The translations under genes were made by a program, and so were the position numbers. Source: Bacteriovorax sp. (lineage in GTDB: Bacteria; Bdellovibrionota; Bacteriovoracia; Bacteriovoracales; Bacteriovoracaceae). From it: DNA of 39,542 bases. A model generated the notes under the pieces. It made no database searches. It had not been told where the DNA came from and saw only the letters and a list, made by a program, of their open reading frames with translations. The stretch covers positions 1-39,542 of the forward strand of contig JACMPM010000060.1 of assembly GCA_014377485.1 (NCBI GenBank), given 5' to 3'. Of this stretch, positions 1-39,542 are shown one piece after another. Every line of letters begins with the position of its first letter. Within the stretch, counting starts at the first letter, position 1.

Positions 1-2
1 AA

Positions 3-79
3 TGGCGCACCCTGAGGGATTCGAACCCCCGACATTCAGATTCGAAGTCTGACACTCTATCCAGCTGAGCTAAGGGTGC
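3..79 (-). tRNA. tRNA-Arg (anticodon TCG)
   Basis: Read on the minus strand this folds as a complete cloverleaf. The acceptor stem is GCACCCT/AGGGTGC, the D arm begins GCTC, and the anticodon stem TCAGA/TCTGA carries loop CTTCGAA, giving anticodon TCG, which reads CGA (Arg). The T arm has loop TTCGAAT. The 3' CCA is encoded (positions 3-5), with a G discriminator. No partner tRNA is visible before the window edge. Confidence 0.95.
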
Positions 80-99
80 ATGGTAGATTAATTGATTTC

Positions 100-128
100 A
101 GTATAAAAATTTCAAGTCCATTAGACAA
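100..128 (-). promoter_or_regulatory. Putative sigma-70-type promoter of the tRNA-Arg gene
   Basis: On the minus strand TTGTCT (128-123) and TATACT (105-100) are separated by 17 bases. They match 4/6 and 5/6 of the -35 and -10 consensus. The -10 box ends about 20 bases before the mature 5' end of the tRNA, a normal leader length. This is pattern evidence only. Confidence 0.45.
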
Positions 129-156
129 GTTGCTTCTCATAATATATTAAAATTTA

Positions 157-1053
157 ATGAAAAATCTTACCTCTGAAAAGATCTCAGGCTATACCTTGCT
201 GGATTCAGGCCATGGCAAAAAGCTAGAGGTCATTTCAGGCGTCATAATCGAGCGCCCTTCTCCTCAGGCGATCTGGGCCCCTAGGCTCAATGAATCTGAG
301 TGGGCGAAGGCGACATCAGTCTGTATTCGTAAAAGTGACGGTGGCGGGACCTGGAAACACCGATCAGACAAAGAGCCACATAACCTCGTTATCAAATGGA
401 ATACTCCGGAAGAAAAAGAGCTTCAGTTCAAACTTAAATTTACTTCGTTCGGTCATTGCGGCGTTTTTTTCGAGCAAGCGGCCGTTTGGAATACACTTAT
501 CCAGGAAACACTCAGGCTGCAAACTCTGCTTGGTCGTCCTCTAAAATTCTTAAATCTTTTTGGTTACACTGGGTGTGCTAGTTTAGCTGTCCTCTCAACA
601 GGCGCAGAAGTTTTTCATGTGGATTCAAGTAAAGGTGTTCTTAGTTGGGGGAAGGAAAATGTTGACCTCTCTCGCCTCGATGCCAAAAATATAAAATTCG
701 TGCAAGAAGATGTGAAAGCTTTTATTAAACACTCTTTACGCAAAGGATTTAAGTACGACGGAATTTTAGCTGATCCTCCGAGCTGGGGCCATGGCGCCAA
801 TAAAGAAGTTTGGGAATTCGATCAAATGATTTATGAACTGGTGAATGATTGTTTTAATACGCTCACGCGTGAAAATAGTTTTTTCTTTTTATCTTCGCAC
901 ACTCATGGAGTGCAATCAGAAGCTCTTCGCAATTTAATGAATGATCATAGATCGAAAAAAGAAATTGTTGTCGGAGAACTTGGAATTCGCCACAGTAACG
1001 ACGAACGAATTCTTCCAGCGGGAATTTATTCCTTTGCTAAAAATATTTGTTAA
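157..1053 (+). CDS. Class I SAM-dependent methyltransferase (RlmI/RlmK-like, COG1092 type)
   Basis: 298 aa cytoplasmic protein. The C-terminal half is a Rossmann methyltransferase: motif I is FLNLFGYTGCAS (about residues 131-142), an acidic strand end (HVDSS) follows, and the catalytic DPPSWG motif sits near residue 207. The N-terminal part with FGHCGVFFEQ is typical of the RlmI/RlmK-like family, whose studied members methylate 23S rRNA bases. No PUA domain is visible, so the target cannot be named. The ATG at 157 has no clear Shine-Dalgarno. The first 500 bases look GC-richer than the 3' part and the neighbours. The 3' end overlaps the convergent acetyltransferase by 4 bases. Confidence 0.8.
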   Translation: MKNLTSEKISGYTLLDSGHGKKLEVISGVIIERPSPQAIWAPRLNESEWAKATSVCIRKSDGGGTWKHRSDKEPHNLVIKWNTPEEKELQFKLKFTSFGHCGVFFEQAAVWNTLIQETLRLQTLLGRPLKFLNLFGYTGCASLAVLSTGAEVFHVDSSKGVLSWGKENVDLSRLDAKNIKFVQEDVKAFIKHSLRKGFKYDGILADPPSWGHGANKEVWEFDQMIYELVNDCFNTLTRENSFFFLSSHTHGVQSEALRNLMNDHRSKKEIVVGELGIRHSNDERILPAGIYSFAKNIC

Positions 1054-1544
1054 CATTTTTTTGATTCGGCCAAAACTCTTAGTGAGTTTCCTGTTAGGCG
1101 CTGAGCTGTCCACTCCGACATAGGAACGGCATTGATAGACGCGTAAAAATCTAAGGCAGGTTTATTCCAATCCAAGACTGACCATTCAAGACGTCCGCAG
1201 CCTCTCTCTATCGTCAAACTGGCCAAATGGATGAGAAGCTCTTTGCCATAACCTTCGCCTCTAAACTCGGGTTTTACAAAAAGATCTTCCAGGTAAATTC
1301 CAGGCAGTCCTAAAAAAGTTGAGAAGTTATTAAAGAACAAAGCAAATCCTACTTTTATTGAATCTGCTTCGTAAAATATTACTTCTGCACAGGGGCGTTC
1401 ACCAAAAAGATTTTTTAAAAGAAGTTCTTCTGTCACCACGACTTCTGATTCTAATTTTTCATAAACGGCCAGAGCGCGTATAAATTCTAAAATAGATGGT
1501 ATATCTTTCTGGGTAGCCTTGATAATTTTGCAATTTTTTTTCAT
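1050..1544 (-). CDS. GNAT family N-acetyltransferase (diamine/thialysine acetyltransferase-like)
   Basis: 164 aa single-domain protein. The acetyl-CoA-binding motif A is clear around residues 85-100: a beta strand (YLEDLFVKPEF) followed by RGEGYGKELL, the R-G-x-G-x-G loop. The segment LEWSVLDWNKPALDFY is the usual GNAT motif B. The overall pattern (early RPCAEV-like segment, LEDLFV, W.VLDWN..A..FY) resembles the spermidine/spermine and thialysine acetyltransferase group, so small polyamine-like amines are plausible substrates; this is inferred from family resemblance. It is followed by no operon partner; the MFS gene lies 9 bases upstream in the same direction, so the two may be cotranscribed. 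Confidence 0.8.
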   Translation of the reverse strand: MKKNCKIIKATQKDIPSILEFIRALAVYEKLESEVVVTEELLLKNLFGERPCAEVIFYEADSIKVGFALFFNNFSTFLGLPGIYLEDLFVKPEFRGEGYGKELLIHLASLTIERGCGRLEWSVLDWNKPALDFYASINAVPMSEWTAQRLTGNSLRVLAESKKC

Positions 1545-1553
1545 AATTATTCT

Positions 1554-2723
1554 CTAAGCTATTCGTTTTTCTCTGATGAGTAAAATGGCAATTATAAACG
1601 TTACAAAACTCGCCAGCATAAATACATACTGACTCCCAAAACTATACCAGATCAATCCTGCAATAAAACTTGCGAGCATTGCTGCTAAACTTTGGGTCGT
1701 AGATTGAAATCCCAGGGCAGTGGCCAGGTCAACTTTTTCACATAGATTACTGACCCACGCTTTAGTAATTCCTTCTGTCGAAGCAGCAAAAAGCCCATAA
1801 AAGAAAAAGAGTAAATAGAAAACATCCACGCGCGTATTAAACGCCATGCCGGCATAAGTTATAACAAAAAATACAAGGCCCATTAAAAAAACTTTTTTCT
1901 TTCCTATGCGGTCTGAAAGCATTCCCATTTGGTATGAGCTAATAGCATAGATAAGATTATAAAAAATGTAGAGAGAAATAGTCTGCACATCATTGAGTCC
2001 GCTCTCACGGGCCTTCAAAAGTAGAAACATGTCTGAAGAGTTTACCAATGTGAAAAGCAGAATTAAAGATATAATTCTTTTGTAATCAAGTGTCGCAATT
2101 TTCCAATAAGTAAGAGAGCTAAAAAAAAGATTTCCTTTCTCTATTTTTTTTTCAATTTTTTTCTCTTTAACAAATATCAATGAAAAAACAACAAAGAATG
2201 CAGGAATCAAGGCGAACATAAAAAGTTTGCGATACTCTCCAGGATGATAATTCAAATAAACTAATGCCAGAATAGGACCTACAAATGCACCAAAAGTATC
2301 AAGGGATCTATGAAATCCAAAAACTGCTCCTTTAGTTTCGGGAGTGGCCTCTGCCGATAACATGGCATCTCTCGAAGCCGTCCTGACTCCTTTTCCTAGG
2401 CGATCAGCTGAACGCGTGAATAATACCCAAACCGGATTAGCAAATAATCCAATCGCGGCTTTTGAAAAACTCGAGAGCACATACCCAAACCAGACAAAGG
2501 GCATTCGCCTTCCACTGACGTCTGAGAGTTTTCCAAAATAACTTTTGGATATTCCCGAAATGGCATCCGCCAACCCTTCAAGCATCCCGATAAAAAGTGC
2601 TCCCATACCAATACTTTTTAAGTAGAGAGGCATAATCGGGTAAAGAAGTTCACTGGAAATATCTCCAAAAAAGCTTACAATCGACAAAAGCAAGACCGTT
2701 CGGGTGATAATTTTGGTTTTCAA
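1554..2723 (-). CDS. MFS transporter, substrate unknown
   Basis: 389 aa inner-membrane protein with about 12 hydrophobic segments. Both signature loops of the major facilitator superfamily are present: KLSDVSGRRMPF after helix 2 and SDRIGKKKVFLMG after helix 8. Helix 4 carries the conserved DRLGKGVRTASRDAM stretch found in a group of uncharacterised bacterial MFS proteins. The start codon is TTG at 2723, preceded by GAGGAG nine bases away; no in-frame ATG fits the first helix better. It probably heads a two-gene unit with the acetyltransferase downstream. No substrate can be read from sequence. Confidence 0.85.
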   Translation of the reverse strand: MKTKIITRTVLLLSIVSFFGDISSELLYPIMPLYLKSIGMGALFIGMLEGLADAISGISKSYFGKLSDVSGRRMPFVWFGYVLSSFSKAAIGLFANPVWVLFTRSADRLGKGVRTASRDAMLSAEATPETKGAVFGFHRSLDTFGAFVGPILALVYLNYHPGEYRKLFMFALIPAFFVVFSLIFVKEKKIEKKIEKGNLFFSSLTYWKIATLDYKRIISLILLFTLVNSSDMFLLLKARESGLNDVQTISLYIFYNLIYAISSYQMGMLSDRIGKKKVFLMGLVFFVITYAGMAFNTRVDVFYLLFFFYGLFAASTEGITKAWVSNLCEKVDLATALGFQSTTQSLAAMLASFIAGLIWYSFGSQYVFMLASFVTFIIAILLIREKRIA

Positions 2724-2831
2724 GTGACTTAACTCCTCAAGTTTTAAGACTGCTAGATTGTTAGATACGTCGTTAGGATATAATTTTTTCTCATTTCCAT
2801 CATGATGGCCATTATTTTGATATAAGCCCGT

Positions 2832-3803
2832 ATGCGAATTATTCTATTATTTTTTATCTCGCTCGGATGCAACAACGCTTTTGCTTGCAGTGATGCTATG
2901 AAGCCCTTCACTTTTGAGTGCAAGGCGCAGGATCGCTTTGAATTACTTTCTACGGGGTTTAAAACATACTCCACTAATATGTCAGATCTTAAAGGTTTTA
3001 AAATCCCAAAGGCCATTGGCAAGAGTTCATACTATTTTGCAAAAAATGATTTGTTAAATCACAGTGAATTTACCTTGTCTCGTAATTTGGATTGGCTAGT
3101 CTGGAATAATGGTCAGAAATTCATTAATAACCTAAGTTCAGTTTATATCGAATTTAAAGATATTCTCAAACTTCACAATGCCCTTTTTGCCAGCAAAGGT
3201 TTAATTATTGTTGGGCCAGAGGCCGGAAAACTTCGCAGCGATAGTGGCGAAACAAACCCCAAGGTCAGTATGAGCTGTAGCGATAAAGTTTTAAATGGAA
3301 AACTTTTCAATACGCTTTTTGATTATGACCTGCAAAGTGTTGAGGATTTTCCACTGTTAACTTTAGAAAATATAATTTTATGTAAAGATACAAATTATTA
3401 TTCGGCAGATCTTTATTTTTATAAAGGTGCCAGTATTAAAATCGAAATCACGCGCTGGATGCAAGATATAAACGACATGCTTGCTCGCTATGAAAACGGC
3501 AATGCTCAAACCGATCTCTCTCCCTATAACTATTTCTCTGATATGCGCCGTTGGTTTTTAGCAATAAAGCCTTTTAATGCCGGCAATGAACAAGTGGTCG
3601 ATGCTTTGTTGGATTATTCAACAAAAAGATTGCAGCTTCCTCCTTTGGAACTTAATGATTTAGTCACTCCTATTTATTTAACTGTCAGAGAAAACCGCGA
3701 TGCCACAGTCAATAAACTAAAGGAGACTCTTGATTTCTTCGAGGGATGTTTATTTGAAACCAAAACAAAACTTATTTCTTCTGAATGCTCGGCCATAAAA
3801 TAG
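2832..3803 (+). CDS. Secreted protein of unknown function
   Basis: 323 aa. The N-terminus is a short signal peptide (hydrophobic residues 2-12, cleavage expected after NNAFA at about 17), so the protein should be periplasmic or exported. The mature part starts with a Cys and contains several other cysteines, including two near the C-terminus (GCLF, SECS), compatible with disulfides. I recognise no domain. It stands alone, divergent from the MFS gene with a 108-base gap that must hold both promoters, and converges on topA with a 41-base gap. The ATG at 2832 lacks a strong ribosome binding site. Confidence 0.7.
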   Translation: MRIILLFFISLGCNNAFACSDAMKPFTFECKAQDRFELLSTGFKTYSTNMSDLKGFKIPKAIGKSSYYFAKNDLLNHSEFTLSRNLDWLVWNNGQKFINNLSSVYIEFKDILKLHNALFASKGLIIVGPEAGKLRSDSGETNPKVSMSCSDKVLNGKLFNTLFDYDLQSVEDFPLLTLENIILCKDTNYYSADLYFYKGASIKIEITRWMQDINDMLARYENGNAQTDLSPYNYFSDMRRWFLAIKPFNAGNEQVVDALLDYSTKRLQLPPLELNDLVTPIYLTVRENRDATVNKLKETLDFFEGCLFETKTKLISSECSAIK

Positions 3804-3844
3804 TTTTCCATTTGCGTAAAGTTTCAACAATGGCAGAGAGGGGC

Positions 3845-6367
3845 CTAAGCCCCTTCTTCTACAAATTCAACTTTTTCTTCTTCAACATGAAATGGAGTAT
3901 CGGCCATATCAACTCTATGACGACACTTCGGACACTCTAATTGCTTACCAAGTTTCTTGGTAAACTTCTCACCCATCACTGCATATCCACACTTGGGACA
4001 AGCAAACGGGAAAGGCTTAGTCCACATAGCGTTTGAGCATGTGGGATAAGTAGAACAGCCATAAAAGAATTTACCGTAACGGCTTTTCTTCTCAGCAAAT
4101 TTTCCAACTTTACATTCCGGACAGTGAACATCGAGAGTGAATGGCAACGTCGTCGCACAAGTAGGATACTCTTCACAAGCAAGGAACTTACCGTATTTTC
4201 CTTTTTTAATAGCCATGCGCTTGCCACAAGTAGGACAGGGATCATTAGCGAAAACTTTATCAACGATAAGATATGACCCATCGAGATTCTTTTTAAAATC
4301 TTCTGTTGAATTACAATCCGGATAATTTGAACAAGCAAAAAATTGCCCATTCTTTCCCCATTTAATCTGGTATTCGCCATCAGCGCATTTTCTACAATGA
4401 ACTCCGGTCGGAATAGATTGTTTTTTTAAGTTCTTCATCTCTTCTTTAGCTTTTTCTAAAGTGAGCTCGAAGCCTTTCCAGAAATCTCGTAAAACTTTTT
4501 TCCAACTCACTTCGCCTTCTTCGATTTTATCGAGAAGTTCTTCAACTTTAGCTGTGAATTCGATGTCCATAACGTCAGGGAAACTCTCCACTAACATTTT
4601 GCAAACAACTGTTCCAAGTTCTGTTGGAATAAATCTATTTTCTATTTTTTCGACGTATCCGCGGTCTTGAATGTTTGAAATGATCGCCGCATACGTTGAC
4701 GGGCGTCCGATTCCATCTTCTTCAAGTGCTTTTACTAAACTTGCTTCGTTAAATCTTGGAGGTGGGGAAGTCCAATGCTCCTCCATATCAATCAGTTTTT
4801 TCGGAGTAAAAGTCTCACCAACACTCATTTCTGGAAGAAGACCGGATTTTGATTCTTCAACATCTTCCGAGTCTGCTTCTTTTCTACTTTGTTTTTCAGC
4901 TAACGAATCTAAATAAACTGTTCTGAAACCTGGAAACTTAACAATTGATCCATTTGATTTGAAAAAATGTCCGCCAGACTCGAAAGTCACAGAAGTTTGA
5001 TCAATGACAGCTGGTGACATTTGGGAAGAAATAAATTTATTCCAAATCATTTCATAAAGTTTTTGTTGATCGGGATCAAGATCTCCACGTACTTCTTCCG
5101 GAGTGAACTCAAACGAAGTTGGACGGATGGCCTCATGGGCATCCTGGACTTTGCTTGTGCCTTTCTTCTTATAAGTAATCTCTTCAGTTGAGAGAAAATC
5201 TTTACCGTATTTTTTTGGAATGAATTCACGAAGAGCTTTCATGGCTTCAGGCTCAGTTCGCACTGAATCCGTTCTCATATAGGTAATTAAACCTTGAAGT
5301 CCGTGATCTCTTAATTGAACCCCTTCATACAGCATTTGGGCAATCATCATTGTTTTCTTTGCAGTGAAGCCTAACTTGTTGGCTGCTTCCTGTTGAAGTT
5401 TTGATGTTGTGAATGGAGCAGTTGGGTTTTGCTTGCGCTCTTTCTTTTTAACTTCGATAGCTTTAAGCATCTTACCTTTAATATCGGTAAGAATCTTTTT
5501 AGATAATTTTTCTGCTTCAGGTCCATCCAGGTCAGTTTTTTTACCGGCCTCTTCACCATAATAACGAACTTCGAAATTAATATTCTTTTTTTCTAGTTCA
5601 CCTTGGATTGAAAACCATTTTTCTGGATTAAATGCTTTGATAAGATCTTCGCGGTCGACAATTACTCTTAAAGCAACTGACTGCACTCTACCAGCAGAAA
5701 TTCCGCGTTGAACTTTATCCCAAAGAATCGGTGAAATTTTGTATCCCACCAAACGATCGAGTACTCTTCTCGTTTTTTGTGAATCGTACATCGGCTGATT
5801 AAGTTGAGTCGGATTATCAATTGCATGTTTAACCGCTGTTTTTGTAACGGCGTTAAAAACTACACGATGAATATTTTTCTTTTTACCAATTTCTTCAGCT
5901 AAGTGGAAAGCAATCGCCTCTCCTTCACGGTCCATATCGGGGGCGAGGTAAATTTGATTTGCATAGCGAGCGAGCTCTTGAATGCGTTCAATTTTATCTT
6001 TTTTTCCGGTGATTGGAACAAGATCGAGTGCAAAATCGTCTTTTACGTCGACGCCCAGCTTTGATTTAGGAAGATCTTTTATGTGACCATTTGAGGCAAC
6101 TACTTGATAACCACGGCCTAGGTATTTTTTAATAGTTTTTGCTTTAGAAGGAGATTCCACTATTACCAAATCATATTTTCCAAGCTTTTCAGATGAGACA
6201 ACATCTTCTTCAACTACAACTCCGACAGCTTTTGACGCTTTGGCAGATAGTTTTGAAGGCATTTTAACTGCTAGTTTTGCTTTTGGAGCCGCTTTTTTAG
6301 TGACAACTGTTTTTTTCACAGGAGTCTTTTTTGCGGCCGATTTTTTAGCAACAGCTTTAGCGCACAT
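3845..6367 (-). CDS. topA: DNA topoisomerase I (type IA) with Lys/Ala-rich N-terminal extension
   Basis: 840 aa. It relaxes negative supercoils by transient single-strand cleavage. The Toprim domain starts near residue 66 (LVIVESPSKAKT, E71) with acidic triad DMDREGE at 144-150. The catalytic tyrosine is Y363 in ITYMRTDS. The C-terminus carries four Cys4 zinc-ribbon repeats (roughly residues 655-825), the first three ending in a YP.C pattern and the last a plain CPKC pair. Residues 2-47 are an unusual K/A/P-rich tail resembling histone H1, absent from E. coli TopA. The gene is last in an operon behind the TPR-like lipoprotein and LysM genes, 20 bases after the latter. A GGGGC/GCCCC hairpin spans the stop codon but has no U tract. 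Confidence 0.97.
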   Translation of the reverse strand: MCAKAVAKKSAAKKTPVKKTVVTKKAAPKAKLAVKMPSKLSAKASKAVGVVVEEDVVSSEKLGKYDLVIVESPSKAKTIKKYLGRGYQVVASNGHIKDLPKSKLGVDVKDDFALDLVPITGKKDKIERIQELARYANQIYLAPDMDREGEAIAFHLAEEIGKKKNIHRVVFNAVTKTAVKHAIDNPTQLNQPMYDSQKTRRVLDRLVGYKISPILWDKVQRGISAGRVQSVALRVIVDREDLIKAFNPEKWFSIQGELEKKNINFEVRYYGEEAGKKTDLDGPEAEKLSKKILTDIKGKMLKAIEVKKKERKQNPTAPFTTSKLQQEAANKLGFTAKKTMMIAQMLYEGVQLRDHGLQGLITYMRTDSVRTEPEAMKALREFIPKKYGKDFLSTEEITYKKKGTSKVQDAHEAIRPTSFEFTPEEVRGDLDPDQQKLYEMIWNKFISSQMSPAVIDQTSVTFESGGHFFKSNGSIVKFPGFRTVYLDSLAEKQSRKEADSEDVEESKSGLLPEMSVGETFTPKKLIDMEEHWTSPPPRFNEASLVKALEEDGIGRPSTYAAIISNIQDRGYVEKIENRFIPTELGTVVCKMLVESFPDVMDIEFTAKVEELLDKIEEGEVSWKKVLRDFWKGFELTLEKAKEEMKNLKKQSIPTGVHCRKCADGEYQIKWGKNGQFFACSNYPDCNSTEDFKKNLDGSYLIVDKVFANDPCPTCGKRMAIKKGKYGKFLACEEYPTCATTLPFTLDVHCPECKVGKFAEKKSRYGKFFYGCSTYPTCSNAMWTKPFPFACPKCGYAVMGEKFTKKLGKQLECPKCRHRVDMADTPFHVEEEKVEFVEEGA

Positions 6368-6387
6368 ATTTTTTTACCTTTAATTAA

Positions 6388-8580
6388 TTATTTTTTTGGA
6401 CCAGTATTCAACAACTCATCCACTTCTTCAAGGTCAAACTCAGTAAGCCCGTATGGATTTTCTTTGTTGTTAATATCTTCATCTAAATATTTTCTTCCGA
6501 TGTCTTTTTCAATTTCATTAATCGATTCAAAAGCATTTGGATCTGGTTGTTTCGCTTTCTTTTCATGATCTTCAAGACTCGATTGTTCTAAGAATTTATC
6601 TTCATCAACTTTCGATTCGTTGAGAGATTTTTCTGAATCTTGAATTTCGCTTTCAAGACGGTCGAGTTCTTTAACATCGCGTTCAGAATCTTTAATAACT
6701 GACTTGTCCCTTTCTTGGCGTTCAAGTTCTTCAAGTTCATCTTCTGTTAATTGAATCTTATCTGCTTTATTGAGAATGTCTTGACTTACATCATCAAGAT
6801 TCAATTCCACATCTAATTCATCTAGAGCACGTCCTTCAAGTTTCTTCACATCTTTTAATTTATCTTTGCTCTTTAAACGAATAGCTCGTGCAGCTTCTTC
6901 TTGAGTTTTAGTGATTGAGATACTTCCCAAACTGATTTCATTAGAGGAATTGGTAACAAGAGCTGTGGCAAAATTGTCGGTAATATTAATAACTGTTAAT
7001 TCACCAATTTTATAAGTCGGACTTGGAGTAATTTTTCTATTAGTACCGCGATCGACAAACGAATAAACTTCAAAAAGATTTCCAAGCTCGACGCCATCGG
7101 CCCGTCCTCGATCAAGATAAACAACATCACCGAAGGCAATTCCCGTCAGAGACTCGCGGTAACTTCCAATAATTGCCGCCTCTACACTGCGTTTGCTATA
7201 TGTTCTCGCAATTTTACCGATTTTTGGAGTGTAGACAGTAATGCGGTCTTTGCGTTGAACAATTCCTGATTGTTCGACTACACTACATTCCCAGACATCA
7301 TCCTTTTTTTGGATGGTTTTTATTTGAGCAGTTGTTGTATAAACAAATCCCGAACGGTCAGAAATAGGATTTTTTACTTCTCCACCAGCGGTGTAAACCG
7401 AGAAGAGATCTCCTGGTTTTACTTTGGCAGATTTATCAAAACTTACATAAATAGTATCGAACCTATGAATAAAAACTGATTCTTTTTGTGAGGCTTTAAT
7501 CTCTCCTAAGTCCTGAACCACATTGGTTGTCACAAAACTATTGAGAAAAAATCCTTCTTTATAATTGAAAACAATTTTAGAAGTTTTATCAAAACCAGCA
7601 CTGTCGTATTGTTCAGATGGCTCTTTGATTGCGACATCAGACATTGGCGGATCGTATTTTTCATACTCTGTATTTTTTTGAGCTTTTTCTAAGCGCTCCA
7701 AATCATCGTATGTTTCTTCAGAGGCAAATTGAAAATAGACACCTTGATCGAGAAGTTTTTTTCGTTCTTTAATCCAACCTGGACGGTCGCTATCGGTTGA
7801 GCTGGCGTAATTGCTTCCTGGCTTACTTGAACCTATTTCATCGTCGGTGAATTCTCCAACTTGAACATTTGGCAATGTATCCGCATCACCAGTATCAAAA
7901 GCTAAAACTGTTCCGGGCTCAATTTCATGAGGATTGGCGATTTGTGGATTTAATGCCCAAATTTTTGAGTAATAAAAACCTGATCCAAATAATTTTTTTG
8001 ATATTTTCCAGAGGTAATCCCCTCTTTGAACTTCGTATTTTTCCAATTTTGCTTTAACAGCAATATCATCCCATTCTTTTCCAGTTATTTTCTTTTGAAC
8101 ATATTTTGAAAGTTCCAGAAGCTTTTTTTCTTCGTTTCCAACATCAAATCCCATGTCTTTATCGGGGATTATTTCAGTTTTATCAGAGGCAGAAGCTTCT
8201 AATGTTTGCCCTTTTGGATTAACTATATTTAGAGGTCCCTTATTTGTTTCTTCAACGGGAGTTTGAGCAGCTGTTTCGGCTTTTGTTTCTGTTTTCGTTT
8301 CAGTTTTAACTTCAGCCTTTTCAATCTTTTTATCTGCAGTTGTTTTTTTATCTTTTTCAAAAACAACATCACCGATATCTTCTTTCAATGACTGCAAATC
8401 ATCTTGCTCTTCAAGAGTAGACATTTTTACATCAGGAGCAGCATTAACAGGTGCGTCCCCTGATTTTTTCAGCGATTCAAACACATTTACTTCTTCTAAA
8501 TCCGAAGACACTGAGTCTTGTGCTTTAGTTTGAAGTGCCATAAGGCCAGCGAGAATGACGATAAAAAAATATTTATTCAA
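6388..8580 (-). CDS. Secreted LysM-domain protein with long acidic low-complexity regions
   Basis: 730 aa. The N-terminal signal peptide (YFFIVILAGLMALQTKAQ) predicts export. A Lys/Glu/Thr-rich stretch follows at about 65-115 with KTET-type repeats. One LysM domain (about 178-226, YEVQRGDYLWKISKKLFG to IEPGTVLAF) should bind peptidoglycan glycan strands. The middle (about 330-560) looks like beta-rich repeated modules with GDxxY/GDVVYLDRG turns. The last 170 residues are strongly acidic and probably helical or coiled. The start is TTG at 8580, chosen because it gives a complete signal peptide. The TPR-like lipoprotein lies 3 bases upstream and topA 20 bases downstream. A structural or scaffolding wall role is inferred; no enzyme domain is seen. 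Confidence 0.8.
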   Translation of the reverse strand: MNKYFFIVILAGLMALQTKAQDSVSSDLEEVNVFESLKKSGDAPVNAAPDVKMSTLEEQDDLQSLKEDIGDVVFEKDKKTTADKKIEKAEVKTETKTETKAETAAQTPVEETNKGPLNIVNPKGQTLEASASDKTEIIPDKDMGFDVGNEEKKLLELSKYVQKKITGKEWDDIAVKAKLEKYEVQRGDYLWKISKKLFGSGFYYSKIWALNPQIANPHEIEPGTVLAFDTGDADTLPNVQVGEFTDDEIGSSKPGSNYASSTDSDRPGWIKERKKLLDQGVYFQFASEETYDDLERLEKAQKNTEYEKYDPPMSDVAIKEPSEQYDSAGFDKTSKIVFNYKEGFFLNSFVTTNVVQDLGEIKASQKESVFIHRFDTIYVSFDKSAKVKPGDLFSVYTAGGEVKNPISDRSGFVYTTTAQIKTIQKKDDVWECSVVEQSGIVQRKDRITVYTPKIGKIARTYSKRSVEAAIIGSYRESLTGIAFGDVVYLDRGRADGVELGNLFEVYSFVDRGTNRKITPSPTYKIGELTVINITDNFATALVTNSSNEISLGSISITKTQEEAARAIRLKSKDKLKDVKKLEGRALDELDVELNLDDVSQDILNKADKIQLTEDELEELERQERDKSVIKDSERDVKELDRLESEIQDSEKSLNESKVDEDKFLEQSSLEDHEKKAKQPDPNAFESINEIEKDIGRKYLDEDINNKENPYGLTEFDLEEVDELLNTGPKK

Positions 8581-8583
8581 AAT

Positions 8584-9393
8584 TTAACTGGCCTCAAAAA
8601 AATCGTGCAACAAAGAATAATACTTTGCTTGCTTTTCAGGTTGTTTTAATTTTTCACTGCACGAAACTAATTTTCCCAATGCTTTCAGCACGTAACCTGA
8701 AAAGGCATATTTTTTGATAACTTCTTCGTATACTTGCGACGCCAAGTCGAATTCGCCTTGATTAAAAAGCAAATCTCCCAACATCATTTTTGCTCTCACT
8801 ACAATTTGCTTTTCTTTAGAATTCTCAAGACCTTTTAGTAGTGTTAAAGCAGCATCAAATTTATTCACTTTCACTAATTCTTGAACTTCGCGCAATCTGC
8901 TAATTTGCTCGTCTATATCATCCGTATTATTGACTTGTTGAACCCCCATGCTTGTTGGCACTGGTGGTCCTTTTTCATGCGATAGCGGAGCTTCTGTTTT
9001 AAGAGCGTCTACCGAATCTATTGTTGCAGTGTCAGGGATAGCTTTGTCGATACGATTGACTAAATCAGAAGGGTCTATCGCGGTGGATGCCCCCACTTCA
9101 GGTTTTGTTTGAGCATTGCCGTCAATAACATGTGGTGCAACAGGAGCTACGGGGGCTGCTTCCGTTTTAGCTATTTGATTTTTAGAAAGATTAAGCAACT
9201 CTTGATATTTTCTAGCAAGTTCGTCATATTGATCTTTGGAAACCATAGTGGTTGGAGCGGTGCTCTCACCCTGTTGAAGAGAGTCCACCGTCTGGCCTCG
9301 ATGAGACAATAACGACGAACACGAAGTGAAAAACAATGCATTACATATTAAGAGCAATGCAAGAGGCGCCTTCATGGCATATTTCCTTTTCAC
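8584..9393 (-). CDS. Lipoprotein with C-terminal TPR-like repeats (YbgF/BamD-like layout)
   Basis: 269 aa. The signal peptide ends in a lipobox-like FFTSC (Cys25), so it is probably lipid-anchored. A short helical segment follows (DQYDELARKYQELLNLSK), then a Pro/Ala-rich linker, and from about residue 165 two or three TPR-like helical hairpins (KFDAALTLLKGLE, KMMLGDLLFNQGEFDLASQVYEEV). These usually mediate protein contacts in the periplasm. The GTG at 9393 is preceded by GGAGG with 7-base spacing; an ATG at 9375 with AGGA is an alternative that also keeps the signal peptide. It is the first gene of the LysM-topA operon, with a promoter at 9442-9469. Partnership with the LysM protein is inferred from adjacency. 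Confidence 0.8.
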   Translation of the reverse strand: MKRKYAMKAPLALLLICNALFFTSCSSLLSHRGQTVDSLQQGESTAPTTMVSKDQYDELARKYQELLNLSKNQIAKTEAAPVAPVAPHVIDGNAQTKPEVGASTAIDPSDLVNRIDKAIPDTATIDSVDALKTEAPLSHEKGPPVPTSMGVQQVNNTDDIDEQISRLREVQELVKVNKFDAALTLLKGLENSKEKQIVVRAKMMLGDLLFNQGEFDLASQVYEEVIKKYAFSGYVLKALGKLVSCSEKLKQPEKQAKYYSLLHDFFEAS

Positions 9394-9441
9394 TTTTTGT
9401 CCTCCATGACTTGTAAATGTGAAAGCGATAACTTAACTTTT

Positions 9442-9469
9442 ATTCTAAATCAGATCAAAAACAAGTCAA
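9442..9469 (-). promoter_or_regulatory. Sigma-70-type promoter of the lipoprotein-LysM-topA operon
   Basis: On the minus strand TTGACT (9469-9464) and TAGAAT (9447-9442) are 16 bases apart, each matching 5/6 of consensus. Transcription would start near 9435, about 40 bases before the GTG of the lipoprotein gene. Its position argues that the divergent gene on the plus strand begins at the internal ATG at 9487 and not further upstream. Confidence 0.5.
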
Positions 9470-9486
9470 CGGATTTGGAAGGTCAT

Positions 9487-9759
9487 ATGCACAAGCACTC
9501 TAGTCAACTTTTTCACTACATCGTCCGCCTAAATAAGGAGGACTCTGCCTTCCTTTATTTCCAGTTGGAATCAAACGATGGCCTATGCTTCTACTCAACT
9601 TTGCCCTACAAGCCTCATACCCAGTATAGAGATATCGATTTGAAAGGCGATATCCTTTTGCACAATGAGATCAAGCATCTACTCATACAATGTGAAAACA
9701 AATTTAAAATGGATATTTTAGTGGATGAAATCATTCCAGACCAAAAGGATTCAGTATGA
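9487..9759 (+). CDS. Small DUF4911-like protein
   Basis: 90 aa from the chosen start. The pattern LFHYIVRLNKEDSAFLYFQL followed by ESNDGLCFYSTLP resembles the small DUF4911 family known from delta-type proteobacteria, whose function is unknown; this assignment is from memory of the pattern. The reading frame stays open back to TTG 9397 and ATG 9406, but neither has a ribosome binding site and both would put the start on top of the divergent promoter. ATG 9487 has GGAAGG four bases ahead and begins just at the conserved domain. It overlaps the M48 lipoprotein gene by 4 bases (ATGA), so the two are translationally coupled. Confidence 0.65.
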   Translation: MHKHSSQLFHYIVRLNKEDSAFLYFQLESNDGLCFYSTLPYKPHTQYRDIDLKGDILLHNEIKHLLIQCENKFKMDILVDEIIPDQKDSV

Positions 9760-10559
9760 AAAAAAATAAATTTATTATCATTGCTGTCTTGATTGCCCTC
9801 TTATCAGGCTGCTCTACCTTAGGCACTAAAGAACCATCTGATGAGGAAATAAATGCTCAAGCAGCAAAAGCCTACGCAGATGTTAAAAGCAAATCAAAAT
9901 TATCTAACAATAAAGGATGGAACGATGTCGTTCAAAGAGTTGTAAAAAGAATTGCTGACACTACAGGTGAAAACTTTCAGTGGGAAGCCGTTTTAATTGA
10001 TAGTCCCGAAGTGAATGCTTGGTGTATGCCGGGTGGAAAAATTGCGGTTTATACGGGGATTATGCCGGTTTTAAAAACGGAAGCAGCTCTCGCTGCAGTT
10101 CTAGGTCATGAGGTCGCTCACGCGACTCTTCGCCACGGAAAACAAGCTTACGCTCGGTCAATGAATGAAAATCTTATTGGTATGGTTGTCGGTGGAGCAA
10201 TGGTTGCTGGCGGACAATTCCTTTGTAAGACTTCAACTTGTAAAACAATGACTGCCCTAGGTGGAGTCGCTACCGGTTTTGCAGTTACCTTTTTTGATCG
10301 CAAATTTTCTCGTAAGGACGAATCTGCTGCTGATAAACAAGGACAAATATATATGGCAAATGCCGGATATGATCCTGCTGAAGCTCCAAGACTATGGGAT
10401 CGAATGAGTGCTGCTTCAGGTGGAAAAGCACCGCCTGAATTTATGTCTACTCACCCAAGTGACGCCAATCGAAAAGAGATGCTTAATAGTTGGATGCCCG
10501 ATGCTGAAGCCGCCTACTCTCAAGCTCCTCATAAATATGGACTCGGTTCGGATATCTAA
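9756..10559 (+). CDS. M48 family metalloprotease lipoprotein (LoiP/BepA-like catalytic domain)
   Basis: 267 aa. The signal peptide ends in lipobox LLSGC (Cys19), predicting an anchored periplasmic zinc protease. The HExxH motif is HEVAH at 118-122 within LGHEVAHATLRHG, and the third zinc ligand is probably E189 in DESAADKQG. A hydrophobic Gly-rich segment (about 141-155, 168-180) lies between the two, as in M48 proteins of the YcaL/LoiP type. These act in outer-membrane quality control in E. coli. There is no TPR tail, unlike BepA. The start overlaps the preceding DUF4911-like gene by 4 bases; the stop overlaps the convergent nuclease gene by 4 bases. Confidence 0.9.
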   Translation: MKKNKFIIIAVLIALLSGCSTLGTKEPSDEEINAQAAKAYADVKSKSKLSNNKGWNDVVQRVVKRIADTTGENFQWEAVLIDSPEVNAWCMPGGKIAVYTGIMPVLKTEAALAAVLGHEVAHATLRHGKQAYARSMNENLIGMVVGGAMVAGGQFLCKTSTCKTMTALGGVATGFAVTFFDRKFSRKDESAADKQGQIYMANAGYDPAEAPRLWDRMSAASGGKAPPEFMSTHPSDANRKEMLNSWMPDAEAAYSQAPHKYGLGSDI

Positions 10560-11704
10560 TTAGCTTTAAGATGGCTTTTTTTCTTTACTGATTTTTTTTT
10601 AACAATATCTGGATATTCTAATTTTACCAGGATGGGATAATGATCAGAGAAGCCAATACTCTCTTTGGTAGTCCCATCTGGATCAAAGCGTTTTGGAGAA
10701 ATAACAATTTTTACGTTCTTTTGTTCACCATCATAATATTTTTTCTTCAGGTCGTGAGTAATAAAAGCTGGAGAATAAATCTCATAAGACTTTAATACCA
10801 ACTCTATATCTTTTCCATCCATCAAAACTTTATTCACAAAAAAATGATCTAGATTATTCCATTGATCTTTAGGAGGAAAATAATAAGTTCCAGGGGCCAT
10901 CGCTTTTTTTAATTTTTCATCAATATGTTTATCTTCCATAAAAGCTTGGTTTACATCAGTAAAAAGGTTGTCCTTAAAAAGCACAGTTTTAAAAGGATGC
11001 GGGGTATTGTCATCAATAGTATTAAAATCTCCCAAAGCCAGGATGGCCATATTCGGATTCCTTTTTAAAATTTCCTGGGATCTATTGAAAAGTATTTCTG
11101 CTGCCTTAATTCTCCATGAATCGGGGTTGGCTAGAGAAGGCCAGTGATTGACAAAAATAGTAAGCGGGTATTTTCCATTTATTAAAAATTCTACTTCTAA
11201 AATATTTCTAGTCGCATAATCAACTGGAACAACGTGTTCAGTTCTCGATATTTTTTTTATATCTTTAGTAGTTTTATAAAGGAGTGCGACGTCTACTCCG
11301 CGTGCATCTGGACTCTCTGTTATTTCAAAATTCTCATAACCTAATTTTTTGGCGAGGCGACCGACTACATTGCCGTTTTCAACTTCTACCAATCCTAAAA
11401 AATCTGGAAGGGCACGCTCTTTGGTGACCACTTCATAAATTTGAGAAATTTTGAGATCGACTTTGGCATCAGTCCAATCAGTTGCCAAACACTCTTTTCG
11501 GTAGTGTTTACTTTTCTCACCGTAACAAGCATCTTTTTTCCCTGGAGCGTTTTTGGGAAGAAAGGTCCAATCTTTTTTATCAACATTATTAATTATATCG
11601 TGTTTGGCATCGAACAAATTTTCAACGTTATAAGACATCACCTGCAGCGTTCTCGCTTGCAGTTGTGTAGATAGTAAAAACATTGCTAACAAAAGAATGC
11701 GCAT
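10556..11704 (-). CDS. Secreted endonuclease/exonuclease/phosphatase family protein
   Basis: 382 aa. A signal peptide (MRILLLAMFLLSTQLQA) precedes the catalytic fold, so it should act outside the cytoplasm. The EEP fold is seen in MSYNVENLFD at the start, FLGLVEVEN (metal-binding Glu), NHWPS, LALGDFNT (Asp-Asn pair) and a terminal SDHYPI (catalytic His). Substrates may be extracellular DNA or a phosphoester; the sequence does not decide. The start at ATG 11704 is chosen over an upstream in-frame start at 11785 because it gives the signal peptide, has GGAGG upstream, and avoids overlapping the peroxiredoxin gene. It is last in the operon with the peroxiredoxin and the MBL hydrolase. Confidence 0.85.
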   Translation of the reverse strand: MRILLLAMFLLSTQLQARTLQVMSYNVENLFDAKHDIINNVDKKDWTFLPKNAPGKKDACYGEKSKHYRKECLATDWTDAKVDLKISQIYEVVTKERALPDFLGLVEVENGNVVGRLAKKLGYENFEITESPDARGVDVALLYKTTKDIKKISRTEHVVPVDYATRNILEVEFLINGKYPLTIFVNHWPSLANPDSWRIKAAEILFNRSQEILKRNPNMAILALGDFNTIDDNTPHPFKTVLFKDNLFTDVNQAFMEDKHIDEKLKKAMAPGTYYFPPKDQWNNLDHFFVNKVLMDGKDIELVLKSYEIYSPAFITHDLKKKYYDGEQKNVKIVISPKRFDPDGTTKESIGFSDHYPILVKLEYPDIVKKKSVKKKSHLKAN

Positions 11705-11720
11705 AGACCTCCAAATTATT

Positions 11721-12194
11721 TTAAACAAGATTCTCTTTGATGTAAGCGATAACATCTTCATGGTGCGTCTTGGTCGTGAAATCATTCATCACATGGAAGA
11801 GCAATCCATCGCCGCTTATAATAAAAGACGTGCGAAGAATTCCCATATATTCTTTGCCCATAAATTTCTTAAGCCCCCATACTCCATACTTATCAGCAAT
11901 AGCATGATCGGGGTCTGAAAGAAGATCGAAATTGAGTTTTTCTTTTTCAATAAACTTTAAAAGCTTTTTAGGTTCGTCAGGACTTATTCCAAATACAATT
12001 GTATTAAATTTGGCGAATTCTTTTTTTTTATCGCGAATCCCACAAGCTTGCACCGTACATCCGGGTGTCATGGCCTTGGGGTAAAAATACAAAACAATAT
12101 TTTTCCCGCGCAAGGATTTCAAATCTGTTTCGACTCCATCTTGATTCAATAAATTAAATGCGGGCGCAAGATTGCCCAATTTAGGGAATGCCAT
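11721..12194 (-). CDS. bcp: Thiol peroxidase of the Bcp/PrxQ class
   Basis: 157 aa, the usual length. It reduces hydrogen peroxide and organic hydroperoxides using thioredoxin-type donors in the cytoplasm. The peroxidatic Cys is C46 in TPGCT and the resolving Cys is C51 (five residues later), the atypical 2-Cys layout of E. coli Bcp. The fold's YFYPKAMTPGC segment and the later FGISPDEP and SFIISGDG blocks fit the family. An AAGGAGGT ribosome binding site lies just before ATG 12194. It sits 21 bases after the MBL hydrolase gene and 16 bases before the secreted nuclease gene. Confidence 0.95.
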   Translation of the reverse strand: MAFPKLGNLAPAFNLLNQDGVETDLKSLRGKNIVLYFYPKAMTPGCTVQACGIRDKKKEFAKFNTIVFGISPDEPKKLLKFIEKEKLNFDLLSDPDHAIADKYGVWGLKKFMGKEYMGILRTSFIISGDGLLFHVMNDFTTKTHHEDVIAYIKENLV

Positions 12195-12215
12195 AGAACC
12201 TCCTTATATCAGGTT

Positions 12216-13004
12216 TTACCAACGATTGCGAAGTTCTCTTAAAGTTAAGAACACTTGTTTCTCATTTGAATTTTGAAGGCTTAAAGTTTCACACAAATCA
12301 CTACTTTCTAATCTTAGAAAAGTATTAATTTCTCTTTCAATCTTCATTGTATTAATAAAAAAATGCTCGTCCGAATCTATAGTCGAAATTTCCTTGAGAA
12401 AATTTTGAGCTGCAAGATTGTGTGGCTCATAATTTCTGGTGAATTCCAAATTGCGTTTTAAGTATTCGTGCCCGGGATAAATGAGTAGATCGTCAGGCAG
12501 ATTTTTAAAAATTGTACTTATGGTTTGATACATTACTTCTGGGTCACCCCCATTATGACAGTTACCAACACCTGCGTTGAAAAAGCAATCTCCTGTAAAT
12601 AAGGCAAAAGGCTTTTCGTTTTTTTCCAACAGTACACAAATATGACTCAGGGTATGTCCGGGAGTGTAAATAGATTTAAGAGTCCACTCAACGCCTTCAT
12701 TTTTACCGTGATAAATAATCTCCTGGTCTTGCAAAATTTTATTTTTAAGAGGGACTAAAGCCTCGGAGTGGGCCATAACCGGGCATTGGTATGCTAAAAC
12801 CAGTTCTTCATTACCTGAGTAATGATCACAATGGTCATGAGTGTTAATTATGCCGGTTAAACTCTGATCTTTTAGATAGTTAATAATCTCAATTGAACGA
12901 TGCGGATCAATACAGTAAATCGCCCCATCAGCAAAAGTGATTAGATAACAAAAGTTTCTTAGATTATTCTTAAAGAAGATTTGATGAATTTTCATAGTCT
13001 TCAT
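12216..13004 (-). CDS. Metallo-beta-lactamase-fold hydrolase, glyoxalase II-like
   Basis: 262 aa. The dinuclear metal motif is THDHCDH (H56, H58, D60, H61), followed by PGHTLSH, FTGDCFF and PGHEY, the order of hydroxyacylglutathione hydrolases (glyoxalase II), which release D-lactate from S-lactoylglutathione. The C-terminal helical tail (about 195-262) matches the glyoxalase II substrate-binding domain in position and in REINTFLR, but the specific glutathione contacts cannot be confirmed by eye. The start may be ATG 13004 or ATG 12995; a TATAAT sits immediately before 13004, which would favour a very short leader. It heads the operon with bcp and fits a detoxification theme. Confidence 0.8.
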   Translation of the reverse strand: MKTMKIHQIFFKNNLRNFCYLITFADGAIYCIDPHRSIEIINYLKDQSLTGIINTHDHCDHYSGNEELVLAYQCPVMAHSEALVPLKNKILQDQEIIYHGKNEGVEWTLKSIYTPGHTLSHICVLLEKNEKPFALFTGDCFFNAGVGNCHNGGDPEVMYQTISTIFKNLPDDLLIYPGHEYLKRNLEFTRNYEPHNLAAQNFLKEISTIDSDEHFFINTMKIEREINTFLRLESSDLCETLSLQNSNEKQVFLTLRELRNRW

Positions 13005-13048
13005 ATTATAGTTTATAGTGAATCAAAAATAAACCTAGGATCCGCCTG

Positions 13049-14311
13049 ATGGAAGTAAATATATATACAAAAGTTTTTTTAGGAGCACTTTTTTGTAAAA
13101 GCCTCATCGAAAGTCTCTTAGATAAAAGAAATTTAGATCATATCGTTAAAAACCGTGGCGCTGTGCCAGAAAAGTTCGCTTCACAGGTAAGCCTCTCTGA
13201 TCACCAAAAAGCAGCAGATTATTCAGTTGAAAAAATAAAAGTGAATCAATACTTTCATCTTTTTGATTTAGTTATATTTTTAGTGTGGACTTTGGGCGGA
13301 GGTCTCGAAGTCTTAAATCGCATAAGCATGACTTTTGGAAAATCTGAAATTGGAACTGGCTTAATATTCTTTGGAATTTTAGGAGTAGTTTCTGCCATTC
13401 TCTCCCTCCCTCAATCTCTTTATATGACATTTGTGATTGAAGAAAAATACGGATTCAATAAAACCACCTGGAAAACACTTATGAGCGATATGGCAAAAGG
13501 CGCGGTACTTGCGGTGGTACTCGGAGGTCCAATTGCCTACGCGGTCCTTTGGATTATGGGAATGCTGGGAACTTACTGGTGGTTGTATGCTTTTATTTTC
13601 TTATCAGTCATTCAACTCTTGCTCGTTTTTATTTTTCCAACTTTCATAGCACCCATGTTCAACAAATTTTCTCCTTTGGAAGAGGGCGAAGTGAAAGAAA
13701 AAATTATCAATCTCTTAAGCCGTTGTGGTTTTAAAAGTTCGGGACTCTTTGTGATGGATGCTTCAAAAAGAAGTGGGCATGGGAATGCGTATTTCACTGG
13801 TTTTGGGAAAAACAAACGCATCGTTTTTTTCGATACATTATTAAACACCCTTGAGCCTGAAGAAGTTGAAGCTGTCTTAGCTCACGAATTAGGACATATG
13901 ATTCGGAAACATATTCTAAAAGGAATGATCAAAGGTTTTATTTTTAGCTTTCTAGGTTTTGCTCTTTTGGGATACCTGAAAAATAATTTAATGTTCTTTG
14001 AAGGTCATGGCGTGCACTCTCCTTCAAATTATATGGCACTAACTTTATTTTCACTGGTCGCTGGAGTTTATACTTTTTTCCTCACTCCCATTTCTGCCTA
14101 TTTTTCACGCCGTTATGAATATGAAGCTGACGAGTTTGCCTCTCAAAATTCTCAGGCTTCAAAACTTATTTCTGCGCTGGTGAAGATGTACAAAGACAAC
14201 GCAAGCTCTCTTACACCCGATCCAATTTATAGTAAATTTTATTTTTCACATCCACCTGCATTGGAGCGAGTAAGTTACTTGGAAAAATTTAAAAAGAATA
14301 TACAGACCTAA
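13049..14311 (+). CDS. Ste24-like M48 membrane metallopeptidase
   Basis: 420 aa integral membrane protease. Several hydrophobic segments (about 70-90, 103-128, 152-172, 178-200, 293-310, 328-350) surround a cytosolic zinc site HELGH (279-283), with the third ligand in YEYEADEFA near 357. The N-terminal M48_N region with FVIEEKYGFNKTT and the SGHGNAYFTGFGKNKRIVFFDTLL block are hallmarks of the CAAX-protease-1/Ste24 group. Bacterial members probably degrade or process membrane proteins; no CAAX substrate is implied. AGGA precedes the ATG. It is monocistronic, divergent from the MBL hydrolase, and its stop overlaps the convergent GAF gene by 4 bases. Confidence 0.92.
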   Translation: MEVNIYTKVFLGALFCKSLIESLLDKRNLDHIVKNRGAVPEKFASQVSLSDHQKAADYSVEKIKVNQYFHLFDLVIFLVWTLGGGLEVLNRISMTFGKSEIGTGLIFFGILGVVSAILSLPQSLYMTFVIEEKYGFNKTTWKTLMSDMAKGAVLAVVLGGPIAYAVLWIMGMLGTYWWLYAFIFLSVIQLLLVFIFPTFIAPMFNKFSPLEEGEVKEKIINLLSRCGFKSSGLFVMDASKRSGHGNAYFTGFGKNKRIVFFDTLLNTLEPEEVEAVLAHELGHMIRKHILKGMIKGFIFSFLGFALLGYLKNNLMFFEGHGVHSPSNYMALTLFSLVAGVYTFFLTPISAYFSRRYEYEADEFASQNSQASKLISALVKMYKDNASSLTPDPIYSKFYFSHPPALERVSYLEKFKKNIQT

Positions 14312-14742
14312 AAAGAATCTTCTAATAATGGAAAATGTTTTACTGCCTTCTCAAAAATTTTTTCTAACTCTGGAGTAAATGCTTTCAAACGATTGCAATC
14401 GATATCGAGTTCGGCAACAAATTTTCCATTCCTATCGGAAATAGGAATAACTAATTCTGATCTGGTTTTCAAACTGCAAGCGATATGAGTTACATCTTTA
14501 GTTACATCTTCAACGTTTACCGTGCGCTCTTCTCTGAGCGCCATTCCGCAAAAGCCGCGGTCGATGGAAATTCGAACATGATCTGTTTCTTCGCCAATAT
14601 AAGGCCCGATAATTAAATCTGTGGAATCAATTTTATATAGATAACTTTCTTTATAGTATACGCCGATCCAGTCACAAACTTCTGGAGCTAGTTTTTTAGT
14701 TTCTTCGATCCATAGATATACTTTTGCTAAATATTTTTCCAT
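14308..14742 (-). CDS. GAF-domain protein, probable free methionine-(R)-sulfoxide reductase
   Basis: 144 aa, a single GAF domain. It matches the fRMsr (E. coli MsrC/YebR) pattern: DRGFCGMA (C65) and THIACSLKTRSELVIP (C89), then ELDIDC. In YebR the equivalents of C65 and C89 are C94 and the catalytic C118; the third cysteine (YebR C84) is replaced here (DHVRIS). Those correspondences are recalled, not aligned. The enzyme would reduce free oxidised methionine. ATG 14742 starts 1 base after the stop of the hydrolase; the frame extends to TTG 14766 but that would overlap the hydrolase. It could also be a ligand-sensing GAF protein. Confidence 0.7.
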   Translation of the reverse strand: MEKYLAKVYLWIEETKKLAPEVCDWIGVYYKESYLYKIDSTDLIIGPYIGEETDHVRISIDRGFCGMALREERTVNVEDVTKDVTHIACSLKTRSELVIPISDRNGKFVAELDIDCNRLKAFTPELEKIFEKAVKHFPLLEDSF

Positions 14743-14743
14743 A

Positions 14744-15598
14744 TTATTTAAATAAAACTTCGCCAAAAACCGTTTTTAAATGATCAAAATAAGGCTTGCG
14801 ATACTTTTCAATTTCATTATGAATTTCATGATAGGCTCCATCAAAAACTTTGAAATTAAATGATTTATCAACAGTGGTAAAATACTCAATTACATCATCA
14901 GCACCAACCACTCTGTCGGATCCTCCAACAGTAGCAAAGCTCGGGCATTTAGAACGAATAGGTCTGGCAAAAGTGGCCTGGGCCGTCTTCATTAATTCGA
15001 AAATAAGTTTTGATTGCAACTTTAATGAATTGAGCTCGTCTTTCACATAATCTTCTCGAGTCCGTGGGTCATGCGACAAAAGGGCCAAATCAACTAAACC
15101 TGGTACTGGAAATGAATAAGGAAGTTCACAGGCCCCATTAAAAACAACCGGTGGAATGACTTTAACTATTTTCCCCAGAAGTCCAGAAGCTCCACATGGA
15201 GGAGCGTTCACCACTAGTCTTTCAGGATAGCGCTCTTCTTCAACAAAATTTTGCATAAATGCACATGTGATAAGGGCTCCCATAGAGTGACCAAATAAAA
15301 TATAGCGATCCATGCGGTACTTTTCTTCCAAGAAGCGAATAATTTCTTTCAAGTCTTCCATATACTGAGAAAAATCTTGGATCCAGGCACGCTTGCCTGT
15401 ACTTCGCCCATGACCACGAAGATCGTATTGAAAAATATTGAAGTCGTGTCCAAAGAGTGCAGGAATATACTCATGACGTCCCATATGTTCGCCAATTCCA
15501 TGTGTGGCCACAATCCAAACAGGACTACCGGTTTCTTTAATCTGAACATAAAGCTCAGCACCATCGCGCATCTTCACAAATTTTTTATCCATAAACAT
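14744..15598 (-). CDS. Alpha/beta hydrolase, monoacylglycerol-lipase-like (S33/Hydrolase_4)
   Basis: 284 aa. The nucleophile elbow is GHSMGA (S105). The oxyanion region is THGIGEHMGRHEY, followed by YDLRGHGRSTG, a pair diagnostic for the lysophospholipase/monoacylglycerol lipase group. The Asp and His of the triad are likely in GGSDRVVGADD and GAYHEIHNE. It would hydrolyse monoacylglycerols or lysophospholipids. No signal peptide is present. GGAGAG precedes ATG 15598 by 6 bases. The GAF gene follows after 1 base, so they form a two-gene operon whose logic (lipid turnover plus methionine repair) is unclear. Confidence 0.88.
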   Translation of the reverse strand: MFMDKKFVKMRDGAELYVQIKETGSPVWIVATHGIGEHMGRHEYIPALFGHDFNIFQYDLRGHGRSTGKRAWIQDFSQYMEDLKEIIRFLEEKYRMDRYILFGHSMGALITCAFMQNFVEEERYPERLVVNAPPCGASGLLGKIVKVIPPVVFNGACELPYSFPVPGLVDLALLSHDPRTREDYVKDELNSLKLQSKLIFELMKTAQATFARPIRSKCPSFATVGGSDRVVGADDVIEYFTTVDKSFNFKVFDGAYHEIHNEIEKYRKPYFDHLKTVFGEVLFK

Positions 15599-15649
15599 TG
15601 GGCACTCTCCGTCTTTTTTTCTTTGTGATTGTACAATAAGATATTATCT

Positions 15650-16198
15650 ATGCGAACTAACAAATTCATACCATTTTATATAGCACTCTCACTTCATTCG
15701 ATTCCTTTGATCTATTTTTTACTCAAAAAACCTACGCCACCTGCACCTATCATAGTGAGTTCAAGTGCTAAAACATCTCCCTCTCAAGGAATAGATCTAA
15801 CTGGTTTTTCAATTTCACATAAACCCGGAAACATTACAACTTCTACTAAGACAAACTCTATTAAAACAGTTGGTCTTCCTGCCAGTAGCCCTAAAGAACA
15901 TAACTCAGGATCTTTAGGAACAGGAAACGGAACTATTGGTGGTAGCTCAGCGCCAGTTTTTATCATTTTTCGCGAACCTGTCTATCCGCCAATAGCAAGG
16001 CAAAAAGGCTACGAAGGAAAGGTAAAAATTAAAGCTTATTATAATTTGGAAGGGGTAATTACTAAAGTCGATATTATTGAATCAAGTGGAATAAAAATGC
16101 TGGATGAAACCGTCAAAAAAACGGCATCAGGCTGGAAACTCTCCAGCACTAGAGTTGGTAGTTTTGAAAAAACTTTTGAATTTAAATTGAATGATTAA
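15650..16198 (+). CDS. TonB-family energy transducer, orphan
   Basis: 182 aa. One N-terminal membrane helix (FIPFYIALSLHSIPLIYFLL) is followed by a Pro/Ser/Thr/Gly-rich periplasmic linker and a C-terminal TonB domain (about 108-182), with the YPPIARQKGYEGKV signature. Family members transmit proton-motive force to outer-membrane receptors. No ExbB, ExbD or TonB-dependent receptor is nearby, so its motor complex must lie elsewhere. The linker is short and poor in the usual Pro-Lys/Pro-Glu repeats. ATG 15650 is preferred to TTG 15629 because the membrane helix starts there. Confidence 0.8.
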   Translation: MRTNKFIPFYIALSLHSIPLIYFLLKKPTPPAPIIVSSSAKTSPSQGIDLTGFSISHKPGNITTSTKTNSIKTVGLPASSPKEHNSGSLGTGNGTIGGSSAPVFIIFREPVYPPIARQKGYEGKVKIKAYYNLEGVITKVDIIESSGIKMLDETVKKTASGWKLSSTRVGSFEKTFEFKLND

Positions 16199-16209
16199 TT
16201 TACTATTTC

Positions 16210-17109
16210 TTAGTTAGTGCAAATATTATCAAGATCAATACTCACCTTTCCCATGTTATATTTGATCATTCTCCAATTTGGATCGTCAGTTCCATTTTCT
16301 TTATAATGGCATAGATTTTTAGAAACTCTTGCCATCTCTTCATTTGAAAGATTCATTTTTTTTAGACTTTCGACTACACTAATTACGGTATTTGGATCAT
16401 CACCTGCAAAAGTTTTTTCAAGTGAATTTACAAATATTATACGGTCGCTCGACGAATCCTTGGTCGAGAGTTTCGCTAATGCTTGGGCTTTTGCATTTCC
16501 TTTAAAATTATCAACAATTTTTAGTAAATGATCGGTGTCATTATCTGAAGTATCATATTCTTTGATAAGTTCTAACGCTAAAACTTGAATTATTTCATTT
16601 GAACTATAGGTGAGTTCGTTCATCAAATCCCAATCAATTTGACTTTTTAAATCAGGATTTATTCGAAGACCCTCAAGCATGATATTTAAACTTCTTCCCA
16701 ATAAAATATGTCCAGGTGTTTTGTTCTCATCAAAATAAGCGTCACTTTCACTTCGTCTCTCCATCCCACAAAAATCTTTTTTTAGACAATTGGCAAGATT
16801 GGCAATACTGCCGTTTGTAAGATTGAAGAGATGTTTAGAGTTTTTTGGATTGACTAAATCCTTAACGCTTATTGAATAATTATTAACGCTCACCCAGTTT
16901 CTGTCCTGAACTGTTTCAATTTTTAAATTTCTTTCTAGTTTTGCCAGATCATTCTTTAAAATATTTTCTGCATTGGAACTAGATAACGATGAATTTTTCG
17001 TATTAATATTTTCGGCATTTTTTTGTGTAGCACTGGTGGGCGATTTCAAAAAAAACCCGGCACTACACAAAAACACAATGATAAATAAGACCGCTTTTTT
17101 AATCTTCAT
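16210..17109 (-). CDS. Exported helical-repeat-like protein, unknown function
   Basis: 299 aa. An N-terminal hydrophobic segment (VLFIIVFLCSAGFF) acts as signal peptide or anchor. A Ser/Asn-rich linker leads to a helical region (about 130-270) with amphipathic units reminiscent of HEAT-type repeats (IIQVLALELIKEY, AQALAKLST, VISVVESLKKM). I do not recognise a family. Its ATG overlaps the stop of the lysozyme-like gene (TAATG), so the two are translationally coupled and probably work as a pair. A regulator, inhibitor or self-protection partner for the upstream wall enzyme is one possibility, but this is inference from gene order alone. Confidence 0.7.
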   Translation of the reverse strand: MKIKKAVLFIIVFLCSAGFFLKSPTSATQKNAENINTKNSSLSSSNAENILKNDLAKLERNLKIETVQDRNWVSVNNYSISVKDLVNPKNSKHLFNLTNGSIANLANCLKKDFCGMERRSESDAYFDENKTPGHILLGRSLNIMLEGLRINPDLKSQIDWDLMNELTYSSNEIIQVLALELIKEYDTSDNDTDHLLKIVDNFKGNAKAQALAKLSTKDSSSDRIIFVNSLEKTFAGDDPNTVISVVESLKKMNLSNEEMARVSKNLCHYKENGTDDPNWRMIKYNMGKVSIDLDNICTN

Positions 17110-18113
17110 TATAATGCTAATATTTTACTCAATGCTTTTCTATCATTTTTGCTGCCTTTCAAATTAGCAACAATTTCTTTTATCGCCAAAGCAGAGTCTC
17201 CATCAATTTTAATTTCACCTATATAGTCGGGAGAAATAGTTCCTGTAAAATTTAGTATTTTATCTAAGTTTTTAGCAAAACCAATATCGTGATTTTTGTA
17301 AGGAGAACTAGGATCAGCAAAGCGACAAGTTTGAGAGATAGATCCCGAGTTATACTTTCCAGACCAGATTCCCTTAATCAAATTGATATAGTTGATCTTT
17401 TTCTGATCTTTAAAACTCCAGGCAGGGGATAAACATTTATAATCGGCGGCATTTCGATAAACAGGATCAAATCCATTTAACAAATGATTAAATCCATAAT
17501 TAAGAGTTAATGCAACACTTTCATATTTTCTGTTCGCCAGAAAATCTTCAAAATGCCAACGAATACTTATTTGCATTATACTTAAGTCAGTTCCGTCTCC
17601 GCCTCGAATCATTTGATTCACTCCTACCTTAAGGTTCATGGCTTCACAATTAGGGAAATAAGTTCGTGCAGGATTTTTAAAATACTGATTAAAAATTTTA
17701 TAATTTGTAGGACCTGATTTCTTGACCAACTCTGCATTATTAGCAGCGACGTTGCAAACATCTCCATCTACATTTCGAAAGTGTACATAAAGTCCTTCAT
17801 GTAATGGAACGGTTAATCCCAAAACGAGGAATGAATAATAGGCTTGCGAATCACCCGCATCCAAATATTTTCTAGCTTTTGCATCGGCTTCTTTGATAAT
17901 TAGAGCAACTAATGAACTTGCATATTTTGATTTTTCAATTTTATCGCTCTGGTCTCTAAAAACAGGACCAATTAATTTTATCGTTGGATTAATTGTGTAT
18001 GTCATTCGATCAAGTGCCTTATTCCTCGCCTGATCATCAGCATGCGAACAGCTCATTAATAAAACAAATGTTGAAATACTGGTGATACAAGATTTGACGA
18101 TCTTTTTTGTCAT
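17109..18113 (-). CDS. Lysozyme-like lipoprotein, candidate peptidoglycan glycosidase
   Basis: 334 aa from ATG 18113, which has GGGGGAG upstream and begins a lipoprotein signal ending in LLMSC (Cys22). The reading frame extends further upstream to 18185 but without a signal peptide. The body resembles the lysozyme/lytic transglycosylase fold: LHEGLYVHF with E106 as possible general acid, LSIMQISIRWH (179-187) like the G-L-M-Q-I block after the catalytic Glu, and a long Cys-containing C-terminal part. The similarity is weak and judged by eye. Neighbours are all wall enzymes. It is coupled to the helical-repeat gene by TAATG; a 139-base gap separates it from the 3D-domain gene, which may hold its own promoter. 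Confidence 0.6.
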   Translation of the reverse strand: MTKKIVKSCITSISTFVLLMSCSHADDQARNKALDRMTYTINPTIKLIGPVFRDQSDKIEKSKYASSLVALIIKEADAKARKYLDAGDSQAYYSFLVLGLTVPLHEGLYVHFRNVDGDVCNVAANNAELVKKSGPTNYKIFNQYFKNPARTYFPNCEAMNLKVGVNQMIRGGDGTDLSIMQISIRWHFEDFLANRKYESVALTLNYGFNHLLNGFDPVYRNAADYKCLSPAWSFKDQKKINYINLIKGIWSGKYNSGSISQTCRFADPSSPYKNHDIGFAKNLDKILNFTGTISPDYIGEIKIDGDSALAIKEIVANLKGSKNDRKALSKILAL

Positions 18114-18252
18114 AGCTCCCCCTTTTATTACACTCCTGTTTTTCTCAGGACGATTAGGGATACAACACAGATTTAATGGTAGCAATACTAGCTATGAAAT
18201 ATTCGCGAAAGCATAATTTTAAATTATTTCTCTCATAGATTATTAGTGAAAT

Positions 18253-19038
18253 TTAATGAGATCTAAGATGCATTTTTGATAAATCGTTAATGATGTCTGG
18301 ATTTTTAACTATGTAGGCTATAAAAGGTAATGTGCTCACATGACTGATCCATGGAAAAAATGATGAATAAAGTTGGGTGCCGATAAAAACATCAATATGA
18401 TTTAATTTGATAGCTCCACCACTATCACCCGCAAAAAAATAACCATCGTGAATAACGGTCTCACCATTTTTTAATTTTAACTTAGTACCTCGTGCATCTG
18501 GAATATAAAGTACAGTACCTGTTGGAATGATTAATGGGTCGGTGGCGATAGTGCGGAAAGGTGTTAATTTAAATTTACCGACACCATCTCCAAAAGCTCC
18601 TTTTGCTAATCTAAATTTAGTATTACCAAGACTTAAAGCAAAAAAACTACTGCAATCATTTGGAAATAATTCAGAGGTGGTATCAAAATTATATGTTTTC
18701 TCTTCGCCAGTTTTAAAATGTATTCTAACAGAACCTTCTAGAGCACTTTTGCACCAATCTTCCAAGGTGAGTTTGGGGCCCAATTCTAATCCGTTCACAT
18801 CTCTTAAGTCTACTTCACCGCCCCCATCTACAATCTCGGGCAGATTATAACTTGTCGCCCATAGAACAAGTGGCTCGCCAAGATCTGCAATGGGAGCTTC
18901 AGAATAATTAAACTTATCAAAATTGAAATAATCCTGGGCCTTTGATCTTCCATTAAAGAGCAAGACTAGAAAAAGAACGAAAGAATAAGCAACTAAATGC
19001 TTATTCTTTCTTAAATATTTTATAAATTGATTTATCAT
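18253..19038 (-). CDS. 3D-domain muralytic protein (MltA/Sps-YuiC-like)
   Basis: 261 aa. A membrane segment (about 15-29) ends near SKAQ, so it is exported or anchored. The 3D domain is clear: LWATSYNLPEI at 59-69 as first strand, FRTIATDPLIIPTGTVLYIP (161-180), and AGDSGGAIKLNHIDVFIG (203-220). The three name-giving aspartates are likely D167, D205 and D216. In MltA and Sps proteins this fold cleaves glycan strands to 1,6-anhydro-muropeptides. The MltA-specific extra domain is replaced by a shorter insertion with two Cys (W95-C96, C129). It lies 7 bases after the PBP4 gene, in the same operon. Confidence 0.8.
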   Translation of the reverse strand: MINQFIKYLRKNKHLVAYSFVLFLVLLFNGRSKAQDYFNFDKFNYSEAPIADLGEPLVLWATSYNLPEIVDGGGEVDLRDVNGLELGPKLTLEDWCKSALEGSVRIHFKTGEEKTYNFDTTSELFPNDCSSFFALSLGNTKFRLAKGAFGDGVGKFKLTPFRTIATDPLIIPTGTVLYIPDARGTKLKLKNGETVIHDGYFFAGDSGGAIKLNHIDVFIGTQLYSSFFPWISHVSTLPFIAYIVKNPDIINDLSKMHLRSH

Positions 19039-19045
19039 CCGTTAG

Positions 19046-20356
19046 TTAAAAAAGATTTTCTTCAACTGAAGAGAAATCTGATACATCTTCGAAATTTTTT
19101 AAACTGTCGCCATCATATGGGTGAAAACCTTCCACTTCGTATTCAAAAACTTTCGGACCACCCATTTCAGTCATAATCGATTTAACCATGGCATTTTGGA
19201 CAACCTTAGATCCTGTAATATCTGTTGATTGATTGAAAATTCCAAAAAAGCTAAAACCATTTTGAGTGTTCATTGCTCCAGCAAGTGTTGATGTATGCAT
19301 CAACGTCCCGGTTTTTGCTACGAAAGAATTTTTAAAATCAGAAGGAAATACTCGATTTCTAAAAGTCCCACCGTCACTTCCAGGAACGGCTACAACGTCT
19401 TCAATCGTTTTGCCTTGCTTCTCTATAGATTTTTTAAGCTCTGAAATTAAATTAAGCATAACTCCACAAGTAGCGTAGTTATCTTTACGGACGCCATCAA
19501 TGATTGTTGGCAATCCACTACCGGAGTAAAAACGAATTTGATCTGAAGTTAACTTGAAACGATCACTAATGTATTGAGAGAAATTAGACGTTCCACCAAC
19601 CTGACGAAAAACTGTTTCGGCAATATAGTTATTAGATTTAATATTCATTTGTTTTAAATATTTATAAAGCCCAGGAGAAGATAGAGTTAAAACTTTGACT
19701 TTATCATCACCTGCGAAAGGATTAGAATCGACCATATTTACGCTTTCAACTTCAAAGCTTACATCTTTTCTAAATTTTCCAGTCTTAGCCATATTATAGA
19801 AATTAGCATATTCATCTTTTGAATTAGTAGACCAAGAGGATGTATTAAAATAATTTTTTAGAACTCTTCCCATCGTTACAGCGTTAATCGTTGGGTATAC
19901 GTCAGTCTCGTAAGCAACATCTGGATAAACAATAACGTTTTTATCAAACGTAATTGTATCAAATTTATTATAACCCAATTCATTTAGCTGAGAGATAAGA
20001 AAAAACATTTTTTCATCACCAAGGTATGGATCATAGCTGCCTTGGATGTGAAGATTATTTCCTTTAATAAATAGTTTTGTATCATACTTATAATCCGCAC
20101 CTAATTTATCAATTGACCAAAGAGAAGTTAAAAGTTTTGATACAGATGCCAGACGAATTTTCATATCAAGATTTGATCCTTGTGCTACTCCTTGCTCATC
20201 TGTGTAACAGTAAGACTGATCTTTTGCTGTTATTGCCTGTGCTCTCAATTGTTGGCTCCAAACTTTATCAGTTTGGTCATTGGCAATTGCTTGCATGCAC
20301 ATCAATGTAGGAATACTAAAAGCTAAGCAAATATTTAAAGTATTTGAAAATTTCAT
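19046..20356 (-). CDS. PBP4-type D-alanyl-D-alanine carboxypeptidase/endopeptidase (peptidase S13)
   Basis: 436 aa with a signal peptide (to about residue 26), periplasmic. It would trim terminal D-Ala and cut 4-3 cross-links. All three active-site motifs are present: SVSK (S71-K74), SNN (S241-N243) and KTG (348-350); the family-typical GSGLP block is at 279-283. S71 to S241 spans 170 residues against 244 in E. coli PBP4 (S62-S306, from memory). The inserted domains are therefore about 75 residues shorter, as described for predatory Bdellovibrio DacB proteins lacking domain III. The gene follows the L,D-transpeptidase gene by 19 bases and precedes the 3D-domain gene by 7. Confidence 0.93.
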   Translation of the reverse strand: MKFSNTLNICLAFSIPTLMCMQAIANDQTDKVWSQQLRAQAITAKDQSYCYTDEQGVAQGSNLDMKIRLASVSKLLTSLWSIDKLGADYKYDTKLFIKGNNLHIQGSYDPYLGDEKMFFLISQLNELGYNKFDTITFDKNVIVYPDVAYETDVYPTINAVTMGRVLKNYFNTSSWSTNSKDEYANFYNMAKTGKFRKDVSFEVESVNMVDSNPFAGDDKVKVLTLSSPGLYKYLKQMNIKSNNYIAETVFRQVGGTSNFSQYISDRFKLTSDQIRFYSGSGLPTIIDGVRKDNYATCGVMLNLISELKKSIEKQGKTIEDVVAVPGSDGGTFRNRVFPSDFKNSFVAKTGTLMHTSTLAGAMNTQNGFSFFGIFNQSTDITGSKVVQNAMVKSIMTEMGGPKVFEYEVEGFHPYDGDSLKNFEDVSDFSSVEENLF

Positions 20357-20375
20357 TACATCTCCATTTATAAAA

Positions 20376-21776
20376 TTATTTTAGATTCGAACGTTGCATC
20401 CATGGAGGCGTCATTTCATCAGAAAATCCACTCACTTCTAAAACTGCCCCAGGATGGGCGTAACCTTCCAACATTCCAGCATCAACATAAAAAGTTCCGT
20501 GCATGTCTTTATCTAGGATTCCGTAAACATTTCCTTTACGGCCTACTTTTCTACTGAATTTTCCTAATTTTTCACCAGGCGTATAGGCAATTACATCTGG
20601 ATGTACGTCGCGTACATAAGTTCCTGCTTCTATCACTTGGTTAAGAGGACTTTTTGGATCGAGAATAAGTTCGCCACCTCCGCGTTTTGCTTCCCAAAAT
20701 GCATCTAAATCTTGAGACGATACTCCAAGAGATTTTAAAACTTCTTCACGGTCAACAGCGTGGTTTCTACTTTTTGTCATTATGTACTTCCACTCTTGAG
20801 TTTCATTAGGATAATTCTTTAGAGTTGGATCCAGGATTTCTTCTTTTGCATAAATTTTAATAATTGGAGCTCCAACATCAATCATGTTACGTAAAAAAGC
20901 GATTGCTTCGTTATTGTTTCTTGTACAACCAGAACTTCTTGGATCTGAAACAATATTAATAAGAGGTTTTTTTACTCTCTGAATAAATTTGTCTTTATCG
21001 CTACCCCATCCAAGAGTTCCGTGAGTCCATTGACCGTATGGTTCAGGTGCTACGAAAGCTGTAAACCAACCGAAAGCTCCTCGCATCTTACCTTCTGCTT
21101 TTCCTGCAGCATCAAGAGGCATAGACTTTTTAGACAACCATTCACTCCACTTAGCGTCTGGTGCTGGAGTATCTGGGTATCCCTCATGATACCAAGAGGG
21201 ATAATGTCCTTCTGGATCTTGATAAAATTTACTCCAGCCAGTTATACGGTAACTTCCCAAGATACTTCTTCCTTTTCCTTTTTCATCTTTTGGGTGATCT
21301 ATGTCTTCACCAACGACAACTTCTGATTCCATTACCATTTTATTTGGACAAGAATTATCAGCACAAGTTCTTTCATATAAACGAATAGTTTCTGTTGCTA
21401 CGTTAACGACTACAAAATATTTCCCGATAAAATCTTTATAGTCGACAATTTTCGGAGCTAAATATTCGGTGCTTATAAAATATTTTTCAGATTTAACAAT
21501 TGGGTCATAAGTAAGAACGATACTGACTTCAACAAAATTGTTATTGTAAACTACTGCTGGATTGATGATTTTAACTTTGTCGTTAAGACTTAGTTCACCT
21601 AAGATTTTCCCTGTTGCATCCGGGGCAGATCTAACTCTTACACTGTTGCTTGAAATAAAATATACAGATTGGTCATTATAAACCGTAGCAGTTGGTGTAG
21701 GAACTTGGTCTGCAAATGACTTTGGAAAGTTCATTATGCTAGAAAATAAAATTAAAGGTAAGATGGTGCTTTTCAT
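20376..21776 (-). CDS. SH3b-YkuD L,D-transpeptidase with extra C-terminal domain
   Basis: 466 aa with a signal peptide ending near SFA (22). Residues about 36-108 form a bacterial SH3 domain (VRVRSAPDATGKILGEL). Residues 118-310 are a YkuD domain with H252 in WTHGTLGWG and catalytic C284 in SSGCTRN (R286). It would form 3-3 cross-links or attach/exchange D-amino acids or lipoprotein at tetrapeptides. The YkuD core carries long insertions, and residues 311-466 are an additional C-terminal region ending in VRDVHPDVIAYTPGEKLG-type beta segments that I do not recognise. AGGAG precedes the ATG by 6 bases. It is first gene of the operon continuing with PBP4 and the 3D protein. Confidence 0.92.
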   Translation of the reverse strand: MKSTILPLILFSSIMNFPKSFADQVPTPTATVYNDQSVYFISSNSVRVRSAPDATGKILGELSLNDKVKIINPAVVYNNNFVEVSIVLTYDPIVKSEKYFISTEYLAPKIVDYKDFIGKYFVVVNVATETIRLYERTCADNSCPNKMVMESEVVVGEDIDHPKDEKGKGRSILGSYRITGWSKFYQDPEGHYPSWYHEGYPDTPAPDAKWSEWLSKKSMPLDAAGKAEGKMRGAFGWFTAFVAPEPYGQWTHGTLGWGSDKDKFIQRVKKPLINIVSDPRSSGCTRNNNEAIAFLRNMIDVGAPIIKIYAKEEILDPTLKNYPNETQEWKYIMTKSRNHAVDREEVLKSLGVSSQDLDAFWEAKRGGGELILDPKSPLNQVIEAGTYVRDVHPDVIAYTPGEKLGKFSRKVGRKGNVYGILDKDMHGTFYVDAGMLEGYAHPGAVLEVSGFSDEMTPPWMQRSNLK

Positions 21777-21814
21777 TCGTTTCTCCTAATAAAAAAGCTT
21801 AATTATTTTTGCCA

Positions 21815-21843
21815 TTCATAGCTCTAAACCTAATACCTTACAA
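21815..21843 (-). promoter_or_regulatory. Putative promoter of the L,D-transpeptidase operon
   Basis: In the 164-base gap before the transpeptidase gene, minus-strand TTGTAA (21843-21838) and TATGAA (21820-21815) are 17 bases apart, each matching 4/6 of consensus. The implied start is about 30 bases ahead of the ATG. The rest of the gap is featureless AT-rich sequence. The same TTGTAA-N17 layout recurs before the GAF-AAA regulator gene. Confidence 0.3.
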
Positions 21844-21940
21844 GATAGGATAAAGAAGTTGTAAAATTTACATTGAACCAAAAGACAATAAGCTAATGAT
21901 TTAAATAGTAATTAATTAGTAATGTGTAAATGTGAACCGA

Positions 21941-22405
21941 TTAAAGACCATTCGTAGAATTTGAAGTGGTGGCTTCCGATTTTAAGGTTTCTAGAAGCTT
22001 GCTAGCACAAAACCACCTAGCAGTTTTTTCAGCACAGGCAATCAAGGCTTTTTTAGGTATAGTTTGAGCTTTTTTAAATAAACTATCTTTCATTCTTTTA
22101 CTTTTTGCCAAGTCAGAATAGATCCCACAATGACAATTTAACTCACAATTGGCCTCTAGGTCTGTCGTAATAATATGCGGTCCTTTCTTTATCTCTTCAT
22201 CTAATATTGCGTGTAATGGTTGAATGAGATTTAATGCTTCATTAGGAGAAATTTGACAGACTTCTTTGAGATTTTTTTCTTGGTCAGCTACTAACATTAG
22301 AAAATTTGCAGCTTCATCATGTTGATCAATTTTAATCATGCCCTGCTTATCAAGTAGATAAGTCGAGCATGATGAAAACATGGAAATTAATAAGAGGAGA
22401 GGCAA
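21941..22405 (-). CDS. Small Cys-rich lipoprotein of unknown function
   Basis: 154 aa from TTG 22405. A hydrophobic stretch ends in FSSC (Cys13), a lipobox. The mature part has six cysteines (one early, ANCELNCHC, IAC, WFC), suggesting three disulfides, and is helical. No family recognised. From TTG the signal peptide lacks the usual basic start. In frame, four codons upstream, is ATA at 22417, giving M-K-Y-F-L before the hydrophobic core with AGGA close upstream; that non-standard start would make a textbook lipoprotein signal and overlap the deacetylase stop. It is cotranscribed with the deacetylase gene and may assist it. Confidence 0.65.
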   Translation of the reverse strand: MPLLLLISMFSSCSTYLLDKQGMIKIDQHDEAANFLMLVADQEKNLKEVCQISPNEALNLIQPLHAILDEEIKKGPHIITTDLEANCELNCHCGIYSDLAKSKRMKDSLFKKAQTIPKKALIACAEKTARWFCASKLLETLKSEATTSNSTNGL

Positions 22406-22413
22406 AAAATATT

Positions 22414-23862
22414 TTATTTTCCTGCTCCGTTCATTTCATTGATAATTTCTGGAATTGTCACCCAACGAATTTCATTTTCAGACCCTTTTAGAGTCTGTGA
22501 CCACTCAACTAATTTCCTAGAAGCAACAACTGATTGAGGGTGAATATCATGGAAGAGTATAACTCCATGACCTGCAGCTTTCATTTGTTTTTGTGCTCTT
22601 GCTACTATTGAGTCAGGATCTTTATCTTGCCAGTCAAGTGTATCTACATTCCAAAAAACATGAATCATATCCAGATCTGCAATCATTTTACGAATGCGTG
22701 GAACAGAATTACCTGCCCCATATGGACATCTAAAAAATTTCGGTTTTACTCCATAAGCTTTTGTGTCTATGTCTGTAGATTGAACAATTTCTTTTTGAAG
22801 TTGAACATCATCTAATTTTGGTAATTGAGGGTGCGTCCAAGAGTGATTTCCTCTCGGCAATCCATTTTCCCTAACTAAATCAACTATGCTTTGGTAACGA
22901 ATAACGTTTTCTGCCAACCAAAAAAATGTTGCTTTAATTCCTAAATCGTTAAGATTTTTTACGATTACCGGAGTGTGAACAGGGCTGGGTCCATCATCGT
23001 AAGTCAACGCCCAAACATTTTTAGGAAAAATTAATCCCATAACATTTCCGTTGGGACCAGTACTTGGATAAAATTTTAAATCGCTTTGTTGAGGCTCACG
23101 TCCTTTCTGATCGACCAACTGTAATTTGTCGGACTCACCTTCAATTTTTTGGTTAAGTTCATCATTTGTGAATTGTTCAGCTTTTCCCAACGTGCGAAAT
23201 TTCTCTCTGTATTGTCTTAGTAATTGAATTTTTTCTTGCTCATCTTTAAAAGAAACAGAAGGAAGTTCAGTTGGAGAAACTGATTTATTCGACATTCCTC
23301 TTCTTTCTCGAATGGATGCTGCAATATTATTTTTTAATTCATCATAAGAGATTTTTTCTAGAACGTCATTTGAGTCTAATTTCTTTTTAAACTTCAATAG
23401 GATATTCTTTGCCACTTTTCTTTTAGCAGAATTAATCGACTTATCATAGGACATATCTGTAAGAGATAAGTAGTGAAAGATAATTTTATCTTGCAAGCGA
23501 TGACTTAATCCCCACATAACAATCATTTTTTTATAGGCTTTAGAATTTTCAAATGAAACGCCGGTAGCACTTGCGACTGATTCATCGAGTTCTTTATCAA
23601 AATCATTTAAACCTGATTCCGCTCTTATAAAGATACTTTTTAAAACATCTAAATAAGCTAAAAATTCTTTTTCAGGCTCTGCTGAATTCATCATGCCATC
23701 GAAGCTAATTTTTAAATTCTCTTCACCCATAGATGAGCTCGGTTCACGAACTATTGATACCACCGGATGATTTTGAACGCTTTCATGCGGCATGTACCCC
23801 GCACACGACGATAGAAAAAAACAGAATACCAAAGGGTATGACATAGAACTTTTAAAAAGCAT
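22414..23862 (-). CDS. Polysaccharide (peptidoglycan/chitin) deacetylase lipoprotein, NodB domain
   Basis: 482 aa. The lipobox FLSSC (Cys20) predicts a lipoprotein. Residues 25-265 are a helical, charged region unlike known domains. The NodB domain (about 283-475) has all five catalytic motifs: TYDDGP (287-292, metal-binding D290), HSWTH (340-344), RCPYG (378-382), WNVDTLDW (404-411) and LFHDIH (436-441). It should remove N-acetyl groups from wall sugars in a metal-dependent reaction. In Bdellovibrio, deacetylases of this family mark prey peptidoglycan for later lysozyme attack. GGGAG precedes the ATG. The Cys-rich lipoprotein follows directly; the gene is divergent from the SLT transglycosylase. 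Confidence 0.93.
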   Translation of the reverse strand: MLFKSSMSYPLVFCFFLSSCAGYMPHESVQNHPVVSIVREPSSSMGEENLKISFDGMMNSAEPEKEFLAYLDVLKSIFIRAESGLNDFDKELDESVASATGVSFENSKAYKKMIVMWGLSHRLQDKIIFHYLSLTDMSYDKSINSAKRKVAKNILLKFKKKLDSNDVLEKISYDELKNNIAASIRERRGMSNKSVSPTELPSVSFKDEQEKIQLLRQYREKFRTLGKAEQFTNDELNQKIEGESDKLQLVDQKGREPQQSDLKFYPSTGPNGNVMGLIFPKNVWALTYDDGPSPVHTPVIVKNLNDLGIKATFFWLAENVIRYQSIVDLVRENGLPRGNHSWTHPQLPKLDDVQLQKEIVQSTDIDTKAYGVKPKFFRCPYGAGNSVPRIRKMIADLDMIHVFWNVDTLDWQDKDPDSIVARAQKQMKAAGHGVILFHDIHPQSVVASRKLVEWSQTLKGSENEIRWVTIPEIINEMNGAGK

Positions 23863-23966
23863 AAATTCTCCCGTATTTAAAGAGTCTAAAACATTTCTCT
23901 ATCGACTAATTCGAAAACATTGTTGAGGTAAAATTCTATTTAAGTCATGAATGGAAAAATAGCATT

Positions 23967-23996
23967 TTGGTCGGTTTCTTTTACATAAACTATAAT
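23967..23996 (+). promoter_or_regulatory. Putative promoter of the SLT transglycosylase gene
   Basis: A perfect TATAAT (23991-23996) has TTGGTC (67-72 of 23900s, 3/6 match) 18 bases upstream. Transcription would start near 24003, leaving a leader of about 100 bases to the preferred ATG at 24102. The remaining intergenic DNA back to the deacetylase start (23863-23966) shows no other clear signal. Confidence 0.4.
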
Positions 23997-24101
23997 TTCA
24001 ATAACTAATGAATGATGTATTTTTTTCACACTTATATCTTAAGCATGGTTAATTTTGTAATTTTTGGACCACTAACAATCGTAGATAAAGAGATTAAAAT
24101 T

Positions 24102-25391
24102 ATGAAAAATTACTTCCTTATTACTCTTCTGTGTCTTCATGCCTTGCCAGCAATGTCTGCGACCTCTTGGGATAATCCAGCGGTACTTTGTCCGGAAGAA
24201 ATTCTACCTAGAGGATTAACCTGCCTGGACTTCAGTCATGTTGAAAACGCTTATACCGACTTTCCTGATGAAACAACTAAGGAAGAAATGCTTGATTGGA
24301 GAAATAATAAAGCAGCTGATTTAAAAGTTTGTAGAAACCTTGAAGTTATACGCCGAGAACAAGTTAAAGCTGGTAGCTTCTCAGCTGCTACGTTAGAGCA
24401 AGCCTGGATGGTTGTTGACGGTGGCAAACAAGTTAAAGAAAAACTTGAAGCAATAGAAGCTGCAAGTTTAAAAGTTGGAATCCCACCTCAGGTTTTAATC
24501 GGAGCCATGAAACAAGAATCTCTCTTGTCTTCTCTTGGAGTTTCGCCTGACGGTGGAAACTACTCGTGTGGCATGGCTCAATTAAATATTCAAGAGTGGT
24601 GTCAAAGTATGAATCGTCTTCCGGAAGCAGACAAAACTGCACTTGGATGGCCAGCAATCAGTTGTGATGAAAGTGTACTTCCAACTGATATCATCAAACC
24701 TTTCTATGATATCGCTATAAAAAATATTGGCACTCGTGCCGGCTACCAATTGGCGGCAGAAGACTTTAATGGAATCACAGCACAAGATGTGGTTGGAAGT
24801 TTTTCAAGCTCAAATATTCAAGATAAGCGTTATCAGGCAGTAACTTCTTTTGTTCATAACTGCCAGAATATTTCTTTATCAATTTCATTTAAAGCACAAA
24901 CTCTCAAAGGGCTTTATGATAACTTTGTTCCCAAATCATTAAAGGATGCTGAGCTTTATACTGAGGGAAAAACTTTTCCACGTGCTTGTAAAAATGCTTA
25001 TACATCTCGCGCCTATCCTTTGCACACTGGATGGTTACTTGCCGTGGCAATGTATAATGCTGGGCCGGGGCAAGCTAAATTACTTGGACACTATTACCAG
25101 GTTAAAGATAATAAATTTCCTGCAATTAACCCTTTGGGATTAATTGAAGCTCTTCATTGGGGTGGAAAATGGAAAAAAGGAACTGATAATGTTCTGTTTA
25201 AAGATCAGGATGGAAATAAATTAACTCAACGTTGGTTTAAAAGCTGTATCGTTCAAAGACATGTGGCAAGAGTTATTCAACATGTAACACTTCCAGCTGA
25301 ATCAATTGCAAAGTCCTTGGACCAAGAAGGATGCAAGATGACGGGAGTCCCTGAATACCGTCAAGTTTCTAGCGGTATAAAAGACAAATAA
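24102..25391 (+). CDS. Secreted SLT-family lytic transglycosylase (GH23-like)
   Basis: 429 aa from ATG 24102, which starts a clear signal peptide (MKNYFLITLLCLHALPAMSA). The open frame reaches back to 24012 but the extra residues would bury the signal. The catalytic Glu is E139 in AMKQESLLSS; GGNYSCGMAQLNI (151-163) is the substrate-groove block, and AVAMYNAGPGQAK (314-326) the third SLT motif. About 150 residues inserted between the second and third motifs, with several Cys, exceed the usual SLT domain. It would cleave MurNAc-GlcNAc bonds. It is transcribed away from the deacetylase gene from a shared 239-base intergenic region, suggesting joint control. Confidence 0.9.
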   Translation: MKNYFLITLLCLHALPAMSATSWDNPAVLCPEEILPRGLTCLDFSHVENAYTDFPDETTKEEMLDWRNNKAADLKVCRNLEVIRREQVKAGSFSAATLEQAWMVVDGGKQVKEKLEAIEAASLKVGIPPQVLIGAMKQESLLSSLGVSPDGGNYSCGMAQLNIQEWCQSMNRLPEADKTALGWPAISCDESVLPTDIIKPFYDIAIKNIGTRAGYQLAAEDFNGITAQDVVGSFSSSNIQDKRYQAVTSFVHNCQNISLSISFKAQTLKGLYDNFVPKSLKDAELYTEGKTFPRACKNAYTSRAYPLHTGWLLAVAMYNAGPGQAKLLGHYYQVKDNKFPAINPLGLIEALHWGGKWKKGTDNVLFKDQDGNKLTQRWFKSCIVQRHVARVIQHVTLPAESIAKSLDQEGCKMTGVPEYRQVSSGIKDK

Positions 25392-25406
25392 AATCTTCTG
25401 AATCCT

Positions 25407-25433
25407 GTCGGTCACTAATAGTCAGTGACCGAC
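25407..25433. repeat. 10-bp perfect inverted repeat after the transglycosylase gene
   Basis: GTCGGTCACT and AGTGACCGAC flank a 7-base loop, 15 bases after the stop codon. It is stable enough to act as a terminator or mRNA 3' stabiliser, but only a pyrimidine-rich tract (TTCTC) follows and no T run, so a Rho-independent terminator is uncertain. Confidence 0.5.
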
Positions 25434-25537
25434 TTCTCAATCTCCGACCTAAATGATCCACTTACCCGCCTCTGCATTTTACCATTTTTAAATTGATCCT
25501 CCTTTTTTATAAGAGTAAACTTGATTCTTAGCAATAA

Positions 25538-25553
25538 TCGAACGAATGTTCGA
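25538..25553 (+). promoter_or_regulatory. Candidate LexA/SOS box, Gram-positive type
   Basis: TCGAAC-GAAT-GTTCGA is a perfect palindrome with a 4-base spacer. The core CGAACGAATGTTCG satisfies the Bacillus-type SOS consensus CGAACRNRYGTTCG at each position. It ends 12 bases before the ATG of the DEDDh exonuclease gene, just upstream of its AAGGA ribosome binding site, a position where a repressor would block transcription. Confidence 0.5.
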
Positions 25554-25565
25554 CTAAGGATTTTT

Positions 25566-26861
25566 ATGACGACGAATAGCTCTTATCAACTTCTCAATGA
25601 ACTCTCATTTTGTGTCTTTGATCTTGAAACTACCGGCGGAAACCACCTCAACGATAAAATTATTGAAATTGGAATGGTGAAAATTGAAAACTTAAAGATC
25701 GTTGATCAAAAAAGTTTCCTGATCAAACCTGAAATGCATATTCCAGATTTCATCCAAAAACTTACCAGTATAAAAGAATCAGACGTCCACAATGCTCCAT
25801 TAATAGAAGATGTGATCGATGAAATATTAGAGTTCATGGGAGACTCCATTCTTGTGGCCCATAATACATCTTTCGACGTTCCTTTTTTTAATTCAGTACT
25901 TCGCCGCCTCAATAAACCAGAATTAACAAATAAATCTATTTGTACAAATCTGATGACCAAATACATGATTCCTAATCTCTTGAGTTCGAATTTAAATTAC
26001 ATGAGTAAGATTTTTAATCTTAAACATCAAAAAGCTCACCGCGCACTAGATGACACCTTGGCTTCAGCTGAACTTCTTTTGAAGTACCTCACAATTTTTA
26101 TTCACAAGAAAATTCATAAAGTGAACAGTCTTTATTATCCTAAAAATAAATTTGAACTAGATCGTATAAATTATAAAAAAGAAACACCTCTTGATGAGAT
26201 AATTATTCAAATTGAATCGCTAAAAACACCGATGCTCATTACCTTAAAAGGTATTGAAGGCGTCGTTCTTTTTTCTTTCCCTACACTTTCAACTGCTGAA
26301 GAAACAAAATACATAACCCAAAAAATTAAAGAGACCCCTTTTGAAATATTGACTATCAAAATGATTGGACCATTTTTTCAAGGCTTAATAGAGATGTCTT
26401 CCTATTTTTCCAAGCTCAGTGAAGCTCTTCAAAAAGAAACTATTGAAAAGCTGTGCGAATTTCATAAAATCCCTTTTGATGCCGTCAATCTGACCGCGCC
26501 GATTGAATTTAGCCATGATTTTGTCATTATGAATCATCTTATTCCGGAACAATTTGTCATCTATCCTTTGAGATCACTCCATCACAAGATGGAGTTAGTT
26601 TTTAGATACCCAACTCATCAAAATAAACTTGTTCAATATATCAACTCAAAAAGCGCTCGTATTGCGCAAGCAAAATTAAAAAAAGATCATCTCGCTACCG
26701 TGATTCATAACCTCCTGGCAGTCTATCTTCAGCACAGCAAAGATTATCTTCTCATAAATAGAAGTACTCAAAAAATTGCTCCTACGGATTTAAAATCGCC
26801 TCTAGAGGATTTCATTGCTATTAATCCTAATAATTACGATTTCCCTCAGCGCTATCTCTAA
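25566..26861 (+). CDS. DEDDh 3'-5' exonuclease (DnaQ-like) with unknown C-terminal domain
   Basis: 431 aa. Residues about 12-180 form the exonuclease domain of the DNA polymerase III epsilon type: FDLETTG (D19, E21), HNTSFD (D104) and HRALDD (H158, D163), all catalytic residues present. Residues 181-431 match nothing I recognise; in DnaQ-UvrC-like fusions a nuclease follows, but no GIY-YIG motif is obvious. ATG 25566 is chosen over TTG 25521 because AAGGA lies 5 bases ahead; a palindrome resembling an SOS box lies between. It is monocistronic and converges with the kinase-like gene 7 bases away. A repair or proofreading role is likely. Confidence 0.85.
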   Translation: MTTNSSYQLLNELSFCVFDLETTGGNHLNDKIIEIGMVKIENLKIVDQKSFLIKPEMHIPDFIQKLTSIKESDVHNAPLIEDVIDEILEFMGDSILVAHNTSFDVPFFNSVLRRLNKPELTNKSICTNLMTKYMIPNLLSSNLNYMSKIFNLKHQKAHRALDDTLASAELLLKYLTIFIHKKIHKVNSLYYPKNKFELDRINYKKETPLDEIIIQIESLKTPMLITLKGIEGVVLFSFPTLSTAEETKYITQKIKETPFEILTIKMIGPFFQGLIEMSSYFSKLSEALQKETIEKLCEFHKIPFDAVNLTAPIEFSHDFVIMNHLIPEQFVIYPLRSLHHKMELVFRYPTHQNKLVQYINSKSARIAQAKLKKDHLATVIHNLLAVYLQHSKDYLLINRSTQKIAPTDLKSPLEDFIAINPNNYDFPQRYL

Positions 26862-26868
26862 TTTTTTT

Positions 26869-28542
26869 TTATGACCGGTAAATTAGGCGTATTTCTTTTC
26901 TCAGAAAATTGATTTCAAGTTTTTCAAAAACAAGAAGATGTTGAATAAGTTTTGATTGAGCTAATTTCTCTTCATACTCAAAATCATAATCTAGTTTCAT
27001 TACGATTTGATTAGAAAACTCTAAGACTTCACCACTCATGGCATTGATTTGAGTTTGTGTGATTAAGCGTTCGTGGGCGAAGGCAGTCATCAATTCGCTT
27101 AAAATTAAATAAAGTATCATCGACATGATTGACGAATTAATCTGGTGAGAAAAAATCTCAAGCGTTGGAGTGTATTTCATCTCCAAACGTAAATTAGATT
27201 CGATCATTCTAAATCTTAAAAGATTGATGGCCTGATCAAGAGAGTCTCTTATAGAAGGAGCTTGAGCGGCAGATGGAGAGAACTTTGAAAATCCCAAAAA
27301 GATCTCTACTAACTCCTTACATCTCTTGGCGCCGTTTTTCATATCATCTAAATCAATAAGAGCATCGTCTGACCAATCATCTTCCAGCGACAATAATGAG
27401 AGTGCAGCAAGAATTCCGGCAAGTGGATTATTGAGTTCGTGAGCAATAGAACTTGAAATAATTCCCAATTCATCTACAGTTCCAGATCTAGAGTCATTGC
27501 TGGAATTTGTTTTAAGGTCATTAGCATCGCGACTCTCTATAGTGTAAAAAACAAAATAAGATACATCACTAAGACTTATTGGGAATTCAATTCGGTGGAC
27601 TTTATAAAACTGCTGAAAAATTTCCAGGCTTTCCTGATCCTTAAAGCGGAGACATTCTTTAGGAAGAATTCCAATTTTAGCAAAGGATTCATTATAAATT
27701 AGCAAATCTCCCAGATTAGAAATAACGGCCATCGGATAAGGGATCTTTGAAAATATTTTTTTCCAGAAATCAATCTCTCCATCGCTCTTAATCAATTGTT
27801 GATCTTGAATTTGAATAGTTCTCAAAATCATCGTAATAACCAATTCAATACATTCTGCTTGTTCTGTTTCATCGTTAGATTTAAATTTTAAAGTTAAAAA
27901 TAAGTCATTAAATGGAAGATTGAAGATTAACGTATTATCATCAAATATATTTTCTTCATTTAAAAGTTCTTCCGAACAAAAAAGCCCCATACTTTGAAGC
28001 TGGCTATGCTTCTTGGCAAAAGTTTTAAAATGAGTATTCCAATTACTGATTTGATCTTCTCGCAAAAGAAGAATTTCCAGATCCAATAAATTTTCTAAAT
28101 CTTTTCTTTGGTCATTTGAAAGATTGACCAATTCTGCTGAAGTTAACTGATTATTAATAATTTTAATTTTATCGTAAATCCTTTCACTCTCTTTGATCCT
28201 GTATTGAAGGGCTGTTCGTTTTTCGATAATAAATAGTTTTTCTAAAAAAAGAGTGATCTCTTCATAAGAATTTAAATTAACTTTCTCGACAGAGCCAAGA
28301 TCATGATTCTCATTTGAATCTAGAACAAGAATACGATTTTTATATTTGGAAAAAAGACGAAAACTTTTGTTATGGGAAAATATAATAGAAAGATTTTGTT
28401 CGTTCTCTTTTGAGTCTTTTGGCTCTGTCGTATATTTAATTTTCTCGTCAAGCAATGCTCGAACTAAAAGTTCAGTGCGACCTTCCTGAATAAGTCTCTG
28501 GTCGACGATGAAATTAAGTTTGGTTTTTGATTTATTTTTCAC
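26869..28542 (-). CDS. Histidine-kinase-like protein with PAS and HisKA but degenerate ATPase domain
   Basis: 557 aa, no membrane segment. The N-terminal 250 residues are an unassigned alpha/beta region, perhaps a receiver or GAF remnant. A PAS-like domain lies at about 262-340 (PYPMAVISNLGDLLIYNESF). The dimerisation/phosphoacceptor helix follows with H368 in SSIAHELNNPLAG. The C-terminal 125 residues occupy the place of the HATPase domain but show no recognisable N, G1 (DxGxG) or G2 boxes, so autophosphorylation is doubtful. The start is GTG 28542. It is 5 bases after xseA and probably cotranscribed. No response regulator is adjacent. Confidence 0.75.
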   Translation of the reverse strand: MKNKSKTKLNFIVDQRLIQEGRTELLVRALLDEKIKYTTEPKDSKENEQNLSIIFSHNKSFRLFSKYKNRILVLDSNENHDLGSVEKVNLNSYEEITLFLEKLFIIEKRTALQYRIKESERIYDKIKIINNQLTSAELVNLSNDQRKDLENLLDLEILLLREDQISNWNTHFKTFAKKHSQLQSMGLFCSEELLNEENIFDDNTLIFNLPFNDLFLTLKFKSNDETEQAECIELVITMILRTIQIQDQQLIKSDGEIDFWKKIFSKIPYPMAVISNLGDLLIYNESFAKIGILPKECLRFKDQESLEIFQQFYKVHRIEFPISLSDVSYFVFYTIESRDANDLKTNSSNDSRSGTVDELGIISSSIAHELNNPLAGILAALSLLSLEDDWSDDALIDLDDMKNGAKRCKELVEIFLGFSKFSPSAAQAPSIRDSLDQAINLLRFRMIESNLRLEMKYTPTLEIFSHQINSSIMSMILYLILSELMTAFAHERLITQTQINAMSGEVLEFSNQIVMKLDYDFEYEEKLAQSKLIQHLLVFEKLEINFLRKEIRLIYRS

Positions 28543-28547
28543 AAATC

Positions 28548-29837
28548 CTATTCAGCCTTTTTTACTAATCTTTTACCATCGTGAAAATACAAATTCAATT
28601 GAGCACCCTTCGATAATTTGTCGAGATCCACGCTAGAGGCTACGACTCCGCCTTCAAGAGTTTCAACGTAACTATATCCTCTCTCAAGGACATTTTTAGG
28701 ATTTAAAACATTAAGCAGACCGCTTGATTTATCAAGACGATGCTTTAATGTTGCCAATTTTTCTTTTAAGTGAATTTTCAAATCAGTAATACTTTCGTCT
28801 AATCGTTGATAAAATTCATGAATATGAGTCAACTCATTAAGTCTTTTTTGAATATCACAACGATTGAGTCTTTTTTGATAAGTATTAAAAACGCCCAAGA
28901 TAATATTCAAAATAGTATGGGGGTGAGCATATTTAAGCCGGTTGTTCACACGACTGATTTTTATTTCAATGGTGCTTAATAGCCTTCCTTTGAGAGTGCG
29001 CATTTTTTCTTTAATTAATGTTTGCTGATGTGTAATGACTTCGGCAGCAGCGGAAGGAGTCTCCGCTCTTAAATCACAAACAAAATCGGCAATGGAAAAA
29101 TCTACTTCGTGGCCAACGGCACTAATAGTTGGGATCGGACAATTAAATAAATCCCAAGCGAGACCTTCGTCGTTAAATGCCCAAAGATCTTCCAGGCTTC
29201 CTCCACCTCTTGTAAGTACGATAATATCAATCTTTTTAGCAGGCTCGGCGTCTAGAGAATATTTTATTATTTTATGAAGTGAGGCCCGTATTGATCGAGG
29301 GGCATCATCGCCTTGAACTAAAGTAGGAATAACCACAAGGTCCATCCAGATAGATCGACGTTTATAGATATTAATAAAATCTTGAAGAGCAGCTCCACGA
29401 AGGGCGGTAATAATCGCGACTCTTTTAGGAAGCGGTGGAATTATTTTTTTCCGATCGAGATCAAATAGTCCTTCTCCCGCAAGTCGACGTTTAAGTTTTT
29501 CGAATTGCTCTTTTAAGTCACCCACGCCTAATGGAACAATTTTTTTTACAATGACCTGGAAAGTTCCGCGTTTTGGGTAAACATTTATATCGCCAACAAC
29601 TATAACCTTTTCGCCGTCTTTAATTTGTTTAATGAGTGGGTTTCTTAAAGCATCCATTTTAAATAGAGCTGCACTTATAGATGCGTCTTTATCCGAGAGA
29701 GTAAAATACCAATGGCCGGACGAAGAAAGTGAAAGGTTGGTGGTCTCACCAATAATTGTAACGTTGGTGAATTCTGTTTCTAGTAAATTTTTTATTTCAG
29801 AAATGACTTGAGAAACATTTTTACTTTCGAGATCCAT
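28548..29837 (-). CDS. xseA: Exodeoxyribonuclease VII large subunit
   Basis: 429 aa, close to the usual size. It degrades single-stranded DNA together with XseB. The N-terminal OB-fold is visible in VTIIGETTNLSLSSSGHWYFTLSDK, and the catalytic-core blocks VAIITALRGAALQDF, VIVLTRGGGSLEDLWAFNDE and PTISAVGHEVDFSIADFVCDLRAETPSAAAE are those of XseA. A coiled-coil region follows and the C-terminal LNPKNVLERGYSYV block is conserved. AGGA lies 6 bases before ATG 29837. No xseB is present next to it, so the small subunit gene must be elsewhere. A strong terminator separates it from ctp upstream. Confidence 0.96.
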   Translation of the reverse strand: MDLESKNVSQVISEIKNLLETEFTNVTIIGETTNLSLSSSGHWYFTLSDKDASISAALFKMDALRNPLIKQIKDGEKVIVVGDINVYPKRGTFQVIVKKIVPLGVGDLKEQFEKLKRRLAGEGLFDLDRKKIIPPLPKRVAIITALRGAALQDFINIYKRRSIWMDLVVIPTLVQGDDAPRSIRASLHKIIKYSLDAEPAKKIDIIVLTRGGGSLEDLWAFNDEGLAWDLFNCPIPTISAVGHEVDFSIADFVCDLRAETPSAAAEVITHQQTLIKEKMRTLKGRLLSTIEIKISRVNNRLKYAHPHTILNIILGVFNTYQKRLNRCDIQKRLNELTHIHEFYQRLDESITDLKIHLKEKLATLKHRLDKSSGLLNVLNPKNVLERGYSYVETLEGGVVASSVDLDKLSKGAQLNLYFHDGKRLVKKAE

Positions 29838-29853
29838 TCAATTTCCTAAAAAG

Positions 29854-29877
29854 AAAAAGCCGGTTTCCCGGCTTTTT
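29854..29877 (-). terminator. Rho-independent terminator after the ctp gene
   Basis: AAAAAGCCGG and CCGGCTTTTT form a perfect 10-bp stem with a 4-base loop, ending in a T run on either strand. It lies between the ctp stop (29893) and the xseA start (29837), so it ends the ftsE-ftsX-envC-ctp transcript or attenuates readthrough into xseA. Confidence 0.85.
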
Positions 29878-29892
29878 AAAGAAGCTAATCTA

Positions 29893-31317
29893 TTAGAATT
29901 TTAAACTCTTGATCAGTCCAATATTTTTTAAATAATTTATGGCCTGATTTACCTGATAATCATCTTTTGGTGCAATTTTTCTATTGTCATCATCGTCATT
30001 ACTTACAGAGACGACCTCTTTAGTTTTACCTTTTTTCTTCTTTTCTCTCAATTGCTTATAACGCTCAGTTCTTTCGATGCGTTCTCTGAGTTCTGTCTCT
30101 TCGCGAATTTTTCTTTCTTCTTCTGTTTCAATTGTCGCCGTTAAATGATTTTTTAAATCTTTTTCACGAATAAAAGTAGATTCTTTTCTGTTGTTATCAA
30201 CAAACTCTGCTTCCACTTCATCAATAATAACGTCAGGTTTAATTCCCACGGCCTGAATTTTTTTACCACTCGGAGTCATATACTGAGCGATGGTTAACTT
30301 CACTCCGATCTGGTCGTCAATTTTAGCAACTGATTGAACAGAACCTTTTCCAAAAGACTGGGCCCCCATAATGATGGCGCGTTTAGAATCTTGTAATGCA
30401 CCTGAAACAATTTCTGAAGCCGATGCTGTTGACCCATTAATCAAAACAACCACAGGAACATCTAGTTCTTTATGTCCTGATTTTTTTACATAACGAATTT
30501 CTTTATTTTTAGGATCACGACCTTCAGTTGATACGACAATTCCATCTTTTAAGAAAATAGAAGATACATCAACAGCTTCATCTAATAATCCACCTGGATT
30601 AGATCTAAGATCTAAAACAATTCCTTTCAGACCTGCTTTATCCTTAATTTGAGTTCTTATTTTCATAATGGCTTCAATAATATATTCTGCTGATTTTTTT
30701 TGAAATTGAGTTAAGCGGATATAAGCATAATTGTCGTTAAGCAATTCAGACTTGACTGGTTTTAAATAAACGATCTCTCTAGTAAGTTCGAAATTCTTAA
30801 CTCCATCAAAACCTTCGCGTGCAATTCCCAAAATAATTTTGGTTTTAGTTTTTCCTCGAAGATGGTCAATCGCCTGCTCTAGAGAAACACCAACCATTGA
30901 TTCATGATTGATCTCAACGATCTTGTCCCCTGGCTTAATCCCCGCTTTATAAGCCGGAGAATCCTCGATAGGAGTGATGATTACTAGTAAACCATCCTTC
31001 TGTGTTACTTCGATCCCAAGACCGCCAAACTCACCAGAAGTCTCTTCCTGCATTTTTGCGAAAATGTCGCGGTCTAAAAATGCTGAATGAGGATCCAGTG
31101 TGTTCATCATTCCATTCATAGCGCCTTCGATTAGTTTTTCTGTATCAACTTCCCTGTAGTATTGGGATTCGATAAGGTAAAGAACTTTGTTAAAAAGTTC
31201 TAACTTTTCATAGCGTGATTTTTTAGCTGCTTCCGAATTGGGTTCTGCTGCGAGAGCACTTGATAGTGGTTGAACAAACGATGCCAATAGCAAGAGACTC
31301 AAAAGTCCTCTTTTCAT
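29893..31317 (-). CDS. S41 family C-terminal processing protease with PDZ domain
   Basis: 474 aa with a signal peptide (to about residue 23), periplasmic. It follows the CtpA/CtpB layout: N-terminal cap helices, PDZ domain (about 95-165, FGGLGIEVTQKDGLLVI), then the S41 core with SNPGGLLDEAVDV, nucleophile S299 in GSTASASEI and K324 in SFGKG (Q328 nearby). Members trim proteins from the C-terminus and in several bacteria control cell-wall hydrolases. A Lys/Glu-rich tail follows (about 385-445). GGAG precedes the ATG. It lies 27 bases after the envC-like gene, as in many proteobacteria, so a joint role in division-wall control is likely. Confidence 0.93.
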   Translation of the reverse strand: MKRGLLSLLLLASFVQPLSSALAAEPNSEAAKKSRYEKLELFNKVLYLIESQYYREVDTEKLIEGAMNGMMNTLDPHSAFLDRDIFAKMQEETSGEFGGLGIEVTQKDGLLVIITPIEDSPAYKAGIKPGDKIVEINHESMVGVSLEQAIDHLRGKTKTKIILGIAREGFDGVKNFELTREIVYLKPVKSELLNDNYAYIRLTQFQKKSAEYIIEAIMKIRTQIKDKAGLKGIVLDLRSNPGGLLDEAVDVSSIFLKDGIVVSTEGRDPKNKEIRYVKKSGHKELDVPVVVLINGSTASASEIVSGALQDSKRAIIMGAQSFGKGSVQSVAKIDDQIGVKLTIAQYMTPSGKKIQAVGIKPDVIIDEVEAEFVDNNRKESTFIREKDLKNHLTATIETEEERKIREETELRERIERTERYKQLREKKKKGKTKEVVSVSNDDDDNRKIAPKDDYQVNQAINYLKNIGLIKSLKF

Positions 31318-31344
31318 TAATCTACTCCTTCCTTAGGATAGATG

Positions 31345-32481
31345 CTATTTAGATGAATTACGTGCGAGTGTTTTTTTATCTAAAAGCAAATATGTATTTT
31401 GTGCTAAATTATTTTTTCTTACTTCAAAGTAAATTTTCCCATCCCCTAATCCGTTTTGTGAACGAGGATTTGTATAACCAACTAATTGGTCGGCCTTAAT
31501 TGGATCGCCATTTTTCACGTTATAATCAAATTGTCCCAATAAAACAGTCCGTGTATCGTTTCCATGATCAATCATTAATACATTTCCGTAACTCGCCAGG
31601 CTTCCAGTATAAACAACTTTACCGGCCTTTGGGGCTCGAACTTCATTTTTTCCCTGAAAATTAAATGTTACACCTTTTTTCTGATAATCAATTCCTTGAT
31701 ACAACGAAATCGGTGGAAAGAAATCGGCTCCTGCAACAGAGAGAGTCGATGCAGTATTTGATCCTGCAGCTTGTTGAGAAGGAATTTTAATTTCTTCTGT
31801 AATTTGCACTGGTAGAAGTTTTTCTCTCAATTGGCTTTTATGAAGAGATTCTCTTTCCATCGCCATTTTATTTTTCATATCATCAAAATGATTTTGAGCA
31901 TCTGATTTCTTTATGTTTTCAGATTCAATATTGGCGTGAAGATCTTTCTTTCTCTGCTCTAGTTCACTCATCATTGAAAGAAGTGCTTTTTCCGTTTTCA
32001 TTGAGTCTTCAAGCCTTAGGTAGAGCCTTTCAACATCATCTAAAACTGCTTTGTTAGTTTTCAACATCCCGTCAAGATCTTGAAGTCTTCTTTGAAGATT
32101 TTCGACCAGGATTTTTCGAGACAACAAATCCGATGAACTTTCGGCCTTCTCTAATTTATTTAAGAGAACTCCCATTAAGATCATTTTGGTTTCATTGAAA
32201 TTTTTTTTAAGATTTTGATTGTCGAGGTCAGCATTTTTGCGGGCACTGCTCAAGTTTTCTTCAATTTTCGCTCTTTCGTCGGCCAGGCGAAGATATTTTT
32301 TATTTTGAACACCGAGATTCATTTCAACGTTACCAACTTCTCGACTCATTTCTTGAATCATTTTATTTTGGCCAAGAAGTTTTTTCTTCATATCGAAGAC
32401 ATTTAATCTATCCCCGCTTTCAACTGCAGCTGAAAGTACGACTGGAAATATATATAAAAGAATAAAGGTTTTAAAATTCAT
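31345..32481 (-). CDS. envC: EnvC-like murein hydrolase activator (degenerate M23/LytM domain)
   Basis: 378 aa, signal peptide to about 20. Residues 25-215 are a long coiled coil (Glu/Lys/Leu-rich heptads), and residues about 255-370 a LytM domain (FQGKNEVRAPKAGKVVYTGSL, GNVLMIDHG). The zinc ligands of active M23 endopeptidases are altered: the HxGxD position reads YQGIDY and the final HxH position reads IYFEV. It is therefore probably catalytically dead, as in EnvC, which activates amidases under FtsEX control. It lies 6 bases after ftsX and before ctp, the expected order. Gene name is by analogy. Confidence 0.87.
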   Translation of the reverse strand: MNFKTFILLYIFPVVLSAAVESGDRLNVFDMKKKLLGQNKMIQEMSREVGNVEMNLGVQNKKYLRLADERAKIEENLSSARKNADLDNQNLKKNFNETKMILMGVLLNKLEKAESSSDLLSRKILVENLQRRLQDLDGMLKTNKAVLDDVERLYLRLEDSMKTEKALLSMMSELEQRKKDLHANIESENIKKSDAQNHFDDMKNKMAMERESLHKSQLREKLLPVQITEEIKIPSQQAAGSNTASTLSVAGADFFPPISLYQGIDYQKKGVTFNFQGKNEVRAPKAGKVVYTGSLASYGNVLMIDHGNDTRTVLLGQFDYNVKNGDPIKADQLVGYTNPRSQNGLGDGKIYFEVRKNNLAQNTYLLLDKKTLARNSSK

Positions 32482-32487
32482 AAAATT

Positions 32488-33282
32488 TTAATGATTCTCC
32501 CATTGATACTTTTTACTGTGAAGGAGAATTCCAACTACGAAAATCATAAGCGCAACTGACAAGTTTAGAATTTGAGGCATTCCTAAAACAAATGTAGTTG
32601 CCACAGATAAAACAAAAATAAGACTTAATCCAAAGCTGGCCATTTTAACGCCCACTTTTCTTTTTCTTTGGTAACTTTCAAGTAGGTATGATGCCTCGGC
32701 GATTTTTACTCGCACTGACAAAAGAGAAATCATCCAAAAAACTAAAATGATAAAAAGATAAAGTGAGTAACCCCATGTTTTAATCGCTCCAATGAATTGG
32801 TTGCGCTTATCCAGGGACTGATCATTTAACTTAATAGCACCAAGAGTGATATTTCCTTCCCCAACTAAGTGAGACAGATAATCGCGAATCAGGTCTTGAG
32901 CACGAGGCTTAAGATCTTTGGTGTAAATTACTTTCAGACCAGCGTAATTTAAATCCAATGTCGTTTGGTTAAGGCTAACTTGAAGTGAGCCGAGTATGCC
33001 TTTAACTTCATCTTTAATTTGAGCTTCAGATAAAACTTCTACTTTGTATACGCCGGGAAGCACTGCCATTTGGCGAGCTACGTTTTGATAAGATTCTGTA
33101 GATGCAATCAAACCGTAAAAATATGAACCCGCCTTGTTTTCTGGAATCATCTTCAAGAACTGCTCTTCCAGGAAAGCTTTTTGGCCGAGAGAGCAAACCA
33201 TCAAAATAGAAAAGAATAAAAGGAAAAATCCTCTTAGCGGTGATTTGAAAAGTATTTTAAAAAACTGAATTAGATAAAACAT
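32488..33282 (-). CDS. ftsX: Cell division protein FtsX (ABC permease-like)
   Basis: 264 aa. One N-terminal helix (about 17-34), a periplasmic domain (about 35-165, containing the PGVYKVEVLSEAQ block seen in FtsX), then three further helices (about 168-188, 212-234, 237-256): the four-helix FtsX topology. With FtsE it moves a signal across the inner membrane to the EnvC-type activator at the septum. The sequence is divergent and assignment relies largely on topology and position. It overlaps ftsE by 13 bases and is followed by the envC-like gene after 6 bases. Confidence 0.87.
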   Translation of the reverse strand: MFYLIQFFKILFKSPLRGFFLLFFSILMVCSLGQKAFLEEQFLKMIPENKAGSYFYGLIASTESYQNVARQMAVLPGVYKVEVLSEAQIKDEVKGILGSLQVSLNQTTLDLNYAGLKVIYTKDLKPRAQDLIRDYLSHLVGEGNITLGAIKLNDQSLDKRNQFIGAIKTWGYSLYLFIILVFWMISLLSVRVKIAEASYLLESYQRKRKVGVKMASFGLSLIFVLSVATTFVLGMPQILNLSVALMIFVVGILLHSKKYQWENH

Positions 33283-33989
33283 GCATGCCCCGAGTACACT
33301 AAACGTCCGTTGTCTAAATGAATAATTCGGCCTGTGAAACTCTTACAAAGTTCCTTATTGTGTGTAGCCCACACTACCGTCAAACCTCGTTTGGCGTTGT
33401 AGAGATTAAATACTTCAAATAAACGTCTAGCATTTTCGGTGTCGAGAGAACTGGTAGGTTCATCAGCGATCAATATATCAGGTCTTGTTAAAAGCGAGCG
33501 AACGATTGCAACTTTTTGTTGAAGTCCGCCATTGGCCTGGTTAATTTTAAGGTGAAGTCTGTCTTTAATTCCAAGAATTCTTGTAAGCTCATGCATGTCT
33601 TGAATGAACTCAGCTTTGTCTTTGTAGATTGAAGAGTCATAAGCGAACATTAAATTTTCTTCGCAAGTATATTTTCCCATCAAGCGTAAATCTTGAAAGA
33701 CGTTTGAAATATAAAGATTTTTTTTGCCTGAAAAGAAATTGGGACGAATGATTTTTCCAGATGTTGGCTCTTGCATTCCAGACAATAATTTTAGAAGGGT
33801 TGTCTTTCCGGCACCTGAAGCGCCAGTGACAAAAATAATTTCTCCGCGTTCAACTGTAAGCTGAATATTTTTGAGTGCGCGAATTTCGTTGAATTCAACT
33901 GAGACATCTTCGCAATAAAAAATAGGTCCAGTCGGCCCAAGAGGACCTTTACTATTTTTTTTATTAAGCGAGCCAGCTTGATTTAACAT
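33270..33989 (-). CDS. ftsE: Cell division ATP-binding protein FtsE
   Basis: 239 aa from ATG 33989 (a start at 34025 is also open, adding 12 residues; neither has an ideal ribosome binding site). ABC ATPase with Walker A GASGAGKTT, Q-loop VFQDLRLMGKYT, Walker B ILIADEPTSSLD and H-loop ATHN. The signature reads ANGGLQQKV where most ABC proteins have LSGGQ, so the signature serine is an asparagine. It drives FtsX. The first 20 residues are a Gly/Pro/Asn-rich extension before the fold. The 105-base gap to the HD gene carries two small inverted repeats but no clear promoter. Confidence 0.93.
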   Translation of the reverse strand: MLNQAGSLNKKNSKGPLGPTGPIFYCEDVSVEFNEIRALKNIQLTVERGEIIFVTGASGAGKTTLLKLLSGMQEPTSGKIIRPNFFSGKKNLYISNVFQDLRLMGKYTCEENLMFAYDSSIYKDKAEFIQDMHELTRILGIKDRLHLKINQANGGLQQKVAIVRSLLTRPDILIADEPTSSLDTENARRLFEVFNLYNAKRGLTVVWATHNKELCKSFTGRIIHLDNGRLVYSGHACFI

Positions 33990-34130
33990 AATGACTATAT
34001 CTCCAAAGTCTAATAAACAGATCATCCTGATCTATTCCGGGAGTAACCCAACTCAAATTTTAGCTTAAATTTGGATTTTTAGGTAGGGTTTCTCTATATC
34101 TGAGAAAATTATTCAGGTTATCCCAAATTC

Positions 34131-35588
34131 CTAGCTAAAACTCCCCTCGATTACCCCTTCCGAGAGCAGTAATTCATAGGCTGAAGTTGAGCAGTAAACA
34201 TTTGGAATAAAGTTATTACTGTTAAATAGTTTAGAAATCAGGGAATTCTCTACTTCCGCCAAAAGCTTAACTTCGCCGTTTTCCATAGAAATTTTAACTG
34301 AGTCCCGGTCCAAAAGAACATTTGCCAACTGGGCCGATGAGTTTTTGGCCACATTTTTGGGAGACTTAACGAACATAATGGCCTTTTTTGGAATATCGTA
34401 AATCATCCAATCTGAAGGACCACCTTTCTTTTTTAAGAATTCTTCAATCTCTTGAGCTTTTTGGGTAGCGCGTTTTGAGTATTTTTCTAAGGCCTGAGGG
34501 TCATCTTGAGATAAAAGTCGCGACTTGAATTCTTCACAACGAATCGCTTTTCCACCAGTTGCCAAAAGGATCGTTTTTGCCATGTCTTTAATTTTTGGAT
34601 TTTTATCCAGATCGCCATTCATTAAATGTTTATGAACCAAAGTCATAAAGTAATTATCGTTGAATCCATAAAATTTCATTGGATCTTTTTCGATCATTTC
34701 CAGAAGTTCGCTGTAGCGATAAATATATCCTTTCTCCAGAAAATAATGGCAAATAGTTTCTGCAATCGAATCGAACTTAGCACCTCTAGGGGATCTTATA
34801 ACTTGTGAGTACCAAGCAAATCTCGATGTTAAAAAATCTTCCACACAATGAAGGGCATTGTGACGAATTGTTAATATATCGTGGTTATCGACACGCTTAA
34901 CTTGAAAATGATAAAGCAAATAATCGCGGTCGTAAGAACCGTACTTTAATCCGGTATAGTGAGCATCTCGAAGAAGATAATCCATGCGATCGCAATCAAC
35001 TTCCGAATGCAGGATTTGATTTGCGAGAATAGATTCATCAACACCTTTCACCAGGTCTGAAATTCGTTGAGGACTGATTCCATATTTTTTTAAAATATAA
35101 GTTATCCCGCCATCGTAGTCGGTATTTTTAATAATGAACGAACCTAAATTCTCATGATCATCTGGTAAACCCTTTCCGCCTTTAGAGCGAGTAGTTTCAC
35201 CATATTCGATATAGGCACCTTCAGTAGTGTGAGAAAAAAGAAAGGTCCCAAGATCATGCATCAACGCTGCTAATCGCAAACTTTTGTGATAGATGGCCTC
35301 TGGTGTAAGGCAATTAGGATCCAGCAATTCTTTTTCAGTAACTGCTCTACCACATGACTCTAAAATTTTATGAGCGTTGAACATTACGCCAATGGAATGA
35401 TGAAAGCGCGAGTGTTCAGCACCCGGAAAAATATAACAAGAAAAACCTAATTGCTTTATCCAACGAAGACGCTGGTAAAAAGGTGAAGAGATAATTTCCC
35501 ATTCAATTTGATTGAGTTTTATAAAACCGTAGATAGGATCATAAATAACGTGAATCTTAATATGATTATTGTGAGTTGCGACTTCCAT
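34131..35588 (-). CDS. HD-domain phosphohydrolase, SAMHD1/dGTPase-like
   Basis: 485 aa. Residues about 12-330 resemble the dNTP triphosphohydrolase HD fold: IYGFIKLNQIEWEIISSPFYQRLRWIKQLG is the N-terminal signature, H64 in RFHHSIG, H111-D112 in LMHDLGTFLFSHTTEG, and VDCDRMDYLLRDAHYTGL supplies the distal Asp. Substrate dNTPs are probable by family; a nucleotide-signalling substrate is possible. The C-terminal 150 residues are unassigned. ATG 35588 has AGGA eight bases ahead; an upstream frame extension to 35627 runs through a terminator stem and is rejected. It may be cotranscribed with ftsE after a 141-base gap. Confidence 0.88.
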   Translation of the reverse strand: MEVATHNNHIKIHVIYDPIYGFIKLNQIEWEIISSPFYQRLRWIKQLGFSCYIFPGAEHSRFHHSIGVMFNAHKILESCGRAVTEKELLDPNCLTPEAIYHKSLRLAALMHDLGTFLFSHTTEGAYIEYGETTRSKGGKGLPDDHENLGSFIIKNTDYDGGITYILKKYGISPQRISDLVKGVDESILANQILHSEVDCDRMDYLLRDAHYTGLKYGSYDRDYLLYHFQVKRVDNHDILTIRHNALHCVEDFLTSRFAWYSQVIRSPRGAKFDSIAETICHYFLEKGYIYRYSELLEMIEKDPMKFYGFNDNYFMTLVHKHLMNGDLDKNPKIKDMAKTILLATGGKAIRCEEFKSRLLSQDDPQALEKYSKRATQKAQEIEEFLKKKGGPSDWMIYDIPKKAIMFVKSPKNVAKNSSAQLANVLLDRDSVKISMENGEVKLLAEVENSLISKLFNSNNFIPNVYCSTSAYELLLSEGVIEGSFS

Positions 35589-35616
35589 GTGCGGCTTCCT
35601 AATATCGTGGGAATAA

Positions 35617-35647
35617 AAAAAGCCCACTCATCTTGAGTGGGCTTTTT
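35617..35647 (-). terminator. Rho-independent terminator between the small basic protein and the HD gene
   Basis: AAAAAGCCCACTCA and TGAGTGGGCTTTTT form a perfect 14-bp stem with a 3-base loop and a T tail. It lies just after the stop of the 75-aa gene (35660) and 29 bases before the HD gene start, so it separates these two units. Confidence 0.9.
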
Positions 35648-35659
35648 AAAAAATATTAA

Positions 35660-35887
35660 TTAATGTAGGTTATTGTTATTTTTTTTGCTTGCAGCTTTTG
35701 CTTCTTTCTTTTTCTTTTTCACTGAAGCCATAACTTTTGCCTGGATAATTTCAAGCATAATCTTAGCTTCTTTTCTAAGATCGTTATCGTTGACGAAGCG
35801 GTAAAAATTTTCAATATCAATAGCTGTTCTAAAGTTTCTCGGAGTTTTTGGGCTCTCTACAACTGCTTCTGTTTCTATAATCGACAT
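35660..35887 (-). CDS. Small basic protein of unknown function
   Basis: 75 aa. The first half is acidic and helical with a TAIDIENFYRFVNDNDLRKEA block; the end is a Lys/Ala-rich tail (KKKKKEAKAASKKNNNN) that could bind nucleic acid. A strong GGAGG site precedes the ATG and a strong terminator follows the stop, so it is a genuine short transcript unit with high expected translation. No family recognised. It is 61 bases after the regulator gene and might be its cotranscribed partner. Confidence 0.75.
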   Translation of the reverse strand: MSIIETEAVVESPKTPRNFRTAIDIENFYRFVNDNDLRKEAKIMLEIIQAKVMASVKKKKKEAKAASKKNNNNLH

Positions 35888-35948
35888 GGGTATCCTCCAG
35901 ATTTTATAATAATACTTTTTTAACTACGCAATTACAAGGTTTTAACTC

Positions 35949-37481
35949 TTAAGCTTCCTTATCAAACTCAACTCCGTAAGAATGAAGTTTGTTGTATAGA
36001 GTCTTAACTGTGATTCCAAGAACTTTTGCAGTTTTAGTCTTGTTTCCACCCAAGTTTTCAAGTGTGCACATGATATGACCTTTCTCTAATTCTTCTAGTG
36101 TTACGTGAATAAATTCTGCGGACTTCACTAATACCGTTTTTTCAACAACCGGAAGAACTTCTGCGTTTTGAATATTTTGGTCAAGGTGAAGCTTCTCAAT
36201 AATCATTCCCTCTGCAAGGATAAAAGCTCTCTCTACTACGTTTTGAAGCTCTCTAACGTTTCCTGACCATGAGTATTCAGACAACGATTTGATTGCTCCT
36301 GGTGAGAAAGATTTTTGTACTTCTTTCGCTTTGTTTTGGTTCAAGAAAAAGTTAGCCAGGATTTCGATGTCTTCTTTTCTTTCTCTTAGAGCTGGTGCTT
36401 TTAGCACAACAGTACTTAGAGCGAAGTATAAGTCTTCTCTAAAAGCTGATACCTTCACAAGGTCCATAAGATCTTTTGTAGAAGCAGAAACAATTCTTAC
36501 GTCTGACTTAAAGAATGATTGGCTTCCAGCTTTGATACCCATTTTACTTGTCACATATTGCATAAGTTTATTCTGGATAGCTGCAGGCATTGATTCAGTT
36601 GAGTTGATGAAAAGTGTTCCGAAGTTTGCAACTTCAAGCATCCCCATGTGTGAATCATCACCAAAAATTTCGATATCAAGTTGTTTTTCATTCATTGTAG
36701 AACAGTCGATTGCAACGAAAGCTCTATCACGTCTATGGCTTCTGCAGTGAATTCTACGAGCTATCATTTCTTTACCAGTCGCTGCTTCACCCATGATGAA
36801 AGCTGAAATATCTTTGTCGCAAATTCTGTCTACTAAAGCTAAAAGGTCTTTCATTGAAGCTGATCTTCCAATGATTTCTTTTTCTATAATTCTAAAAGTA
36901 TCTTGTAGCTTAAGACCTGAACGAGACTCTTGAAGTTCTTTTTCTTTTAATTCAATTGTTCTTAAAAGAGTTTCATTTAAATGCTTAGAAGCTAAGTACA
37001 TTTTCATGTTTTGAATCGGGCCTTTAATTTCATTGATGATCGACACACCTTCCGTCATATCAACACGAGTAAATTCTCTTGATGAATCATTCATTTGACA
37101 GTGAATTGAACCAATCACTACGCCATCAACAGATATTGGAAGGCAAAGCTCTGCTTTGATTCCAAGAGCAGCTTCGCGAGTAAAAACCGGGTCTCTTTCT
37201 ACTGTGTTTGAAAAATATCCTTTTTTAGTGCGTGCAATGTATCCAACTGCTCCAACACCTTTTTCCAGGATTAATGGACTTGAAACGATTTCTCCGTTTT
37301 CCGACATTAATTGAGATTGACCGTTTTCTAGAAGTTTAAAAGTTTGAACTTTGTGGCAGTTCATATTGTTTGTGAAAAACTTGTTGATTGAATTAAAGAA
37401 ATGGGTCTCATCTAGACTTAAAAAAAGGATCGAAGAAAGAGTTTGAAGAGCTGCTTTTTGGTTAGTCGCTGATGTTGTCAT
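35949..37481 (-). CDS. GAF-AAA+-Fis regulator, sigma-54-activator-like but degenerate
   Basis: 510 aa. A GAF sensor (about 15-165), a linker coiled coil (165-195), an AAA+ domain (about 200-430) and a C-terminal Fis-type helix-turn-helix (470-505, KTKTAKVLGITVKTLYNKL). Walker A is GEAATGKE (231-238) and the R-finger/sensor II segments (FREDLYFAL, WSGNVREL) are kept. The GAFTGA loop that contacts sigma-54 is deleted (FGDDSHMGML at 273-282), and Walker B reads FINSTE instead of the acidic pair. It probably cannot open sigma-54 promoters, and may act as a DNA-binding regulator through GAF and HTH. GGAG precedes the ATG. Confidence 0.9.
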   Translation of the reverse strand: MTTSATNQKAALQTLSSILFLSLDETHFFNSINKFFTNNMNCHKVQTFKLLENGQSQLMSENGEIVSSPLILEKGVGAVGYIARTKKGYFSNTVERDPVFTREAALGIKAELCLPISVDGVVIGSIHCQMNDSSREFTRVDMTEGVSIINEIKGPIQNMKMYLASKHLNETLLRTIELKEKELQESRSGLKLQDTFRIIEKEIIGRSASMKDLLALVDRICDKDISAFIMGEAATGKEMIARRIHCRSHRRDRAFVAIDCSTMNEKQLDIEIFGDDSHMGMLEVANFGTLFINSTESMPAAIQNKLMQYVTSKMGIKAGSQSFFKSDVRIVSASTKDLMDLVKVSAFREDLYFALSTVVLKAPALRERKEDIEILANFFLNQNKAKEVQKSFSPGAIKSLSEYSWSGNVRELQNVVERAFILAEGMIIEKLHLDQNIQNAEVLPVVEKTVLVKSAEFIHVTLEELEKGHIMCTLENLGGNKTKTAKVLGITVKTLYNKLHSYGVEFDKEA

Positions 37482-37534
37482 TGTATAACTCCTGGACGAT
37501 TTAATGAATAAACTTGCGTTGCGTTACTCAGTAA

Positions 37535-37563
37535 ATAATACAGTGCGTCTGAATATTTTACAA
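37535..37563 (-). promoter_or_regulatory. Putative promoter of the GAF-AAA+-Fis regulator gene
   Basis: In the 130-base gap between tolB and the regulator, minus-strand TTGTAA (37563-37558) and TATTAT (37540-37535) lie 17 bases apart, matching 4/6 and 5/6 of consensus. The implied start is about 50 bases before the ATG. No sigma-54 type GG-N10-GC element was seen there. Confidence 0.4.
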
Positions 37564-37611
37564 GACTAAAATGCTCGGTTGACTAAAAAAAAGGCGCTAT
37601 CTTTGTGATTA

Positions 37612-38952
37612 CTAGAAGTTATACCATCTAGGACTTATACAATTTCCAAAACCTTGAGTTATGGCACCCAAAATGGCGCCGTCTCGGTCCATTATGTAAA
37701 TATTTTGATCGGCCTTAATTCGAGAGATAACACGCTGGCTAGTGAAAGCTATAAACTCTCCATCATTGGAGTAACTAGGGTCTTCGTTCGAACCAAAATC
37801 CTTCGTCAGGCGCGAGAGTCCTGAGCCATCCGAGCCAATCTTGAAGAGGTCAAAAGAGCTATCCAGCCAGGAGGAAAAAACGATCTCTTTTCCATCTGGA
37901 GAAAAGCGAGGAGTTGCATTGAACTGACCAACGAAGCTTATGCGTTTAACATTTTTTTCTTCACCACTTGGATCTAGCGTGTAGATCATTGCCTTACCTG
38001 CTCTATCAGATAAAAAGGCCATTAATTTTCCATCATAAGTTACAGAAGGATCTACATCTGAAGCGAAATGATTAGTCATTCGTCTTAGGTTTTTTCCTTC
38101 TAAATCCATCTCATAAATTTCAGCATTTCCTGAAACAGTAAGAGTTAAAGCAATACTCTTTCCACCTGGAAGAAAAATAGCTCCAGAGTTAATCCCATCT
38201 TTAGATGAAATAACGTGAGACTCTTTAGTGCTTAAGTCCATCATATATAGATTGTTATTGCGTTTACCGTTTGAGTTTAAAATAAGCGAGTAAACCAAGT
38301 GTCGACCGTCTTGAGACATAGAAGGAGAAATTGCAATCCCACCATGACTTGTAATCTGTGCAACGTTTTTACCATCGAAGTCCATCATATAGACTTCTTT
38401 AATTGTTTTTGATCCTCTGGTGTTTCTATCAGAGATGAAAACAATTTTTGATTTAAAGATAGATTCTTTTCCTACAATTTTCTTATAAATATTATTGGCA
38501 ATTTCGTGACCATTTTTTCTGAGATTTGAAATACTGGTAGTCGTTGTTGAGCTGAAAACTTGCTTGCGGCTTTTGATATCTTCAAAGGCCACATTGATTT
38601 TTAAATTTTCTCCACTCTTTTCTGCACTTACAGTTCCGAGAAATCGAACACTTTTTCCACTCCAATAATCATAATTAGTTGGTGGACGATAGCTTGTGTT
38701 GTTTGGAGCAGATTCAACTAGAAAAAATTTCTTCTGATAGAAACTAAAATCGTTTCTTAGAAGTTTTACCAAATCTATGGCCGCTGCTTTTTGCCCAGAA
38801 GTAACTGCGCCCTGGATATAAGGATCCTGAATGACCATTTTGTCTTTTTCAAGAGTAGCTTCACCGACTGCGACTACTGTTAAGTTTTCATCTTGGGCAA
38901 AACTTACAAAACTGTTGAGTAAAAATAAGAGAATAAAAAATAATTTTTTCAT
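37612..38952 (-). CDS. tolB: Tol-Pal system periplasmic protein TolB
   Basis: 446 aa with a signal peptide (to about 19). The N-terminal alpha/beta domain (20-165) is followed by a six-bladed propeller with repeated blade motifs: ISPSMSQDGRHLVY, KSIALTLTV, DPSVTYDGKLMAFLSDR, TPRFSPDGKEIVFSS, DPSYSNDGEFIAFTSQR. It links Pal and the TolA complex during outer-membrane constriction. Its ATG overlaps the upstream tolA stop by 4 bases (ATGA). No pal gene follows; a regulator gene lies next in the same direction, so pal must be elsewhere. Confidence 0.95.
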   Translation of the reverse strand: MKKLFFILLFLLNSFVSFAQDENLTVVAVGEATLEKDKMVIQDPYIQGAVTSGQKAAAIDLVKLLRNDFSFYQKKFFLVESAPNNTSYRPPTNYDYWSGKSVRFLGTVSAEKSGENLKINVAFEDIKSRKQVFSSTTTTSISNLRKNGHEIANNIYKKIVGKESIFKSKIVFISDRNTRGSKTIKEVYMMDFDGKNVAQITSHGGIAISPSMSQDGRHLVYSLILNSNGKRNNNLYMMDLSTKESHVISSKDGINSGAIFLPGGKSIALTLTVSGNAEIYEMDLEGKNLRRMTNHFASDVDPSVTYDGKLMAFLSDRAGKAMIYTLDPSGEEKNVKRISFVGQFNATPRFSPDGKEIVFSSWLDSSFDLFKIGSDGSGLSRLTKDFGSNEDPSYSNDGEFIAFTSQRVISRIKADQNIYIMDRDGAILGAITQGFGNCISPRWYNF

Positions 38953-39542
38953 AGAGGAAATCCTAAAGCTATGTCGCCATTAAGGCCACGTTTTCCAAAA
39001 TCTTCCGATAGTCTTGGAAAAGGAGATGAGGCTTTTATCGCTTCAACTGCCCTTTGATCGTATTCACTATCACCACTTGATTGATATACTTCAGCCCTGT
39101 TTACATCGCCGTTTAAGGCAATCCATACACGTATTCTGCATTTTAATTTTTTCTCCATCAGAAAGCTAGGAAGTCTCCAATGAGGCCTGACTAAATCAGG
39201 CAGTCTTGAAGCATAGACCTGGAAAGCAGTTAGGTCACTGGCATTTCCATCACCATACATCGCCGTACCTTTATTTAATTTATTTCCGGCCATTACTAAA
39301 TTTTTTAGGTTGGTCGATTTTTCACCATAGAGCCCAATATCTTGTTTTTGATTACCTTCGCTTTTAATTTTTTTATTTCCGATTTGTTTCAACTTGCTTA
39401 AAAAACTTTGGCGCTTTAATTTATTGGCTTCTTCAAACGCTAGTGCAGGATCTGGCTTTTCTTCCTTGGGCTCAACTTTTGGTTCCGGTTTCGGTTCTTC
39501 CTTAGGCTTTTCTTCAACCTTCAAAGGCTGAGGTGCAGGAGT
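38949..39542 (-). CDS. tolA: TolA-like energy-transducing protein, 3' part (runs off the window)
   Basis: At least 198 codons; the frame is open to the window end, so the N-terminus and membrane helix are missing. The visible start is a Pro/Lys/Glu-rich linker, then a Lys-rich helical segment, and a C-terminal TonB/TolA-type domain (last 75 residues: RVWIALNGDVNRAEVYQSSG, QRAVEAIKASSPFPRL). Position directly before tolB identifies it as the Tol-system member. TolQ and TolR are expected just outside. The apparent initiation codon at 39524 (TTG) is not needed once the frame is read to the edge. Confidence 0.88.
   Translation of the reverse strand, partial: TPAPQPLKVEEKPKEEPKPEPKVEPKEEKPDPALAFEEANKLKRQSFLSKLKQIGNKKIKSEGNQKQDIGLYGEKSTNLKNLVMAGNKLNKGTAMYGDGNASDLTAFQVYASRLPDLVRPHWRLPSFLMEKKLKCRIRVWIALNGDVNRAEVYQSSGDSEYDQRAVEAIKASSPFPRLSEDFGKRGLNGDIALGFPL

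Follow-up and report, generated by a model that had tools for sequence, protein, structure and literature searches.

The window, that is, the whole stretch of 39,542 nucleotides that was analysed, is a Bacteriovorax MAG contig, and the carrier of the cluster is a freshwater relative of predatory Bdellovibrio. Eight ORFs (A to H) were found at positions 16210–25391, six of which encode peptidoglycan enzymes: B (predicted lysozyme fold), C (3D domain), D (PBP4), E (L,D-transpeptidase), G (CE4 deacetylase) and H (SLT-type). The other two proteins, A and F, matched no known family. The earlier note had described eight near-contiguous genes for exported or lipid-anchored proteins, six of them recognisable or likely wall enzymes, and the ORFs, Pfam matches, motifs and predicted fold of B agreed with this description. 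The features are as follows.

15629–16198, plus strand: TonB-like protein (PF03544, 2e-11), a clade-specific neighbour
16210–17109, minus strand: A, N-terminal signal anchor and predicted periplasmic alpha-solenoid, proposed tethered partner or self-protection factor of B (from model, topology and synteny)
17109–18185, minus strand: B, secreted enzyme of the lysozyme superfamily with putative catalytic Glu130 (from predicted fold and motifs)
18253–19038, minus strand: C, exported 3D-domain protein (MltA/Sps-type double-psi barrel), possibly glycan-cleaving (PF06725, 6e-12)
19046–20356, minus strand: D, PBP4-type DD-endopeptidase/carboxypeptidase of the Bd0816/Bd3459 group (PF02113, Peptidase_S13, 3e-21)
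20376–21776, minus strand: E, SH3 and YkuD L,D-transpeptidase (PF03734, 1e-8; SH3_3, 6e-4)
21941–22405, minus strand: F, small cysteine-rich lipoprotein (lipobox), partner gene of G-type deacetylases
22414–23862, minus strand: G, lipoprotein with an N-terminal helical region and a C-terminal CE4 polysaccharide deacetylase domain, PgdA-like (PF01522, Polysacc_deac_1, 2e-26)
24012–25391, plus strand: H, exported SLT-type protein, lytic transglycosylase/lysozyme-like (SLT, 9e-4, below the Pfam cut-off)

The seven genes A to G share the minus strand and are separated by small gaps, the widest being that between F and E (164 bp), and H is divergent. The GC content of the block gave no foreign signature, and a scan for promoters and terminators returned signals not above those of shuffled sequences. 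Gene maps showed the block together with its flanks also in the genomes G004, G005, G007 and G011, and part of it in G001, G006, G003 and G013. Several independent MAGs of the genus show the island in synteny, so it is no assembly accident, and assembly error or a chance origin of the block was ruled out. Some reshuffling of the flanks was seen between genomes, and G006 looks chimeric or recombined. These two observations could speak for wall genes that became neighbours by chance or through misassembly and share no function, which we regard as extremely improbable in view of the synteny and of the B-A, G-F and B-E-deacetylase associations, which were kept across genera despite different flanks; the conservation counts given below refute chance for B-A and G-F.

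The catalytic motifs of D were complete (S71VSK, S241NN and K348TG). Its best match in the PDB was Bd0816 (4e-47), followed by Bd3459 (~2e-46), with E. coli PBP4 at 8e-6, which places D in the same sequence group as these two B. bacteriovorus enzymes, both proven to be endopeptidases of the prey wall. The island copies of D form one clade (100/99), indicating duplication within the genus. E carries the motifs HGT252 and S281SGCTR. The SLT score of H was 19.2 bits and did not reach the gathering cut-off of 21.3, and the motifs QES168, GMAQ187 and YNAG348 were found; judged by the signal peptide, the likely true start of H is at ~24102. H is confined to the island clade.

For B, a cleavable signal peptide was predicted, from which the likely true start was judged to be at ~18113. 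The VIA-align list for the model of B (pLDDT of 86) had the lysozyme superfamily (Slt, MltF, goose lysozyme) on top with a moderate Z of ~8. The top 46 rows were nearly all lysozymes, transglycosylases, chitinases and endolysins (best Z of 8.3), and the best superpositions gave an rmsd of 3–5 Å over ~140 residues. A Foldseek search with B returned no significant match, B had no Pfam or NCBIfam match, and its profile found only SH3 tails and noise among PDB sequences, with no match to a catalytic domain. The motifs E130, SIMQ202 and Y278NSG were identified, and E130, M204, Q205, H211, Y278, N279 and four cysteines were invariant in 17 homologues. E130 lies at the end of helix 113–131, the expected place of the catalytic Glu on the central helix. 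A profile comparison with goose lysozyme, made with an approximate query sequence, aligned only the stretch around [LI]MQ...R.H with a probability of 2.5%; as the match was confined to one short stretch, the kinship of B rests on fold and motif order. B is thus lysozyme-like by its predicted fold and motifs, outside any curated sequence family, and probably cuts the glycan of peptidoglycan. The predicted fold and the motif order E ... [GS]xMQ ... YNxG are those of goose-type lysozyme and Slt/MltF (GH23), whereas B differs from GH23 enzymes in having no significant sequence match to them and in its own insertions and cysteines. Its homologues in distant families have an SH3-containing tail.

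A starts with a hydrophobic stretch followed by basic residues, with no clear cleavage site, and contains four invariant cysteines. No Pfam or NCBIfam family was found for A, and its profile detected no sequence kin among PDB sequences. The model of A was all-helical (pLDDT of 86), and HEAT/ARM-like solenoids came first in its VIA list with Z of 9–12, a result that is inconclusive for helical repeats. No Ank match was found in homologues of A, though Ank was found in PBP4 neighbours elsewhere; the PBP4 genes of the window itself have no ankyrin neighbour. Contigs were scanned for A with a narrow alignment (A3), the wide one (A1) being too divergent. Among 369 Bdellovibrionota genomes, 51 of the 55 B copies were followed immediately downstream by A in the same orientation, and A was present in 49 of the 52 B-bearing genomes (Fisher p of ~8e-55, shared descent ignored). 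The second B copies of G070 and G058 come with their own A. Within the family, B was found in 42 of 129 genomes, about a third. The B-A pair is older than the island and forms its conserved core.

Lipase/foldase pairs consist of the gene for a secreted enzyme followed by that for a helical periplasmic protein anchored in the inner membrane. The B-A layout equals this arrangement, the coupling of the two genes is near-absolute, and B, with its four invariant cysteines, needs periplasmic folding. A might hence be anchored in the membrane as a steric chaperone (foldase), comparable to Lif, on which B depends for folding ahead of its release, within a kit that still serves the prey wall; this is the main rival explanation, and we judge it fairly unlikely. 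The nearest documented parallels in the phylum of an enzyme with an exported repeat protein are inhibitors (PMC4686830), an enzyme-ankyrin pair adjoins B-A in genus g47, and the model of A resembles a repeat solenoid more than an extended helical clamp.

In other genera, B-A was found beside a CE4 deacetylase, an L,D-transpeptidase, a 3D protein or PBP4, in varying order. In 18 genomes from 5 genera, a relative of E was encoded close to B, and a relative of C adjoins E-B-A in another genus (L208/L152). In g47, A-B stands head-to-head with a PBP4-ankyrin pair, the type known to combine an enzyme with its self-protection protein, and the gene after PBP4 in Halobacteriovorax-type genomes encodes an anchored ankyrin protein. 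The block represents an enlarged form of a gene set, otherwise small, that repeatedly clusters in Bacteriovoracaceae, and is more than a peculiarity of one genome. The interpretation in the earlier note was supported in part, namely in the enzyme identities, the link between lysozyme and deacetylase, and the suggested partners.

Outside the island clade, 12 genomes from 4 genera have a deacetylase at most 6 kb away from B. The ancestral type is a small deacetylase with the CE4 motifs that matches peptidoglycan GlcNAc deacetylases. It was missing from all island genomes, where a different one, G, is found at the same locus, and the TonB-like gene occupies the slot that the small deacetylase has on the gene maps of non-island Bacteriovorax. 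The link between lysozyme and deacetylase that had been suspected from the window was thereby strengthened. G contains a lipobox and all five CE4 motifs with the Asp/His/His metal triad (TYDDGP287, HSWTH340, R378CPYG, D407TLDW and L436FHD), and matched the peptidoglycan GlcNAc deacetylase 2c1g in the PDB at 1e-33 and the PgdA family NF045820 at 2e-36, below its cut-off. G and the ancestral enzyme share the CE4 motifs with PgdA/NodB deacetylases; G departs from these in being lipid-anchored, in the long helical region at its N-terminus and in the recurring presence of F beside it. For F, no Pfam or NCBIfam family was found, and of the 11 loci outside the island that contain a relative of F, 9 have it next to a G-type deacetylase, which makes F a candidate deacetylase partner across the phylum. 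Together with the 51 of 55 B copies that have A, this bears out the guess that the two unknown proteins are partners.

L,D-transpeptidases, 3D/Sps-type proteins and PdaA/PgdA-type deacetylases are also used by other bacteria for growth, in stationary phase and in spores, and cysts are reported for some relatives. On these grounds the cluster might remodel the predator's own wall, during filament growth or septation in prey or in resting cells such as bdellocysts. We consider this improbable, because D is closest to two endopeptidases acting on prey, because a tethered A would be most needed when B must leave the cell, and because no B match was found in single-contig genomes that are presumably those of the epibiotic B. 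exovorus and B. qaytius.

The best explanation, to which we give about an even chance, is that the island is an enlarged prey-wall kit around an enzyme/partner pair, with A restraining B at home. B would be a secreted lysozyme-fold cutter of glycan, and A would be kept in the predator's own envelope by its N-terminal anchor, consistent with the cleavable signal peptide of B versus the signal anchor of A. The alpha-solenoid of A would bind B and keep it inactive during passage through the predator's wall, and B would be free once released into the prey. There, G with F would deacetylate GlcNAc of the prey, D would cleave cross-links, E would form or exchange L,D bonds, and glycan would be cut by C and H. 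We infer that the prey wall is the substrate and that deacetylation helps B; that A inhibits B is suggested by analogy. Against this explanation stand the null Foldseek result, the moderate VIA Z and the low share of genomes in the family that carry B, about one in three. Moreover, strict specificity of B for deacetylated wall, of the kind seen in DslA, would leave no need for a dedicated inhibitor, a point against A as inhibitor. Gene pairs of the B-A shape can also be enzyme plus chaperone.

The analogy is with Bd3459-Bd3460, in which an enzyme gene is followed by a repeat-protein gene and the ankyrin protein inhibits the endopeptidase (PMC4686830). Likewise, in B-A an exported wall enzyme is followed directly downstream by a predicted envelope-bound alpha-repeat protein; the differences are that B is a predicted lysozyme-fold glycan enzyme and that A has no ankyrin match in Pfam. 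A may act in the manner of Bd3460 without being of its family. DslA (Bd0314, with deacetylases Bd0468/Bd3279) is a lysozyme specific for deacetylated peptidoglycan. Like DslA, B is assigned to the lysozyme superfamily, is predicted to be secreted and disulfide-bearing, and occurs in a predator with CE4 deacetylases; the idea of marking and then cutting would be common to both. DslA has a second catalytic acid, E154, with the partner Y228; in the sequences of the 17 homologues of B, no invariant acid was seen at the matching place, ~11 residues after E130, which speaks against the explanation above. In contrast to bd0314, which is transcribed alone (PMC7511926), the gene for B is coupled to that for A and frequently lies near a deacetylase gene. 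DslA was missing from the Foldseek and VIA lists for B, an absence that excludes nothing. For a Bacteriovorax isolate, five GlcNAc deacetylases and no DslA orthologue were reported (PMC12827227), which leaves room for another lysozyme. B-A could be the first case in predatory bacteria of a lysozyme paired with its self-protection protein, with B from an unnamed lysozyme family and A as a membrane-tethered solenoid inhibitor that arose independently of ankyrin Bd3460, filling the role of DslA in Bacteriovoracaceae by means of an inhibitor instead of or besides a chemical mark; we hold this possible, at somewhat below even chances.

A predator growing inside prey must dissolve the prey wall yet spare its own. 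The characterised examples considered here, the lysozyme DslA and the self-protection protein Bd3460, both come from Bdellovibrio. For the Bacteriovorax lineage, B-A is a candidate for both functions that can be put to the test, and would allow the choice between a chemical mark on the prey wall, a tethered inhibitor or both to be tested. No Halobacteriovorax predation transcriptome was found in a limited literature search. B-A is borne by named Halobacteriovorax and Bacteriovorax records.

The window was one entire contig (C2, 39,542 bp) of a source MAG of 3.95 Mb in 147 contigs. The eight genes that the earlier note had claimed at 16210-25391 were present there:

A, 16210-17109, minus strand: no Pfam or NCBIfam match; N-terminal signal anchor
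B, 17109-18185, minus strand: no Pfam or NCBIfam match; signal peptide
C, 18253-19038, minus strand: Pfam 3D; signal peptide
D, 19046-20356, minus strand: Pfam S13; signal peptide
E, 20376-21776, minus strand: Pfam YkuD; signal peptide
F, 21941-22405, minus strand: no Pfam or NCBIfam match; lipobox
G, 22414-23862, minus strand: Pfam CE4; lipobox
H, 24012-25391, plus strand: weak SLT match; signal peptide

Signal peptides, lipoboxes and the signal anchor were called by simple rules, not by a trained predictor. The wall-enzyme identities proposed earlier were borne out by Pfam for C, D, E and G, but H gave only a weak SLT match; A, B and F had no family match in the Pfam and NCBIfam searches. 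In the island enzymes tested for catalytic motifs, the motifs were intact.

Alignment of 17 homologues of B showed invariant E130, D200, M204-Q205, H211, Y278-N279 and four cysteines, and in its AlphaFold model (pLDDT 86) E130 terminates the central helix. The VIA-align list for B was headed by lysozyme-superfamily enzymes (GH124, Slt, MltF, goose lysozyme and phiKZ gp144; Z ~8), while the E-values of a Foldseek search with the same model were all non-significant. It was concluded that B is a lysozyme-superfamily protein outside the curated families. In more distant relatives (L133, L134, L135 and L136), B was 500-630 aa long, being extended at its C-terminus by a segment with SH3-like repeats. 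The model of A was helical throughout. A has a hydrophobic N-terminus, and four of its cysteines are invariant; its structure-match list was filled by HEAT/ARM solenoids, although for helical repeats such matches are suggestive rather than conclusive.

Searched genome-wide with profiles, 369 Bdellovibrionota genomes, mostly MAGs, gave 55 copies of B (accepted at E < ~1e-17) in 52 genomes, comprising 42 of the 129 genomes of its own family and 10 outside it; G039 and G195 had no B match. A was the next gene downstream on the same strand at 51 of the 55 copies, and was almost never found without B (exceptions were G144, G093 and a second A in G001). The genome co-occurrence of A and B had a p-value of ~8e-55, a figure that ignores common descent. 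A stronger argument is that the flanks of B-A vary among genera while the pair persists, and that the second B of G070 and that of G058 are each accompanied by an A of their own.

The closest solved relatives of D were the Bdellovibrio PBP4 endopeptidases Bd0816 (E 4e-47) and Bd3459 (2e-46), with E. coli PBP4 far behind (8e-6). Both work on the prey wall; in the predator itself they are restrained by Bd3460, an exported ankyrin protein whose gene immediately follows that of Bd3459 (PMC4686830). Likewise, in Halobacteriovorax-type genomes a PBP4 gene was followed by one for an anchored ankyrin protein, and in genus g47 PBP4-ankyrin lay head-to-head with A-B (L204 3610-7894; L205 13851-18411). 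Unlike its relatives, the source Bacteriovorax genome had no ankyrin neighbour at either PBP4 (window 19046-20356; L003 10257-11687). The simplest reading, by analogy, is that A may be to B what the ankyrin protein is to PBP4: B would be an active wall enzyme exported to the prey, and A would inhibit it. In the chief rival reading, A would be a tethered foldase for B, akin to the lipase foldases. L204 and L205 each carry two pairs of an enzyme and an anchored repeat protein in a single locus, with a 3D protein and a CE4 deacetylase close by.

The mark-then-cut system suggested in the earlier note, with a deacetylase acting ahead of glycan cleavage, was supported by gene linkage. In 12 genomes from four genera, a deacetylase was no more than 6 kb away from B; Bacteriovorax had the order B-A-deacetylase, and two further genera, one of them Halobacteriovorax, had deacetylase-B-A. 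Nevertheless, the Bdellovibrio lysozyme DslA is strictly specific for deacetylated wall (PMC7511926), and such specificity in B would make an inhibitor superfluous; the linkages of B to the deacetylase and to A therefore lead to opposing predictions. The DslA gene is also transcribed alone (PMC7511926), whereas B is linked to A. Other neighbours recurred. The L,D-transpeptidase E and B were no more than 8 kb apart in 18 genomes from five genera, and beyond the island clade the two were usually divergent; the order at L208/L152 was 3D-E-B-A-deacetylase, and at L204 and L205 PBP4, 3D and deacetylase genes lay within ~12 kb of B-A. According to a 2026 comparison (PMC12827227), Bacteriovorax HI3 has five GlcNAc deacetylases and lacks a DslA orthologue, and a 2024 pangenome study listed lineage-specific wall enzymes via annotation terms (PMC11656739), a search that may miss B and A because they lack a Pfam or NCBIfam family. 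No description of the B-A pair was found in the literature searched, which does not prove its absence.

In four of five other genomes of the genus, a compact locus (L126-L129) occupied the same place, with abh, a small CE4 deacetylase, A and B in a row and E divergent from them, followed by exo and a histidine kinase; the fifth, G009, had no match for B, A or E. At L129 of G010 (9908-10558) the small deacetylase adjoining B-A was truncated to 216 aa and lacked the final motif, which may reflect gene decay or a frameshift. In the island clade (G000, G004, G005, G007 and G011, with G001, G003, G006 and G013 partial or on short contigs), the enlarged A-H set lay between the same flanks. The former small-deacetylase slot was occupied by a TonB-like gene (window 15629-16198), convergent with A and present only in island-type loci. 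The small deacetylase type was missing from all nine island genomes at a threshold of E 1e-40, and G was located at the island in all but G001, where a G-F relative sits elsewhere. Thus one deacetylase was swapped for another beside the same lysozyme. D arose by duplication within the genus: its island copies formed one clade (100/99), and the resident copy, which lies at another locus, fell outside it. The island copies of E likewise clustered together. On contig C113 of G006 (L041, 1-10400), D-H lay together adjoining abh/M48, and B, A and the small deacetylase were absent. The abh and M48 genes there clustered with those of the non-island genome G012 (99/98 and 100/99), an arrangement reflecting either a chimeric assembly or lateral transfer of the island between members of the genus.

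Outside the island, a G-type deacetylase adjoined an F relative at 9 of 11 loci, in four families. The CE4 deacetylase and the small cysteine-rich (lipo)protein F form a conserved adjacent pair (window 21941-23862; L191-L194, L196-L199 and L203) spanning several Bdellovibrionota families. At L199 and L203, a 3D-domain protein also adjoined this pair.
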